From Sulfolobaceae archaeon (GTDB lineage: Archaea > Thermoproteota > Thermoprotei_A > Sulfolobales > Sulfolobaceae), in assembly GCA_026627305.1 (NCBI GenBank), contig JAPNVD010000027.1, positions 1 through 64,000 on the forward strand: DNA of 64,000 nt, in the 5' to 3' direction. Every line of letters begins with the position of its first letter. Position 1 is the first letter of the stretch. Below the pieces are notes generated by a model. It saw only the letters and a program-made list of their open reading frames with translations. It searched no databases and was not told where the DNA came from. Made by a program: the position numbers and the translations under genes. Below are positions 1-64,000 of the stretch, piece after piece.

Positions 1-211
1 GAGTAGGGCTTTGTTGAGGAGTCAGGAGTTTGGTGATAGGATTCCTATTGGTGTGTTTTATCAGAATGAGTTAGTACCAACTTATGAGGCTAGGATTAAC
101 CAAAGGGCACCGAGCTATTTACAAAACCCACCATACAAACAACAAATAATTGTTAATAATAAATTAACTACTCTAGTAGACGATCTTCTAAAAGAGAAAG
201 AAGTTGATTAG
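1..211 (+). CDS. 2-oxoacid:ferredoxin oxidoreductase, beta subunit (C-terminal end, partial)
   Basis: Only the last ~69 codons are in the window; the frame is already open at base 2 ([15 protein letters not shown]), so the tracked TTG at 11 is not a real start. The segment [21 protein letters not shown] resembles the C-terminus of the beta (TPP-binding) subunit of archaeal 2-oxoacid:ferredoxin oxidoreductases, where a GDRIPIG-type stretch followed by a Tyr/Pro-rich tail is typical. The complete enzyme oxidatively decarboxylates pyruvate or 2-oxoglutarate to acyl-CoA and reduces ferredoxin in the cytoplasm. The TPP and Fe-S motifs lie upstream of the window, so the call rests on the tail only. 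Confidence 0.75.
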
Positions 212-254
212 TTTTTGTTTTCTCTCTTTTACTTTATTGATTTCCAAGATTTGT

Positions 255-2270
255 ATGAAAACTAGCAAAAGATTTAATAGAGGAATTTCTACAATTATTG
301 GTAGTATAATATTTATTCAAATAATAATTTTATCTATAATAGCAGTAATTGTAATAACTAATAGGTATTTCTCCTCTGAAATGCTTGTGTATAATCATGT
401 TATAAATTCGGCGAGTAATCCTCCTTTAATTGAATATTCTGATGGCAGTGAAACTTATCTAGTTTCAACTAAGCCAGAATTGATTAAATATATTATATTG
501 CCAAATGGAAAAATTTTAAATGAAAATATAATAATTAATGGAAAATTACCTATCTCTTATTTGTTAAATAGCAATGAGTGGGCTATTGTAGTTCTAGGTG
601 ATGGTCAATGGTTTAATATAAGTTACTTACCAACTCTAAGTCAAGAACTAGGTTCATTATTAACGACCATGAATTTTGCTGGAATTTATAATATTCCCCC
701 AGCTTTAGTCAACCAGCTAATAGTGTTTTTGCCACAAGGGAATGGCGGTAATATATTGGTTAATTATCCTACAGCTATTTATGTTCCACCTTATGGTCTT
801 AATTACGTTCTAGAAAATATAAGTGATCTTGCAGGATATACAAGCGGTTTAGATTACTTTAGACAGGTTGATGGTGCATTCGTACCTGTTACTAAATATA
901 TGTATGGATTAGTATGGGTTACTAACTCTACATTAAGAGAATACTTTGATGGTAATTCATTAAACTTTATTATTTATTTTCCTCTCGTAGATTTCGTTCA
1001 TAACGTGCATAAGGGTAAGATTGGTAATTATTATGGTAATTACTTAGAATTTCCTAGCTTCGCTAGTGTAATATTCCCAGTAAATATAACTAATGATATG
1101 TATATGCCATTAGGTATTTTGAGCTTTTCATTTCTTTATAATATTTCTGGAAATCTATACTACTTAGGATTTTATTTTAATGGTGTAACATGGGCATCAC
1201 CACTTTATGGATACTATACTGCTCCTACAGGATTTATAGCGCCTCCATGGAATACCTCAACCTACTCTATGGCTAATCAAATTGTGATATCTCAGAGTAA
1301 AGATGTTGAAGCCATATGGTCTTCAAATGATAATTATCGTTATGCCGTGAATAACACCGTAGTATTACTGCCCAACTATAATTCTTACTTACCCATAGAT
1401 AATACAAATTTAAGTTATTACATAAATTATATACCACTTACAGGTATAATTTCAGAAGCATGGGCGTGGCTTAACAATTATTCCTCATATAACAAGAACT
1501 GGTCTATTTCTAAATTCCTAAATGAGTATTCACTTAGACCATTAAATTTAATTCATCAGCAGAACTTCTTTGAACAACTGCTCATAATTCCTTGGAGTTA
1601 TAATCCTACCACAGGACAAATAACAGTAGCATTAGCTTTAGTAGGTTCTTCAGATCTTCAAAAATATACAGATAATTACTGGTGTTTAGGCGGATATGAT
1701 GGCCATACTTATTCACAGCAGATACATATTATAGCTGATGGCTATACGATTTACACAATTGAGTACTTTACTTATGATATTTCATCTTCCATTTTGTCTC
1801 AAAACAACGGCGTAATTTTAGCATTTAGTTTAAATTCTAATTCTACCGGCGACTATATCTCGTCTTTTGCTGTTGTTGACGGTAAATCATATATTGGTAT
1901 TGGCAACTTTACGTATTATTTATTCAAAATCAATAGAGATGATACACTTACTTATAATGGTAGTTATACAATAAGCGGTTATAAGATACCTATAGGTTAT
2001 CCTTATGTAGTATTCACTGGTTATAAAGAGTTTAAATATGTTCCTTACGGTGTTTCAGCCGACGGTATTTCAAATAATAGTTATGAGTTATTAGAAGTAC
2101 CAACAGCTTATGTTAATAATTACCTAGGTATTGACTTCACATCACCGTTTAATATCTATATGCCACCTTTAGAGAGTGGCTTAGTTTATGAATATGTATA
2201 TGACAATCCTAATTACAATTATAATTATTATGGATGGATAGCAATAGGTAACTATAGCTTAGTTGCTTAG
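255..2270 (+). CDS. Large surface protein with type IV pilin-like N-terminus
   Basis: A 671-residue protein if started at the ATG at 255; the tracked start at 204 would overlap the previous gene and add a second hydrophobic stretch. The N-terminus (KTSKRFNRG, then ISTIIGSIIFIQIIILSIIAVIVI) has a basic patch, a Gly and a single hydrophobic helix, the layout of class III (PibD-processed) signal peptides of archaeal pilins. The remaining ~630 residues are very rich in Tyr, Asn, Ser and Pro with many N-x-S/T sequons, have no second membrane helix, and look extracellular and glycosylated. No enzymatic motif is seen. It is much longer than ordinary pilins (~150 residues), so an anchored S-layer-associated or adhesin-like protein is equally possible. 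Confidence 0.6.
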   Translation: MKTSKRFNRGISTIIGSIIFIQIIILSIIAVIVITNRYFSSEMLVYNHVINSASNPPLIEYSDGSETYLVSTKPELIKYIILPNGKILNENIIINGKLPISYLLNSNEWAIVVLGDGQWFNISYLPTLSQELGSLLTTMNFAGIYNIPPALVNQLIVFLPQGNGGNILVNYPTAIYVPPYGLNYVLENISDLAGYTSGLDYFRQVDGAFVPVTKYMYGLVWVTNSTLREYFDGNSLNFIIYFPLVDFVHNVHKGKIGNYYGNYLEFPSFASVIFPVNITNDMYMPLGILSFSFLYNISGNLYYLGFYFNGVTWASPLYGYYTAPTGFIAPPWNTSTYSMANQIVISQSKDVEAIWSSNDNYRYAVNNTVVLLPNYNSYLPIDNTNLSYYINYIPLTGIISEAWAWLNNYSSYNKNWSISKFLNEYSLRPLNLIHQQNFFEQLLIIPWSYNPTTGQITVALALVGSSDLQKYTDNYWCLGGYDGHTYSQQIHIIADGYTIYTIEYFTYDISSSILSQNNGVILAFSLNSNSTGDYISSFAVVDGKSYIGIGNFTYYLFKINRDDTLTYNGSYTISGYKIPIGYPYVVFTGYKEFKYVPYGVSADGISNNSYELLEVPTAYVNNYLGIDFTSPFNIYMPPLESGLVYEYVYDNPNYNYNYYGWIAIGNYSLVA

Positions 2271-2336
2271 TAGTGTCTTATCGATGCTGAAGAATTACTA
2301 AAGACTCTTAAGCTACTTTGTCTTAAAAATATTTAG

Positions 2337-2795
2337 ATGTATAGAGGACCAGAGAGGTTAAGGAAGGGTATTTTGAAAGCGTTAGTATTAGAAGCATTAA
2401 ATGACGGGCCCAAGTCTCCATATGAGATCATCAAATATATTAGTGTGAAATTTAATAATTTATATAAACCTAGTACAGGTTCTATATATCCTGTTTTAAG
2501 AACTTTGAGTTCTGAGGGATTAGTTAAGATTGATAATTCTGATATTATGAGAAAGAAATACATGTTAACAAGTAAAGGAATTGAAAAATATAGTGAAGTA
2601 AAAAAGAGTTTAGAGGAATTCTTTTCACAAACCAGTCCATATAGAGATATCTTAAATGAATTAATTGATATAAGCTTCGTAATATATAAAAATAAGGAAA
2701 AGATAATGAAAAATAAAGATATTGAAACGAAAGTATATGAGAGCTTAAAAAGAATTAAAGAGGAGTTGCTAGCTATCTTTAATGAGGTTTATTAG
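2337..2795 (+). CDS. PadR family transcriptional regulator
   Basis: A 152-residue protein with a PadR winged helix-turn-helix at about residues 8-85: LRKGILKALVLEAL, SPYEIIKYI, a recognition-helix region STGSIYPVLRTLSSEGLV and the wing KKYMLTSKGIEKY. A helical C-terminus follows, as expected for dimerisation. PadR proteins are usually ligand-responsive repressors that act on a nearby gene, but no adjacent target is obvious. The 3' end overlaps the convergent ThiN gene by 27 bp. The ligand is unknown. Confidence 0.88.
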   Translation: MYRGPERLRKGILKALVLEALNDGPKSPYEIIKYISVKFNNLYKPSTGSIYPVLRTLSSEGLVKIDNSDIMRKKYMLTSKGIEKYSEVKKSLEEFFSQTSPYRDILNELIDISFVIYKNKEKIMKNKDIETKVYESLKRIKEELLAIFNEVY

Positions 2796-3323
2796 TTCAA
2801 TAGCTCTCTTAATAACACTCATAGGATCTGTATCTATGATAAAAATTCCTGGTTCTTTACCATAATCTCCTAGATCAATAATGTAGTTAGGAATCTTTCC
2901 TAACTCTTCATACGCTTTACTTATCATGAAATTCATTGTATGGTGCTCCTTACTCTTAATATCTTTAGGTTCCTTTTTTCTATCGAATATGTATAAGTTA
3001 CCTGCTAATTGTTTCTCAAATTCAGGATAATATTTTAGATTAATCGCGCTTCTATACTTTTTATTATATTTCATTGTCTCTAATATCACTCTAGCTATGT
3101 GATCAGAGGCACCAAATGCCGGTTGCATGCAGTATATAACTTTATTAAAGGCTACTGTCAATCGCCCAGGGATAGCTGCAACATCTTCTGTACTTTTAGC
3201 ATCCTCGATAGCATAACCTATATTAGTCCTTATTTCAGGTATTAAAAGATAAGCTTTTTCATTCCTAATAAACGTATCTACTGCTTCTTTTAGTTTTAAC
3301 AGCACCTCTTCTCTTTCGTTCAT
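2769..3323 (-). CDS. thiN: Stand-alone ThiN-type thiamine-phosphate synthase domain
   Basis: A 184-residue protein matching the ThiN family (archaeal thiamine-phosphate synthase, unrelated in fold to ThiE). Diagnostic stretches are NIGYAIEDAKSTEDVAAIPG, QPAFGASDHIARVILETMK and RSAINLKYYPE. In many archaea ThiN is the C-terminal half of a ThiDN fusion or is attached to an HTH domain (ThiR). Here neither a kinase nor an HTH domain is present, so the protein is a single domain with a short helical N-terminal lead. It would couple hydroxymethylpyrimidine diphosphate and thiazole phosphate. TenA, another thiamine-salvage protein, is encoded about 11 kb away. Confidence 0.8.
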   Translation of the reverse strand: MNEREEVLLKLKEAVDTFIRNEKAYLLIPEIRTNIGYAIEDAKSTEDVAAIPGRLTVAFNKVIYCMQPAFGASDHIARVILETMKYNKKYRSAINLKYYPEFEKQLAGNLYIFDRKKEPKDIKSKEHHTMNFMISKAYEELGKIPNYIIDLGDYGKEPGIFIIDTDPMSVIKRAIELINLIKDS

Positions 3324-3363
3324 AATAGTGTATATTCTTTATAAAATAAAATATTTTTATTTC

Positions 3364-4131
3364 TTAACGTGTAGGTAATGGCACAATTAAAAAGCTGAGG
3401 AGCAATGATAATAATCCTGAAATATATATACCATCAAAAGTTCCCATTCCACCTATGCTTATGATTAGAGGGTTATTATCTATAATTTTCTTCATATTAA
3501 GAAGATCAGCGCCTATTATAGTACCTAAAGTGCTTGAGATATATGTGGATAGTGGAAGAAGCAATATGTTGCTCCTAAACATGATGTAGCTAAAGAAAAT
3601 GGAGAATAGAGGAGGAATTATTGGATGCATAGCAACCCCTACGGAAGGTATTACTTTAGAAAATAGTTTTGATATTAGTGTTACAAAAACGATAATAATT
3701 ATTAACTCTATCATGTAATAATATTTATATATAAAATAGCTTTCTATAAGAATAATAGACATTATAAAAGGGATTAAAGCACCACCTACATTAATTGCAA
3801 TATACGTATTAGATCTTTGCTCTATTTTAATAGAAGGAAAATAAAATGGAATACCAAATATGTAAATTACTTGATCCTTTCCAATCTCTAATATCCTTTT
3901 CCTCTCAATTTCCTTAATAACTATATTTATTGGACTAAATACAAGACTTAATATCGATATGCTAAATGCAAAGATAAAAGCGACTATTTGACTTATCCTC
4001 AAATATTCAAAGAGGGCAGTTATGTATGTGTACGTGATTATAAATAGAATAATACTTGCTATATAATACAAAATAATAATAAATGGTTCGTTAAGGAATT
4101 TTGTAAAGATTATTCTCTTCATAACTATCAC
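3364..4131 (-). CDS. DUF1614 polytopic membrane protein
   Basis: A 255-residue integral membrane protein with about six to seven hydrophobic helices. It carries the motifs NVGGALIPF (~residue 113) and GGMGTFDGIYISG near the C-terminus that characterise the DUF1614 family of archaeal and bacterial membrane proteins. The family has no established biochemical function. The gene overlaps cobY by 4 bp (stop/start overlap) and follows an AIR-synthase-like gene, so the three probably form one transcript. Confidence 0.75.
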   Translation of the reverse strand: MIVMKRIIFTKFLNEPFIIILYYIASIILFIITYTYITALFEYLRISQIVAFIFAFSISILSLVFSPINIVIKEIERKRILEIGKDQVIYIFGIPFYFPSIKIEQRSNTYIAINVGGALIPFIMSIILIESYFIYKYYYMIELIIIIVFVTLISKLFSKVIPSVGVAMHPIIPPLFSIFFSYIMFRSNILLLPLSTYISSTLGTIIGADLLNMKKIIDNNPLIISIGGMGTFDGIYISGLLSLLLSFLIVPLPTR

Positions 4132-4667
4132 GAAATCTGCTTCTTACAAGTTTCTGCTACTTTTATATATTCTTCGAAATTATTGAATGTTAATGGATAT
4201 ATCTTGATACCAATGTTTTCGTAATTGCTATAGTTATATCCCTTCCAAAAGCTAATACCAACATAATTATCGTTAAACACAAGATTACAAATATCAGAAG
4301 TACAACTTAAAATAAGATATTGTAAAAGAATCTCAGAGTTTAAATAGATATCTGCAGGTAGAATCAAAATTGGAACTTTTAATATATTTACAACTTCTAA
4401 AATGTCCTTTTCATATCCTTCTCCTCTAGTATAAATCAGTTGTACATCTGGATTTAGAGCTTTTAAAAATCTAGTTACGGGATGAGAATATGTTGTCGCC
4501 ACATATACCCTGTTTGTTAAATGTTTTGAGATAGTTATTAAATTAATTAAATTTTTGGAATCACATACATTAGCCAGAGGTTTATCTTGGTTAAATCTAC
4601 TACCTTTGCCTCCACTCATTATAACTACTTTCAAATCTTGCAAGTTCTTCGTGTAAATCATCCTCAT
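4128..4667 (-). CDS. cobY: Adenosylcobinamide-phosphate guanylyltransferase (CobY type)
   Basis: A 179-residue nucleotidyltransferase with the N-terminal signature VIMSGGKGSRFNQDKPL (GGKGxR...KP). The pattern then follows archaeal CobY: a strand RVYVATTYSHPVT, the stretch TRGEGYEKDILEVV, a PADIYL segment at the metal/nucleotide site, and a C-terminal NNFEEYIKVAE helix. CobY uses GTP to activate adenosylcobinamide phosphate in the nucleotide-loop branch of cobalamin synthesis. The tracked ATG overlaps the upstream gene by 68 bp; TTG codons at residues 9 and 12 are alternative starts closer to the Rossmann strand. CbiA and CbiX elsewhere in the window support an active B12 pathway. Confidence 0.75.
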   Translation of the reverse strand: MRMIYTKNLQDLKVVIMSGGKGSRFNQDKPLANVCDSKNLINLITISKHLTNRVYVATTYSHPVTRFLKALNPDVQLIYTRGEGYEKDILEVVNILKVPILILPADIYLNSEILLQYLILSCTSDICNLVFNDNYVGISFWKGYNYSNYENIGIKIYPLTFNNFEEYIKVAETCKKQIS

Positions 4668-5598
4668 TTATCTTTCCCTCACCCGAAACAAATACTTCAG
4701 CTTCCCTTTCTTCACCAACCTTTCCTATTATAGCTGACTCTTTTATGGTATTTAATATAGCCTCGGGCTTATCTGTAATTACTATAAAGGATCCTGATGA
4801 AATAAATAAGTAAGGATTAATTCCTAATCTATTTACGATCTCCCTTATCTCTTCACGTATTATTATATTTTCCTTATATACAATTAGCTTTCTATTTAAT
4901 GCATTTGAGATCTCGTAGAGCGATTGCCAAATTCCTCCATCTGTTATATCATGCATAGCCTTAGAATATTCCCAAATTTTTTCTGCTTTGATTTGATCTA
5001 TAATTTCATATTTATAATTTTTTCTAATATTTTCTATAATTTCCTTTTTTATTCCTCTATTAATAAGTAGTTCTTTAAACTCCGTCGCTAATATCCAAGC
5101 ACCTTCTATACCTATACTCGATACTTGAACAATATAATCTCCTTCCTTCACGTTTCTATAACTTAAATATTTATTTACTGTGGAGAATGCAGTAGTTACA
5201 ACTATTGGACTTTTGACAGTTGAGGTAACTTCGGTATGCCCACCTATTACACTACATTTTAAGATATTGCAAGCCTCCTTGATACCATCTATTACTCTAT
5301 CTAGATCCTCTAATCTTGGTAATAAAATAGTAGTAGAAATCCATTTACAATAGCCACCTTTCATATTAATGTCGTTACATGCGACTACTACAGATAAATA
5401 TCCTGGTTCTAAGGAGGCTTCGGTAATAGGATCAGAATGTACTAAGATATATTTGCTCTCCTTATCCAAAGATATTACTGCGGCATCTTCCCCCAATGCT
5501 GGGCATATTTCACATGAACCGATCGGTAGTTTATTTATAAATTTATTAATGTTTACTTTGCCTTCATAAACACTTGTCATTAAATCAATACCAAACAT
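4600..5598 (-). CDS. AIR synthase-related (PurM/HypE-like) protein
   Basis: A 332-residue member of the PurM/HypE/SelD ATP-dependent superfamily. It has the N-terminal GEDAAVI nucleotide/metal motif, HSDPITEA, VACNDINMKGG, the glycine-rich VIGGHTEVT loop, and HDITDGGIWQSLYEI opening the C-terminal domain. HypE proper makes the thiocarboxamide of [NiFe]-hydrogenase and needs a C-terminal Cys, but this C-terminus (ESSYNEWRQR) has none and no hydrogenase gene is nearby. It is better called a HypE-like paralogue of unknown substrate. The gene overlaps cobY downstream, suggesting co-expression. Confidence 0.7.
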   Translation of the reverse strand: MFGIDLMTSVYEGKVNINKFINKLPIGSCEICPALGEDAAVISLDKESKYILVHSDPITEASLEPGYLSVVVACNDINMKGGYCKWISTTILLPRLEDLDRVIDGIKEACNILKCSVIGGHTEVTSTVKSPIVVTTAFSTVNKYLSYRNVKEGDYIVQVSSIGIEGAWILATEFKELLINRGIKKEIIENIRKNYKYEIIDQIKAEKIWEYSKAMHDITDGGIWQSLYEISNALNRKLIVYKENIIIREEIREIVNRLGINPYLFISSGSFIVITDKPEAILNTIKESAIIGKVGEEREAEVFVSGEGKINEDDLHEELARFESSYNEWRQR

Positions 5599-5615
5599 TA
5601 TATGACTTAAAAAGA

Positions 5616-6353
5616 TTAGCTAAACTCATTTGCTTTACTAAGTAAAACATTTCTTAATTCTATTCGTGTAATTAATTCAACATATTCAGAAAATTCTTTC
5701 TTTAACCTTTCGTCTATTAACTCAAATAGGTTTCGTTTTAGATTATAATTATATATGGAAACATTTAAATTTTGTATTTGCTTTATTATATCTATACTTT
5801 TCTCATATGGTATATCAGATGTGAAATCAATGTACTCTTGCAGATCAGTCACATTAATTTTTTGACCCATAATGGTTAGCCTTTTTATGATATTAGATGG
5901 TAGAATAAAAGGACCTAGTGTATACAATAAAGGTGAGTTAAGGCCAATCTGTAATCTATTATCAGAAATTTCGGTATCTGCTTTTGCTATTAGTATATCC
6001 ATACATAATAGCATGTCTAATGATTCATTCATAATACTTCCATTTATTATAGCTATTTTTAATTTATTTAATTCTATTAATCTTTTATATATTTCATATA
6101 GGTATCTAGCGAGTGAAGAAGCTCTTTCTCTAGATCTATTAGCGTTTAAAAGTTCTGCTATTCCTATTCCTCTTCCGAAACTTTCACCATCGGACTTGAA
6201 TATAGCGAACTTATATTTATTGAGACTCTCTATATATGATAATGTATCTAATAATTGAAGAAGGAAGTCAAGATTGTAGAAATATTTTTCAGATTTTAAA
6301 TTAAATGTAATAGTTATATAATCCCTTTCCTCTTTTACCTCTATATATTTCAT
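5616..6353 (-). CDS. Divergent crotonase-fold (enoyl-CoA hydratase/isomerase-like) protein
   Basis: 245 residues from the ATG at 6353. The tracked start at 6413 would overlap the divergent gluconate dehydratase, and the protein from M21 (MKYIEVKEERDYITITFN) aligns with the crotonase start. FAIFKSDGESFGRGIGIAELL corresponds to the first oxyanion-hole loop, and IAIINGSIMNESLDMLLCMDILIAKADTEIS to the second loop and following helix. The usual Gly-Gly of the second oxyanion hole (xGGG) is replaced by IMNES, and no typical catalytic Glu is evident. It could be a non-catalytic or unusual CoA-binding family member. Confidence 0.6.
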   Translation of the reverse strand: MKYIEVKEERDYITITFNLKSEKYFYNLDFLLQLLDTLSYIESLNKYKFAIFKSDGESFGRGIGIAELLNANRSRERASSLARYLYEIYKRLIELNKLKIAIINGSIMNESLDMLLCMDILIAKADTEISDNRLQIGLNSPLLYTLGPFILPSNIIKRLTIMGQKINVTDLQEYIDFTSDIPYEKSIDIIKQIQNLNVSIYNYNLKRNLFELIDERLKKEFSEYVELITRIELRNVLLSKANEFS

Positions 6354-6406
6354 CAGTAAAGAATTCAGAGAAAATAGTTTATATTTATTGAGCATAAATA
6401 AGGAAT
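6354..6406. promoter_or_regulatory. Divergent promoter region; TATA box of gnaD
   Basis: Between the crotonase-like gene and gluconate dehydratase. A TATA-like element TTTATATT lies at 6378-6385, centred about 26 bp before the gnaD ATG at 6407. That spacing would start transcription at or next to the ATG, so gnaD is probably a leaderless mRNA, common in Sulfolobales. This is read from the sequence; the transcription start is inferred. Confidence 0.5.
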
Positions 6407-7585
6407 ATGACAAAAATTTCTGAAGTAGAGCCTATAGTTCTTACTTCTAAAGAAAAAGGGAGTGCTACTTGGGCTTCAAATATGATCTTAGTTAAAGTAG
6501 TTACTTCAGATGGTAGAGTTGGCTATGGAGAGGCAGTACCAACTTTAAGGATATTACCAGTTGTTAATGCGATAAGGCAGCTATCAAAATTCTTAGTAGG
6601 AAAGGATTTTCATCAAGTGGAATATAACTATCAAGAATGGTATAAACAGGAATTTTATTTAGCTAGATCGTTTGAGTACTCGACAGCATGGAGTGCTGTA
6701 GATATAGCACAATGGGATTTAATAGGTCGTGAATTAGGTTCACCAATATATCAGTTTTTAGGAGGAAAAATAAGAGATGAAATCCTAGTTTATGCAAATG
6801 GATGGTATCAAGATTGTGTAGAACCCGAGTGCTTTGCAGAAAAAGCTAAGGAAATAGTTAAAAAGGGATATAAGGGCTTAAAGTTTGATCCATTTGGTAA
6901 TTACTTTAACTGGATAGATGAAGAGGGCTTAAAGAAAGCTGAGGATCGTGTAAAGGCTGTTAGAGAAGCTGTAGGTGATAATATTTATATCATGATAGAA
7001 CATCACGGGCGTTTTAATGCTAACTCTGCAATAATGATAGCAAAGAGGTTAGAGAAATATGATCCATTGTTTATGGAAGAACCTCTACATCATGAAGATC
7101 TAGAAGGATATAAAAAATATAGAGCTTACACATCAGTAAGAGTAGCTTTAGGAGAAAGGCTGATCTCTGTAAAAGAAGCATTAGTTTACCTTAAAGATAG
7201 AATAGCTGATTTCCTTCAACCAGATTTATGTAATATTGGTGGAGTAACAGCGGCTAGAAAGATAATATCGTTAACTGAAGCTTTCGATGTAGAAATAGCA
7301 TACCACAATGCATTTGGTCCTGTGCAAAATGCAGTTGAAGTACAAGCTAGTGCTGCAACTCCTAATTTGCTAATATTAGAATCTTTCTTTGATTGGTTCC
7401 CTCAATGGAAGAGAGACTTAGTTTATGATGAACCTAAAGTCGAAAATGGTAAAGTTAAAGTACCTGATAAACCTGGAATAGGCGTTAACATAAATGAGAA
7501 AATTATAGAAGATCTAAAGGTGGAACCTATAGCTCTCGAAGTGAAAGAAGAGCCAGTATGGGTAGTAAAAGGTACATGGAAATAA
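6407..7585 (+). CDS. gnaD: D-gluconate (galactonate) dehydratase
   Basis: A 392-residue enolase-superfamily enzyme closely similar along its whole length to the characterised Sulfolobus gluconate/galactonate dehydratase (e.g. [17 protein letters not shown]-like [35 protein letters not shown] and the C-terminal [12 protein letters not shown]). Metal ligands are visible as Glu198 (IEHHG), Glu224 (MEEPLHH) and Glu250 (GERLIS), with His300 (YHNAFG) as a catalytic-face residue. It dehydrates gluconate to 2-keto-3-deoxygluconate, the entry step of the branched Entner-Doudoroff pathway, and in Sulfolobus also handles galactonate. The KDG aldolase gene cluster is not adjacent here. Confidence 0.9.
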
Positions 7586-7620
7586 CTATATTATTATCAC
7601 TTTTTTATATCATCACCTTA

Positions 7621-8007
7621 CTAATGGTGTGCTAATATTAGTGGTAGTATAAAGATCGCGAATAATAGATTAAAGAGTACTATTGCTGTTATAATTGTGT
7701 AAAGATAGTTTCTTTGTTTTGCAAAATCTGCTATACCTAAGATGACCCTTAGTACAGGCGTAGCTATAAGTACCATTAATCCTAGCCATACAAAATTCAT
7801 TCCATCATTAATATCTAAATTCTTAAGCACGTTTATAGGCACAAAGACGGAACTATTTAGAGGAGATTTGGGATTCACCCAATCATTTACTGGATAACCA
7901 TTTGAACTTCCGTGAATTATCGTTATCACAATTCCTGTTACAATTAGGATGGCGCTTATTATTACTCCTATTCTAAGGGTATATCCTATAACATCGTAGA
8001 TATCCAT
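7621..8007 (-). CDS. DUF1634 membrane protein
   Basis: A 128-residue protein with three hydrophobic helices (about residues 10-30, 70-90 and 105-125) and an external loop. The first-helix start YTLRIGVIISAILIVTGI and the layout match DUF1634, a small membrane protein typically encoded next to TauE/SafE permeases in archaea. It lies 16 bp downstream of the TauE gene on the same strand, so it is probably co-transcribed and may be an accessory subunit. Its function is otherwise unknown. Confidence 0.75.
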   Translation of the reverse strand: MDIYDVIGYTLRIGVIISAILIVTGIVITIIHGSSNGYPVNDWVNPKSPLNSSVFVPINVLKNLDINDGMNFVWLGLMVLIATPVLRVILGIADFAKQRNYLYTIITAIVLFNLLFAIFILPLILAHH

Positions 8008-8023
8008 CGTTATTCACCTCCTC

Positions 8024-8884
8024 TTAAACTGCAATACCTAATCCTCTCAATATCATTTCTATACCTAGAATTACTAGTATGGCTGTAAATATATACCTTA
8101 TAGTTACATTTCTGATCCTAACTAAAATCCTTGTACCGATCATGGCTCCTACTAAAACACCTAGAGCTGTTGCAGCTGCAATAAACGGTTGAATATATCC
8201 AAAGAACCAGTAAATAGAACTACCTGTAGCAGCAGTAACCCCTATCATAAAATTGCTGGTTGTTGTACTTACCTTCATAGGTAAGTTCATTGCCCAATCC
8301 ATTCCTAATACTTTTAAAGCACCTGAACCTATACCCAATAACCCTGATATGAATCCTGCAAAGAACATGATTATCTCGCCTAGCCACCACCTAACACCAT
8401 AATATTCTACTTCCCTTCCCAATGCTTGATCGTAATATTTTCCTTGAAGTTGAAATATTCTAGTCGTCCAATCTGCAGGTATAGGTCTAGGCAATTCGAA
8501 TTTAGATCTTTGCAATTGTATATATACTTGAGATAGTAAAACTATTCCGAATACAATATATATAATATATTGAAGGTGATGTGCATATATATAAGCTACG
8601 GTTAGTGCGCCAACTATAGAGCCAGTTGTTGTAGCTATTTCTAATCCCATTCCAATCTTTACGTTAGTTATCCTGTCTTTGACATAAGCACTTGCTGCTC
8701 CACTAGAAGTAGATATTGTAGATATCAAACTAGCACCAGTGGCATATATTATTGGAATATTTAGATAGAGGGTATATATTGGGACTAAGAATGTACCTCC
8801 GCCTAATCCTGTTAGCGATCCTAATAATCCTGATATTAAACTTGCGATAAACATTAAGAAAAATTCAACTAACGGGTTCATCAT
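8024..8884 (-). CDS. TauE/SafE family sulfite or sulfonate exporter
   Basis: A 286-residue permease with two repeats of four helices. Each repeat carries the family glycine motif, LISGLLGSLTGLGGGTFLVP near residue 15 and FISGLLGIGSGALKV near residue 180. A ~45-residue hydrophilic loop (residues ~128-170) separates the halves. TauE/SafE proteins move sulfur-containing organic or inorganic anions across the cytoplasmic membrane, which suits a sulfur-environment thermoacidophile, but the substrate cannot be read from sequence. It forms a pair with the DUF1634 gene. Confidence 0.85.
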   Translation of the reverse strand: MMNPLVEFFLMFIASLISGLLGSLTGLGGGTFLVPIYTLYLNIPIIYATGASLISTISTSSGAASAYVKDRITNVKIGMGLEIATTTGSIVGALTVAYIYAHHLQYIIYIVFGIVLLSQVYIQLQRSKFELPRPIPADWTTRIFQLQGKYYDQALGREVEYYGVRWWLGEIIMFFAGFISGLLGIGSGALKVLGMDWAMNLPMKVSTTTSNFMIGVTAATGSSIYWFFGYIQPFIAAATALGVLVGAMIGTRILVRIRNVTIRYIFTAILVILGIEMILRGLGIAV

Positions 8885-9083
8885 GTTGTATACCTCTTAA
8901 TAATTGCCAAGATTTACAATAAAAAGGTATTCCACATCCTTGATGAGAAAAATGTTGAAAATATTTTTTGAAATGTATTTAATAACATATTATCAGTATA
9001 CTTATTTTTATTCTATAAATACTCATTAGGTCTCCCAGACAATTTTAATACTCTAAAACCTAATCTATCAATAATAAGTAAGA

Positions 9084-9293
9084 ATGATAAGAATAACAGT
9101 CCATTTAATACGAGAGAAAAAGAGTTTAGAGCTAGAGGTGCCAGATAATTTTACAGTTAGTGACCTATTAAAAAAATTAGGTTATTCGATACAAGGTACT
9201 GTGGTTTTACGCGATTCTACTCCAGTAATAGAGTCAGAAAAACTGCAAAACAACGATGTCTTAGAAATCTTTCTTACTGCATCAGGAGGGTAA
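9084..9293 (+). CDS. Ubiquitin-like small modifier (Urm1/SAMP; MoaD/ThiS family)
   Basis: A 69-residue beta-grasp protein ending exactly in Gly-Gly (FLTASGG), with hydrophobic strands IRITVHLI, LELEVPD, TVSDLLKKLG, TVVLRDSTPV and DVLEIFL typical of MoaD/ThiS/Urm1. The free diglycine is the site of adenylation and thiocarboxylation or protein conjugation. In Sulfolobus a Urm1-like protein of this kind has been shown to modify proteins and feed the proteasome. It could alternatively serve as sulfur carrier for molybdopterin or tRNA thiolation. The next gene starts 2 nt after its stop. Confidence 0.82.
   Translation: MIRITVHLIREKKSLELEVPDNFTVSDLLKKLGYSIQGTVVLRDSTPVIESEKLQNNDVLEIFLTASGG
9284..9290 (+). 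promoter_or_regulatory. Shine-Dalgarno site inside the diglycine codons
   Basis: AGGAGGG spans the final GGA GGG (Gly-Gly) codons of the Urm1-like gene and ends 5 nt before the ATG of the HEAT-like gene at 9296. It is a near-perfect archaeal Shine-Dalgarno and indicates translational coupling of the two genes. Confidence 0.7.
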
Positions 9294-9295
9294 TT

Positions 9296-10021
9296 ATGAC
9301 TGATGATAAAATTGAAGAAATTTTAGAGGCAGTAAAGAATAACGATATATATACGATAAGTAAGAATCTCAGGACAATTTTCAATCTTATTAAAAGTCCA
9401 GTAAAAGAAGAACGTGATACAGGATGGAAAATAATTGAAAGTTTGATAGAAAATAACAGGATAGTTTTAACCGATAAAGATAAGAGATTCCTGAAATCCC
9501 TCATGTGGAATAAATTGCAAGGGATTAGGGATGATGCTTGGTCTCATCTATACATATATAAAGTTCTAGGAATAACGGGTTTTGATGACCTTTTAACTGC
9601 TAAAAGCGATAAGATAAAATGGAGTGTCTGGTCACATGTTTTAGATATAATACAACTATCACTGATTGACGTAAAAACCGTACAAAAGTATAGTGATTCG
9701 TACTGGAGATTACTAAAGAGTTATTATCCTACTATTAGAAAGAAAGCATGGAGGTTATTTCCTAAATTAGTAACGTTTGGAATTTTTAATTTAAAAGAAA
9801 ATAGTAAACAAAAAGAAAGATATTATGAATTTTTAAAACATAACAAATATAGTGTAAGAATATATGCATGGGAAGCTTCAATAGAACTATTAAAAAACAG
9901 CATAATTATTAAATCTGAGATAATTCCTCTAATAAGCTATTTAGAAGAGTTAACTAAGGTAAATGGGCAACTGGGCAAAAGAGCTAAAAAAGTACTAAAT
10001 TACATTCAAAATCTTCCTTAA
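9296..10021 (+). CDS. HEAT-like alpha-helical repeat protein, function unknown
   Basis: A 241-residue all-helical protein. A recurrent motif of basic residue, 2-3 residues, then Trp heads a helix at RDTGWKIIESL (~40), RDDAWSHLYIY (~78), KWSVWSHVLDI (~108), RKKAWRLFPKL (~148) and RIYAWEASIEL (~188), with a Trp-less last copy GKRAKKVLNYI (~227). The period is close to 40 residues, as in HEAT/ARM-type protein-binding solenoids, but I do not recognise a named family. The start sits on a strong SD within the diglycine codons of the preceding Urm1-like gene, which argues for a functional link. Its 3' end overlaps the convergent membrane-protein gene by 27 bp. Confidence 0.6.
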   Translation: MTDDKIEEILEAVKNNDIYTISKNLRTIFNLIKSPVKEERDTGWKIIESLIENNRIVLTDKDKRFLKSLMWNKLQGIRDDAWSHLYIYKVLGITGFDDLLTAKSDKIKWSVWSHVLDIIQLSLIDVKTVQKYSDSYWRLLKSYYPTIRKKAWRLFPKLVTFGIFNLKENSKQKERYYEFLKHNKYSVRIYAWEASIELLKNSIIIKSEIIPLISYLEELTKVNGQLGKRAKKVLNYIQNLP

Positions 10022-11680
10022 CATAAGAATTATAAAAGGAGAGATGAGAGAGATCACATCAATCGACATCAGAAAGTCTTGTATAGTAGTATATGCGAAT
10101 CTAGAAATATTTCCTCTTAAAAGTATGTAATTGTTATAGTCTGTAGCGTTCGTCCAGTAAGGGTTATAGTAAATTAGTACTACTGCATTCCTTTCACCTA
10201 TTATCTCCCCATTTTCTAGTTTTACATTAGCGGGAGTACCGTTAAGAAAGTATGAAATTCCATGAAATCCTTCATTATAGTATATGTAGTATTCGTTTGA
10301 GACATTATAAACTAACACTAAGTAAGAATAATTTAGTTCTTGCGTAGAAATAATGTATTTAATGCCCTGCAGTGTTAAATTCTCTTCAGATAAATTTGTT
10401 ATTACTCCTGATATCATTGGTATGAAAGATTGATAAACCGGCGATATTGTACCTGTTGAAGAATACATTGCTGTAAATAAGGGATCATGTTCACTTAAAT
10501 ACCGATAAATTGTAGACAGTGCAGTATAATTTACCTCATATTTAACTGGATTAAATGTAAATAAATCGTATGTATCGTGAAGTGGGTAGTATGCAATAGA
10601 GGGAAGAAAACTTGATAAGATAATTATTAAAATTACAAAAAGAAATAGTTTTTTTATTCTTACATGAATAAGTGAAATAGATATTAGTCCTATGGCAAAC
10701 ATAAATATCTTACTTTCAAACGTGGTGAGAGAGAGGATAATGCTCCCTATTAATGGTATATGTACAGGTGTTATTGAAAAATAAGTGAATATGAACAGCA
10801 AGAGTCCTAAAGGAATAGTGGAGGAAATTAGAAGCCTATTCTTTTCATAAATTCCAAAAATAACTAATAAAATAAATATTGAGATTAATAAGAATGTTGG
10901 AAAACTAGATACCTCGATAACTGGGAACGTAGATATGTGTGAAACAGTAGGCACTACAAATAGCTCAAACGCTATTTCTTGACTAACGTTACTCAAAAAA
11001 GCAATAACGTCAGCAAGTAGTATCAAAAGAATGCTCTTAAAATGTAGCTTAATTGAGTCCACGATAGCTATAATAAGGATAGGTACTTCAAATAGGAATG
11101 CGTAGTAAAACGCTTGATAAAAGAGTACGTTTAGAACAGAAACTATAATAGTTAAAATAATAAAATAGTTTAAATTTTTATATTTGTATATTTTATATGA
11201 TAAATAATATACTAATGGCATGAACGAGTAAATTAACAAAACGGTTGGAGAATCACCAGTGTAAAAGATTTGTGCAGTGCCTGGATTTAAAATATAGATG
11301 AAAGGAACTATATACCTTAAAATTATGCGAAGAGGGCTCTTCTTAAGATCGTTAGTAAAGTATTTTGCAACATAATAAAAGCTTATAGTGCCTACTGGAA
11401 AAGGAATGAAAGCAAATATCTTAATTAAATTCCAAGATCCAAAAATTAGAGAAAGATAATAATAGATATAAACTCCTAACCCTATTTCGCTTACTGCTCC
11501 ATGTGCATAATAGTCGATTGGTGTACTTGATGGAAATTGTAAATGTGGTGGCGGTGGTTCAAGATCTATTAAAGAAAAATAGCTAGCTACTAATAGTCGG
11601 TAAAATACTAAAACATATATTACAACTACTACAATTGAGAAGAGTAAAGATTCCTTATCTACGTTCAGCTTTAGCCTCAT
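9995..11680 (-). CDS. Polytopic membrane protein with extracytoplasmic domain (possible GT-C-like)
   Basis: A 561-residue protein. Residues ~12-385 hold roughly ten hydrophobic helices. A hydrophilic, Asn/Tyr-rich stretch with several N-x-S/T sequons (~390-530) follows, then a last helix (SLISPFIILMLRKI). An acidic/proline loop after the first helix (SLIDLEPPPPH) and the long tail are reminiscent of GT-C membrane glycosyltransferases, but no catalytic motif can be assigned with confidence. The start overlaps the upstream 77-residue membrane protein by 26 bp, so they are co-expressed. The 811-residue protein at 19040-21475 has the same overall layout. Confidence 0.5.
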   Translation of the reverse strand: MRLKLNVDKESLLFSIVVVVIYVLVFYRLLVASYFSLIDLEPPPPHLQFPSSTPIDYYAHGAVSEIGLGVYIYYYLSLIFGSWNLIKIFAFIPFPVGTISFYYVAKYFTNDLKKSPLRIILRYIVPFIYILNPGTAQIFYTGDSPTVLLIYSFMPLVYYLSYKIYKYKNLNYFIILTIIVSVLNVLFYQAFYYAFLFEVPILIIAIVDSIKLHFKSILLILLADVIAFLSNVSQEIAFELFVVPTVSHISTFPVIEVSSFPTFLLISIFILLVIFGIYEKNRLLISSTIPLGLLLFIFTYFSITPVHIPLIGSIILSLTTFESKIFMFAIGLISISLIHVRIKKLFLFVILIIILSSFLPSIAYYPLHDTYDLFTFNPVKYEVNYTALSTIYRYLSEHDPLFTAMYSSTGTISPVYQSFIPMISGVITNLSEENLTLQGIKYIISTQELNYSYLVLVYNVSNEYYIYYNEGFHGISYFLNGTPANVKLENGEIIGERNAVVLIYYNPYWTNATDYNNYILLRGNISRFAYTTIQDFLMSIDVISLISPFIILMLRKILNVI

Positions 11681-11888
11681 TACTCTTAATAAATATCAGT
11701 TCTACTATTAATAAGACTGATGCTAAGAGAAGGAGGTATGAGGTTACGTGTAAGATAATTACTATATTATAAGTTCCGAATAAACCTAGTGAGAAGTAAA
11801 ATAGTAAAAATAGTATGATATATAATAACAGCTTTATGTATTTTTCGTTTTTCTTCTCTTTAACGTTTCCTTTTTTCCTAGTGCTCAA
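11655..11888 (-). CDS. Small two-helix membrane protein
   Basis: A 77-residue protein with a lysine-rich cytoplasmic N-terminus (MSTRKKGNVKEKKNEKYIK), two adjacent hydrophobic segments (LLLYIILFLLFYFSLGLFG and IVIILHVTSYLLLLASVLLI) and a charged tail. No family is recognised. It overlaps the 561-residue membrane protein downstream by 26 bp, so it may be a partner subunit of that protein. Confidence 0.5.
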   Translation of the reverse strand: MSTRKKGNVKEKKNEKYIKLLLYIILFLLFYFSLGLFGTYNIVIILHVTSYLLLLASVLLIVELIFIKSNEAKAERR

Positions 11889-11932
11889 TTTACCATTGAG
11901 TATATTAGCTTAATATTAATATAAATGTTTCA

Positions 11933-12541
11933 ATGAGCCAACAGCTAGACGTTATTAAAAAGCTTCTCGAAATCAAGAGTTATATAGCTAATAATCTTGA
12001 AAAAGAAGGGTTAATGCTGTTGAAAGAACTTAAAGATAAAGGAGTATTGAATAAAGATTTTGCTAGAGAGAATAACTGGTATGTATGTAATATAATTGAA
12101 ATTATAAGCTGCAATAACATATTTGAATTTCTCAATGGATATGCGGAACTTTTCGATATAACTAGGTGTAAAAATATAAAGAGAGTATTGGAATGCTCTA
12201 TATCGAGAAATATAGATAATACATATGTGGATATCGTGCTTGAAGAATATAAGAAAAGGCATGATATCAATGCTGTTAATGAGATACTTCAACTAAATAA
12301 AGAAAATCTAACTAATGCATCAATCATGCTTAAATTACTAAGATTCTATGAAGATCTAAATGATATACGTGATATAGAAAATTTAGTTACGATAGTAATT
12401 TCAAATATAAATAGAATCCAGGACGGTAAGATGTTATATGTTATGTCACAAGAATTTAAAAAATATCTAAATAAAGAAAGTTATGAATATATTCTAAAAA
12501 GAGCTTGTGAGTTAGGGTATAAGGATGCATGTATTTCATAA
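11933..12541 (+). CDS. Hypothetical helical protein
   Basis: 202 residues, predicted almost entirely helical, with leucine/isoleucine-rich amphipathic helices of ~35-residue period (e.g. AVNEILQLNKENLTNASIMLKLLRFYEDL) and a C-terminal KRACELGYKDAC that resembles the end of a Sel1/TPR-type repeat. Five cysteines are scattered without a metal motif. It is divergent from the membrane-protein pair to its left. No family is recognised; a TPR-like scaffold is the best guess from composition. Confidence 0.5.
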   Translation: MSQQLDVIKKLLEIKSYIANNLEKEGLMLLKELKDKGVLNKDFARENNWYVCNIIEIISCNNIFEFLNGYAELFDITRCKNIKRVLECSISRNIDNTYVDIVLEEYKKRHDINAVNEILQLNKENLTNASIMLKLLRFYEDLNDIRDIENLVTIVISNINRIQDGKMLYVMSQEFKKYLNKESYEYILKRACELGYKDACIS

Positions 12542-12641
12542 TTATAAATTATATGATACTAAAAACATTGGCTGTTTTATTTAAGCAATTCATCTAAAAG
12601 TTTAAATATCTCCAAGTAAAATTTATATATGAAGTAAGAAT

Positions 12642-13082
12642 ATGCTAAGCTTATCATTTACTATTAGGGAAGCAAGACCAACTGATTGGCACCAAATATA
12701 CGAGCTATATAACTCTCTTCCTCTTGAGGATTTATATATGAGATTCTTCTGTTTGCATAGATTTTCTGAAGAGGAAGCTAAGAGATTAGTTACTCTGAAC
12801 GATCATGTAACAATAGTAGTGGAAGTAGCTGGTAGGATAATAGGTGAAGGATCTCTTTATAATACTGGAGAATTTTCCTTGGTTGTAGCACCTGATTTTA
12901 GAGGCTATGGTATTGGAACGGAAATAGTAAAGACGTTAATAGAAAAAGCGAAACAATTAAAAATGAAAAAGATATTCTTTTACGTGCTAAGGGATAATAT
13001 ACCAATGATAAGGATAGGTAAGAAATTAGGGTTTAAATTTATTGAAGAAGAAGGAGAATTAATGGGTTATTTAGAGTTATGA
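12642..13082 (+). CDS. GNAT acetyltransferase, Pat-like
   Basis: A 146-residue GNAT domain. Acetyl-CoA-binding motif A is FSLVVAPDFRGYGIGTEIVKTLIE, with the pyrophosphate loop RGYGIG at residues 87-92, and motif B is FFYVLRDNIPMIRIGKKLGF. The N-terminal segment EDLYMRFFCLHRFSEEEAKRL matches the YxRFF stretch found in Pat-type protein lysine acetyltransferases. In Sulfolobus, Pat acetylates the chromatin protein Alba, so this gene is a candidate for that role. The GNAT fold is clear; the substrate is inferred. Confidence 0.75.
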   Translation: MLSLSFTIREARPTDWHQIYELYNSLPLEDLYMRFFCLHRFSEEEAKRLVTLNDHVTIVVEVAGRIIGEGSLYNTGEFSLVVAPDFRGYGIGTEIVKTLIEKAKQLKMKKIFFYVLRDNIPMIRIGKKLGFKFIEEEGELMGYLEL

Positions 13083-13113
13083 TGAGCTTCCAGGCTTAAG
13101 ATGATCTAATGAA

Positions 13114-13770
13114 TTAAATTGCAAGCGCTGATTTAAGTTCACATAGTGATTGTAATATCATATAGTTATTACTTCTGATTTCCTTTAGCTCTTTTTCCTC
13201 TATCTTTATTTTTCCTTTTATGATGAACGAATACTTTAAACTTGCGTTAGTGTATGCTTTTAAGTCTATAATGGTATCGCCAATTCCAATCACCTCTGAG
13301 CTTCTTAAATTCATTTGATTAAGAGCTTTAAGTATAGGCTCAGCAGATGGTTTACCTTCATTAATATCATCACTACTTACTAGATATTCAGGATAAAAAT
13401 TAATTACACTTAATGTCGCTATCGCTGATTCTCTATTAGATGAAGTTACTACTGCGATCTTGATATTATGTTTTTGAAATAGCCTAATAATTTCTGTTGC
13501 ACATGGACGCTCTTTGCCATACTTTTTCACTAGATCTAAATAATAACGAGTTTTAATCTCAGCTAATTTTGGTGCGATTTCCTTCCCTGCAAGTGTTTCG
13601 GCTATTTCTATTGTTTTCTTTCCTATAAGCTTCTCTATTTCTATTTCACTTTTTATTTTCAAGTCTTTCATCGCTAGTAACCATGCATCTCTATGCACTT
13701 CTGCAGTATCTACCAACGTTCCATCCAGATCAAAAATTACACCTTTAATTTCATAAATATTAATCTTCAT
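13114..13770 (-). CDS. HAD-superfamily phosphatase (phosphoglycolate phosphatase/beta-PGM-like)
   Basis: A 218-residue subfamily I HAD hydrolase with all four motifs: FDLDGTLVD (nucleophile Asp14, acid/base Asp16), VVTSS, the lysine in EGKPSAEPILKA, and GIGDTIIDLKA. The helical cap between motifs I and II is of the alpha type used by phosphoglycolate phosphatases and beta-phosphoglucomutases. The substrate is not deducible. It is convergent with the GNAT gene and divergent from TenA. Confidence 0.82.
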   Translation of the reverse strand: MKINIYEIKGVIFDLDGTLVDTAEVHRDAWLLAMKDLKIKSEIEIEKLIGKKTIEIAETLAGKEIAPKLAEIKTRYYLDLVKKYGKERPCATEIIRLFQKHNIKIAVVTSSNRESAIATLSVINFYPEYLVSSDDINEGKPSAEPILKALNQMNLRSSEVIGIGDTIIDLKAYTNASLKYSFIIKGKIKIEEKELKEIRSNNYMILQSLCELKSALAI

Positions 13771-13830
13771 TGTGTTCTAGATAATTATGATAAAATATTA
13801 TTAAAAAGTCTAGATACAAACTACTAGATA

Positions 13831-14460
13831 ATGATTATCGAAATACTAAAATCGACATCAAGATGGGAGCAATATACTAGACATAAGTTTGTGAGGATGA
13901 TGAAAGAAGGATCGTTACCATTAAGTGCTTTTAGATATTATATAATCCAGGACTCAAAATACGTAGAAGAAATGAATAGAGCTTCACTTAAGGCAGCTTC
14001 AGTAGCTCCAGATATTGATGAAGCTATAGAGTTCATCAACAAAATGTTTAGTGCTAGCGATAAGGGAAAAGAAGTTCACGGTAAGATCTATAACCTATTG
14101 AAAATATCACAAGAAGAGATTAAACGCACTCCGATCAACGATGTAAATTATGCTTACACAAGACATTTGCATTATTGGGCTGATAAAGATTGGTATAAAT
14201 ATCTCGTAGCTCTAACTCCGTGCATGTTAGGCTATCTTGAGATAGGAATTTTTGTTAAAGATTCAGCAAATCCTATATATAAAGAATGGGCTGAGTTTTA
14301 TGCTTCAGATGTATACAAAGAGAAAGTAGATACGATAATTAAAATTCTTAATAAGATAAATATTAAGGCTCAATCAGAAATTGATGAGTATATTGACATT
14401 TTTAGGAGAAGTGTAAATTATGAAATAGATTTCTGGGATAGTGGGTTAGCCAATGCTTAA
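13831..14460 (+). CDS. tenA: TenA/thiaminase II family protein
   Basis: A 209-residue TenA protein. It retains the catalytic Cys of the TenA_C class (Cys131 in LTPCMLGYLEIG), an Asp in the IIQDSKYV helix (Asp41), the YWADK segment and a C-terminal Glu in NYEIDFWD. TenA_C enzymes hydrolyse aminopyrimidine thiamine breakdown products or thiamine itself to salvage hydroxymethylpyrimidine. The gene overlaps the radical SAM gene by 8 bp, so the two are translationally coupled. The stand-alone ThiN at 2769 is another thiamine gene in the window. Confidence 0.85.
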   Translation: MIIEILKSTSRWEQYTRHKFVRMMKEGSLPLSAFRYYIIQDSKYVEEMNRASLKAASVAPDIDEAIEFINKMFSASDKGKEVHGKIYNLLKISQEEIKRTPINDVNYAYTRHLHYWADKDWYKYLVALTPCMLGYLEIGIFVKDSANPIYKEWAEFYASDVYKEKVDTIIKILNKINIKAQSEIDEYIDIFRRSVNYEIDFWDSGLANA

Positions 14461-15508
14461 TAAGAAATTTTACAAGAAATTAATATATATAAACGATTTC
14501 TCAGTTCCGATGGTAGGATCTCTTGCATTTGGCATAGTAGATAGAGGGACAAACATAATAGAGGTTAGGCCAACTACAATATGTGGCCTCTCATGTATCT
14601 TTTGTAGTGTGAATGCGGGCCCTAAGTCTAAAGTTAGGTGGGCAGAATTTATTGTAAGTAAGGATCTCTTAATAGATGCTGTTAATGAAATTGTTAGATA
14701 TAAAAATGTAAACAATATTGAGGTTCATATTGACGGTATGGGAGATCCTGGCAACTATAAAGATTTAGTAGAACTCGTACAGGGGATAAAGAGTATAGCC
14801 AGTGTAAAAACGATCTCCATGCAAACTAGATTATATATGCTAAATGAGAAGAAAATAAAACAACTAGAAGAAGCTGGACTAGATAGGTTTAACGTAAGTA
14901 TAGATTCCTTAGATCCCATACTTACGAAAAGGTTAGCTGATAATGAGATCTATGAAGTTAGCAAGGTTCTTGAACTTATAGACTATACTCTTAAAAATAC
15001 AAAAATAGATGTTATTATTTCTCCCGTTCTTTTAGAAAATATAAATGATGAGGAGATTAAAAAATTAGTAATATGGGCATATAACTCTGGTCTAGGGAAA
15101 AAGTGGCCTCCCATACTTATTCAAAAATTCATTCCGCATAAGAGAGGCAGAATTCCCAAGGGTATACATATTAGTAATTGGAAAGAATTTAATGAGAAGC
15201 TGCATAATATAGAGAAGGAATTAGGATATAAATTACTTTTCGATTCAGAGGTATTTAATATTACTAGGGTAAGAGCACTGCCGATAGTGTATGATATTGG
15301 AGAGAAAGTAGACGTCAAGATTATAGATAGAGGAATATTTAAAGGTGAATTTCTAGGAGCTCCTATAAATAGGTCTTATAGTAACATTGAGGATAGGGTA
15401 ATTACTGTTGTTGCCCCATCAGAGCTTGAGGATTCATTAGTAGGTTCAAAGGTTAAAGTTAGGATAATAGATAATAACGATAATATCTACATTGCAAGAA
15501 TTCAGTAA
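14453..15508 (+). CDS. Radical SAM Fe-S oxidoreductase with C-terminal TRAM-like domain
   Basis: A 351-residue radical SAM enzyme with the cluster motif CGLSCIFC (Cys44, Cys48, Cys51), the GGE-equivalent region HIDGMGDPGNY and further strands typical of the partial TIM barrel. The C-terminal ~65 residues (VDVKIIDRGIFKGEFLG ... VGSKVKVRIIDNNDNIYIARI) read like an OB-fold TRAM-type RNA-binding domain. This matches a group of archaeal predicted Fe-S oxidoreductases without an assigned reaction. Overlap with tenA suggests either a thiamine-related or a purely positional link; a tRNA or other RNA substrate is suggested by the TRAM-like tail. Confidence 0.75.
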   Translation: MLNKKFYKKLIYINDFSVPMVGSLAFGIVDRGTNIIEVRPTTICGLSCIFCSVNAGPKSKVRWAEFIVSKDLLIDAVNEIVRYKNVNNIEVHIDGMGDPGNYKDLVELVQGIKSIASVKTISMQTRLYMLNEKKIKQLEEAGLDRFNVSIDSLDPILTKRLADNEIYEVSKVLELIDYTLKNTKIDVIISPVLLENINDEEIKKLVIWAYNSGLGKKWPPILIQKFIPHKRGRIPKGIHISNWKEFNEKLHNIEKELGYKLLFDSEVFNITRVRALPIVYDIGEKVDVKIIDRGIFKGEFLGAPINRSYSNIEDRVITVVAPSELEDSLVGSKVKVRIIDNNDNIYIARIQ

Positions 15509-15577
15509 AAGAATATAAATTAGGTTTTTATGAGAAATATTTATTTTAGTGCATATTTTAAGTGATTATGAGATACA

Positions 15578-16780
15578 TTGAGCTATCTTAAGAACTACCT
15601 AAATCTCGATAATGCTATAAAAGTTGCGTGCGATATAAAGTTTGAATTTACTAAGCAAAAAGTAAGCGTTCAAGATGCAGTAGGATATTATGCAGCCGAA
15701 ACGGTGGCATCTCCGAAAAATTTTCCACCTTATGATAGGAGTGCTGTAGATGGATATGCAGTTATTCACGATGATGTTATATCAGCTTCATCTGATAACC
15801 CTGTTTTTTTAAAAGAAGTCGGTCTCGCTACTGCTGATAAACCTTATGATAAATCTATAAAAAATGGTGAATGCGTTAGAGTTCTTACTGGTGCTAAGAT
15901 CCCAGAAGGTGCAGATGCTGTTGTAATGGAAGAAGATACAAGAAAGATTAGTCCTGATACAATAGCTGTGCTAAAATCAGTAAGGAAATATCAGAATATA
16001 AGTAGAGTAGGGGAAGATATAAAGATAGGTAAAGAAATTCTAAGGAAAGGAGAAAGAATAAGGTCTTGGCATGTTCCTGCATTACTTGAGGTAAATATTG
16101 ATGAAATTTATATATGGAAGCTAAGAATTTGTGTTCTTTCTACTGGTGATGAGCTAGTTAAAGGGAGTGTAAAGAATACAACACAGCCTATGTTACTTGA
16201 ATTAATAAGGGAATACGGTTTTGATCCAATAAGCCTAGGTATTAGTGAAGATGATGCTGAAAAAATAAGAGAAATTCTTGACAAAAATAATTCTTCATGT
16301 GATATATATATTGTTACAGGAGGTACTGGACCTAGTGAGAAAGACGAATCGAAACAGTTCTTATCTACGTACGGAAAATTAATTTTTCACGGCCTTAACA
16401 TAAGACCCTCTAGGACTACAGGGTTTGGCATATATAACAATAAACCAGTGTTTATAATCTCAGGTTTGCCAGTTGCAGCTTTAATTGCGTTTGAAAATGT
16501 AATATTTCCTATAATTAGCTGTTGGTTAGGGCTAGAAAAACCAAAGGAATGCGAAATATCTGGAATTTTAGATAAGGCTGTTGTAAATATAATAGGAGTT
16601 AAGAGTTTTGTTAGAGTGAAGATATACGAAAAAGATGGAAAAATACATGTAGATCCGTTGAAAGTTACAGGTTCTGGAATAATATCCTCAATAATTGATG
16701 CAGACGGATATTTGATTTTAGACGAAAATACCGAGGGATTACCTGAGGGAAGCACAGTAAAGGTCAAATTAATAAGGTGA
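15578..16780 (+). CDS. moeA: Molybdopterin molybdenumtransferase MoeA
   Basis: A 400-residue MoeA with the four family domains: PPYDRSAVDGYAV near residue 50, GAKIPEGADAVVMEEDT near 110, the MogA-like domain with LSTGDELV (~190) and VTGGTGPSEKDES (~245), and the C-terminal beta domain. It inserts molybdenum or tungsten into adenylylated molybdopterin. It starts at TTG 15578, since an in-frame stop lies 9 nt upstream and no other start fits the alignment. It is immediately followed by a second MoeA gene. Confidence 0.88.
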   Translation: MSYLKNYLNLDNAIKVACDIKFEFTKQKVSVQDAVGYYAAETVASPKNFPPYDRSAVDGYAVIHDDVISASSDNPVFLKEVGLATADKPYDKSIKNGECVRVLTGAKIPEGADAVVMEEDTRKISPDTIAVLKSVRKYQNISRVGEDIKIGKEILRKGERIRSWHVPALLEVNIDEIYIWKLRICVLSTGDELVKGSVKNTTQPMLLELIREYGFDPISLGISEDDAEKIREILDKNNSSCDIYIVTGGTGPSEKDESKQFLSTYGKLIFHGLNIRPSRTTGFGIYNNKPVFIISGLPVAALIAFENVIFPIISCWLGLEKPKECEISGILDKAVVNIIGVKSFVRVKIYEKDGKIHVDPLKVTGSGIISSIIDADGYLILDENTEGLPEGSTVKVKLIR

Positions 16781-16788
16781 TGCATATC

Positions 16789-18699
16789 ATGAGCAATAGA
16801 ATCTTTCATGTTTTAGTAACTTGGAACGAAGCTAAGGATATTATAAGAGATGAAATTAGAAAAATAGTAGTAGAAGGAGAAGAAGTAGATGTTAAGGATG
16901 CTAATAACAGGATAACTGCTGAAGACATAATATCACTTCATGATGTGCCTCCATTTGATAGAGCTGAAGTAGATGGATATGCTGTATATCACGAAGATAT
17001 AGAAGGAGCTGATGATGATAATCCTATAAGATTGAATCTTATTGGTGAAGTGAGACCTGGTCAAAAACTAGAAATAGAATTGCGACGAAATTCCGCAATT
17101 AGAATTTCGACAGGAAGTATGATGCCTAGAGGTGCAGATTCCGTTATAATGGTAGAATACACCAAGCATGATAACAACCATGTGATAGTTTATAGGGGTA
17201 CAGTACCAGGAGAGAACATTCAATATGCTGGTTCAGATTTCTATATAGGGGAACTATTAGTACCTAAAAATTCGCTTATAAATCCAGAGAAGATAGCCTT
17301 ATTGAGTGCTGCTGGTATTGGTAAAATAAAGGTTTATAAAAAACTGAAGATTGGAATATTCTCTACCGGAGACGAGCTAAAAAGACCTGGGGAGGAATTA
17401 AGAGATGCTCAAATATATGATGCTGACTCATACTATTTTTACTCCACATTAAACTCTTTGCCTTCTGTTGAGGCATATTATATCGGTATTGTTAAAGATA
17501 ATTATGATGAGATGAAGAAATTACTACTCGAAAATTTAGACCGTTTTGATATATTAATTAGTTCAGGTTCTACTTCTAGCGGCTACTACGATATCCTTTA
17601 TAGAGTAGTCGAGGATTTAGGAGGAAATATAATCTTTCATGGAATTAAGATAAAACCAGGTAAACCAACTTTCTTTGCAAAGATCAGAAATAAACTACTT
17701 ATAGGTATGCCTGGCTTTCCTATGTCATCTGCAATTGTGTTGAAATTTATTGTAGAACCTGCAATATTGGAGGCTTTTAATACTCCAGTGAAGTTAGAGA
17801 GAAAGCCTCTAGCTGTAAGAGTAAATATGGAGAGAGGTAGAGATCAGTTAATCCCTGCTATAGTTACTAAAAACGGAAAGATTTATCCTTTATATGGACA
17901 GCCTGGATCCATCTCAAGGCTCTCTTACGCTGACGGAATTATACTCTTACATGGTAATATCACTTATTACGAGAAAGACGAGCTAGTAGAATTTTTACCC
18001 TTTAACGCACATTTAAGGGATTCGATAATTGCCATAGGTTCAGTAGATCCGCTATTAGAAAGAGCAATATATTCCATCGATACCTTTTCGAAGATAATTA
18101 ATAAGGGTTTTGGCGAAGTTATAGAAGCTGTGAAAAATGAAATCTCGGATATAAGTGGCATATCATTAATATGTCTTGATAACAATAATCAACTCTTAAC
18201 AACACTATTAAATGACAAAGAACTAATGAGTAAAGCTTATCTCATTAGGGGTTATTTTAGAACGATCGGTTTCGTCTCTAAGAGGGATGTCATATCAAGT
18301 TTTAAGGAAATCGTAGAAAAGAAACTATTATTTGTAAATAGGGATAAAAATTCTGCAGCTAGAGTTCTCATAGATTATCTAATAGATACTGAAGATCCTC
18401 ATTTGAGGTCTAAAATTAGAGGTTATTCGTGGGAAGTAACTACTTATGCTGCCGTAGCGAGAGCAATTGCACAGGATAGAGCAGATGTCGGAATTAGTCT
18501 CGAATATTATGCGAGAAAACTTGGGTTGAATTTTAGACCATTAAAAGATGAGGAATATGATATTTTAATAAATAAGAAATTCTATGGCTCAGAATTAGGG
18601 AAGAAGTTTATAGAAGCGCTTAAAAACTTAGGTCAATACGTTGAAAGCTATCCAGGATATAAGATACCAAATGATATAGGGGAGATAATATCCAGCTAG
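16789..18699 (+). CDS. MoeA fused to a C-terminal periplasmic-binding-protein-like domain
   Basis: Residues ~1-400 are a complete second MoeA (PPFDRAEVDGYAV, GSMMPRGADSVIM, FSTGDELKRPGE, SSGSTSSGYYDI, PGKPTFFA). Residues ~415-636 form a PBP-like domain found fused to archaeal MoeA (IIAIGSVDPLLERAIYSI ... DVGISLEYYARKLGLNFRPL), related to molybdate-binding or LysR effector domains. I use the ATG at 16789 because AAGGTGAT at 16774-16781 is a well-placed ribosome binding site; the tracked GTG at 16777 sits inside that site. The fused domain probably senses or presents molybdate/tungstate. Tandem MoeA genes may divide Mo and W use. Confidence 0.85.
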   Translation: MSNRIFHVLVTWNEAKDIIRDEIRKIVVEGEEVDVKDANNRITAEDIISLHDVPPFDRAEVDGYAVYHEDIEGADDDNPIRLNLIGEVRPGQKLEIELRRNSAIRISTGSMMPRGADSVIMVEYTKHDNNHVIVYRGTVPGENIQYAGSDFYIGELLVPKNSLINPEKIALLSAAGIGKIKVYKKLKIGIFSTGDELKRPGEELRDAQIYDADSYYFYSTLNSLPSVEAYYIGIVKDNYDEMKKLLLENLDRFDILISSGSTSSGYYDILYRVVEDLGGNIIFHGIKIKPGKPTFFAKIRNKLLIGMPGFPMSSAIVLKFIVEPAILEAFNTPVKLERKPLAVRVNMERGRDQLIPAIVTKNGKIYPLYGQPGSISRLSYADGIILLHGNITYYEKDELVEFLPFNAHLRDSIIAIGSVDPLLERAIYSIDTFSKIINKGFGEVIEAVKNEISDISGISLICLDNNNQLLTTLLNDKELMSKAYLIRGYFRTIGFVSKRDVISSFKEIVEKKLLFVNRDKNSAARVLIDYLIDTEDPHLRSKIRGYSWEVTTYAAVARAIAQDRADVGISLEYYARKLGLNFRPLKDEEYDILINKKFYGSELGKKFIEALKNLGQYVESYPGYKIPNDIGEIISS

Positions 18700-19040
18700 A
18701 AGAAGGTATGCGGTTTTATTTCTATTTTATTAATCATGTTCATTAATAATACATTTCCATTACTCAATTTATAGATAGCGTAAATAGTTAAAAATTTTAG
18801 TAATTTTTCCTCGTTACTTCTGAGTTCGTTGTAAGAAGTCTTTAACTCTTCGCTAAATGGGAACATTTCATCAATTTTTAAATCATTTCCAGCCTCTAGA
18901 TCTTTAAGTATCTTTTCTAACTCCGCGACTATTTCTAAATTCTCTTCATCATATTTTGCTAGTTCAATAACTTCCTTAGCTGCTGTTCTTATTTCTCCTT
19001 TATTAACTAACTCTATAATCTTAATGAGGTTCTCCAACAT
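18696..19040 (-). CDS. Hypothetical small helical protein
   Basis: A 114-residue acidic helical protein (EKILKDLEAG, NELRSNEEKLLKFLTIYAIY) with no recognised family. Its start overlaps the stop of the 811-residue membrane-protein gene by 1 bp, so it is probably the second gene of that transcript. Its end overlaps the convergent moeA fusion by 4 bp. Confidence 0.5.
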   Translation of the reverse strand: MLENLIKIIELVNKGEIRTAAKEVIELAKYDEENLEIVAELEKILKDLEAGNDLKIDEMFPFSEELKTSYNELRSNEEKLLKFLTIYAIYKLSNGNVLLMNMINKIEIKPHTFF

Positions 19041-21475
19041 TAACTCTTATTTCTTCTCCGAGGTTTTAAATGTTTTATAATAATGTCTATAACGATTGTC
19101 GATATAAAAGATATAATTGAGACATATAGTCCATAATATATCAATTTCTCTCCTTTGTAAATTACTGTTATGGTATAATTTCCCTTATGCAACAGTATAG
19201 TAGAATTTGATATATTTGTTATGGTATCACTTCCATTATTTATTCCAACATAAAATTTTGATACATTAAAAGAGAAATTTACAATAAAATTTGACTCTAG
19301 ACTCAAATGCACTTTCATTCCTCCAGGGATCAGGTATGAGGTTTCAGAGTAGCTAGGTATCTTAGGGTTTATTATATAGTATACAGAACCATTGTATATG
19401 TAATACATTGAGGTAATTATTATTTTTGAAAAACTTTCATTAGCATAGTATATCTGGAGTTCATATAAGCTACCGTTCAATCTTATGGAGTACGTCGTGG
19501 AATTTATAGCGATTTTGCTTCCATTATATATAACTGAAAAACCTATATATTGAGGTGCAAAGAGAAGTTCTGACGGTTTTACAGTGGAATTGATAGTAAT
19601 AAAAAGTGTACTATTAGGAGGAATATTTTCTAAGAAAAATGTTTCTATGCTTCTATACTGAACAGATTTGCTAGAGGGTAATATCCAGATTATTTTATAG
19701 TTATATACCTGATTATTAGACGACTCGTTTAAAACAATCAATTGCTCATCATTTGAAGTTGATATCCACTTTGATTGTATGTAATTGCTAATGCTTGTAG
19801 GTATTAATATAACCGGATATCCCTTAAATATCTCATTAGTCTCTATGGAGAAGTTATTTGTAATTATATATTTTACATAATGGTTTAAGGTAGGAGATAA
19901 CGGCATAGATGAGAGTAATGGATAACTTCCATTCCAAAAAACTAAGTACGTTTCATTATGTGAGTAAATATCTTTACTAACATTTAATGCGCTCGGAGGT
20001 ATTGATATAACAGGCGCATTAAATATGGCTCCTATTCCTGAAATTATCAAAACAGCTAATATGCCAATCTTAATATAGGTTATTATCTTATCGTATCCTG
20101 ACTTTTGCATTAAATCAAGAACCAAGAAAATTGCTATTAATGATACTAATGGCAATAGAATCTGATAGAACGGAAGTTTAAAATACGAATATATCAGGGC
20201 GATAGCTACGAAAAATGAAATATAATTTCTTCTTTTCTCGTCTACAAGGAAATATAATGATGTAAGCGTTAATAATACCAGTCCAAGAGCTATTTTGCTA
20301 AAGCCTAAGGTCATTATACTATATGTCAAGGATATGCTAGGAGCTCCAAGAGCAATATAAGGAATAATCCACCAAGAGTTTACTAGAATTAAAGGTGGTA
20401 TTAGATAACCTCCTTTACCTTTGTTAATAATTAATGAGCCCAGGGAAACTGTGGCTATCCATAAATAAAAGGAAGAACCTAGTATTGAAAGCAATAGCAA
20501 ACTTATCACATAAATGATTCTTTTAGTTGAAACATACTTTTTGAAGAGAGCTATCGCTATTGGTACACTCATATACCATAGTAATCCATAAGGTAAAAAC
20601 ACTGGAAAGAAAGATGAAATTTGATAAAGTAAGCCTCCTATTAGCGCTTCTTTTTCATTAAAGTCCATTAACTTTAGTGCAATATAAGTTAAATAACCTG
20701 TCAAAAAGGTAAACAATATTATATAACCTTTTACGCTTAGCTCATGAGCTATGACAAATAATGGGAACTGATTAATTTCAGGGTTATATCCTACTCCGGG
20801 AATCCAGAGCGATGCTATTGTAGTTAACTTAAAGTAGAATGAGATGGGATTCCAATAATAATATCCGCTCAATGTGCCAATTAGTCCCCATATTAGAGAT
20901 ATTGGAGTGTAAATCAATATAGTGACTAACCATAAAGGTATTTTAACTTTTGAACCACTGAATATCATTCCAATTGTGCCTATGAGTAAATAGAAGTATG
21001 AAATGTATGATAGCGTTTCGAAGAGTTGAAACATTGAAATGAAAGAGTAGGCTGATAAAATAAGGTCAAAAATACCAATTAAAATCATAGGTCTAATATC
21101 TAAATTCAATATTAAACACAATATAAGAAGAGATAATATAGATAAGAACTGTATAATTACTGTTTCATTTATTAGTAGTATATTTAGTGCAAGGATATAA
21201 AAGGTGGGTTCTATGTATTGCGCTTTGGTATAGTAAATTCCAATAGAACCCAGGATCACTATTATAAGGTAAATTGCGTTGTCAAGTGATATTAAAGATG
21301 TGAAAAAGACACCTATTATTAGAATGCTCAATTCTTTCGTTGTTTGTAATCTTGACAGTAAGCCTAATGATATTAATATTACAGCTAAAATTATTTTAAG
21401 CTCTTGATGATCTATGATAAGATAATCAATTATGACAGTGATTAGAATTGGCGATAGCAATCGCTTTATATCCAT
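19040..21475 (-). CDS. Large polytopic membrane protein with extracytoplasmic C-terminal domain (GT-C-like candidate)
   Basis: An 811-residue protein. About 12-14 hydrophobic helices fill residues 1-490. A ~280-residue Asn/Ser/Tyr-rich extracytoplasmic domain with many N-x-S/T sequons follows, then a final helix (YYGLYVSIISFISTIVIDIII) and a basic cytoplasmic tail. The architecture resembles archaeal GT-C glycosyltransferase-like or YfhO-like membrane proteins. The loop GVGYNPEINQFPLFVIAHEL between helices could be functional, but no DxD/ExD site is certain. It shares its layout with the 561-residue protein at 9995-11680. Confidence 0.5.
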   Translation of the reverse strand: MDIKRLLSPILITVIIDYLIIDHQELKIILAVILISLGLLSRLQTTKELSILIIGVFFTSLISLDNAIYLIIVILGSIGIYYTKAQYIEPTFYILALNILLINETVIIQFLSILSLLILCLILNLDIRPMILIGIFDLILSAYSFISMFQLFETLSYISYFYLLIGTIGMIFSGSKVKIPLWLVTILIYTPISLIWGLIGTLSGYYYWNPISFYFKLTTIASLWIPGVGYNPEINQFPLFVIAHELSVKGYIILFTFLTGYLTYIALKLMDFNEKEALIGGLLYQISSFFPVFLPYGLLWYMSVPIAIALFKKYVSTKRIIYVISLLLLSILGSSFYLWIATVSLGSLIINKGKGGYLIPPLILVNSWWIIPYIALGAPSISLTYSIMTLGFSKIALGLVLLTLTSLYFLVDEKRRNYISFFVAIALIYSYFKLPFYQILLPLVSLIAIFLVLDLMQKSGYDKIITYIKIGILAVLIISGIGAIFNAPVISIPPSALNVSKDIYSHNETYLVFWNGSYPLLSSMPLSPTLNHYVKYIITNNFSIETNEIFKGYPVILIPTSISNYIQSKWISTSNDEQLIVLNESSNNQVYNYKIIWILPSSKSVQYRSIETFFLENIPPNSTLFITINSTVKPSELLFAPQYIGFSVIYNGSKIAINSTTYSIRLNGSLYELQIYYANESFSKIIITSMYYIYNGSVYYIINPKIPSYSETSYLIPGGMKVHLSLESNFIVNFSFNVSKFYVGINNGSDTITNISNSTILLHKGNYTITVIYKGEKLIYYGLYVSIISFISTIVIDIIIKHLKPRRRNKS

Positions 21476-21545
21476 TGTACTAGATAATTAGAGAAGTTTA
21501 TTAATTAAATTTTAGGTAAGATCTAATTAGTAGAGGAGCTGCTAA

Positions 21546-22361
21546 ATGAAGAGGAGAAGCCAATTATATGTTCCTGCGAATAATATGAAAATGATTCAAA
21601 AGAGCACTACGTTAGACGCCGATTCAATCGTTTTTGATCTAGAAGATGCAGTACCATCAAATGAAAAAGAAAATGCTAGGAATACACTAGCAAAAGCTTT
21701 GAGTGAACTCGAGTGGAACGGAAAAGAGCTATGTGTTAGGATAAATTCCATAAACGACAAAAATGGGATAAAGGATCTGGAGTTCGTAATGAGTTTGGAT
21801 AAGATTAATACAATATTGGTGCCGAAGGCTGAACAAGATCTAAGTTTTATATATAAGTCTACAGGCAAAAATATTATACCTATAATAGAGACCTCTAAGG
21901 GAGTTGTCAATATAGAGAATGTAATACGATCTGAAGGAGTCGTTGCTGTAACCTATGGCGCTGCTGATTTAGCGCTTTCCGTTTATGGTGATATAAAAGA
22001 GTATGAGAAAAATATCTATATTAAAACGTTAATTGTACTTAATGCTAAGGCATATGATATAGACGCTATAGATAAAGTATATTTTGATTTAAAGGATTTA
22101 GAAGGATTCAAAAACGAAGCCCTAGAGGCTAAACGATTAGGATATGTCGGGAAGCAAGTTATTCATCCTTCTCAAATATCAATAGCAAATGAGGTATTTA
22201 CTCCATCAAAAGAAGAAGTGGAGTGGGCTAAAAAGGTGATAAGTGCATATGAAGAAATGATAAAGCAAGGAAAAGGTGCTTTAAGGGTAGATGATAAGCT
22301 TGTTGATGCTGTACATTATAAATTGGCTAAGAAGATCCTTGAACTTTCTGGATCAAGCTAA
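21546..22361 (+). CDS. CitE-like lyase (HpcH/HpaI aldolase/citrate lyase beta family)
   Basis: A 271-residue TIM-barrel protein with the family pattern: RRSQLYVPANN at the N-terminus, DSIVFDLEDAVP (metal-binding Glu/Asp), CVRIN, ILVPKAE, IPIIETSKGVVN, AVTYGAADLALSVYG and KQVIHPSQI. Family members cleave or form malyl-CoA, citramalyl-CoA or citryl-CoA thioesters. Without citrate lyase alpha and gamma genes it is more likely a stand-alone (methyl)malyl-CoA or citramalyl-CoA lyase. Convergent overlap of 35 bp with the molybdenum hydroxylase gene. Confidence 0.8.
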   Translation: MKRRSQLYVPANNMKMIQKSTTLDADSIVFDLEDAVPSNEKENARNTLAKALSELEWNGKELCVRINSINDKNGIKDLEFVMSLDKINTILVPKAEQDLSFIYKSTGKNIIPIIETSKGVVNIENVIRSEGVVAVTYGAADLALSVYGDIKEYEKNIYIKTLIVLNAKAYDIDAIDKVYFDLKDLEGFKNEALEAKRLGYVGKQVIHPSQISIANEVFTPSKEEVEWAKKVISAYEEMIKQGKGALRVDDKLVDAVHYKLAKKILELSGSS

Positions 22362-24636
22362 GTACATAGTCTGGCGTTATTGGAATTTCAACCTCATTTA
22401 ATGTGATTCCTAGAGCATCTTCTAGAGCGTTTACAATAGCTGCAGCTGGACCTAATGCGCTTCCTTCTGCCACTCCCTTTGTACCTAATGGTGTAAGGGG
22501 TGATGGGGTAACTAAGTGTGCTATATTTATATTAGGAGCTTCTAAGGCACTAGGTATCCAGTAATCTGAGAATGAAGTCTGTTGTGGAATTCCGTTTTCG
22601 TCATATCTTATAACTTCATACAATGCTGTTCCAATTCCCATTATTGTGCCTCCAATTATTTGACCATCCACTATTAATGGATTTATTATATTACCAGCAT
22701 CACTTACCACTACATATTTCAAGACTTTTATAAAACCTGTATCCTTATCTATTTCGATTGCTGCAGCGTGAACACTAACACCGTAGGTTGTAGAGAAGTT
22801 AACTCTTCTTTTATCATCTGCTAACGTGATATTGGGAGAGTTTAATGTAACTGATACATCTACACCTATTTCATTATTTTCCAACATGTAGGATCTATTG
22901 TATATCCAATTAACGGCTTGCTGTATTGGAATTGAATTTCCTTTAACATAAACCTTTCCGTCCTCTATTTTAACCTCGTTTACCTCTACGTTATACATCT
23001 TTGCGACATACGTTCTAATTTTTTCTCTAAGTCTTATCGCTGCTTCATAAACAGCTGAAAGCGTAACAACAGAGAACCTGCTACCATAAACGCCAGTTCC
23101 AGGAGGACCCTCAGTATCTCCTAAGTTTACTCTAACATCATTTATATCTATTCCTAATACATCAGCTACAACTTGTGCAATTGTAGTCTCATGGCCAGTG
23201 CCTATAGAACCTGAGCTGATGAATACTGAGACTTCTCCACCACTATCCATTCTCATGTATACTCCTTCGTAATATGGGGTTCGTGGTTTCTTTACTATCA
23301 AGTTTTGAAAACCTAAAGATGAACCAGGCTCTACTACAAATGCGTAACCTACTCCCCTTAATTTTCCTGGTTCTTTTATCCGTTCAGGCTGTAATAGTTC
23401 AACCGCTTTTTCCATTGCAGCGATATAATTACCACTGTCATAAATCGCTCCTGTTATTGTTGTTGCAGGGAACTTCGTGATAAAATTCTTCTTTCTCAGT
23501 TCATACGGTTTAATCATTAGTTTTCTCGCTAGGCTATCAACTAAATTTTCTAAAACTAGAACTGCAGGTGGTAATCCTAAACCTCTCCATGCTCCAGTGG
23601 GCGGTTTATTTGTTACAACTCCTTTTATCTTAAACCTCAAGAATTTCATATCGTAAGCTCCAGTCAAATGGTATATCTGTCTAAGAACTGGTAGAGGTTG
23701 ATAGGTGTGCATATAAGCGCCAAAATCCTCAATTAGTTCGACATCAACGCCAATCAACTTATCCCCCTTGTAAAGAAGTTTTGCGGTATAACGCCTGTCA
23801 GGTCCATGGACTGCCGCTGATATATTTTCAATCCTAGTTTCTATGTACTTAACGGGTCTTCCTGATACTATAGATGCCAATGAAGCCAATACCAACGGTT
23901 TTAAAAAGATCTTTCCACCAAATGCACCTCCAATATCTGGCACAAGTATTCTAACACTGCTTCTAGGCAAATTGAATATTATACTTAAAGCGGTTTTAAA
24001 TACTTGGGGAACTTGAGTGTTAGCATATACTGTAAGTCTATTTGAGAATTTATCATAGTCTGCTATTACAGCATTGGGTTCTAGGAATCCATGCGATACC
24101 CTATTATATCTAATTTTTTTCTCTATATAATCAAAGCTCTCTGGTTCTTCGCCATATACAAATTCATCTGTATAGACTAAGTTAGTCCCTAAATCCTTGT
24201 GGAGAACTGGAGCATTAGGCTGGATTGCAGCTATTGGATCAACGAGTGGTGTATATGGTTCATATTCTACATTAACTAATTCAGCTAGATCTGCAGCTTC
24301 GTATCTATCGTTTCCTAAAACTAACGCTATCGGTTCGCCAAAATATTTAGCTTCATAATCTATAGGTAAGGCATATTCTTTTGGTGCTTTATCGTAGAAA
24401 AAATTGGGTAAGGGCTTAAGATCTAAATCTTTTACTACTGATGGAGTTATTACAATTGCCCCTCTTTTTTCTGCTTCTGTTGTATCTAGCCTAAACTTAG
24501 CCCATGCGTAATTCGATCTTATAACATATAAGTATTGCATACCTGGTAATATTATATCATCAACATATCTTCCGCGTCCTGTTATAAGCCTGGGATCTTC
24601 AATTCTCTTTATAGGTTTTCCTATATATCTCGTCAT
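22327..24636 (-). CDS. Molybdenum hydroxylase, large (Mo-binding) subunit, xanthine dehydrogenase/CO dehydrogenase family
   Basis: A 769-residue large subunit: IGKPIKRIEDPRLITGRGRYVDDI at the start, VPDIGGAFGGKIF, GAWRGLGLPPAVL, SGSIGTGHET, NLGDTEGPPGTGVYGSR, and a C-terminal TKGVAEGSALGPAAAIVNALEDALG with the probable catalytic Glu (GVAEGS). The Cys-containing AYxCSFR loop of true CO dehydrogenases is absent, so an aldehyde or N-heterocycle oxidoreductase is likelier. In Sulfolobales similar subunits belong to glyceraldehyde oxidoreductase. The medium (FAD) and small (2Fe-2S) subunit genes are not adjacent. It is 12 bp from, and probably co-transcribed with, the acyl-CoA dehydrogenase. Confidence 0.82.
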   Translation of the reverse strand: MTRYIGKPIKRIEDPRLITGRGRYVDDIILPGMQYLYVIRSNYAWAKFRLDTTEAEKRGAIVITPSVVKDLDLKPLPNFFYDKAPKEYALPIDYEAKYFGEPIALVLGNDRYEAADLAELVNVEYEPYTPLVDPIAAIQPNAPVLHKDLGTNLVYTDEFVYGEEPESFDYIEKKIRYNRVSHGFLEPNAVIADYDKFSNRLTVYANTQVPQVFKTALSIIFNLPRSSVRILVPDIGGAFGGKIFLKPLVLASLASIVSGRPVKYIETRIENISAAVHGPDRRYTAKLLYKGDKLIGVDVELIEDFGAYMHTYQPLPVLRQIYHLTGAYDMKFLRFKIKGVVTNKPPTGAWRGLGLPPAVLVLENLVDSLARKLMIKPYELRKKNFITKFPATTITGAIYDSGNYIAAMEKAVELLQPERIKEPGKLRGVGYAFVVEPGSSLGFQNLIVKKPRTPYYEGVYMRMDSGGEVSVFISSGSIGTGHETTIAQVVADVLGIDINDVRVNLGDTEGPPGTGVYGSRFSVVTLSAVYEAAIRLREKIRTYVAKMYNVEVNEVKIEDGKVYVKGNSIPIQQAVNWIYNRSYMLENNEIGVDVSVTLNSPNITLADDKRRVNFSTTYGVSVHAAAIEIDKDTGFIKVLKYVVVSDAGNIINPLIVDGQIIGGTIMGIGTALYEVIRYDENGIPQQTSFSDYWIPSALEAPNINIAHLVTPSPLTPLGTKGVAEGSALGPAAAIVNALEDALGITLNEVEIPITPDYVLSLIQKVQGSS

Positions 24637-24648
24637 TTTGATCCCTTA

Positions 24649-25848
24649 TCAGACTTTAACACCCATAAACCTATTATAGAACTGCCTAGCAGCTGAAATC
24701 CTCTGTATATCATTAGTTCCTTCATATGTTTTAAGTATTTGTAAGTCTCTTAGCATCCTTTCAAGTTCAATATCTGTGGTTACGCCATAACCACCGTGTT
24801 CAATCATAGCCCTTAGTACTATTCTTTCTGCAGCTTCTGTCACGAAAAACTTAGCTAAAGAGGCTACTATAATGTACTCGTTCTTCATATTTCTTTGATA
24901 TAAAGTTCCTGCCCAATACGTTAATAGCCTAGACGCTTCTAGATCTGCTAACGAGTCAGCTATTTTTAGCTGTATATTTTGGAAATTAGCTAACTTAGTA
25001 TCAAATGCAGTTCTTTGTAATGAGTAATTAGACATTATTTCAAAAGCTCTTTGAGCTATACCAAGAGCTTGAGCAGCGACAATTGTTCTAGCATAATCAA
25101 AAGTTTCCACTGCATATTTAAAGCCCATATTTTCCTCTCCGAGCAGATTCTCAGCAGGAACTTTGACGTTATCTAGCGCTAACTCTGTAGTATGTGAAGC
25201 CTTCAATCCTATTGTCTCAAGCCTACTTACTGGTTTTACCCCCCAATCCTTTTCAACTATGAATAGTGAAATTCCTTTCCATCTAGCTTCTCTTTGAGGT
25301 GGTATTGTCCTAGCGGCTATTATATAATAGTCAGCAATATCTCCATTAGTTATGAACAATTTTCTGCCATTTAATATATAATATCCGTTTTCTTTCTTTG
25401 CAGTTGTTTGAATTCCAGCAACATCTGAACCAGCAGCAGGCTCTGTTACAGCAAAGGCAGCTACTTTTTCGCCCGTTGCTACTTGAGTTATATACTTCTT
25501 CTTTTGTTCTTCATTACCATATTCGTTTATTGCACGGTTAAACATCCAATTTATCAGGAAAAACGTGGCAAATGATGGCCAAATCCTAGATAATTCTTCA
25601 GCAACTATTATTGCTGATAAGTAATCTCCTCCTTGTCCACCATATTCGGGTTTCACATCTATTCCGTAGAGACCTAATTCTTTAGCCTTAATCTTCAACT
25701 CTTGTGGAATATCTCTCATTAATTCTCCTTGTTTAACATAATTTGAAAGAATCTTTTCTGCGAAATCTCTGATCATTGTTCTCGTAAGCTCATGTTCCTC
25801 ATTAAGATCTATTGTGAAGTTTTTAATCGATGAAAAAGGGAATACCAT
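24649..25848 (-). CDS. Acyl-CoA dehydrogenase
   Basis: 399 residues from the ATG at 25848 (the tracked start is 6 codons earlier). Family signatures are present: AAFAVTEPAAGSDVAGIQTTA, a FITNGDIADYYIIAAR flavin loop, the LGEENMGFKYAVETFDYAR helix and the C-terminal IEHGGYGVTTDIELERMLRDLQILKTYEGTNDIQR. The Glu of YEGTNDIQ is the usual catalytic base. It introduces a double bond into an acyl-CoA and passes electrons to ETF. The ETF genes start divergently about 190 bp away and the Fe-S ETF reductase follows them, completing the route to quinone. Confidence 0.9.
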   Translation of the reverse strand: MVFPFSSIKNFTIDLNEEHELTRTMIRDFAEKILSNYVKQGELMRDIPQELKIKAKELGLYGIDVKPEYGGQGGDYLSAIIVAEELSRIWPSFATFFLINWMFNRAINEYGNEEQKKKYITQVATGEKVAAFAVTEPAAGSDVAGIQTTAKKENGYYILNGRKLFITNGDIADYYIIAARTIPPQREARWKGISLFIVEKDWGVKPVSRLETIGLKASHTTELALDNVKVPAENLLGEENMGFKYAVETFDYARTIVAAQALGIAQRAFEIMSNYSLQRTAFDTKLANFQNIQLKIADSLADLEASRLLTYWAGTLYQRNMKNEYIIVASLAKFFVTEAAERIVLRAMIEHGGYGVTTDIELERMLRDLQILKTYEGTNDIQRISAARQFYNRFMGVKV

Positions 25849-26036
25849 ATCACATACAAGTATCAAAGTGTCCAGAATTATATTAAAGTTTTTTAGTGCT
25901 ATAGATATTATGTATATTCATAATTGAGATCTTTCTGGTGAATATTTTGATTCAATACTATTTTTAAAATTATCTAAATGAACATTAAAGTAAAGATATA
26001 TTAGTAGTCAAGAACTTAATATCTATTGTGGATCTT
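25849..26036. promoter_or_regulatory. Divergent intergenic region between acyl-CoA dehydrogenase and etfBA
   Basis: 188 bp, strongly AT-rich, holding the back-to-back promoters of the dehydrogenase and ETF genes. AT-rich TATA-like stretches are visible (e.g. GATATATTAG near 25996-26005). A degenerate dyad GAATATTTTGATTC near 25940-25954 could be an operator, but this is weak. No RNA gene or ORF is seen. Confidence 0.35.
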
Positions 26037-26846
26037 ATGCCTAATATTGCGGCTTTTGTTAAAATTTCTCTAGATCCCAATATGATAAGGACAGCTGGCG
26101 ATGATAAAATTGACACAGTTAACATGCAGATGAGCATAAGTGAATACGATAAAAATGCATTAGAAGAGGCTGTGAAGTTAAAAGAAAAATATGGAGGAAA
26201 AGTAATAGCTTTCACTGCATTAACTTGGGGTCCAATAGATAAGAAATTAAAGGATACTGAGGTTATTCAACGCGAAATATTAGCTAGAGGAGCTGATGAA
26301 TTATATGTAATAACCTCAAATCTTATTTTAAACTCATCACCTTTATATACAAGTATTTTACTTGCACAAGCTGTAAAAAAGGTAGGTAATTTTGATCTTT
26401 ATATAACTGGAGAATCATCAATGGATATAGGATCGTCTCAGATCAGCAGTAGAGTAGCGTCAATATTAGGTTTACCAGTAATAACATATGTTAGGGAGTT
26501 AGAATATGATCCTCAAAATAATTTAATAAGAGCTACTAGAGATCTAGAAGATTCTTATGTTAAAGTAGAAGCAGAACTCCCCGTAGTAATCAGTGTAACA
26601 GGTGAAATTAATCAAGCAAGGATTCCTACACTATTACAAATTAGAAGGGCTTTTTCAAAGCCAGTTAAAATACTTACTGATAAAGATCTAAATATACCAG
26701 AACAACAACTTCTTCTACATAAAAGAGAAGATCTAAAGGTCATTAAAATAAATAGGAAAAATATTATTCTTGAAGGTAAATCGCTAGACGAAATTGCTGA
26801 TAAACTAATTTCAAAGTTGAGAGAGGAAGGAGTTTTAAAGGTGTGA
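26037..26846 (+). CDS. etfB: Electron transfer flavoprotein, beta subunit
   Basis: Started at ATG 26037 (269 residues); the tracked GTG at 26028 is 3 codons upstream. ETF-beta pattern: IAAFVKISLDPNMI, SISEYDKNALEEAVKLKEKYGGKVIAFT, ARGADELYVIT, LYITGESSMDIGSSQISSRVASILGLPVITYV, and the recognition-type loop VEAELPVVISVTGEINQARIPTL. It carries the AMP-binding half of the heterodimer that takes electrons from acyl-CoA dehydrogenase. The alpha gene follows 3 nt downstream. Confidence 0.9.
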   Translation: MPNIAAFVKISLDPNMIRTAGDDKIDTVNMQMSISEYDKNALEEAVKLKEKYGGKVIAFTALTWGPIDKKLKDTEVIQREILARGADELYVITSNLILNSSPLYTSILLAQAVKKVGNFDLYITGESSMDIGSSQISSRVASILGLPVITYVRELEYDPQNNLIRATRDLEDSYVKVEAELPVVISVTGEINQARIPTLLQIRRAFSKPVKILTDKDLNIPEQQLLLHKREDLKVIKINRKNIILEGKSLDEIADKLISKLREEGVLKV

Positions 26847-26849
26847 GTC

Positions 26850-27785
26850 ATGTCAACAGTTCTAATATTTTCAAATAATCCACAGTCATTTACGGATGCC
26901 ATAGGTTTTCTAGAAGTTCTTAAACAAAAAGGATTAAATGTTGATAAGATAATTGGAGTAACATCTAACAACTCAGCTAATACTGAAGATATTAAGAAGT
27001 TAGGCATTCTAGAACTTTACTTATACGATTCAAAATCTACTGATGATCAGATAGCTAAGGGATTATTTCAGCTAGTGAAGAAATTCTCGCCAAATATTAT
27101 ACTGTCATCATCTTCAAAAACTAATAATTCTATATTAGCCTATTTAAGTGGTTTACTTTCTCTGCCTATGTTAACAGAGATAAGTGATTTGTTGAATGCA
27201 ACTTCCGATACATTAACTTTAAGTAGATCTGTTCTTGCAGGTAGGGCATATAGTATTGAGAGCGTCAAGTTACCTGCAATTATTACTATAACTCCTAAGA
27301 AATTTACTCCTTCTAATTTAGCAGCAACAAATGACATAAAATTAGACAATTTGCCTCTACAAGATACAACCGTAAAGATAGTTGAAGTAACGCCTAAAAA
27401 GAGAGAAGGAGTAAAAATAGAAGATGCTGAGATAGTAGTCGGAGTAGGAAGAGGGTTTAAATCAAAAGAGGACTTAAAGTTAGCATTTGAATTAGCCTCA
27501 TTACTAGGTGGAGAGGTAGGATGTTCAAGACCTATAGCAGCCGATCTTAGATGGTTACCAGAAGATAGGTGGATAGGTATATCTATGAAGAAGATAAGGC
27601 CCAAGCTATATATTGCCATTGGAATATCCGGGGCCCCTCAACACATGTCAGCAGTAGATGCGAAGATAATTGTTGCTGTTAATAAAGATAAAAATGCATC
27701 TATATTTAGTTATTCGGATTACGGTATAGTAGCAGACCTATATCAATTTTTACCTATTCTCATTAATAAACTAAAAAAGAAGTGA
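26850..27785 (+). CDS. etfA: Electron transfer flavoprotein, alpha subunit
   Basis: A 311-residue alpha subunit. The N-terminal adenine-nucleotide-hydrolase-like fold is followed by the C-terminal FAD domain VVGVGRGFKSKEDLKLAFELASLLGGEVGCSRPIAADL, IRPKLYIAIGISGAPQHMSAVDAKIIVAVNKDKNASIFSYSDYGIVADL, closely matching the family. FAD in this domain shuttles electrons between the dehydrogenase and the membrane reductase. It is tightly spaced with etfB (3 nt) and the Fe-S reductase (7 nt), so a single operon is evident. Confidence 0.92.
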   Translation: MSTVLIFSNNPQSFTDAIGFLEVLKQKGLNVDKIIGVTSNNSANTEDIKKLGILELYLYDSKSTDDQIAKGLFQLVKKFSPNIILSSSSKTNNSILAYLSGLLSLPMLTEISDLLNATSDTLTLSRSVLAGRAYSIESVKLPAIITITPKKFTPSNLAATNDIKLDNLPLQDTTVKIVEVTPKKREGVKIEDAEIVVGVGRGFKSKEDLKLAFELASLLGGEVGCSRPIAADLRWLPEDRWIGISMKKIRPKLYIAIGISGAPQHMSAVDAKIIVAVNKDKNASIFSYSDYGIVADLYQFLPILINKLKKK

Positions 27786-27792
27786 ATTTAAT

Positions 27793-29799
27793 ATGACTGA
27801 TTTTTTTGAAGGGATAAAATATTTTGTTTTTGTTCAAAATCTATCTTTTTTAGTATATTTATTTACAATAATTGGAGCCATTCCATTTTGTTATGGGGTA
27901 TATAGGAGTCATAAATTGTGGATTCAAAAAGGGGAGTTCTATTCTTTTGATCATTTCTGGTTAAGATTAAAAAGGATGATAATATATGGGATTGGGAATA
28001 GAAAGGTTTTACATCAAGCTCAAGGGGGATTAATGCATACTATACTCTATATAGGAATTATGGGTCTATTTTTAGCAACAATCCTCAGCGGAATACAACT
28101 AGAAATAACTATGAGGTTCTTTCATCAAGAGTTCTTAGTAGGGCCTGTATATTTAGGGTTTAAGTTAATGGCAAATATTGCAGGTATATTAGTTATCATC
28201 GGAATTTTAATCGCGTTGTATAGACGAATAACTAGATCTTATCCATATTTACCAACAACCTTAGAGGATTACCTAATACTTATTGATTTATTAGTAATAG
28301 TGATAACAGGTTTTATTCTAGATGGTGCAAATACTTGGTATTATAGGCTTCCATGGATTGATCATTATGATCTAATAGGCTACGAAATAGCCTTATGGCT
28401 AAAATCGATATATGGATATAATTATTCCGCATTTCAGGGAGTATATACTGTCATATGGCTTATACATATCAACTTAGCGATTTGGAGCGTAGCTTTTATA
28501 CCATATACTAAGTTTTATCACATGATAGTAGGCGGGCTATTTAATACATTCTTTTCAAGACTCGAAGAACCATCAGCGTTCAAACCAATAAAAGATATGG
28601 ATAAGAAAATAGAGGAAGGCAAGGCGTTAGGAGCAGTCACAATTTCAGACTTTAGTTGGAAACAGAGAATGGATTTTGATGCATGCGTAAAATGTGCTAG
28701 GTGTACTAACGCATGTCCGGCTAATGCTTCAGGAAAACCATTGAGTCCTATGAATCTTATTCAAACTCTAAAAGTTCAAATGCACAGAGGCAATTTTAAT
28801 GGGAAGCTCATCCCAGATGTAGTATTTCCGCAAGTTATATGGTCTTGTACTACATGTGGCGCATGCGTAGAAGAATGTCCAATGCTAATACATCATGTTG
28901 AAACAATTTTAGATTTGAGGCGTGGAGTTTATAGTTTAGGAGAAAACACTCCTTCAGAATTACAACAAGTCACCTATAACATCATGAGAGTAGGTAATCC
29001 TTATGGATATGATCCCATGGAGAGAAAGAAGTTCATAGACAAACTATCTACAGAGTTAGGGGTCGAAATAGCTCAAGAAGGCAAAGAATACGATTATATA
29101 TACTGGCTAGGCTGTAATGCAAGCTATGATCCTAATTTACAGAAAGTAGCATATAGCTTACTTAGGATTCTAAAAAAGGCTGGAGTTAATGTAGCTATTT
29201 TACCTGATGAAATTTGTTGTGGAGAGCCAGCTAGAAGAATAGGGGATGAATATCTATTTAGAGATATTGCAGGTAAAACCTTAGAGAATTTAAGAAAATA
29301 CAATTTTAAGAAGTTATTAGTAAGTTGTCCTCATGGTTATAATAATTTTAAGAAAGAATATCCGTTATATTTTGATATAAAGTTTGATGTAATACATCAT
29401 TCTCAGCTTCTTAATCAGTTAATAAGTGAGGGTAAAATAAATGTAAATAGAGAGAAAATTAAATATAGTGTAACATATCATGATCCATGTTATTTAGCTC
29501 GTTGGAACTCCGTTACAGAAGAGCCTAGAAATGTAATCACTAAAGTTACTGAATTGAAAGAGATGAACAGAATAAAGAATCACACCTTCTGTTGTGGTGG
29601 AGGCGGAGGAGGAGCATTTTATGATATTAAGATTGGCGAGAGAATAAGTAAGTTAAGAATTAAGGAAGCTGCGAGTACTGGAGCGAATAAAGTTGTTGTA
29701 GCTTGTCCTTTCTGTAATATTATGCTAAGGGCTGAAGCTCCTGAATATAATTTAGAAGTAATTGACCTTGCACAACTTTTAGATGAGGCATCTGAATGA
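27793..29799 (+). CDS. Membrane Fe-S oxidoreductase, ETF:(mena)quinone reductase type
   Basis: A 668-residue fusion. Residues ~1-260 hold about six helices with histidines at helix ends, similar to NarI/HdrE-type cytochrome b domains. Residues ~296-360 hold two 4Fe-4S clusters (CVKCARCTNACP and CTTCGACVEECP). The C-terminal half has two CCG domains (YWLGCNASYDP ... EICCGEPARR; YHDPCYLAR ... TFCCGGGGGG). This layout is that of HdrDE-like Fe-S reductases which, beside etfBA, act as ETF:menaquinone oxidoreductase. It would feed acyl-CoA electrons into the Sulfolobus caldariellaquinone pool. It is the last gene of the etf operon. Confidence 0.85.
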   Translation: MTDFFEGIKYFVFVQNLSFLVYLFTIIGAIPFCYGVYRSHKLWIQKGEFYSFDHFWLRLKRMIIYGIGNRKVLHQAQGGLMHTILYIGIMGLFLATILSGIQLEITMRFFHQEFLVGPVYLGFKLMANIAGILVIIGILIALYRRITRSYPYLPTTLEDYLILIDLLVIVITGFILDGANTWYYRLPWIDHYDLIGYEIALWLKSIYGYNYSAFQGVYTVIWLIHINLAIWSVAFIPYTKFYHMIVGGLFNTFFSRLEEPSAFKPIKDMDKKIEEGKALGAVTISDFSWKQRMDFDACVKCARCTNACPANASGKPLSPMNLIQTLKVQMHRGNFNGKLIPDVVFPQVIWSCTTCGACVEECPMLIHHVETILDLRRGVYSLGENTPSELQQVTYNIMRVGNPYGYDPMERKKFIDKLSTELGVEIAQEGKEYDYIYWLGCNASYDPNLQKVAYSLLRILKKAGVNVAILPDEICCGEPARRIGDEYLFRDIAGKTLENLRKYNFKKLLVSCPHGYNNFKKEYPLYFDIKFDVIHHSQLLNQLISEGKINVNREKIKYSVTYHDPCYLARWNSVTEEPRNVITKVTELKEMNRIKNHTFCCGGGGGGAFYDIKIGERISKLRIKEAASTGANKVVVACPFCNIMLRAEAPEYNLEVIDLAQLLDEASE

Positions 29800-29810
29800 A
29801 TAAGCTTAAC

Positions 29811-29901
<91 letters not shown>

Positions 29902-29947
29902 CCAACGTTCAATTAAAAAATTGTTCTAGGTTAGTATTTAAAGTAAA

Positions 29948-30250
29948 CTATTCGCTTTCTGATGATTTTTCTTTTTCACTGAGTCTTGAAAGGATGTACT
30001 TTATCGTATAATTCTTTGATTTAACTTTATTCACTATGATTACTCCATATCTTCGATCTCTAGGATAAGCTTTATTTTCTATGACAACAGGATCTAGATT
30101 TAGTTCTTTTGCAATATCTACTAGCATATTTAGGGTTATCTTAAAAGGTAATTTTCTTACTCTTCTACCTTTCTTTCTTGAGTCTGAAATAAAATATGAT
30201 AACCAAATAGCTACTTTATTTTCATCTTTCAATTCTTTACTTATACTCAT
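29948..30250 (-). CDS. srp19: Signal recognition particle 19 kDa protein
   Basis: A 100-residue protein with the SRP19 pattern: AIWLSYFISDSRKKGRRVRKL at the N-terminus, LVDIAKELNLDP, and the RNA-binding YPRDRRYGVIIVNK segment, then a basic/acidic tail. SRP19 clamps helices 6 and 8 of SRP RNA to let SRP54 bind. It lies 10 bp downstream of rps8e, probably on the same transcript. Confidence 0.88.
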   Translation of the reverse strand: MSISKELKDENKVAIWLSYFISDSRKKGRRVRKLPFKITLNMLVDIAKELNLDPVVIENKAYPRDRRYGVIIVNKVKSKNYTIKYILSRLSEKEKSSESE

Positions 30251-30260
30251 CTCCCATCAA

Positions 30261-30644
30261 TTACTTAATTAAAATAGCATTTATAATTCCATCTTGTCCT
30301 GGTCTAGAGGTTACTATAGCTTCACCTAATTCAGTTCTAATTCTCGTGCCTTTTGTTATTATACCTCTTCTAGCAAGTTCTGGATTTGATGGTGTTTCTA
30401 GAACAGCTAGAATTTTTGATTTCTTAGCCTGTTTTGTTGTAGGATCATATACATTAGCTGTAACAGCATATCTTAATTTATACTTAAGGTTCCCTCCAAA
30501 CGTTCTTTCTTTGATTTTTACATCTTCTGTAGATAGTGTTGTATTTGTTGGTGGTGACCCCATCTCAAACTTCCTTTTATCCCTACTTTTACCTTTTAGT
30601 CCTCCTGATATCTTCTTAAAGTCGTTGCCCTGATAAACACCCAT
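30261..30644 (-). CDS. rps8e: Ribosomal protein S8e
   Basis: A 127-residue protein with the S8e signatures GGLKGKSRDKRKFEMGSPPTNTTLS at the N-terminus, RTFGGNLKYKLRYAVTANVYDP, and the C-terminal ITKGTRIRTELGEAIVTSRPGQDGIINAILI. The length is normal for the archaeal form, which lacks the eukaryotic insertion. It is a small-subunit protein near 16S rRNA and forms a short operon with srp19. Confidence 0.95.
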   Translation of the reverse strand: MGVYQGNDFKKISGGLKGKSRDKRKFEMGSPPTNTTLSTEDVKIKERTFGGNLKYKLRYAVTANVYDPTTKQAKKSKILAVLETPSNPELARRGIITKGTRIRTELGEAIVTSRPGQDGIINAILIK

Positions 30645-30679
30645 TGCAATATAGAGTTTAGTCCTCTACTAAATAAATC

Positions 30680-31474
30680 TTAAGCTCCAAAATTCCTTTT
30701 CCTTTTCTGATAGGATCTTATTGCTCTCCATAGATCGATTTTTCTGAAATCAGGCCAATAAGCCTCACAGAAAAACAACTCGGAATAGGCTAGGTGCCAT
30801 AGTAAGAAATTACTTATCCTTACCTCACCTGAAGTTCTTATTACGAGATCTAGATCTTCTAGCTCAGGGTCATAAAAGTATTTCTTGAAGTTCTCTTCAT
30901 TAATCAATAACTCATTTACTTTTGTTCTATCACTTTCTACATCTATTATAATCTTTTTGACTGCATCTAAGATTTCTTGCCGTCCACCATAACATATTGC
31001 TAAGGTAAGTTTATGTTTGTTATAATTCTCTGTCTTTTTTGTAACTTTCTCTATTAACTGATTTATGTCATCAGGTAATTGGGACAGTCTACCTATTGCC
31101 CTTACTTTGACTTCCCTCTTTTCTATAAGCTCATTAGTAAGTAAATCTTCGAGTCCTTGTTTAATATACTTTAATACATACTCTAATTCGTATTTATTTC
31201 GTCTTTCGCAGTTTTCAGTGGATAATGCAAAAACTGTTACATTTTTTATTCCAAGGTCCAATAGCCATATAAGAACTTCTTTTAGTTTTTTATAACCATA
31301 AAAATAGGCATTATCTATATTAAGATTATAACTCCGAGCCCATCGTCTGTTCCCGTCAGGAATAATACCTACATGTTTTGGAAAAGGCCCGTTTTTTATC
31401 TGATTCCAGAGGATTTTTTCATAAACCTTATAAATGGGTTTTGAAACAACTTTATAGAAGTTATTAATTCTCAT
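30680..31474 (-). CDS. uppS: cis-prenyltransferase (polyprenyl diphosphate synthase)
   Basis: A 264-residue UppS family enzyme: [16 protein letters not shown] (catalytic Asp and Arg-Arg-Trp), [23 protein letters not shown], and the C-terminal [29 protein letters not shown]. It elongates isoprenyl diphosphates in Z configuration to produce the dolichyl-type lipid carrier for N-glycosylation of surface proteins. That is consistent with the sequon-rich surface and membrane proteins encoded here. Confidence 0.93.
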
Positions 31475-31524
31475 GAATTTCTAGCATTATCTATCCTTTA
31501 ACATTTTTATATTTATCCAAAAGT

Positions 31525-31965
31525 TTATTGAGTGTAGAGCCAGGTTCTCAAAACAATAGTGCTATTAGTACTCACAACGCCTTGTACGCTTCGTATTTCA
31601 TCTATGGTTTTATTTATGCTGGCTATACTATTTCCTCTTATTATGGCTATTATATCATAATCACCTGTAGTTTCATATACTACTTCAACGCCTTGTATGC
31701 TAATTATTTTCTTTGAAATCTCAGGCGTAGGGATTTGAGGAGTTGATTTAACCATTACTATAGCTCTTATTTCGCTTGAAAGTTCATAATCGATTGTGAA
31801 TCTTTTAATTATTCCGTTCTTTTCTAGCTTGCTAATCCTTTTTCTAACTGCAGCCTCACTAATTCCCAATTCCTTTGCAATAGAAGTATAAGGAGTTCTG
31901 GCGTTTTTTCTTAGTATTTCTAATATTTTTATGTCATTTTCATCAATTTCAGGTATGATAATCAC
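31525..31965 (-). CDS. Lrp/AsnC family transcriptional regulator
   Basis: A 146-residue protein with an N-terminal HTH (DENDIKILEILRKNARTPYTSIAKELGISEAAVRKRISKLEKNGIIKRF) and a C-terminal RAM/effector domain (EVVYETTGDYDIIAIIRGNSIASINKTIDEIRSVQGVVSTNSTIVLRTW). The close match to Sulfolobus Lrp-type regulators makes amino-acid-responsive regulation likely, but which paralogue it is cannot be said. It is divergent from the 142-residue coiled-coil protein gene across a 54-bp AT-rich promoter region. Confidence 0.9.
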   Translation of the reverse strand: MIIIPEIDENDIKILEILRKNARTPYTSIAKELGISEAAVRKRISKLEKNGIIKRFTIDYELSSEIRAIVMVKSTPQIPTPEISKKIISIQGVEVVYETTGDYDIIAIIRGNSIASINKTIDEIRSVQGVVSTNSTIVLRTWLYTQ

Positions 31966-32019
31966 CTACATTAAATAATATATAGAGAGATTAATAAGAA
32001 TAGGCTCTACTATTATATA

Positions 32020-32448
32020 GTGAAGAACATGAGCAGTGATGATTTAAAGAAATTTCTTGAAAACAAGATAGCATCATTAAAAAAAGAATTAGAATACTAC
32101 GAGTATTTATTAAGCCTTGTGGAATCAACTAGTTACATAAATATTAAAGGTAATAAGGGAAGCGTAGAGGTTGTTAAAAACGCTAAGGGAGAAGTTATAG
32201 CTGAAATAATTTATACCCCGCCTCTGTTTAAAATGGTTATAAAGACTAAAATTAGCTCAAGAAAGCCAATATTTTCTGTATTAAATAAACTATTGGAATC
32301 AGAAAAAGTTAGCAGCAAAATTGATTATGAAATAGTTGTGGATAGCGATGAATTAAAAGAAATAGTAGTAAAGAACGTAAATGACGATATTATGTACAAT
32401 AAGTTAAAAGCAGGTCTACAAGTCATTTTAGAAAGAATAGCCGAATAG
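32020..32448 (+). CDS. Hypothetical protein with N-terminal coiled coil
   Basis: 142 residues. Residues ~5-32 (SDDLKKFLENKIASLKKELEYYEYLLSLVE) form a heptad-like coiled coil, then a mixed alpha/beta domain with strands SVEVVKNAKGEVIAEIIY and FKMVIKTKIS. No family is recognised. ATG at 32029 is an alternative to the tracked GTG. Its 3' end overlaps the convergent VirB4/HerA gene by 21 bp. Confidence 0.5.
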   Translation: MKNMSSDDLKKFLENKIASLKKELEYYEYLLSLVESTSYINIKGNKGSVEVVKNAKGEVIAEIIYTPPLFKMVIKTKISSRKPIFSVLNKLLESEKVSSKIDYEIVVDSDELKEIVVKNVNDDIMYNKLKAGLQVILERIAE

Positions 32449-34140
32449 GGGATCAACCTTTATTTGAATAGGTCTAGGATCATTAATTATTCTGACTAAC
32501 GCCTCTCCTCTTCCTAAATATCTTAACTTCTCTAAATCTTCACTGTTAAGTTTTGCAAAGCGCCTTACCTCTTCCCAGAATTTCATGTCGCCATTATTTA
32601 AAAATACTAGAAGACCTACATTATCTAGATAAATATCAGCATTCTCGCCTAAATCGCTTAAGTTTTGTGTAGCCATTAATAAGGAAATTCCATAGCCTCT
32701 TCCTCTTTTAACTATATCTGAAACTAGTGGCATTCGTTCTTCCCTCAGTATTGTCCACGCTTCATCCACTAATATTACTTTATCTATTTCATCATCAATT
32801 ACTTTGCCGTTTAAATACAATTGTGATAATGTAGTATTGATTATAAGTCTCTTTATTTCGTCACTAGATATTAATGTTAAATCGATAATGTTAATACCCT
32901 TGCTCAGACTTTCGTAAATAGTTTTTCCACGATAATCAAACGAATTCAAGATGCTAAAGATTCTATAGAAATACACGCCTAAGTTAGTATCCTCTAGTAT
33001 CTCGGATACTTTTTCAGCAAACTCCTTCCAGTCAACTATGTCCGGATTCTCTACAAGGAATTTATAAATTATTGATGATTGAAACCTATCTAATAAGAAG
33101 GAATTAGATAATATCTTCTCTATATATAGAGATTTTAACTCTGTTGAGGGATAACTTGAATTTAACAGTCCCAAACTATACACAAATGGATTAATTAAAT
33201 TGAATGGAATTTTATATTGTTTTAACCTCTTCTTTATATCCCCTTTCGTATCATAAATTATAACCAACTTATCCTCAACTAGAGACAGTTTACTTGCTAC
33301 ACTTAACAAGAACTCTGTCTTACCTGAACCTGTAGGGCCTATAACTAATATATGAGGATTAATAATTCTCTTATAGTTCCAAAAAATAGGCGTAGCTGTC
33401 TCTATGTCTCTTCCTATGTAAACTCCTTCGGAAATTAGCTCAGTTCTAACTTTACTAGGAAAGGCGAATGGTGTTATGTAAGGTATTAACGTTGGTAAAA
33501 TTATCTTTTTATCATCCAGTTTACCTCGAAAAAAGGGTACATTATCCTTAACTTCCTCAATTTCAACACCTAAACTTGATAAACCTCTTTTTACAATTTC
33601 TTCATTTGCTCTTACTTCATTTTCATTCTCGCCTTTTATTACAAAGTACATGGAGTACTTAAAGGGTTCTTCGCCTTCAACTATCTTTTTAATAACCATT
33701 CTGACAAATTCTAGTTCTTTTCTTGCCTTTTCGTTAGAAGGATCGGCATCTAGCATTATTTGAAGATTTTGTGCTTTTAATATTAAATTGTTTAAATATT
33801 TTTGTTTATCTACATATTCCTTTCTTATTATTATATCTATATTTTTTATATTATTTAAAACTTTATAAAATAATATTATTTTTGATTTTAATTCATTTTC
33901 ACTAAGATCTCTATAATCGTATTGTAAATCCTTTACCTTTAGTATTACTGACCCGGGAGTATCTTGACTTTTAATGGATTTCTTAAATGGTAAAAAATTA
34001 AATTTTCTTAAAATATTTTCGAAATTGAACATTATAACGAATATAATGCCTAAAAGAAATAATATATAATTCCTTGATATAATTGATGTAATTATCAACA
34101 AAAAACCGATTATACTTACTAGTAGTTTGGTATATTCCAT
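32428..34140 (-). CDS. Membrane-anchored VirB4/HerA-type ATPase (CedB candidate)
   Basis: A 570-residue protein. Two N-terminal hydrophobic helices (LLVSIIGFLLIITSII, ILFLLGIIFVIMFNF) are followed by a helical/alpha-beta N domain and a RecA-like motor with Walker A IGPTGSGKTEF (~residue 265), Walker B VILVDEAWTIL (~457) and a sensor region GISLLMATQNLSDL. This is the layout of VirB4/TraG/HerA conjugation and DNA-pumping ATPases. In Sulfolobales the membrane VirB4/HerA homologue CedB drives UV-induced DNA import, and this protein fits its size and topology. The CedB identity is inference; the ATPase class is clear. Confidence 0.75.
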   Translation of the reverse strand: MEYTKLLVSIIGFLLIITSIISRNYILFLLGIIFVIMFNFENILRKFNFLPFKKSIKSQDTPGSVILKVKDLQYDYRDLSENELKSKIILFYKVLNNIKNIDIIIRKEYVDKQKYLNNLILKAQNLQIMLDADPSNEKARKELEFVRMVIKKIVEGEEPFKYSMYFVIKGENENEVRANEEIVKRGLSSLGVEIEEVKDNVPFFRGKLDDKKIILPTLIPYITPFAFPSKVRTELISEGVYIGRDIETATPIFWNYKRIINPHILVIGPTGSGKTEFLLSVASKLSLVEDKLVIIYDTKGDIKKRLKQYKIPFNLINPFVYSLGLLNSSYPSTELKSLYIEKILSNSFLLDRFQSSIIYKFLVENPDIVDWKEFAEKVSEILEDTNLGVYFYRIFSILNSFDYRGKTIYESLSKGINIIDLTLISSDEIKRLIINTTLSQLYLNGKVIDDEIDKVILVDEAWTILREERMPLVSDIVKRGRGYGISLLMATQNLSDLGENADIYLDNVGLLVFLNNGDMKFWEEVRRFAKLNSEDLEKLRYLGRGEALVRIINDPRPIQIKVDPLFGYSF

Positions 34141-34188
34141 TTCATTGGATTTAATACTACATAGATAATAGAGGGTTAATAAAAAGTA

Positions 34189-34818
34189 TTAAAGTTCGAT
34201 ATTAGCATGGGCTAATCTAAGATCTTCTTCAGACTTGCCTAACTTGATCATAAGCTCAGCTACTATACCATCTAAAAATATCTGCGTAGTATCTTCGAAA
34301 AGCGTTCCTAATGGTGCAAGGGGTTCAGTAATCCCTAATATTTGCCTGGCGAAGTAGTCTTCATTAGTTGAATACTTTGTCCTTCCTGGCACCTCTACTA
34401 CTATGTCAGCTATTTTACCTAACGGGCTTTCACGATAACTTGTTATGGCTATAATTTTGGCTTTTGCTTCTTTGGCTGCTTCAGCAGCCGTGACTATTAA
34501 TTTAGTCCTACCTGAGCCTGATATTGCTACTACGATATCATCTTCTCCTATGGGTGGAACAATTGTTTCACCTAGAACATAGGAATTATAACCTAAATGT
34601 AACAATCGCATGGCAAATGCTCTGCCCACTAATCCACTTCTTCCAGCTCCCATAACTAAAATTTTTCCATTTCTTTTATTCTTATAGAAATTAACAAGCT
34701 CATCAACCATACGCTCTACTTCTTCAGGTTTAATTAATTGGGCTGCACGAACTATAAATTCAGAAATATCGTAAATAGTCCTTAATGTTATGGGAAGGTT
34801 TACTGAAGAAGAATCCAA
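34189..34818 (-). CDS. 6-phospho-3-hexuloisomerase (SIS domain)
   Basis: A 209-residue SIS-domain protein with [39 protein letters not shown] and [13 protein letters not shown], and the C-terminal [21 protein letters not shown] typical of PHI. PHI interconverts 3-hexulose-6-phosphate and fructose-6-phosphate. With HPS it supplies pentose phosphates in archaea lacking the oxidative pentose phosphate pathway. Starts at TTG. HPS itself is not next to it. Confidence 0.87.
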
Positions 34819-34922
34819 ACTACTTCACATATGAACTTTTCGAGAAGGATTTTTAAATGTTATTCTTTATAAAGCAGGAGAATTTATACGCTTTTAATTT
34901 AAAAGTATGATATCGGGAATAT

Positions 34923-35213
34923 ATGAGCCTAAGATGGACTCCTCTGTGGAAAGTAGAAAAAATAGAATATCGAGGAAAGGACTTGGAAGTATGTAAAGAC
35001 GAGCATACAGGCCTTTATGCATGCCCATATTGTACACCCGCTTGTAAGAAGGGAGAACCAGTTATTGATGGTGCATTCTTTTACACATTAGAGGACTTAA
35101 AAAGACATTTGGATGCACATAAAACTAGTTATTGGGTTAAAGGAAAGAGAACTGTTGAAGAGGAAGAAGAGGAAGAATATGTTACAGGTGAGGAAGAAGA
35201 GGATGAAACCTAG
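34923..35213 (+). CDS. Small zinc-binding protein with acidic tail
   Basis: 96 residues. A candidate zinc site is CPYCTPAC plus the histidines of LKRHLDAHKT, with a further Cys at LEVCKDE; the arrangement is C2H2-like with a helix before the His pair. The C-terminal ~20 residues are almost all Glu/Asp (EEEEEEEYVTGEEEEDE). It looks like a nucleic-acid- or ribosome-associated protein, but no named family is recognised. It overlaps the next gene by 11 nt, so they are coupled. Confidence 0.65.
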   Translation: MSLRWTPLWKVEKIEYRGKDLEVCKDEHTGLYACPYCTPACKKGEPVIDGAFFYTLEDLKRHLDAHKTSYWVKGKRTVEEEEEEEYVTGEEEEDET

Positions 35214-35910
35214 GATATTAGTAGTGGGCAACTACACTTTTGATATAGTAAATGATAAAACGAGTGATGGTGGTTCCCCTATATATTCTTCATTAGGAAT
35301 AAAATATGCGGGCGGCATTGTAGATATATTAAGCGGTGAAGAAAGAGCGATATTTAAGATAGATATCAGTGATTCATCGTCAAGAAAGCTTATACTAATG
35401 CGAAAGGGTAGTAACATAGATTTAGCTAATATAAATCATTATTCATATGTTGATGGTATTTTAATAAATCCTGTATGCCAAGAAGTCAAGGCGTTATACG
35501 CTTTACCAAAGCCTTTATCAATAGACCTTCAAGGATTTGTAAGGAATTGCATTGAGTCACATGAAATAGAGAATAGCGAGGATATAGATGATATTGTAGT
35601 ACCAGCCCAATATTTAGTGGCACATGCGAATTATGACGAAGTTTCAGCTATAGACGGAAATATAACAAAGTTAATTAAACTAGGTTTTAAAGAGCTTTTA
35701 ATTTCTTATGGTAGAGATGGCTTCGATTTGATCACTTATACATCATCTAAATGGTTTCCGGTGCATGAAATAGGAAACTTTGAGATAGGTAATGGTGATT
35801 TCTTATTGGGTGCGTATTTTACATTTAGGCTAAAAGGTTATTCTCCGATAGATGCGGCTAGTCTTAGTAAAAAATTGGTAGAAGATTTCAGCAATTTAAG
35901 GCTTCATTAA
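35203..35910 (+). CDS. PfkB-like (ribokinase family) sugar kinase, short form
   Basis: Started at ATG 35203 (235 residues); the 30 residues upstream in the track read through the acidic tail of the preceding gene. PfkB features are ILVVGNYTFDIV, DGGSPIYSSLGIKYAGG, LLISYGRDGFDLIT and the anion-hole region EIGNGDFLLGAYFTFRLKG. The usual DTxGAGD is reduced to IGNGD, keeping the catalytic Asp. The protein is ~60 residues shorter than typical family members and has little lid domain. Substrate unknown. Confidence 0.68.
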   Translation: MKPRILVVGNYTFDIVNDKTSDGGSPIYSSLGIKYAGGIVDILSGEERAIFKIDISDSSSRKLILMRKGSNIDLANINHYSYVDGILINPVCQEVKALYALPKPLSIDLQGFVRNCIESHEIENSEDIDDIVVPAQYLVAHANYDEVSAIDGNITKLIKLGFKELLISYGRDGFDLITYTSSKWFPVHEIGNFEIGNGDFLLGAYFTFRLKGYSPIDAASLSKKLVEDFSNLRLH

Positions 35911-36781
35911 AACTCTCATACAAGCTAAAATTCTTCCACTTCCCTAATCTTCCGCAAACAACTATATTATCTTGGATATCTAAACTAGGAGTTCCTTCTC
36001 CTATTAGAATCGCCTCCTTTATTATCATCGTTCTAAAAGCTAAGATCTCATTTGGATATAACGTTTTAGTTCTCTTTAAGTCTATAAGTACTCTTTTTAG
36101 TTCAGGAACTTTAGAACCCTTAAAGAAGGAAAGCACGTAGAAGATACTTACATCTACTTTATCCATCTTAAATATGTAACTATACGAGATTCCTTTTCTT
36201 CCATTTATAATTACGTTCCAATTGGTTTCCTTTTTATTCGTTAATAAAACACTTATGTGAGCAGATATATAATCCAACCCAGGATTTTTCTTGCCTAGTA
36301 TCCCTAAAAGCCTGATCAAAGATCCAGTATAAATCAATTTATCAAAGTTAAAGGAGCTTCCTCTATTAGTAATTATGTAATTGTTACTCGTTATCTTTAT
36401 AGGATAACCTCTAATTATTTTCTGATTTTTCTTTAGAGTATCTAAAACCTCAGGTACGTTTTTTATAATGTAAATCTTGTCCTTTTCAAGTAACTTCAAC
36501 CAACTAGGAATTTCACAATTAGTAGAAATGCATACTTTTTCCTTTAGATGCTCAACCTTCTCATATACTTGATTGAGCTTGATCTCTTCGAGCTCAAATC
36601 CAAAATTCTCTAATGATTGTTCATCAGTCAAAGGAGGTGTTAAGGGTAATCTATATCCGTTTAGTTCATCAGTTAAATATACCCCTCCAACATCAGGTTG
36701 CTCCTCTATAAGAATTGTTGATTCTTTAAGGCGGTTAGCTATGAATAAACCTGTAAAACCTGCTCCAATTATAATTTTCAT
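35888..36781 (-). CDS. FAD/NAD(P)-dependent amine-oxidase-like oxidoreductase
   Basis: A 297-residue protein opening with the dinucleotide-binding motif IIIGAGFTGLFIANRL, then ILIEEQPDVGGVYLTDELNG (the GG-doublet region of the amine oxidase/protoporphyrinogen oxidase family) and a C-terminal IVVCGRLGKWKNFSLYESFNEAL that contacts FAD. It is short for the family (usually 400+), so the substrate domain is reduced. Substrate unknown. Its end overlaps the convergent PfkB-like gene by 23 bp. Confidence 0.72.
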   Translation of the reverse strand: MKIIIGAGFTGLFIANRLKESTILIEEQPDVGGVYLTDELNGYRLPLTPPLTDEQSLENFGFELEEIKLNQVYEKVEHLKEKVCISTNCEIPSWLKLLEKDKIYIIKNVPEVLDTLKKNQKIIRGYPIKITSNNYIITNRGSSFNFDKLIYTGSLIRLLGILGKKNPGLDYISAHISVLLTNKKETNWNVIINGRKGISYSYIFKMDKVDVSIFYVLSFFKGSKVPELKRVLIDLKRTKTLYPNEILAFRTMIIKEAILIGEGTPSLDIQDNIVVCGRLGKWKNFSLYESFNEALNC

Positions 36782-36792
36782 ATAAAGTCAAT

Positions 36793-37095
36793 CTAAGATA
36801 TTACGACACCCATACTTAAACCTCCATCATCCTTGTTCTGCCAAATATAATTAGCATCATCTATATTTTCGTCCTTATGATAAAGTAATCTTATGACGTC
36901 ATCTATATTGTATACTCTCATCTTTTTCTTATTGTTTATCTCGATTATAGGTCCACCCTGATGTAACAAGTCAAAGTCAAAATCCACATAAATCTTATCT
37001 CTTAGTATACTTTCTAAGCTAGCCTTTAGTTTATGAAGTTCCTCTAATATTCCAAAGTCTCCATCAGTACCAAATATTACCTTTACAACTATCAT
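36793..37095 (-). CDS. Hypothetical protein
   Basis: A 100-residue soluble alpha/beta protein (VVKVIFGTDGDFGILEELHKL, a short helix, DFDFDLLHQGGPIIEI) with a C-terminal DDGGLSMGVVIS. No family is recognised. It sits 11 bp upstream of the FAD protein on the same strand, so it is probably co-transcribed with it. Confidence 0.5.
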   Translation of the reverse strand: MIVVKVIFGTDGDFGILEELHKLKASLESILRDKIYVDFDFDLLHQGGPIIEINNKKKMRVYNIDDVIRLLYHKDENIDDANYIWQNKDDGGLSMGVVIS

Positions 37096-37160
37096 ATCGT
37101 ACTCATACTATAAGTTTCAGTAGGCATATGTTTAAAATCTCTACATCCTTATAATACACA

Positions 37161-37391
37161 ATGAGATCTTTCTTCGGAAGTACGATCTTAGAGGAGAGGG
37201 GGATATTGTATATTAGCAAGAATAGAGATGAGGCAGAAAAGGTATTAAAAATAGCAAAAAGAATATATGCCGAATTTAATGTGTTTCTTGTTGACCTTAG
37301 CAATCCAGAAGAGAGAATATGCGCTATAGATATAGATCCAGATCTTGGAGATTTTAAAGAGGGATATGCAGTAGTGGTGAGTGTTAGTTAA
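37161..37391 (+). CDS. Hypothetical small protein
   Basis: 76 residues, alpha/beta (TILEERGILYISKNRDEAEKVLKIAKRIYAEFNVFLVDLS ... EGYAVVVSVS) with good coding character and an ATG start. The tracked opposite-strand ORF at 37103-37303 is its shadow. No family is recognised. It precedes tRNA-Val by 46 bp. Confidence 0.5.
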   Translation: MRSFFGSTILEERGILYISKNRDEAEKVLKIAKRIYAEFNVFLVDLSNPEERICAIDIDPDLGDFKEGYAVVVSVS

Positions 37392-37406
37392 AAGCAGTTG
37401 AGCTAA

Positions 37407-37417
37407 CTTTTAAAAAT
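37407..37417 (+). promoter_or_regulatory. TATA box of tRNA-Val
   Basis: CTTTTAAAAAT, centred about 26 bp upstream of the mature 5' end of tRNA-Val at 37438. This places the transcription start at or next to the tRNA 5' end. Confidence 0.55.
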
Positions 37418-37437
37418 CAGACTTAAAATTAAAATAT

Positions 37438-37512
37438 GGGCCCGTAGTCTAGCCTGGTTAGGACGCCGGCCTTACAAGCCGGAGGTCGCCGGTTCAAGTC
37501 CGGCCGGGCCCA
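37438..37512 (+). tRNA. tRNA-Val(UAC)
   Basis: 75 nt. Acceptor GGGCCCG/CGGGCCC with discriminator A, D arm GTCTAGCCTGGTTAGGAC, anticodon stem-loop CCGGC-CTTACAA-GCCGG (anticodon TAC), T arm CCGGTTCAAGTCCGG. No intron, and CCA is not encoded. Confidence 0.96.
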
Positions 37513-37577
37513 TGATAGTTCTATAGTTATTATTGTGATGTTTATTTAAATACTAATTATATCAAAGAATAAATTAA

Positions 37578-39026
37578 ATGCCGTCAAATATAGATAAAAA
37601 AATCGTTGTCAGTCAACATTTTCTAGCTACAATTATAGGTAAAAGGATATTCGAACTAGGGGGAAATGCCTTCGATGCAATAATAGCTACGAGTGCAGCA
37701 GTATCTTTACTCTTGCCTCATACAAGTGGTCTTGGTGGAGACGCTTTTTTATTAGCATCAACACCTGAAGGTATTATTGCTTATAACGCATCAGGATGGG
37801 CTCCTAAAAGGCTCAATGTGGAACGCTTTTCTAACTATAGAGATCCTAGAACTATACTAGTACCAGGCTTGGTTGATCTATGGCATTTTATAGTTTCTAA
37901 TAATTATAACAAATTACCTTTAGAAGAAATACTAAAACAACCTATATCTTTAGCCTCAAATGGATATTATATAGGTAGAGAGCTAGCTAACGCTATTTCA
38001 AGATCTAGAAGTTCAATTAATGATAGCGATTGGCATATACTTTTTGGCAGTAAAGAGTATGGGGATTTGGTATTCTATCCAAAATTGGCTGAAATTTTAA
38101 AGAAAGTAGCAAAGGATCCAAGGAGTTTCTATGAGGGAGAAATTTCAGAAAATTTAGTCGTAGAATTAAAGAAGAAAGGATTGGAGCACTTTGAAGTAGA
38201 GGACTTTAAGGAGTTTAGAGGTGAAAAAGTAAAACCAATAAAGAGTACGTATAAAGATTATGAATTATTTGAACTTCCACCCAACTCACAGGGAATAACA
38301 ACGCTTGAACTTTTGAAGATGATAGAGTTAGATAATTTAAATGATAGATATCAATTTTTTGATGAGGAGAGAGTAAAAAGGCATGTTGAATTGACAAAGT
38401 TAGCTTATAGCGATAGGGATACTTACATTACTGATCCTAAGTTTGCTGATGTACCAGTTGATAAGTTACTCAGCGTAAGTTATTTAAGAGATAAGATAAG
38501 GTCATCATCTTCAAGAAATATAAGGGCTGAACTGAGCGGTGATACAACATTTCTAATAGCTGCTGATGAAGCAAATATGGTAGCATTAATCCAAAGCCTA
38601 TTCTATCCGTTTGGTTCAGGTGTGGTGGTTAACGATATAGTATTTAACAATAGAGGATTTTCGTTTACACAAGGGGTTAATAAGCCAGAAGGAAGAAAGA
38701 GACCCTTGCATACGCTCTCAATATTATACGCAGATAACACAAAAGAGCAATTAATAATAGGCTGCGCTGGCGGCTATCTCAGACCTCAAATACATGCAGA
38801 GGTATTTGAGTATTATGTTGATTATAAAAAAGAAATTGATCAGGCGGTATATGCACCAAGATTTATGTTAACAGATGAAGAAGGACTGATATCAGAACAA
38901 GCAATTGGTAATGCTAAACAAGTAACTTATCCTTCTCCTAGCGTTGGTATAGTTCAAGCTGTGAAGAGAAAAAGAGAAGTATATATTGGTGTTTCAGATA
39001 TTAGAGCGGAGGGTTTAGCTCTCTAA
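37578..39026 (+). CDS. ggt: Gamma-glutamyltransferase family protein
   Basis: A 482-residue member of the Ntn-hydrolase GGT family: VSQHFLATIIGKRIFELGGNAFDAIIATSAAVSLLLPHTSGLGGDAFLL at the N-terminus, the autocleavage region SGDTTFLIAADEANMVALIQSLFYPFGSG with the nucleophile Thr near residue 322, and IIGCAGGYLRPQIHAEVFEYYVDY near the C-terminus. There is no signal peptide, so it appears cytoplasmic. Family members transfer or hydrolyse gamma-glutamyl groups; archaeal substrates are uncertain since most lack glutathione. It could also act as a cephalosporin-acylase-like hydrolase. Confidence 0.85.
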   Translation: MPSNIDKKIVVSQHFLATIIGKRIFELGGNAFDAIIATSAAVSLLLPHTSGLGGDAFLLASTPEGIIAYNASGWAPKRLNVERFSNYRDPRTILVPGLVDLWHFIVSNNYNKLPLEEILKQPISLASNGYYIGRELANAISRSRSSINDSDWHILFGSKEYGDLVFYPKLAEILKKVAKDPRSFYEGEISENLVVELKKKGLEHFEVEDFKEFRGEKVKPIKSTYKDYELFELPPNSQGITTLELLKMIELDNLNDRYQFFDEERVKRHVELTKLAYSDRDTYITDPKFADVPVDKLLSVSYLRDKIRSSSSRNIRAELSGDTTFLIAADEANMVALIQSLFYPFGSGVVVNDIVFNNRGFSFTQGVNKPEGRKRPLHTLSILYADNTKEQLIIGCAGGYLRPQIHAEVFEYYVDYKKEIDQAVYAPRFMLTDEEGLISEQAIGNAKQVTYPSPSVGIVQAVKRKREVYIGVSDIRAEGLAL

Positions 39027-39177
39027 TACTGTAGTATCTAGATAGAGTAAATGAGTCCTAAAAAGCCTATTAAACGAGAATGGAGTCAGTTTGCTTATTA
39101 ATAAATCGTAAGATTTCTTACCTTTTCTTTCAATCCTGTTAATTTTGAACCAAAATTCGATGTTTATAAAAGCTCAT

Positions 39178-39213
39178 AATAGATATAAACAAGAATTATT
39201 AATAATATCTATT
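39178..39213. repeat. Inverted repeat, 9-bp arms
   Basis: AATAGATAT (39178-39186) and ATATCTATT (39205-39213) are perfect inverted copies separated by 18 bp; CAT/ATG just outside extend the dyad imperfectly. The AT content makes chance possible. Confidence 0.4.
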
Positions 39214-39291
39214 CTATGATATGATGAGAAATAAGATACGTTATAGAATATTATAGTAATTATATTGATAGCGAGGGTAGAAGAGATATTA

Positions 39292-39318
39292 TGCCCTTAT
39301 AAGAGAATATGAAGGGCA
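39292..39318. repeat. Inverted repeat, 7-bp arms
   Basis: TGCCCTT (39292-39298) and AAGGGCA (39312-39318), 13-nt loop. It is unusually GC-rich against its surroundings and lies about 75 bp beyond the 3' end of tRNA-Ser (minus strand). A possible RNA hairpin or terminator-like structure. Confidence 0.4.
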
Positions 39319-39390
39319 AGATAAGGAATTTATGTAGGATTTTAGACAAATTCGTTGAGTTTTACAGAACTAGTACGTCATCTTCAATAG

Positions 39391-39475
<85 letters not shown>

Positions 39476-39504
39476 ACCTGTTCAATTTATTCTTTTTTGT
39501 TCCT

Positions 39505-40074
39505 TTAAACCTTAACTGCCATGACTACATTATAACCTTTACTTCTCTTTAAAAGCTTTGCATTTGAAAATGTTTTTCTCAAGAGATCCAATGCTATCTC
39601 TTCGCCCTTATATACTACAAGCTCTATTATTCCATTAATTTCTAACCTTTCATAAGCTTCAGAAATTAACTTTTCAATAAATTCCCTGCCTTTTGATAGA
39701 GGCGGATTTGAATAAATTCCTTTAAACGTTATATCTTTAGGTACATCCGAAAACATATCACTCTTCAGCACTATAACTCTGTCTTCAACATTGTTTAATT
39801 TTACATTGGTTCTAGTTGTTTTCACTGCTTCTGGATTAATATCAACCATATAAACCTTTAATTGTGGTTTAATCTTAGCTATATATATCCCTATAGGACC
39901 ATACCCACATCCTACATCTATTACATTTCCTTGTTCAGGTAGTATAAGGTTCTCCAGAAGTACACGTGTGCCTTCATCTAGTCTACCTTTTGAAAATAAA
40001 CCACTCTTACTTAGAAATGTTAATGGAATGCCATTAACAACTGTAGCTATTACTAATGGTTTAGGGTTATTCAT
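39505..40074 (-). CDS. Class I SAM-dependent methyltransferase (RsmC/small-domain type)
   Basis: 189 residues from ATG 40074, which overlaps the cbf5 stop by 8 bp; the tracked start 17 codons upstream lies deeper within cbf5. Motifs: GRLDEGTRVLLENL, NVIDVGCGYGPIGIYIA (motif I), VYMVDINPEAVKTTRTN (motif II) and the N6-adenine/guanine-type catalytic NPP in YSNPPLSKGREF. This matches the MTS domain of rRNA guanine-N2 methyltransferases (RsmC-like). Its place in the L14e-cbf5 operon supports an rRNA or tRNA substrate. Confidence 0.8.
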   Translation of the reverse strand: MNNPKPLVIATVVNGIPLTFLSKSGLFSKGRLDEGTRVLLENLILPEQGNVIDVGCGYGPIGIYIAKIKPQLKVYMVDINPEAVKTTRTNVKLNNVEDRVIVLKSDMFSDVPKDITFKGIYSNPPLSKGREFIEKLISEAYERLEINGIIELVVYKGEEIALDLLRKTFSNAKLLKRSKGYNVVMAVKV

Positions 40075-41126
40075 TTTCTTGTTTTGTATGTTTTTTCCAG
40101 AATCTCGGATAAAGGTTTTTATCAATAAAAATTCGATTAGGCTTTATCACTTTTCCTTTCTCCATCGTTTTCAAATCGTTTGAATCTACAACTGCCTGAC
40201 CTATTGCAACTAGTTCACCCTTTAATGTAAGTATTCCAACTACATCCCCTTTTTTGAAGTTTTGATATGCTACAATTCCTGGGGCCATTAATGATGCGCC
40301 GTGAGCTACAGCACTTACTGCGTGGTCATTAATTACTATTTTAGGCATTCCACATGTTGCCATTTCAACAGGAATTAGAATTTTTCTTAACTCGTCCTCA
40401 TATTTACAGTTCTTCCATAAATATAATGCTTCTGAGACCTCATGTAGTGTAACTAAATTAGTGCTTTCTGTGAATATACCAGATCTCGTCCTTCTCAGTT
40501 CTCTCATATGTGCACCACAACCTATAATGATTCCGATATCATGACAGATCTTTCTCATATAGGTTCCCGGTTCTGATGATATTCGAAGCAATACAGTTCT
40601 TCCATCCCTTTCTAATTCTTCTATTTTAAATACCACCCTAGTCCTTAATCGCCTTTTTACAGATGATCTTACAGGAGGTCTTTGATAGATTGTTCCATTA
40701 AACTCATTTATTACATTTATTAGCTCATCATCACTAACATCACAATGGAGTTGCATTACGCAGACATATTCTTTTTGGCTTTTTACAATATAATTCATTA
40801 TCTTAGTAGCGTTTTCTAGACCTATTGGCAATACTCCTGAAACTTTAGGATGACCCCGCTCCACTGGGGAGCTCTAGGGTCCCACCATGTCCTGCTTTAC
40901 TTACATTAAACATCTTCTTGATCCAATAAGCGACTTCATGGCTCGTAGGACCTGGGGGCTTATCTAAGTTGATAATGGAATTCTTTATTAATTCATTTAG
41001 AGGTCTTTTATCGGGATAGATTCCGTATTGGTCGGAAGTTGTTGCTTTAGCTCTAAAATTCCATTCGTTTTTATAGTTACAAAATTCATCTATCTTATAA
41101 ATAAAATCATATAGTTTAAAACTCAT
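40067..41126 (-). CDS. cbf5: tRNA/rRNA pseudouridine synthase Cbf5 (two exons)
   Basis: The track shows two ORFs (40845-41126 and 40067-40864) that together make one Cbf5 of 345 residues once a 22-nt intron is removed: exon 1 is 41126-40874 and exon 2 is 40851-40067. Exon 1 gives NLDKPPGPTSHEVAYWIKK and SKAGHGGTL; exon 2 continues PKVSGVLPIGLENATK, with the catalytic Asp (GTLDPKVSG) created at the junction. The GTYMRKICHDIGIIIGCGAHM segment and a C-terminal PUA domain follow. Cbf5 is the catalytic subunit of H/ACA RNPs with Nop10, Gar1 and L7Ae. It overlaps rpl14e by 4 bp upstream. Confidence 0.93.
40852..40873 (-). other. 22-nt bulge-helix-bulge intron in cbf5 pre-mRNA
   Basis: Minus strand, exon CCCTAG, then intron AGCTCCCCAGTGGAGC plus GGGGTC, then exon ATCCTAAAG. 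A full BHB can be drawn: outer helix TGGGA/TCCTA, central 4-bp helix CCCT/GGGG, 3-nt bulges AG|A and TC|A, inner helix GCTCC/GGAGC with loop CCAGT. Splicing joins G|AT into the catalytic Asp codon and restores the frame. Introns at this gene are established for several Crenarchaeota; the boundaries here are read directly. Confidence 0.92.
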
Positions 41127-41422
41127 GTAACTCCACTTATGTTTACCTTTATTGGTTCTTTCATATATTCTACAAGATTAGCTTCTTGAAGTTTTTTCAT
41201 GACTTCTTCATCACTTGCTCCTTTTTGTATATCTATCTTCTTATCCGTAGGCTCTAAGTGTAGTATATTTACCCTTCTTCTTTTTACGCCATTAACGTTC
41301 TTAGGACCCGTAATTAGTACAAAATTATTATCTATTATATCAACTATTACACATTTCTTTCCAGCTTCTCTTCCCCTTAGTTTAACACATATTCTGCCAA
41401 TTTCTATTACAGCCATATCCAT
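41123..41422 (-). CDS. rpl14e: Ribosomal protein L14e
   Basis: A 99-residue SH3-like L14e: AVIEIGRICVKLRGREAGKKCVIVDIIDNNFVLITGPKNVNGVKRRRVNILHLEPTDKKIDI matches the family throughout. The second Met (ATG 41416) is an alternative start. It shares a 4-bp stop/start overlap with cbf5, an order conserved in Sulfolobus, so ribosomal protein and rRNA modification enzyme are made from one mRNA. Confidence 0.93.
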   Translation of the reverse strand: MDMAVIEIGRICVKLRGREAGKKCVIVDIIDNNFVLITGPKNVNGVKRRRVNILHLEPTDKKIDIQKGASDEEVMKKLQEANLVEYMKEPIKVNISGVT

Positions 41423-41457
41423 CTAGATGAAAGAAAGTATTATCCATAATTAAAAAC

Positions 41458-44208
41458 TTACTGCCAGAATTTTCTATACTTTAGAAACCTTCTTTCTTCG
41501 TCGAGTAATGCTTCATAGAAGCTATTCTCTCCATCGCGTAATCTACTTAGAGCCTTACCAATATTATGAGGTCCAACTCCCCTAACTGATAAACCAATAG
41601 CTACATACTTATTATTTGATGAATAGTAATCAGCTATCAACTTTAAATCCTCTAAAACCTTTTTCTCTGCTTTACTCAGTTTCATTCCTTTCAACGCTTT
41701 CTTTATTATTTCCATTCCTTCAGTATCATCTTTATTTAAAACAGTTAAGAAAACTGATCCACAATTAGGACATTTAATTGGTACATCCTTAGCTTTGAAC
41801 ACTCCATTCCAACCACATAAAATGCACACAACTCTTACCTGGGATTCCATTAATCTCCTTTTAAATACTTCAATCAAAACAGGTGTTTCTGCGGAGTCCT
41901 TACGTAAGAGTAATATTTTATCCAAAAACATTTTAGCTAGTGGTGAAATCGATGGTACATCAATTACATTCCAGGTAACCTTTTTGAGGTCCTTAAATAT
42001 CTCAATATCATAATCCTTCGTCATAAGCTCTCTAACTGCTTCTTCTCCGATTATTGTATCATAATACGCTTTCAATAAAGTAGAGGTGATAGTAATATCT
42101 GATTTAGGCTCTATTGCACCAAATCTTTCAGCTTCTATCAAAATGCTCCATTTAAACTGAGGGCTCTCTTTTATTGATATTTTAAGATACTCGATAAGTG
42201 TAGATTCCTCACTTGATAATAGACTCTTGATGATATTCTCTATATCTGTTTTAGAAACAGGCAACACAGAGGATATTGCGATGTGATATGCATCAGCTCT
42301 ATACGAGGTCTTTATTCCTTTTATTCTACTTAATATAGACGATATTAAAGCTCCTAATGTGTTATTTCCTCTAGTACCAAATGGTGCGTGAATTATTAGT
42401 AATGTTCCACCGATATTCTCTATGACTATTCTATTTTTAGTAGGTAATGGGTATCCTCTGGCTATATGTTCGTTAAGTATTTGCTTGATTTTATTATAGC
42501 TGTAATCATCTAGATATTCTACTCTCTCTCCCTTACTGATTCTCTCTAAAAATTCATAAGCTTTCATAGCTACTTCTTTCTCAACTGGTATCGACTCACC
42601 AAACCAACTTGGCAATATCCCTGCTTTTAATTCCGTTTCCTCGACGTAAATCTTATTCTCCTCGATAGAATTAACTTTCCATAACCTTCCTCCTAATACA
42701 ATTACGCTGCCTTCTTCTAATTGGACTACGAAATCCTCATCTAAAGTCCCTATCTTAGTGTTATCTACCATATTAATAACTATATATGTCCTTAAGGAAT
42801 CAGGGATCATGTTCACGTTATAGTAATAGCTTATTGTCCTAGCATAAGGTAAAACCTTACTATCTCTTCTTCTAACAATTTTTGCAGCCTCTAGCATGCT
42901 CAAAATGTTCTCTAACTCATCCAGCGTGAGATCTCTGAAGTAGTAGCTTCTCTTTAGTAATTCATAAATTTCCTGCTTATCAACTATCTTCTCAAGAACT
43001 AAGCCAGCAATTTCATGTGCTGCTACATCGTATGGTTTAAACTCCACTAGTGATTTTTCAAGGTATCCTGCCTTTAGCATATCAACAATAGATGCACACT
43101 CTAGAATATCAAAAACATCTTCTGAAGGTACAATAATACCCCGTGACTTTAAATGAACGGAATGACCACTTCTTCCTACTCTCTGTATTAATCTAATTAC
43201 CTGCCTAGGTGACATATACTGTACTACGAGCCTTATTGAACCTATATCTATACCTAATTCAAGACTCGAAGTCGCAGTAAGCGCATCTAATTTTCCTTCT
43301 TTAAAATCCTTTTCTGCAGATGTTCTTACTTCTCTGGATAACGAACCATGATGAGCTACTATATTAATATTGTACATAGTTTTCAAGGTGTTGGCTAAAA
43401 ATTCTGTAGTCTCGCGAGTGTTCGTGAATATCAGGACCGGTTTATTATTTTTTATAATTTCAGCTAAACTTCTTAATCTAGCTATTGTTTCTGGATTTAA
43501 ATTGCTATGAGCAGATTTATTTATATCATCTTCTGTTGGAGGAGCTAAATTTATCGAAATCTCTAGATCTTTTGTAGCATCAATTCTAGCTACTTCTACG
43601 TTACCTTCACTATCAAGAAAACGCTTTGCTAGCTCTATATCACTTATTGTTGCGGACAAGCCTATTAATTGTGGCTTATTGTTTGTAATCCTCTTAATCC
43701 TCTCTAATAGTATAGAGAGTTCAATGCCTCTTTTATCATCTAACATTTCCTGGAGTTCGTCTACTATAATCCATCTTAAATTTCTAAACAGGTTCTTATA
43801 GTTTTCATTAACAATAAGGTATTGTAAAGTCTCAGGAGTGGTAATAAGAAGGTCAGGGGGTTCTTTAATGATGTTTTTTCTTTCTCTTTCTGAGGTATCT
43901 CCATGTCTGACGGCTACTCTGATATCAAACTTATCCCCGATTTTACGTAGTCTATCTTCTAGATCTCTATTTAGTGCTCTTAATGGTGTAATGTATAGTG
44001 CGGAAATACGCTCAGGACGTTCGTTGTATATTTTATAAAATACTGGTAAAATTGCAGACTCAGTTTTTCCATATCCAGTGGGCGCGATAATAACTAAATT
44101 CTTACCTTCTAATACCTTTGGTATGGCTATTTTTTGAATTGGCGTGAGTTCTTTGTATCCTAACTCTAATAATCTCCTTACAAAATCTTTATTAGAGGTA
44201 ATACTCAC
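41458..44208 (-). CDS. Lhr-type superfamily 2 helicase
   Basis: A 916-residue helicase with SF2 motifs: Q-like ELTPIQKIAIP, Walker A IIAPTGYGKTES (~res 36), DELQ (~150), LSATISD, FTNTRETTEFL, SLELGIDIG and QRVGRSGHS. The long C-terminal half has the winged-helix and Lhr core domain (AYHIAISSVLP, IVIENIGGTLLIIHAPFGTRGNNTLG). A four-Cys zinc element CILCGWNG ... CPNCGS is near residues 794-822. Archaeal Lhr proteins unwind DNA and DNA-RNA hybrids in repair and possibly RNA metabolism. Confidence 0.88.
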   Translation of the reverse strand: MSITSNKDFVRRLLELGYKELTPIQKIAIPKVLEGKNLVIIAPTGYGKTESAILPVFYKIYNERPERISALYITPLRALNRDLEDRLRKIGDKFDIRVAVRHGDTSERERKNIIKEPPDLLITTPETLQYLIVNENYKNLFRNLRWIIVDELQEMLDDKRGIELSILLERIKRITNNKPQLIGLSATISDIELAKRFLDSEGNVEVARIDATKDLEISINLAPPTEDDINKSAHSNLNPETIARLRSLAEIIKNNKPVLIFTNTRETTEFLANTLKTMYNINIVAHHGSLSREVRTSAEKDFKEGKLDALTATSSLELGIDIGSIRLVVQYMSPRQVIRLIQRVGRSGHSVHLKSRGIIVPSEDVFDILECASIVDMLKAGYLEKSLVEFKPYDVAAHEIAGLVLEKIVDKQEIYELLKRSYYFRDLTLDELENILSMLEAAKIVRRRDSKVLPYARTISYYYNVNMIPDSLRTYIVINMVDNTKIGTLDEDFVVQLEEGSVIVLGGRLWKVNSIEENKIYVEETELKAGILPSWFGESIPVEKEVAMKAYEFLERISKGERVEYLDDYSYNKIKQILNEHIARGYPLPTKNRIVIENIGGTLLIIHAPFGTRGNNTLGALISSILSRIKGIKTSYRADAYHIAISSVLPVSKTDIENIIKSLLSSEESTLIEYLKISIKESPQFKWSILIEAERFGAIEPKSDITITSTLLKAYYDTIIGEEAVRELMTKDYDIEIFKDLKKVTWNVIDVPSISPLAKMFLDKILLLRKDSAETPVLIEVFKRRLMESQVRVVCILCGWNGVFKAKDVPIKCPNCGSVFLTVLNKDDTEGMEIIKKALKGMKLSKAEKKVLEDLKLIADYYSSNNKYVAIGLSVRGVGPHNIGKALSRLRDGENSFYEALLDEERRFLKYRKFWQ

Positions 44209-44244
44209 TACAGTTAAGTGTAGAAGGGGGGATATTTACAGTTT

Positions 44245-45930
44245 ATGAACATTTTACGATCTTTGATATTTTTTAGTATAACTATTGCTGAGGCAGTTCT
44301 GTATAGATACGTTATCTCCTTATCTGGACTTAACAGCATTTATATACCATTAATATTTCAAGCCATTATCTTCTCTGATGCTATCATATTTTACTTACTT
44401 TTCTCCTCAATTATCATGTCTTTGTTGTTAATTGGAACATTGCAACTAACATGGAGCCTATTTGGCATGAGCTTTCTTAATTTTTCCTCACTGATATCTT
44501 ATATATTTGGACTCTTATTTTCGCTATTCTTTATTTTGCTGCTTAAATCTAGATCGTTTTCTGACTCTCTAATTCAAGAATTAAAAAATGTAAGAGTTAT
44601 GAGGAATGAGGATAAATATTATATGAAGTTTCTATCTTTCTTTTTATCTTTACCTTATTTATTGATACTTCACAATTATATTGCGTTTTTAGGCTCTATT
44701 TTTGCTGGAATATTTATTTTGCTTTTTGCTTCGGTATATGAGATACCCTTAGTATTAGCATCTTGGATAGCTTTACCATTCATCTATGAAATAGGCATAG
44801 CTGCAGGTACTGAGATAAAAACAAGCGAATCAATCTGTATAGGCAAAGTTGAAGCGGTTCTCGAAAGATCTCCTACTCAAGCCTTATCTAGAATACCGTT
44901 AAGATCTCTAAAATATTCTTGGAGACAAAAAAGTTATAACTATTGCATAAACTTTGAGACCTTAAAGAACTATAACGTAGCTATTGTTGGTACAAGCGGT
45001 TCTGGTAAATCTCATCTAGCTAAATTAATTATTGATAAATTAAATACAAGCTTTTTAGTTTTTGATCCTCATGGAGAGTATGAGATTCCTTCGGCAGTTA
45101 AAATAGATGCCTCTAAGATTAAAATAAATCCTCTTTCATTGTTAGGTGAGAGCCCAAGGCAACGTGCACTAGAGGTAGCATATATGATAAAATCTGTATT
45201 TAACTTAGGTAATATTCAGACTTTTGAGTTCTATAACTTGCTATTAGATGCATATACTTTGAAGGGAATATTTGATAGTAATGAGGAGACTTGGAAGTAT
45301 GATCCACCTACTTTTTATGATGTCTATTCCATTTTACAGAAGCGAAAATCATCTGCTTTATCCAGTAATGAATTAAATAAGTATTCATCGCTAGAACCTT
45401 ATGTAAGCTTTTTAGCTAACGAGGTTTTTGCATCTAATTCTATAAATATGGAAGATCTTATTGATAAAAATGTAATAATTGATCTATCTAAGGTACCAAC
45501 TACTGAAATTAGATATATCATAATTGAAACTATACTAAGAGGAATTTACTCATATTTGTACTCTAAAGGTAAGTCAAAGCTTTGGAAAATTGTCATAATG
45601 GATGAAAGTCCTTTTGTGCTTTCGAAGGACACAGGTAAGGATATAGTTGTAAAACTGACAGCTGAGGGAAGGAAATTCGGATTAGGTATTATGCTAATAT
45701 CTCAGAGTTCTAAGTTATTAAAGGAAATTCTACCAAATATATCTTTATTTTACGCTTTCGCAACAGTTGAACCTTCTGAACTTGAATATACAAGTAAATT
45801 TTTAAGCGGGAGTGATGAAGAAGAGTATAAGGCAATTTATGAGACTCTTCAAAAATTAGATAGAGGAGTAATGATAACAAAAGATATATACAAAAATAGC
45901 GTAATTCTTGTTCGCTTAAGTGGTAATTAA
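44245..45930 (+). CDS. Polytopic HerA/VirD4-type ATPase
   Basis: A 561-residue protein. Residues ~1-195 contain about six membrane helices. A RecA-like motor follows with Walker A IVGTSGSGKSHL (~248), FLVFDPHGEYEIP, Walker B KIVIMDESPFVL (~448) and a LISQSS sensor (GIMLISQSSKLL). The FDPHGEY segment is typical of HerA/VirD4-like DNA-translocating ATPases. The heavy membrane domain is unlike cytoplasmic HerA and points to a membrane translocase. It lies 20 bp upstream of rpo13 on the same strand. Cargo unknown. Confidence 0.72.
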   Translation: MNILRSLIFFSITIAEAVLYRYVISLSGLNSIYIPLIFQAIIFSDAIIFYLLFSSIIMSLLLIGTLQLTWSLFGMSFLNFSSLISYIFGLLFSLFFILLLKSRSFSDSLIQELKNVRVMRNEDKYYMKFLSFFLSLPYLLILHNYIAFLGSIFAGIFILLFASVYEIPLVLASWIALPFIYEIGIAAGTEIKTSESICIGKVEAVLERSPTQALSRIPLRSLKYSWRQKSYNYCINFETLKNYNVAIVGTSGSGKSHLAKLIIDKLNTSFLVFDPHGEYEIPSAVKIDASKIKINPLSLLGESPRQRALEVAYMIKSVFNLGNIQTFEFYNLLLDAYTLKGIFDSNEETWKYDPPTFYDVYSILQKRKSSALSSNELNKYSSLEPYVSFLANEVFASNSINMEDLIDKNVIIDLSKVPTTEIRYIIIETILRGIYSYLYSKGKSKLWKIVIMDESPFVLSKDTGKDIVVKLTAEGRKFGLGIMLISQSSKLLKEILPNISLFYAFATVEPSELEYTSKFLSGSDEEEYKAIYETLQKLDRGVMITKDIYKNSVILVRLSGN

Positions 45931-45950
45931 AATTTTAGTGGTGATAATAT

Positions 45951-46298
45951 ATGTCATCAGAAGAAGATGAGTATAACAATTCGACCGAGGAAAGTTCTGA
46001 AGAATCTGAAGAGACGGGCAAAAAATCAGAGAGAGAAGAGGAGGAATCTGATGAAGAATCTTTTCCCATGCTAACACTTGATGAGATAGAAGCACTAATG
46101 AAGAGTACTGAAGTATGGGATGAGCTATTGGCAGGAAAAATCACTATTGAAGAAGCTAAGGCAAAATTTGAAGAAATTTACCCTAAAAAGAAGCAATCAG
46201 AAGAGGAGCCAAAGAGAAAGGCTAAAACTTCTAAAAAATCTAAAAAGAAAAAGGAAAGGAAGAGCCGTAAAAAAGAAGAAGATACAGAAGAGGAATAA
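45951..46298 (+). CDS. rpo13: RNA polymerase subunit Rpo13
   Basis: 115 residues. The conserved centre FPMLTLDEIEALMKSTEVWDELLAGKITIEEAKAKFEEIY matches Sulfolobus Rpo13 (a helix-turn-helix wedged in the polymerase near the downstream DNA), flanked by a Glu/Ser-rich N-terminal tail and a Lys/Arg-rich C-terminal tail. Rpo13 is restricted to a subset of Crenarchaeota and binds DNA non-specifically through the basic tail. It is followed 17 bp later by PCNA1. The tracked ORF at 46120-46356 is an out-of-frame shadow. Confidence 0.92.
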   Translation: MSSEEDEYNNSTEESSEESEETGKKSEREEEESDEESFPMLTLDEIEALMKSTEVWDELLAGKITIEEAKAKFEEIYPKKKQSEEEPKRKAKTSKKSKKKKERKSRKKEEDTEEE

Positions 46299-46315
46299 AT
46301 TATTAGTGAGTGAAT

Positions 46316-47062
46316 ATGATAAAGGCAGTCTATTCTGGAGGAAAAGATTTTTATGAAATGTTAAAGGGTCTTCTTAAGGTTACAGATAACATAACATTAA
46401 ACTTTACAGAGGATGGCTTAATTTCAAGACATTTGACAGAGGATAAAGTTCTAATGGGTATTATTAATATTCCTAAAGAGTCGTTTGAAGAATACACAAT
46501 AAGTCAGCCTATAGCTATAGATCTTGCAATCGGAGATCTAAAAAAGGTCTTAAGTAAAGCAGTCTCTAAATCTTCTGCAATAGAGCTTAGTGAAACGGAA
46601 GAAGGTCTTAAAATGGTTATAAGAGATGAGAAATCGGGAGTAAGGAGTAATCTTTACATAAAAGGTAACAAAAGTAATGTGAATTTATTAAATGAACCGA
46701 AGGTTAATCTTCCTGTTTCATTTCAAATAGCTGGTAAGCATCTTAAGGTGATACTTAGGGACGTATCTTCAATTGGAGATGAGGTTACGATAAAAGCAGA
46801 AAACGATTATATAGAGTTTAATACAGAGGGTGAGGGAAAGGTATATAAAGCGACTTTAAGGAAAGACAAACCCCTTACTGATCTAACTATAGAGGGTTCA
46901 GCTCAAGCTATTTATAGTGTTGAGATGCTAAAGACTGCTGTAGATGGTGCCTCTTTTTCGGGAGATATAGTTGTTAGTTTTGGTACTAATATGCCTTTAA
47001 AGATAATTGCGAAAGCTACACAAGGAGGATACTTAGGATTTTGGGTTGCTCCGAGACTTTAA
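46316..47062 (+). CDS. pcn1: DNA polymerase sliding clamp, PCNA1 type
   Basis: 248 residues from ATG 46316 (the tracked GTG adds two residues; the protein from MIKAVYSGGKDF aligns with PCNA1). Closely follows Sulfolobus PCNA1: NFTEDGLISRHLTEDKVLMGII, ELSETEEGLKMVIRDEKSGVRS, EPKVNLPVSFQIA and the C-terminal FWVAPRL. In Sulfolobus PCNA1, 2 and 3 form a heterotrimer, PCNA1 being the main docking surface for Fen1. PCNA3 is encoded 2.7 kb downstream; PCNA2 is not in the window. Confidence 0.93.
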   Translation: MIKAVYSGGKDFYEMLKGLLKVTDNITLNFTEDGLISRHLTEDKVLMGIINIPKESFEEYTISQPIAIDLAIGDLKKVLSKAVSKSSAIELSETEEGLKMVIRDEKSGVRSNLYIKGNKSNVNLLNEPKVNLPVSFQIAGKHLKVILRDVSSIGDEVTIKAENDYIEFNTEGEGKVYKATLRKDKPLTDLTIEGSAQAIYSVEMLKTAVDGASFSGDIVVSFGTNMPLKIIAKATQGGYLGFWVAPRL

Positions 47063-47076
47063 GTTATTTTTATTAT

Positions 47077-47628
47077 TTATTTATTTGTTTTTCTTTTAAT
47101 ATATTTTGCAACTGTGTATGATATGATAGATATCATTATTAGAATAATTAAAATTGAATTGAATGTAAAGACATTTAATGAAGTTCTATCATTATTAGTA
47201 GTTAGTGAGATGTGTTTTACATTACCGATACTAATAGATGAGACGTTGTTTTGGATTAGATATATTATTATTGTCGCGTTTTGTGAACTACTTGTTATAT
47301 TAATATAATTTAATGAGCCTAAAGACTCATATGTGAAATTAACATAAGGAAATGAAATTACGATAGATAGCGATTTAGATGAGGTAATGTTTAATGGTGA
47401 AATATTGTTACTAATTTTAATGGAAAAACCTACAAGAGTTTGATGGATTGAAATGTTTAATGGTGAAGTTATAAAGCTTTGAATTATACGAAAGTCTATT
47501 GTATAGTCGTAAAAACTATAGTTATAATTGTATATAGTAACTGTTGCCTTAGGCACTATAGTTGAAACAAACAGTCCTATTATCAGAACTGTTAATATTA
47601 GTTTTGTAAGCTTGTAAGTTAAGAGCAC
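47077..47628 (-). CDS. Hypothetical secreted/membrane-anchored protein
   Basis: 183 residues with an N-terminal hydrophobic segment (LTKLILTVLIIGLFVSTIV, signal peptide or anchor), a beta-strand-rich ectodomain with about six N-x-S/T sequons, and a C-terminal helix (ILIILIMISIISYTVAKYI) followed by a basic KRKTNK tail. The topology is a type I membrane protein with a glycosylated ectodomain. No family recognised. Confidence 0.6.
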   Translation of the reverse strand: MLLTYKLTKLILTVLIIGLFVSTIVPKATVTIYNYNYSFYDYTIDFRIIQSFITSPLNISIHQTLVGFSIKISNNISPLNITSSKSLSIVISFPYVNFTYESLGSLNYINITSSSQNATIIIYLIQNNVSSISIGNVKHISLTTNNDRTSLNVFTFNSILIILIMISIISYTVAKYIKRKTNK

Positions 47629-47669
47629 ATTTAAATATTATTAAAGCTATAAGCTTAATTAAGTTAGTT

Positions 47670-48428
47670 ATGTCTTCACAATACCCTAGTCCATATAATT
47701 GGAAAATGATATTACTTTCACAGGTGTCTATGTTAGCGTTTTCTTACGTTTTAAGTCTTTATCCCCAGTACTTTTTACCAATCTATATAGTGTATATGAT
47801 AGTAATGTTTGGTGTAATGTCTTACTTCATGTATAGGTCTAATCCTATGTTAAGGGAGAGAGTTTCGTTAAGGGAAATAGCTAATGCTAGAGTAATTTAC
47901 GAAGAGAAGAAGGCAAAGGAATTAATGGAAAAAGACACCGAGTATTTAAAATACATGACAGAGGTATCAATGAAGACTATGAGGATGTTACTTTATATGA
48001 TAGTTTATCTTATCGCTATATGGATATTGTACTATACATTCTTACTTAAGTATATAGGTACCTTTAAAGCTGGAATTGATAAGTTCATCGTTTATGTCGT
48101 TTTCTTTGAAGCTTTGTACGTATTTAATGTTCTAGTTTATAGCAGAATGATGAAGCCTGTTCAAATATCTGTAATGGCGCCTACTGGTTATAAAATTACA
48201 GAAAAGGGTATATTAGGTGACGGTGGTGTATTTCTACACTCTAAATATCTACTCAATGCCAATATAGATGTGAACAGAGAAAAGAAGTACGTAGAGATTT
48301 CTTCAGGAGAGTCTAAACTTCCTTTCAAGATTAGGTTATATACAGACGATGTAGACAAACTCTTAGCCTATATTGAAAGGCTCAAAAAGCTTGAAGCTAA
48401 GAGGCAATCAAGTAATTCTGAAGTTTAA
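47670..48428 (+). CDS. DUF2208 membrane protein
   Basis: A 252-residue protein with two N-terminal helices (SMLAFSYVLSLY, IYIVYMIVMFGVMSY), a charged coiled-coil linker (VIYEEKKAKELMEKDTEYLKYM), two more helices, and a C-terminal cytoplasmic domain starting MAPTGYKITEKGILGDGGVFLHSKYLL. This matches the archaeal DUF2208 family, function unknown. Convergent overlap of 32 bp with cbiA. Confidence 0.7.
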   Translation: MSSQYPSPYNWKMILLSQVSMLAFSYVLSLYPQYFLPIYIVYMIVMFGVMSYFMYRSNPMLRERVSLREIANARVIYEEKKAKELMEKDTEYLKYMTEVSMKTMRMLLYMIVYLIAIWILYYTFLLKYIGTFKAGIDKFIVYVVFFEALYVFNVLVYSRMMKPVQISVMAPTGYKITEKGILGDGGVFLHSKYLLNANIDVNREKKYVEISSGESKLPFKIRLYTDDVDKLLAYIERLKKLEAKRQSSNSEV

Positions 48429-49725
48429 GAAAGTGAAAGTGAGAGTAAGAGGCTAATGTATTTTGGTTTATTAATCCGTCAAACCCATTGAAAAGACCTT
48501 TACCTTTAATCATTTTAAATGCAAACCTATTCTCTTCATTAATGACGAGAGGTTTAGAAATATGAAACTCGTGTGCGTTTATAACACTTCCCTTTCTCGA
48601 AATTATATTGTCATTGACGGTTTCTAGTTTAGTATAACCAATCGTAAGCTTGTCTTTAGCTTTGATTTCTACGTCAAATATATTAGCCATTCTAAATTTT
48701 CTATCATTTTCATCAATTAAGTATTTAGAGACGTACATTAATCCTCCACATTCAGCGAGTATTGCAGTTCCTTCATACGATTTTTTCTTTATCCAAAACT
48801 TAGTATTGGTTGCTTGTTCTAATGTCTCTAGATATAATTCCGGATATCCTCCTCCAATATAAATGAAATCTGCATCATCTACTACTTCATTACTGAGAGG
48901 ACTAAAGAACTTAAGTTTGTAACCCTTTCTTTTGATGATATCAAGATTTTGTGAATAATAAAAGTTAAAAGCGGCATCTAATGCGATAGCTGCTACTTTA
49001 TCTTCGTTTGCTTCTATTTTACCATCACCGGGATACTCTTGCTTAAGCTCTTCAGCCTCATTGGCTATATTGATTAGTTCGTCTAAATCTATATTACTTT
49101 CAATTTCCTTTGCAATAGCGCTTATTACCTCAGATGCCTTCTTAGAATACTCTATCGATGTATATAATCCTAAATGCCTTGATGGAAGCTGAAGTTCTTT
49201 ATCAAACCTCACATAACCTAAAGGCTTAACAGAAGGATCTAGTGAGGCTTTGCAGTCGAGGTAGTGGCTCTCTGAAGCTACTTTATTGAATATTACTCCT
49301 CTAACATCAGCATTCATGAAATCTTTAAGTCCTTTAACAATAGCACCAGCGGTATAACTTAGTTCGAAGCAGTCTACTATCACGACTATAGGGGTTTTTG
49401 TAACCTTAGAAAGTTCATATGTACTATATTTATAGCCTATGCCATCATATAATCCCATCACTCCTTCTATGATTCCAATATCAAAGCCTTTAGTATAATT
49501 CATCAAGGAATTTATTACGCCATCTTCTCCCATCAACCAAATATCTAGATTTATTGCAGGATAACCACTTGCTAATTGAAGATATCCTGGATCTATAAAG
49601 TCAGGTCCTACTTTGAATCCTCTAACTTTCAATCTATTGCTTAAAGCCTTTATTAAACCTGAAGTTATAAGTGTCTTCCCTGCCGAACTTTTATAAGACG
49701 AAATTATTACTCTTGGTATTTGCAC
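48397..49725 (-). CDS. cbiA: Cobyrinic acid a,c-diamide synthase
   Basis: A 442-residue two-domain amidotransferase. The ATPase domain has VIISSYKSSAGKTLITSGLIKAL, VGPDFIDPGYL and EGVMGLYDG. The class I glutamine amidotransferase domain has YIGGGYPELY and the nucleophile Cys in ILAECGGLMYV, with a His in SHFHFL at the end. It amidates the a and c side chains of cobyrinate using glutamine and ATP. With CbiX and CobY elsewhere in the window it indicates cobalamin synthesis. Confidence 0.92.
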   Translation of the reverse strand: MQIPRVIISSYKSSAGKTLITSGLIKALSNRLKVRGFKVGPDFIDPGYLQLASGYPAINLDIWLMGEDGVINSLMNYTKGFDIGIIEGVMGLYDGIGYKYSTYELSKVTKTPIVVIVDCFELSYTAGAIVKGLKDFMNADVRGVIFNKVASESHYLDCKASLDPSVKPLGYVRFDKELQLPSRHLGLYTSIEYSKKASEVISAIAKEIESNIDLDELINIANEAEELKQEYPGDGKIEANEDKVAAIALDAAFNFYYSQNLDIIKRKGYKLKFFSPLSNEVVDDADFIYIGGGYPELYLETLEQATNTKFWIKKKSYEGTAILAECGGLMYVSKYLIDENDRKFRMANIFDVEIKAKDKLTIGYTKLETVNDNIISRKGSVINAHEFHISKPLVINEENRFAFKMIKGKGLFNGFDGLINQNTLASYSHFHFLKLQNYLIAS

Positions 49726-49761
49726 TCAAAGTTTTATTTTTAGAAAACATAAAAGTTTTTT

Positions 49762-50514
49762 GTGAGCGCTCCTATACTTAAAGTTTCGAGCGATGATATT
49801 AGAGATCTAAAGGCAGTAATAGAAGCTTTAGCAAAGTTGGTAGACGAAGGTTCAATTAAGTTCACTCCTGAAAAAATGGAGATCATAGCTCTAGATAGGG
49901 CACACATCTCGTTATTACAAATTAGTTTCCCCAAAGAGATGTTTAAAGAATATGAAGTTCAAAACGAATATAACTTCGGCTTTAACGCGCAGTACCTCTT
50001 AAAGTTATTAAAAGCATCAAAGAGAAAAGAAGCTTATGAATTAAGTGCAGAAAGTAATGAATCAATAACTTTGAAGATAATAGGTTCTTTAGTGAAGGAA
50101 TTTAATATAAGGAATCTAGAGGTAGTTCCGCCCGAAGTCCCAGAAATAAACTTAGAATTTGATATAAACGCGTTGATCACATCTTCAGGTTTTAAAAAAG
50201 CTGTCCAGCAAGTTGCCGCTGTTTCAGATACTATAGACATACAGGCAACAGAGGAAAAGATTATTATAAAAAGTGAGGGTGAGGAAAAAGTTGAAATTGA
50301 ATTCTCGAAAGAGAGTGGTGGTTTACAATCAATTGAGGCTACTAAGGAAGCTCTATCTTCATATACTGCAGATTACTTGGTTGACGTGCTTTCATTAACT
50401 AAACTTTCTGACACTGTAGGTATAGCGTTCTCTGAAAAGAAACCATTAAAACTTGAATACAACGTAGAAGGAGGAGGAAAAGTTACTTATTTAATAGCTC
50501 CTAAAATTACCTAA
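49762..50514 (+). CDS. pcn3: DNA polymerase sliding clamp, PCNA3 type
   Basis: A 250-residue PCNA closely following Sulfolobus PCNA3: RDLKAVIEALAKLVDE, ALDRAHISLLQISFPKEMFKEY, FGFNAQYLLKLLK, VKEFNIRNLEV, LDVLSLTKLSD-like DVLSLTKLSDTV and the end GGGKVTYLIAPKI. In the heterotrimeric clamp it docks uracil-DNA glycosylase and joins a pre-formed PCNA1-PCNA2 dimer. Starts at GTG. Its stop overlaps the ATG of the next gene (TAATG), an unusual coupling to methionine synthase genes. Confidence 0.92.
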   Translation: MSAPILKVSSDDIRDLKAVIEALAKLVDEGSIKFTPEKMEIIALDRAHISLLQISFPKEMFKEYEVQNEYNFGFNAQYLLKLLKASKRKEAYELSAESNESITLKIIGSLVKEFNIRNLEVVPPEVPEINLEFDINALITSSGFKKAVQQVAAVSDTIDIQATEEKIIIKSEGEEKVEIEFSKESGGLQSIEATKEALSSYTADYLVDVLSLTKLSDTVGIAFSEKKPLKLEYNVEGGGKVTYLIAPKIT

Positions 50515-51474
50515 TGAGTATAAAAACTGGTTTGATAGGTAGCTATCCAAGACCTGTTAACTTAGCTAAGGTTTTTTCGCGATATAATTCCAAAAAGATC
50601 GATAAAGAAAAATTGAACCAAGAGATAAGAAGATATACAGAGAAGTTTTTCAGTTTAGTAAAAGAGGTTAATGTAGAATATTTTACTGACGGTTTATTGA
50701 GATGGGATGACTTAATAGATCTAACGTTTAGTTATTTAAAATCACCAACTAAGGATGGACTAATTAGATTTTATGATAACAATTTCTATTATAGAAGACC
50801 TGTTATATCGTCAAAATTAGAAAAAGATGATTCACAACTTCTTGAAGCTATAAAGGAAGACCTAGAATTACTTAAAAAGTTGGAGATAGGAGGGACATTA
50901 AAGGCTGTAGTTGTAGGTCCTATAACTTATGCAACGTTATCAGAAAATAAATACTACAACGATTTTCAGAAGCTATTAGAAGATTATTCAAAGATATTGA
51001 ATGAGGTTTTATCTGATCTCCAGAGCTATGTAAATGCTGTGGAGATTCATGAACCTGGTTTCTTTGATAAAAACGTAAAGAGAGATCTTATTGAGAGGGC
51101 TAATGAGTATTATGAAATTATAGGGAAGGGCTTAAAAATAGAAAAACATCTCATTAGTTATTTTGATATCCAAGTAGATAGGTTAAAGGAGTATTTCAAT
51201 TTACCTGTAGATGTATACGGAGTTGATGTAATTGAAAATAGAAAGAAATTAGGTAAAGTCTATCCTTTCTTCAAGGATAAAAATGTATATTTAGGAGTTC
51301 TCGATACTAGAAACACTAAAATGGAGTCGATAACTACAATAAAAAGATTTATATCGTCCTCAAACGAAAGTGGGGCTAAAGATATAATAATTGGTAATGC
51401 ATCGCTGATGGACTTTATACCCGAAATAGTTGCTGTAAGGAAAATTAAACTTTTGAATAAGGTGGTGAGTAAGG

Positions 51475-51491
<17 letters not shown>
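50514..51491 (+). CDS. MetE-like protein, N-terminal-domain paralogue (non-zinc)
   Basis: A 325-residue UROD/MetE-fold protein. It begins [18 protein letters not shown], the same opening as the catalytic partner downstream, and keeps the barrel topology ([41 protein letters not shown]). The zinc-binding HxC and the second Cys are missing and DEPAL is replaced by HEPGF, so it is probably non-catalytic, analogous to the N-terminal domain of full-length MetE. It overlaps PCNA3 by 1 nt and the downstream MetE by 17 nt. Confidence 0.78.
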
Positions 51492-52506
<1,015 letters not shown>

Positions 52507-52513
52507 TGGTGAG

Positions 52514-52972
52514 ATGAATAAGAAAAGGGCACGTGGTACTTCACATTCAACACGACCTGTTAGGACTGGTCCTCCTAAATGGAATAGGTTCTCAAAAGAG
52601 GAAGCTGAGCTCCTCGTTGAAGAGCTAGCTAAGAAGGGCTATCCACCTAGTATGATTGGTATAATTCTAAGGGATCAATATGGTATTCCTTTAATTAAGC
52701 AAGTAACCGGCAAAAAATTAACACAGATATTAAAAGAAAGAGGTTTACAGCAAGAAATTCCTGAGGATCTCTTTAATTTATTAAGGCGTGCAGTAAATGT
52801 GAGAAGACATTTAAATGAACATCCTAGAGATAAATCAGCCAAGAGAGGATTAGAGGAGATTGAGTCGAAGATTAGGAGATTAGTAGATTACTATAAGTCT
52901 GTAGGAAAATTGCCAAAAGAATGGGTATATGACCCAGCTAAGGCTGAACTATTAGTGGCTGGTTCAGTGTAA
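52514..52972 (+). CDS. rps15: Ribosomal protein S15
   Basis: A 152-residue archaeal/eukaryotic-type S15: an N-terminal extension ([55 protein letters not shown]) precedes the bacterial-like core ([48 protein letters not shown]). It binds 16S rRNA helices 20-22. Convergent overlap of 9 bp with cbiX. Confidence 0.95.
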
Positions 52973-53350
52973 ATTATTGGCTATTTTTTCAACTTTTTCC
53001 TTTATTATTAAGGCTATTCTTTCATCAACACCTAATGCGTCCGTTAATATTATCTTGACTCTCTTATTATCTACACTAATATAGCCCTCATTATCCATTC
53101 CTATGATCTTAGGAATATCTCTTTTATAATGTGTGCCTTCGGATATGAATACTGGAACTACAATTATAGTATCGATATCCTCTTTCTTTGCTAAAGTGTT
53201 TATTGCGTCTTTTATTGTTGGTTTAGAATATTCTAGGAAACCATATTCAACATTTTTAAAAAACCTCTCTAACAATTTTTTATACCCATCAGCAACCTCG
53301 TTCCAAGATGAAACTTTACTTCCATGAAAAATTAATAGAATTCCAATCAT
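52964..53350 (-). CDS. cbiX: Sirohydrochlorin cobaltochelatase, small form (CbiX-S)
   Basis: 128 residues from ATG 53350 ([12 protein letters not shown]); the tracked start 25 codons upstream lacks similarity. Metal-binding histidines are seen in FHGSKVSSW and [14 protein letters not shown]. The short single-domain form is the archaeal ancestor-type chelatase that acts as a homodimer to insert cobalt into sirohydrochlorin in the anaerobic-type cobalamin route. It lies between the rps15 and rps6e genes on the opposite strand. Confidence 0.85.
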
Positions 53351-53442
53351 TATTATCACTCTATTGGTGTAGTTCAAAAACTTTGATTTTATAAACTCCA
53401 ACATAATATCTAGATTGCAAGACATTAGTAAGGTGCACTGAT

Positions 53443-54084
53443 ATGCCAGATTTTAAAATAGTAGTTTCAGATCCTCAGACTAAAAATGTTAAAGAATTAA
53501 AGGTTAAAGTTAAGGTTAGTGATACTATTCAGGAGCAACCAGGAGAGAAAGAAGGAAAAGCTTTACCTTTAGCTAAGTTGAATGAAAATACGTTAAAAGC
53601 ATTGGGTGCAGATAATCTAGTAACGTTGCAGTTGAATAAACAAGAAGGTGATAAAAAGGTTAAAATTAAAGTACATTTTAGGGTTGTTGTGGACAACTCA
53701 GTTCCTGATAATGAAATTTGGATCGATCAGGGCATTGCGGAAAAATTTGGTGCTCCTGAATTTGAAGCAATAGCTTATAGAACTAAGGCGTTCCAGTTGA
53801 CTGTTGATCAGTCTAAAGTGAGCTTCTTAATAGGTATGAAAATAGGAGATACCTTTGAAGGTTCGGCTTTAGGGCTACCTTATAAGTTAAAGATAACTGG
53901 AGGTTCAGATAATTCTGGTTTCCCCATGAGATATGATGTAAGTGGACCAGCCAAAAGAAAGATACTTCTAAGTGGTCCTCCTGGTTTCTATCCAGATGAA
54001 GATGGAGAAAGACGTAGGAAAACTATTAGAGGAAATACTATAAGTACGGAAGTAGTACAAATTAATACTATAATAGTAAGGTGA
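53443..54084 (+). CDS. rps6e: Ribosomal protein S6e with internal insertion
   Basis: 213 residues, versus about 125-130 in most archaea. The canonical S6e is split: [14 protein letters not shown] (strand 1), then an ~85-90-residue extra segment (~25-115), then [67 protein letters not shown]. The extra segment ([45 protein letters not shown]...) is beta-rich. The long form is the usual Sulfolobus S6e. It starts the operon running to aIF2-gamma. Confidence 0.93.
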
Positions 54085-54093
54085 TAAGTTTCT

Positions 54094-55341
54094 TTGGTAT
54101 GGCCTAAAGTACAACCAGAAGTAAATATAGGTGTTGTTGGACATGTAGATCATGGTAAAACTACTTTAGTTCAGGCTATAACAGGTATTTGGACATCTAG
54201 GCATTCTGAAGAATTAAAAAGAGGAATGACGATAAAGTTAGGTTATGCAGAAGCTTCAATAGGTTTCTGTAAGTATTGTGGAAAACCAGATGGTTATGTA
54301 ACTGAAGAGAGTTGTAAAGCCTGTGGTAGTGATGAAGAACCAGAATTTTTAAGAAGGGTTTCCTTCATTGATGCGCCAGGTCACGAGGTATTAATGGCCA
54401 CGATGATATCTGGTGCTGCATTAATGGATGGTGCGATTTTAGTGGTTGCTGCCAATGAACCTTTTCCTCAGCCCCAGACAAGAGAGCATTTCACTGCTCT
54501 AGGTATAATAGGTGTAAAGCAGCTTGTAATAGCTCAAAATAAGGTTGACATAGTTAGTAAAGAAGAAGCTTACAAACAATATAGGCAGATAAGAGAGTTT
54601 CTAAAGAATACATGGGCAGAAGACGCTCCCATAGTCCCAGTTAGTGCATTGCATAAAATTAACATAGATGCGCTATTAGAGAAGATTGACGAAAATATAA
54701 AGACTCCTCAAAGGGATTTAACTGCAGATCCAACTTTACTTGTGATCAGAAGTTTTGATATTAACAAGCCAGGTACGTCTTATAATGAGCTAAAGGGAGG
54801 AGTCATAGGCGGTAGTATTATAAAGGGCGTTTTTAGGGAAGAACAAGAAATAAAGATTTTACCCGGCATTAGAGTTGAAAAAGGTGGAAAAGCGTACTAT
54901 GAACCACTATATACTAAAATATCGTCGATAAGGTTTGGTGATATTTCAGTTAAGGAAGCTAAACCTGGTGGACTCGTGGCTATAGGGACTTATTTAGATC
55001 CTTCAATAACTAAAGCTGATAGTTTAATAGGCAATGTAGTTGTATCTGTAAATAAAGATCTACCCGTTTTGGATAATATTAGGTTACATTACTCGTTATT
55101 AGAGAGAGTTGTAGGAAGTAAAGAACTTACTAAAGTGGATCCTATTAGGCCTAGGGAAAAACTTATGATAAATGTTGGCTCTGCTACAACTTTGGGTGAA
55201 GTGACTAGTGCTAAAAAAGATGAAATAGAAATTAAATTAATTAGACCTGTAGTTGTATGGGAAAACGGAGTTAAGGCTGTAATAAGCAGGCAAGTAGCTG
55301 GAAGATGGAGATTGGTTGGTTGGGGCGAAATAAAGATTTGA
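54094..55341 (+). CDS. eif2g: Translation initiation factor aIF2, gamma subunit
   Basis: A 415-residue translational GTPase nearly collinear with Sulfolobus aIF2-gamma: G1 GHVDHGKTT, the four-Cys zinc knuckle [20 protein letters not shown]3 DAPGHE, G4 NKVD, and the C-terminal [15 protein letters not shown]. It carries Met-tRNAi to the ribosome as a heterotrimer with alpha and beta, and in Sulfolobus also protects mRNA 5' ends. TTG start at 54094 preceded by GGTGATAAG. It overlaps the PIN gene by TTGA. Confidence 0.96.
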
Positions 55342-55742
55342 ATAAGGAAATTTTATTGGATACTAATATTTTATTATATATTTATGATGGCATAGATATA
55401 TTTAATGAAATTATAAATGTGCTTGATTACAAGCCTCTATTTGTAATTCATAAAGCTAGTTTAAACGAATTAAATACCATGCTTAATGGAAAATCAACTA
55501 AGATGAGAAATAAAGCTAGGGTAGCCTTAGAATATCTGTCGAGGTTTAAACAATTATGGATAGAAAAGGATGATTTTATGACGTATCCTCCTGATGATGC
55601 GATATTGCTCACATGTAAGAAATACGATTATATACTATTAACGAACGATGAGGAATTAAAACAAAAAGCAAAGAGACTGGGTGTTAGAGTAGCATCTATT
55701 AACGAGAAAGGTAAAATTATAAGGTTAGTTTTTACTATTTAA
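55338..55742 (+). CDS. PIN-domain protein, Fcf1/Utp24-like
   Basis: 134 residues from TTG 55338 (overlapping the aIF2-gamma stop by 4 nt); the tracked start is inside aIF2-gamma. PIN-domain acidic residues appear in [54 protein letters not shown]. This matches archaeal PIN proteins related to the rRNA-processing nuclease Fcf1/Utp24, and the position between aIF2-gamma and rpo7 fits a housekeeping role rather than a toxin. No antitoxin gene is present. Confidence 0.8.
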
Positions 55743-55755
55743 AAATGATATCATT

Positions 55756-56277
55756 ATGTATAAGGTTTTCAAGGTTAGGGGTATTATAAGGATACCGCCA
55801 GAGTATTTTGGTCAGCCATTGGATCAAATCGCAATGAAATTATTAAGAGAGCAGTATCAAGAGAAGTTGCACAAAGATTTAGGTTTAATACTTGGTGTAT
55901 TATCAGCAAAAGTAAGTGAAGAAGGTGTAATTGTATTTGGTGATGGTGCAACATATCATAGTGTTGAATTTGAAGTTTTATCTTTTGTTCCTGTAAACCA
56001 GGAAATAGTATATGGTATTGTATCGGGTGTGGATAATATCGGTTTATACGTTAATTTAGGTCCTCTAGATGGTTTAGTTCACATATCGCAGATATCTGAT
56101 GAGCCTTTGAAGTATGATCCTGCAAGAGGTGCGTTAATTGGCGAAAGGACTAAAAAAATCTTTCAGAAAGGTGATAAAGTTAAGGCAAGGATAATATCAG
56201 TATCTTCTGTTACATCTGGAAGACCTATGAGGATAGTTTTAACTATGAGACAACCAACACTAGGTAAAATAGAATAA
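55756..56277 (+). CDS. rpo7: RNA polymerase subunit Rpo7 (E')
   Basis: A 173-residue Rpo7/RpoE1: N-terminal RNP-like domain ([37 protein letters not shown]) and a C-terminal S1/OB fold ([47 protein letters not shown]). With Rpo4 it forms the polymerase stalk that binds nascent RNA. It sits in the conserved order aIF2-gamma, PIN, rpo7, spt4, DPCK. Confidence 0.95.
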
Positions 56278-56282
56278 GGTGA

Positions 56283-56489
56283 TTGAAACTGCCAGCAAAG
56301 CCTTTATTTAAAGCATGTAAGAAATGCAGAGCTTTGGTTCCTCCAGAGCAACAAGTTTGTCCTGTTTGCGGCTCAACTGAGTTTACCGAAGAATGGAATG
56401 GGATGATAATAATAATAAGAGAGGATTCTGAGGTTATGAAAGCTTTCGGGGCACCTAAACCTTGGAAATACGCAATAAACTTGAAGTAG
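56283..56489 (+). CDS. spt4: Transcription elongation factor Spt4 (RpoE'')
   Basis: A 68-residue zinc protein with two CxxC pairs (CKKCRALV and CPVCGSTEF), then WNGMIIIIREDSEVMKAFGAPKPWKYAI, matching archaeal Spt4. It partners with Spt5 on the polymerase clamp. TTG start right after the GGTGA following rpo7. Its 3' end overlaps the next gene by 28 nt. Confidence 0.93.
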   Translation: MKLPAKPLFKACKKCRALVPPEQQVCPVCGSTEFTEEWNGMIIIIREDSEVMKAFGAPKPWKYAINLK

Positions 56490-57004
56490 ATTACTGTTTT
56501 TATATAACTGAAAAGGATAGAAAAGAGTTCGCTAGACCATACGGATTATTATTTGTGAATAATAAAAAATTATTAAATTATTTAAATTCTTATAAAACTA
56601 TTATCTCGGTAGGAGATTATGTAACTCAATTGCTAGTGAAGTCTAACTTAATTCCTGATATAGCGATAATTGACATGAAAACTAAAAGAAATCAATTAGT
56701 AGAACTGAATGTTGATAAATTCAGCAAAATAATAAAAATAAAGAATGAAGCTGGTGTCGTTCGTTATTCAACACTACTCATCTTAAAAGAATTAATTGTA
56801 AACTCTAGTAATGGTAAGAATGTAGTTATTTTAGTTGATGGCGAAGAAGATGTATTGGTGCTGCCAATATCATTATATGCAGAGTCAGATACAGCAATAA
56901 TATATGGTCAACCAAACGCGGGTTCCGTGATAATGGAGGCTAATAGATATAATAAATGGAGGGCGTATGACCTGTTTTCTAAACTTAGGGTAAAAAAATG
57001 TTAA
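56462..57004 (+). CDS. GTP-dependent dephospho-CoA kinase
   Basis: A 180-residue DUF359 family protein: RPYGLLFVNN, YKTIISVGDYVTQLLVKSNLIPDIAIIDMKTKR, KNEAGVVRYSTLLIL, VILVDGEEDVLVLPISLYAESDTAIIYGQPNAGSVIME. This family catalyses the last step of CoA synthesis in archaea using GTP. The tracked TTG start lies inside spt4; no better start is visible before the conserved region, so the 28-nt overlap is probably genuine. Confidence 0.88.
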   Translation: MEIRNKLEVDYCFYITEKDRKEFARPYGLLFVNNKKLLNYLNSYKTIISVGDYVTQLLVKSNLIPDIAIIDMKTKRNQLVELNVDKFSKIIKIKNEAGVVRYSTLLILKELIVNSSNGKNVVILVDGEEDVLVLPISLYAESDTAIIYGQPNAGSVIMEANRYNKWRAYDLFSKLRVKKC

Positions 57005-57058
57005 TCAGACCTGCGCAGGGTCGTCACAATTTCCGTCCTTTCGAGCTTCATCACTCTC
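57003..57058 (-). ncRNA. C/D box sRNA candidate overlapping the apgM stop codon
   Basis: On the minus strand the order is C box GTGATGA (57054-57048), a 12-nt guide AGCTCGAAAGGA, a relaxed D' box CGGA, a 3-nt spacer, a relaxed C' box TGTGACG, a 13-nt guide ACCCTGCGCAGGT and D box CTGA (57008-57005). Spacings are those of Sulfolobales 2'-O-methylation guides, and the stretch is notably GC-richer than its surroundings. The TGA stop of apgM lies within the C box. Targets were not determined; D' and C' each deviate from consensus. Confidence 0.62.
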
Positions 57059-58292
57059 CAAACTTTTCCTCTCTATTTGAATAGTTCAGTAGTAGATTTA
57101 ATACATTAAGTCCTATAATTTTTAAACTTCCTTTCCTGGCTTCTCTCTCATTAAAATCGCTCACATTATCAGATATTATACTGTAAGGCACATAAAGTAG
57201 GAAAGGAACGGGATCGCCAGTATGATCCTTAAGCTCAACTGGAGTTGCATGATCTCCAGTAAATGCTAATACTATATCTGAACCATAATGATCTAATATT
57301 TTACCTATTACGCTATCTATTCTTTCAATGGCTTTTACTTTTTCCTCTATAAGTCCATCATGAGATGCTGCATCAGTAGCTTTTATGTGTAAAAACACGA
57401 AATCATAGTCCTTTAATAATTCTATAGCTGCCTGCGCCTTTGAATCATAATTAGTGTCTATCCCACCCGTAGCACCAGGTGGCGTAACTACTTTAAATCC
57501 TAGATCTTTACAAATTCCTTTTATCAATGCTGTAGCCGTTACTGCTGCCGGATTTATTTTAGTGTAGGAAGAAAATTGTGGCAATCTTTGATATTTTGCA
57601 GCACCTCTTAAAAGTATAATATTAGCTGGAAGTTCTCCTTCTTTACTCCTTTTCTCGTTTATAGGAGAGTTTGATAGCACTTCGTATATTCTCTTTGTAA
57701 GTTTATTAACAACACCTGCAGTTCTCTTTGCTTCAGGTGAATTGTCTAAAGGGTAGCTCATATTCAATTTCTTATTAATTTCATGAGGATCAGTATCAGA
57801 GATCCTATCTGATAAACCTGGTCCTGAAAGTACCACTGCTACCCTATGTTCAGTACCATGGTAAAATCGTACTTTAATGCCGTCTATTTCATTGATTTCT
57901 TGGTTTAATAATTTCACTAGTTCGTCAGCTTCTGGTAGTTTTCTGCCAGCTCTTCTATCTATTACCATAAAATCTGAGTTAACAGTTGCAAAATTGCCTC
58001 TAAAGGCTACATCGTTTTCAGATAGTTCTGCTCCAGCTCCAAGGGCTTCAAATGCCCCTCTTCCCCTATAATACTTATAGGGATCTAGCCCAAATATTGC
58101 CAAATGTGAAGTATCGCTACCTGGTCTTATGCCTGCATTTATAGGATCCATTAAGCCTACCATTGAAGATTTCAAAATCTCTTTGATGTTTGGTTTATCA
58201 GCCGCTTCAAGCGGGGTCTTAAGGTTTAATTTACTTACTGGTCTATCTCCTAATCCATCTGCTATAACCAAAACTATCTTGTATTGTCTCAT
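57051..58292 (-). CDS. apgM: 2,3-bisphosphoglycerate-independent phosphoglycerate mutase, archaeal type
   Basis: A 413-residue aPGAM of the alkaline-phosphatase superfamily: [16 protein letters not shown] (metal/nucleophile region), [34 protein letters not shown] with the probable nucleophile Ser, [15 protein letters not shown], and [12 protein letters not shown]-like [12 protein letters not shown] near the C-terminus. It interconverts 3- and 2-phosphoglycerate in lower glycolysis. Its last codons overlap the C/D sRNA. It is followed upstream by cdc48 on the same strand, 40 bp away. Confidence 0.95.
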
Positions 58293-58332
58293 ACAAAATT
58301 TAATAGAGGTAGAAAGAAATATGTTTTTGTCT

Positions 58333-60600
58333 TTAAGCTATACTTCTCTTCAATTCTCTTGCTATCCTTTCATATCTTTCAATATCAGCTCTAGTAAGGC
58401 TAGGTTTTACTAGTTCTAAAGCTTTTTGGAAATGTTCCATCGTTACCACAGCTGAAGTCTTTTGTGTACATTCTTTCATCTTACTTTCAATACACCCCTG
58501 ATCTTTTCCTGTGCATTCCTTTATACTATTGGCTGTACAGTTATTAACAACTTCCCTCAAAACTAACATAGTTGCTTCTCTAACTACTGCCTCTATATCA
58601 GCTCCAGTATATCCTTCCGTTTTCTTGGCTAGTTCGGATATATTGACATCTGGGGCTAAAGGCACACCTCTAGTATGAACTTTGAAGATTTCTTCTCTTG
58701 CCTTCTCGTCTGGAGGAGGAACATATATAAGTCTATCAAATCTTCCTGGTCTTAGAAGTGCAGGATCTAGTATATCTGGTCTATTAGTAGCGGCTATAAC
58801 TACAACCTTATTGAGAGGTACTATTCCATCCATTTCTGCTAACAGCTGATTTACAATTCTCTCTGTCACACCGCTATCGTGCGCAAAACCTCTCATAGGA
58901 GCTATGGAATCAATCTCATCGAAGAATATAACGCAAGGGGCTGTCTGTCTTGCCCTTCTAAATATCTCTCTTATTGCTTTCTCGCTTTCACCCACCCATT
59001 TTGATAGCACTTCAGGACCTCTTACTGATATGAAATTAGCACCACTTTCAGTCGCCACTGCTTTAGCTAGTAAAGTCTTCCCTGTACCCGGTGGTCCAAA
59101 TAACAATATCCCCTTAGGAGGCTGAATATGCATATTCTCGAATAGATTAGGATATTTCATAGGCCACTCAACAGTTTCTTTTAGCTGTTGTTTTACATCT
59201 TCTAAACCTCCAATATCACTCCATCTTACTTTGGGCACTTCCACATAGACTTCTCTTAACAATGTTGGTTGTATGGATTTCATAGCTTCTAGAAAATCAT
59301 TCATTGTAACTTTAAGGTCTTTAAGAACTTCAGAAGGTATTCTGTTTTCTTCAAGATTTATTTTCTTCTCATTTATAAAACGTCTGAGGGCACTCATTGC
59401 AGCTTCTTTTACAAGAGCTGCTAGATCAGCTCCAGTGTAACCATGTGTACTTTCAGCGAGTTTTTCTAGCAGTTTGTCACGCTCTTCCTCGCTGTTCACA
59501 TCTAGTGGTACGTTTCTTGTGTGAACTTGTAATATCTCTTTCCTAGCTTTCTCATCTGGAGGTCTTATTTCAATTTCTCTATCAAATCTTCCTGGTCTTC
59601 TTAAAGCAGGATCTACAGCATCTGGCCTATTAGTAGCTCCTATAACTATGATTCTTCCTCTTCCTTTAATACCGTCCATTAAAGTTAGTAATTGTGCAAC
59701 TACTCTCTTTTCTACTTCACCAGTTACTTCTTCACGTTTAGGAGCTATCGCATCTATTTCATCTATGAAGATTATAGATGGTGCGTTCTTCTCAGCTTCT
59801 TCAAATATCTGTCTTAACCTCTCCTCACTTTCTCCATAGAATTTACTCATAATTTCAGGTCCATTAATTGAAGTGAAATATGCACCTATCTCATTTGCGA
59901 GAGCTCTTGCTAGTAGAGTCTTTCCTGTGCCCGGCGGTCCGTATAACAAAATACCCTTAGGTGGCTCTATACCTAGATGTTGGAATATTTCAGGGTGCTT
60001 CATTGGTAATTCCACTATTTCTCTTATCTTTTCCTTGGCCTCTTCAAGGTCGCCTATATCTTCCCATGTAACTTTTGGATAGATTCCAGCTTCCTTAACT
60101 GGCTCTTCCTTAATATCTAAAGACGTATTGCTAGTAATATAGACGTTATTGCTAGGTTGTGTTGATACCACTATAAAATCTAACACGCCCGTATATACAG
60201 GGACAGGTATTGTTTCTCCTTTTGTTATCGGTTTGTACATCAATTCTTCTTTAACGTAATCTATAAATGACGAATCAAACCTTATTGGTTCAGTAGGTGC
60301 TAACACGACCTTTGTAGCAGGCGATACTGTTGTCTTCTTAACATCTATTAGATCTCCAATTGATGCACCAATAGACTTTCTTATATATCCATCAACTCTA
60401 ATTTCATCATCGTTAATATTGTAGTCTGGCATTGCTTGTGCTAGTGCAGAACCATTAGGACCTGTTAGTTCGACATAATCTCCTGTCTCTATTCCAAGCT
60501 TTTTCATTGCACTTTCTGAGATCCTTACAATTTTTCTTCCTACATCTTTTTGTCTAGCTTCAACTACTCTAAGTTTTATACTATTTTCCTTACTGCTCAT
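58333..60600 (-). CDS. vat: Cdc48/VAT (p97-like) AAA ATPase
   Basis: 755 residues from ATG 60600 ([15 protein letters not shown]); the tracked start 15 codons earlier crosses the promoter. An N-terminal double-psi barrel/beta-clam domain (1-~180) is followed by D1 and D2 AAA modules, each with GPPGTGKT Walker A and IDEIDAI/FDEIDSI Walker B, SRH arginines, and ATNRPD motifs. It unfolds proteins for the proteasome. The C-terminal region carries an unusual insertion with four regularly spaced Cys (688, 696, 703, 711). It is divergent from reverse gyrase. Confidence 0.95.
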
Positions 60601-60661
60601 CACTTTAAGATAATAATAAGCCTTATAAATAAGACTTATTAACAATACGAATTGAAAAGTA
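60601..60661. promoter_or_regulatory. Divergent promoter between cdc48 and reverse gyrase
   Basis: 61 bp. It contains CTTATAAATAAG (60622-60633, arms CTTAT/ATAAG around AA) overlapping the 13-bp palindrome AATAAGACTTATT (60628-60640), plus a further AATAAG at 60615-60620. TATA-like TTATAAAT (60623-60630) lies about 26-30 bp from both start codons, so one dyad may serve or separate both promoters. Confidence 0.55.
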
Positions 60662-63600
60662 TTGACTTCGCAGATTCCATTTACAACTTATGTGAAATCA
60701 TGTCCTAACTGTGGTGGTGATATTACATCAGATAAGCTAATCAATGGTTCAGCATGTTACAAATGCGTTCCTGAGGATATTTCTTTTGACACCTTTGAGC
60801 AACTATTATCTTATTTAAGTAAAACTGGAAAGCTAGATCGTTTAAAACAATTCGAAAATTTAATAGTTGAGAAGAAAGAGATTTATGAGTTATTCAGTAA
60901 AGTCCTCAACTCTAAACCAATGGGACCTCAGAGGACATGGATTTCAAGGGCTTTGTTAGGCGAAAGCTTTGCTATAGTTGCTCCTCCAGGTATGGGTAAA
61001 ACCACATTTGGTATGATAATGTCGATTTACTATTCTATGAAAGATGAGAATTCAATAATGATCTTCCCTACTAGGTCTATAGTGAAACAATTTGGTGATA
61101 GGTTAAAGTCAATAATGAATAGTTTAAGTTTAGATTCTAACAGTAGAGTAGTATATTATGCAGGTCTTCAATCTGAAAAAGAGGAACTCTTTGATTTGAT
61201 ACAGAAAAAACAAAAAGGATCTATAGTGCTCATAACCACGCGATTTCTTAACAATAATCTTGATAAATTCCTTCAGTTTCCATATAAGTTCCTATTTGTA
61301 GACGATGTAGACGCAGCTCTAAAGTCGAGTAAAAGTGCATCAAATATCTTAAAATTAATAGGATTTACTGATGATAGTATCACAAAAGTTAAGGAATGGT
61401 TGAAAAAATCACGCCAAAACAATAATAATGAGGATTTCTTCGAAGAATTATCAAAGCTAAGGCAATCAATACTCAATAACAGGGTTGTAGTTTTTTCCTC
61501 AGCAACGATAAGTAGAGGAAATCCTGTAATGTCGCTTCTTATGGGTTTTAGACCAGGAACCTCAATTCAATATATAAGAAATATAATAGATAGTTATGTT
61601 GACATATCTAACATAGCTTATGATGATTCAAAAATAGTTAGTCTGCTAGAGAGATTATTAGCAAACTTAGGGGATGGTGGACTAATCTTCGTTCCAATAG
61701 ATAAAGGATTAGACTACGCTAGATTTTTAGAGAGAGAACTTTCTAGTAAGTTTAATGTTGCTGCAATATCCTCTGAAAAATCATCACTTATTGGAGATTT
61801 TGCTAATGGGAAAATAGATGCGTTGATAGGTGTTGCGACTCATTATGGTATTTTAGTAAGGGGTATTGATATACCGTGGAGGATAAAGTATGCTATTTTC
61901 GTTGGAATACCTAGGTTTAGATTTAAAATTGGAGAGAGAATGCACCCAGTGGCATTATCTAGGATCTTAACACTTATGGCTGTTGCAAAACAAGATCAAG
62001 AAGTAACAAAAATAGCTAATGAAATAAGGAGAAAAGTAAGAAGGATGAGTCCTGGTCTATTAAATATGCTAGCCCAAAAGGTTAAGCAGGAGGGAAGTAG
62101 TGGAGATTCCATTATTGATAAGGGATACGAGATCGCATTAAAATTACTTAGAGATCAACAGGTTATTGAAAAATTGAGAGAGCTAGGTGATTTGGTTATT
62201 GAAAACGATTTTGTGTTGATACCAGATTATTTAACTTATATCCAGGCTAGTGGAAGAACATCTAGAATATATGGTGGAGATTTCACTACAGGACTGTCGA
62301 TTGTTTTAGTAGATAGCATGCCCTTATTTAACCTCTTGAATAAACAATTATCCCTTGTATTAGATGAAATAAATTGGAATAAACTTGATATAGATTCATT
62401 ATATATCGAGAATTCTGGCAAAATCCATGATGTCATATCTAAGTTGAATGAGGAAAGAAACGAGATCTTAAAGTTAAAAAGTGAAGGTCAAATAAAAAGC
62501 TCTGTAGATAGAGTTAAGACAATACTATTTATCGTAGAGTCGCCAAATAAAGCTAGAACTATATCTAACTTCTTTGGAAAGCCTAGTAGTAGAATATTAA
62601 AAGGTATACAAGCGTTTGAAACTGTTATAGGAGACAAAATCCTAATTGTTGCCGCATCTGGTGGTCATATCTATGACGTTATGACTAATGTCACTGAAGC
62701 TCCTGAGAAAGAGAAAGGACTACATGGTATTGAGGTTTTGAGGAAAGATGATCAATTAGTGTTTAATCCGTATTATGTCTCAATAAAAAGGTGTATTAAA
62801 GGTCATCAGTTCGCAGAGGATCCCATAGAGGATAAATATTGTCCTATTGATTATAGATATTCAGGCGTTAAGGTAAGTTTAAGTCTTGATAAATCTTATA
62901 TCATAGAATCCTTGAGGCAATTAGCTCTTGAGGCGGATGAAATATTGATAGGTACTGATCCTGATACGGAAGGAGAAAAAATAGGTTGGGATGTATACCT
63001 ATCTCTTAAACCCTTTAACCCTAATATAAAGAGGGCAGAATTTCATGAGGTAACTAGGAGGGCTATAATAAACGCTATTGAACATCCTAGAGAGTTTGAT
63101 ATAAATTTAGTAAAAGCCCAGATCGTTAGAAGAATAGAAGATAGATGGATAGGATTTGAATTGACTAGGAGATTGAGGGATGATTTTCTATATAATCAAG
63201 TATGTAATGATTCTAACATAAGCAAATATCCTGCTTATTTAAGGAAAATCTGTGAAAAGAAAGGTGGAGAGTTTATTCTAAGTGCAGGTAGAGTTCAAAC
63301 TCCAGTGTTAGGATGGATAATCAAGCGTTATGATGAGTTTAAGCAGCATAGAAAGAAATACTATACAATCAAGATATTAAAAGATAACAAAAACGTAATA
63401 GATGAGCTATCTATACAAGTTTCTCCTCAAAACGGTTTAAAGCTAAAGAAAAGCAGTGAGGTGGAAATACATATATTGAAAGACGAAACAATTATTGATA
63501 AATTTGGACCCTTACCGCCCTATACTACTGATGAATTGCTGCACGATGCTTCAGATATCCTTGGCCTGTCAGCCTCAGAGACTATGAAAATAGCACAAGA

Positions 63601-64000
63601 TCTTTTTGAATTGGGTTTAATAACTTATCATAGGACTGATAGTACAAGGATTTCAACAGTCGGTATTTCAATAGCAGAAAAATACTTGCAACAAGCTTTA
63701 GGTGAAGATTATAAAAACGTCTTTACTCCTAGATCTTGGGAAAAAGGGAAAGAGGGCGCACATGAAGCGATAAGACCTACAAAGCCTCTTGATGAAACAC
63801 AATTAAGAGTTTCAATAAATGAGGGTCTTTTAGAGTTGACAAAAACTTTAACTAGAAATCATTATAGGGTTTACGATCTTATATTTAGGCGATTCATAAG
63901 TAGTCAAATACAGCCGATAGAAGTTCAGAAGAGGCATATTTCTTATGAAGTAGTTGATCCCCAAAAGAATCTTAAAATATACAACGGTGAATTAGAGTTA
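60662..64000 (+). CDS. rgy: Reverse gyrase, partial (3' end beyond window)
   Basis: 1113 residues are present, open to the window edge, hence absent from the ORF track. TTG 60662 is the first start after an in-frame stop at 60653. Visible: N-terminal zinc finger CPNCGG ... CYKC (14-~34), helicase Walker [11 protein letters not shown] (~110), [23 protein letters not shown], then topoisomerase IA with Toprim FIVESPNKA (~623) and GTDPDTEGE (~764), a second Cys motif in the Toprim insert (CIKGHQF ... YCPID), and the catalytic Tyr in [11 protein letters not shown] (~988). It introduces positive supercoils. Its position beside cdc48 suggests the TopR1-type paralogue of the two that Sulfolobales carry. 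Confidence 0.95.

Follow-up and report, generated by a model that had tools for sequence, protein, structure and literature searches.

UblA of T. kodakarensis, a ThiS-family ubiquitin-like protein (Ubl) of about 70 amino acids, is a carrier for tRNA thiolation and is also conjugated to proteins (PMC11323500). S. acidocaldarius possesses tRNA with thiolated U54, and its genome contains both ttuA and ttuB (PMC7668247, PMC7912444). In S. islandicus, Urm1 is stated to be the only Ubl (PMC12625751). Table 1 of Makarova and Koonin (2010) connects arCOG00535 in Sulfolobales with arCOG03852, which is uncharacterized, the arCOG00535 representative being denoted by a GI number that we read as that of an S. 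acidocaldarius protein (PMC2948915). A search for arCOG03852 in other literature found no further mention. Judged by that table entry, the association is very probably the pair of genes examined here, a Ubl gene followed by a gene for a HEAT-repeat protein (hereafter HEAT). We infer arCOG03852 to be HEAT, a DUF1955 protein being the alternative.

The pair lies in a stretch of 64,000 nucleotides (the window) on a contig from a Sulfolobaceae genome that is 79.5% complete (G000). The first gene (9084-9293, plus strand) encodes a 69-aa protein that ends in TASGG and thus carries a C-terminal Gly-Gly. Its ubiquitin-like identity, proposed in the preliminary description, is confirmed by matches above the Pfam cut-offs to both SAMP2 (PF21965, 33.8 bits, cut-off 27) and ThiS (PF02597, 31.6 bits, cut-off 22.5); the scores with the NCBIfam equivalogs SAMP2 and ThiS are below both cut-offs. 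A profile of the family retrieves solved SAMP2 (5lda, E 1e-10), PF1061 and the TtuB of the TtuA-TtuB complex 5ztb. Members are 68-69 aa long and end in ASGG or ATGG, the Gly-Gly being invariant in all 16 aligned Ubls. The window Ubl is not of Urm1 type (it has neither the long form nor the NHGG end), and in 16 relatives Urm1 has a gene of its own. A ThiS-family search of the window's genome returned solely the window Ubl and a MoaD-MoaE-type fusion; it found no Urm1, an absence that is uncertain at 79.5% completeness. One E1-like enzyme is encoded in this genome (PF00899, 223 bits, G000:C34:60294-60983). Taken from sequence comparison, the window Ubl is probably a TtuB sulfur carrier working with a TtuA encoded elsewhere in the genome, and HEAT an independent neighbour in its operon.

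Next, we examined the distribution of both genes among 31 Sulfolobaceae genomes. HEAT orthologues are present in 30; the remaining genome (G171) has no orthologue proper, and related repeats occur there solely in one large multidomain protein. When conservation of the gene pair was checked, the Ubl was found in 21 genomes, in all 21 directly upstream of HEAT and mostly 1 nt apart from it or overlapping, and none of the 31 contains the Ubl without HEAT. Nine genomes carry HEAT without the Ubl, seven belonging to genus g5 and two to g9. In g5 the ancestral gene order is kept, the Ubl alone missing in its place between glycogen synthase (GlgA) and HEAT. Since g5 is nested in the HEAT tree among Ubl-bearing genera, its lack of the Ubl represents a loss; on that tree the Ubl label must have changed at least twice. 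Following this loss, HEAT in g5 has stayed unchanged at every position conserved among the genomes with the Ubl. According to the ThiS-family census, g5 genomes retain the MoaD-MoaE-type fusion and Urm1; we deduce, in part from Urm1 being the sole Ubl of S. islandicus, that g5 corresponds to Saccharolobus. A scan of named genomes returned nothing with a single HEAT sequence and six named loci with the HEAT alignment.

The gene that follows the Ubl perfectly is a different one. A second PP-loop tRNA thiolase of family TIGR00269 is present in exactly the 21 Ubl-bearing genomes, the other ten having one copy. If phylogeny is ignored, so exact an agreement would arise by chance with a probability of 1 in C(31,10) (about 2e-8). 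The minimum of two changes that the Ubl label requires on the tree are both shared with the thiolase, the co-loss amounting to just two or three independent events. The two thiolase copies form separate clades (support 100/100). The best solved homologue of the second copy is TtuA PH0300 (E 5e-62, versus 8e-37 for NcsA) and that of the universal copy is NcsA 6scy (E 3e-47), which places the second copy closest to the U54 thiolase TtuA and the universal copy closest to the U34 thiolase NcsA. All thiolases of both clades contain SGGKDS, together with CxxC and Cys-Pro cysteines at positions expected for Fe-S ligands. In the window's genome, the TtuA gene is located at G000:C38:20384-21355 (minus strand). 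In the nearest Ubl-family matches examined outside Sulfolobaceae (L056, L060), the gene for the Ubl and one for a TtuA-like PP-loop enzyme overlap. The simplest reading of these patterns is that the TtuA-TtuB pathway is missing altogether from Saccharolobus-type genomes and from two further lineages; no paper among those searched was found to state such a loss of TtuA/TtuB.

The commonest gene order in the Sulfolobaceae loci is GH57, glycogen synthase, Ubl, HEAT, DAO-type FAD oxidoreductase, DUF1955, pyruvate kinase, where GH57, glycogen synthase and pyruvate kinase are names that we take from our own reading of the neighbouring sequences. HEAT adjoins the DAO gene in 20 of the 23 loci examined, including all Ubl-less g5 loci examined, and in g9 the two genes are nearby. 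This raises the tentative possibility that HEAT works with the oxidoreductase, perhaps as a subunit for its assembly or docking, with the Ubl simply sharing the operon. The window's genome has retained the DAO gene, as a 63% identical copy, but on another contig (G000:C22) and not beside HEAT; moreover, a protein as basic as HEAT (pI 9.6-10.3) is no obvious partner for a flavoprotein. The interaction is a putative one. The best family match of the DAO protein is D-proline dehydrogenase (340 bits, cut-off 600). In bacteria, thiO and thiS go together. Identification of the DAO protein as ThiO (glycine oxidase) was considered and rejected in view of the D-proline dehydrogenase match, itself below the model's cut-off.

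What the window has preserved of the ancestral order Ubl-HEAT-DAO-DUF1955-pyruvate kinase is, beyond the pair itself, a DUF1955 gene (11933-12541, plus strand; PF09205, E 3e-28), identified as a remnant by synteny. It is followed by a GNAT acetyltransferase-like gene (12642-13082, plus strand) that is found near the same cluster in relatives (synteny cluster c8). Between HEAT and DUF1955, an open reading frame of 561 codons on the minus strand (9995-11680), whose product resembles a membrane protein, has no significant Pfam or NCBIfam match, and its 3' end overlaps that of HEAT by 27 nt. At two loci (L075 and L076) a conserved protein of 276-290 aa belonging to no Pfam or NCBIfam family (cluster c26) is encoded between glycogen synthase and the Ubl; at those g2 and g6 loci that were examined, its gene precedes the Ubl gene.

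HEAT itself (9296-10021, plus strand) is a protein of 241 aa with a pI of 9.6. An AlphaFold2 model based on 29 orthologues is a confident all-helical solenoid (pLDDT 95.4, pTM 0.88), as the preliminary description had anticipated. Repeats headed by a tryptophan motif were also described there, but the motif is basic-x-x-x-Trp and not basic-x-x-Trp: the pairs are R40/W44, K67/W71, R78/W82, K108/W112, R148/W152 and R188/W192, and W137 has no basic residue at -4. No family was recognized for the protein there; it does fall in a known class, HEAT, as indicated both by PF02985 matches in 8 of the 29 orthologues (best E 7e-5) and by Foldseek, which retrieves generic HEAT/ARM solenoids (PP2A scaffold, TOG domains) with TM-scores around 0.5. 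The window protein itself gives no Pfam match, being too divergent for PF02985.

All HEAT orthologues are very basic and share invariant Arg, Lys and Trp residues. Judging from this charge and conservation, HEAT might have nucleic acid, an acidic peptide or a partner enzyme as its ligand. Together with an operon shared with a tRNA sulfur carrier, the same features would fit a tRNA- or nucleic-acid-binding accessory of RNA modification that also serves other enzymes, and hence is kept after the loss of TtuA and TtuB. We regard this role as rather doubtful: the best Foldseek matches include no specific nucleic-acid-binding HEAT family, and among the other conserved neighbours of the pair there is no RNA-modification gene.

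Related repeats occur in further proteins. A HEAT paralogue of about 160 aa is encoded in the window's own genome (contig C3, L087:1338-1844, plus strand), and paralogues of 155-169 aa, some with internal stops, are found in many relatives. An expanded member of the repeat class, a 457-aa open frame with three strong HEAT-profile matches (E 1e-14 to 2e-20), is located at G090:C1:969447-970484. The multidomain protein of G171 (L086:3677-7993, minus strand; 1439 aa) has a SIR2 domain (ThsA-like in PADLOC), an AAA region and C-terminal repeats that are near-identical 40-residue tandem copies of the R-x-x-A-W HEAT type. It resembles a defence-type sensor that employs repeats of the window HEAT's class, and its tandem copies suggest that the repeat has a general ligand-binding role not tied to Ubls.

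Could the window Ubl be mainly a protein modifier of SAMP-like type rather than a sulfur carrier? Its match to the SAMP2 family and the fact that its relatives SAMP2, TtuB and UblA form protein conjugates as well (PMC11323500) speak for such a function. However, the documented modifier in Sulfolobus and Saccharolobus is Urm1 (arCOG00540), a separate gene, and co-loss with TtuA favours a role in thiolation, so that we find a primarily modifying function unlikely. By analogy with SAMP2 and TtuB elsewhere, the window Ubl may nevertheless modify proteins in addition.

The preliminary description saw the pair as a candidate two-component system, in which HEAT would serve the modifier as its own scaffold, receptor, E3-like factor or reader. 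In its favour, the Ubl is in Sulfolobaceae always immediately followed by HEAT and never found without it, and this arrangement leaves room for a one-way dependence of the Ubl on HEAT. Still, dedication of HEAT to the Ubl is very improbable. HEAT outlives the Ubl in nine genomes, the loss in g5 has left no footprint in its sequence, and perfect co-occurrence links the Ubl to TtuA instead; outside Sulfolobaceae, too, the Ubl's companion is a PP-loop thiolase. In addition, the 241-aa sequence of HEAT has no cysteine and therefore no means for thioester or RING E3 chemistry. That HEAT is instead a shared, Ubl-agnostic factor serving both TtuB and Urm1, its Arg/Trp ladder holding Ubl tails, conjugates or tRNA, would account for its survival in genomes that have lost TtuB and kept Urm1, and strikes us as a most improbable reading.

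Finally, we analysed the junction between the two genes. It reads TCA GGA GGG TAA TT ATG, with GGA at 9285-9287, GGG at 9288-9290 and the ATG at 9296. Hence the diglycine codons with one additional base form AGGAGGG (9284-9290, plus strand) five nucleotides before the next ATG, just as initially reported. Since a search of the window's genome yielded no 16S match, we took the 3' end of 16S from G032, a relative (...CTGGATCACCTCAT; also written ...GGATCACCTCAT). It implies GAGGTGA as the ideal Shine-Dalgarno (SD) sequence, with which AGGAGGG shares GAGG, and thus pairs over 4 nt.

GGA GGG, expected to be retained if the codons themselves were conserved as an SD, is private to the window's genome; all 20 relatives with the pair use GGT GGN. 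In most of them, GGTG or AGGTG thereby comes to lie 5-7 nt ahead of the first codon after the stop, and in 16 of the 17 genomes with the 1-nt geometry that codon is NTG, compared with roughly 10-40% NTG among Leu/Val codons. Taking AGGTG, GGTG and GAGG together, such a motif precedes the downstream start by about 6 nt in most genomes. Because of this spacing and of the NTG codons, the initiation region overlaps the diglycine codons. Of 71 closely spaced gene pairs at these loci, 20 likewise have an SD within the upstream gene. The idea that the diglycine codons act as SD is thus plausible, with a match of 4 nt at a suitable distance in the window; the overlap is real but ordinary.

The first Gly codon is GGT in 20 of 20 relatives, against about 28% expected from codon usage. 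We considered selection for an SD or for an internal GTG start as the cause and rejected it on the basis of the Urm1 genes (L126-L141), which end in CAY GGT GGN and have GGT as the first Gly codon in 14 of 16 cases, mostly with no adjacent downstream start. The preference is not specific, and the choice of Gly codons is no evidence for an SD role. GGT preference at Ubl C-termini, here in Urm1 of Sulfolobaceae, is an observation in its own right. At four loci (L022, L024, L028, L030) no ATG, GTG or TTG closely follows the stop, and a GTG start inside GGT-GGN is possible.

The scheme that we favour, with the Ubl as TtuB and HEAT as an independent neighbour, builds on observed homology, fold, gene order, phyletic patterns, the cysteine and PP-loop motifs of TtuA and the presence of an E1. 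The C-terminal glycine of the Ubl would be adenylated by the single E1-like enzyme of the genome and then thiocarboxylated. Its sulfur would pass to TtuA, a presumed [4Fe-4S] PP-loop enzyme, for thiolation of tRNA, with U54 as the likely target in the window organism. The co-directional HEAT gene is presumably co-transcribed, its start being served by the putative SD in the last codons of the carrier. Its product, a basic solenoid, most likely binds through its invariant Arg/Lys-Trp ladder an anionic or extended ligand, possibly nucleic acid or peptide, and would work independently of the carrier, with a tighter link to the DAO-type oxidoreductase.

A speculative modifier-reader system thus gives way to a concrete assignment as TtuB, and the locus cautions us that a conserved operon neighbour is not automatically a pathway partner. 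Loss of TtuB would account for the description of Urm1 as the sole Ubl of S. islandicus. It also leads to the prediction that Saccharolobus-type genomes, apparently lacking TtuA and TtuB, should be devoid of thio-U54, and that Sulfolobus and Saccharolobus should differ in U54 thiolation of tRNA at similar growth temperatures.

Compared with known systems, the window Ubl resembles TtuB, SAMP2 and UblA (ThiS family, arCOG00535) as a beta-grasp homologue of about 70 aa with C-terminal GG and co-occurrence with TtuA and E1, but differs in sharing its operon with a HEAT-repeat gene and not with a thiolase. With Urm1 (Saci_0669, arCOG00540) it has in common the Ubl nature, the C-terminal GG and activation by the same E1 family, whereas Urm1 is encoded at another locus in open frames of 84-109 aa ending in NHGG, is a documented protein modifier, and stays where the window-type Ubl is lost. 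HEAT resembles HEAT-repeat proteins (PF02985) in its helical repeats, whose second helix begins with the VR..A motif, and differs from them by a Trp placed after the canonical Ala in most repeats (Val-Arg-x-x-Ala, then Trp). The arCOG00535-arCOG03852 neighbourhood of 2010 likewise links a ThiS-family Ubl of Sulfolobales to an uncharacterized protein; the table entry carries no HEAT fold, HEAT-only lineages or co-loss with TtuA. Beyond that entry, the present analysis contributes the fold, the lineages that have HEAT only, the Ubl's perfect co-occurrence with TtuA, and control comparisons for the SD claim.
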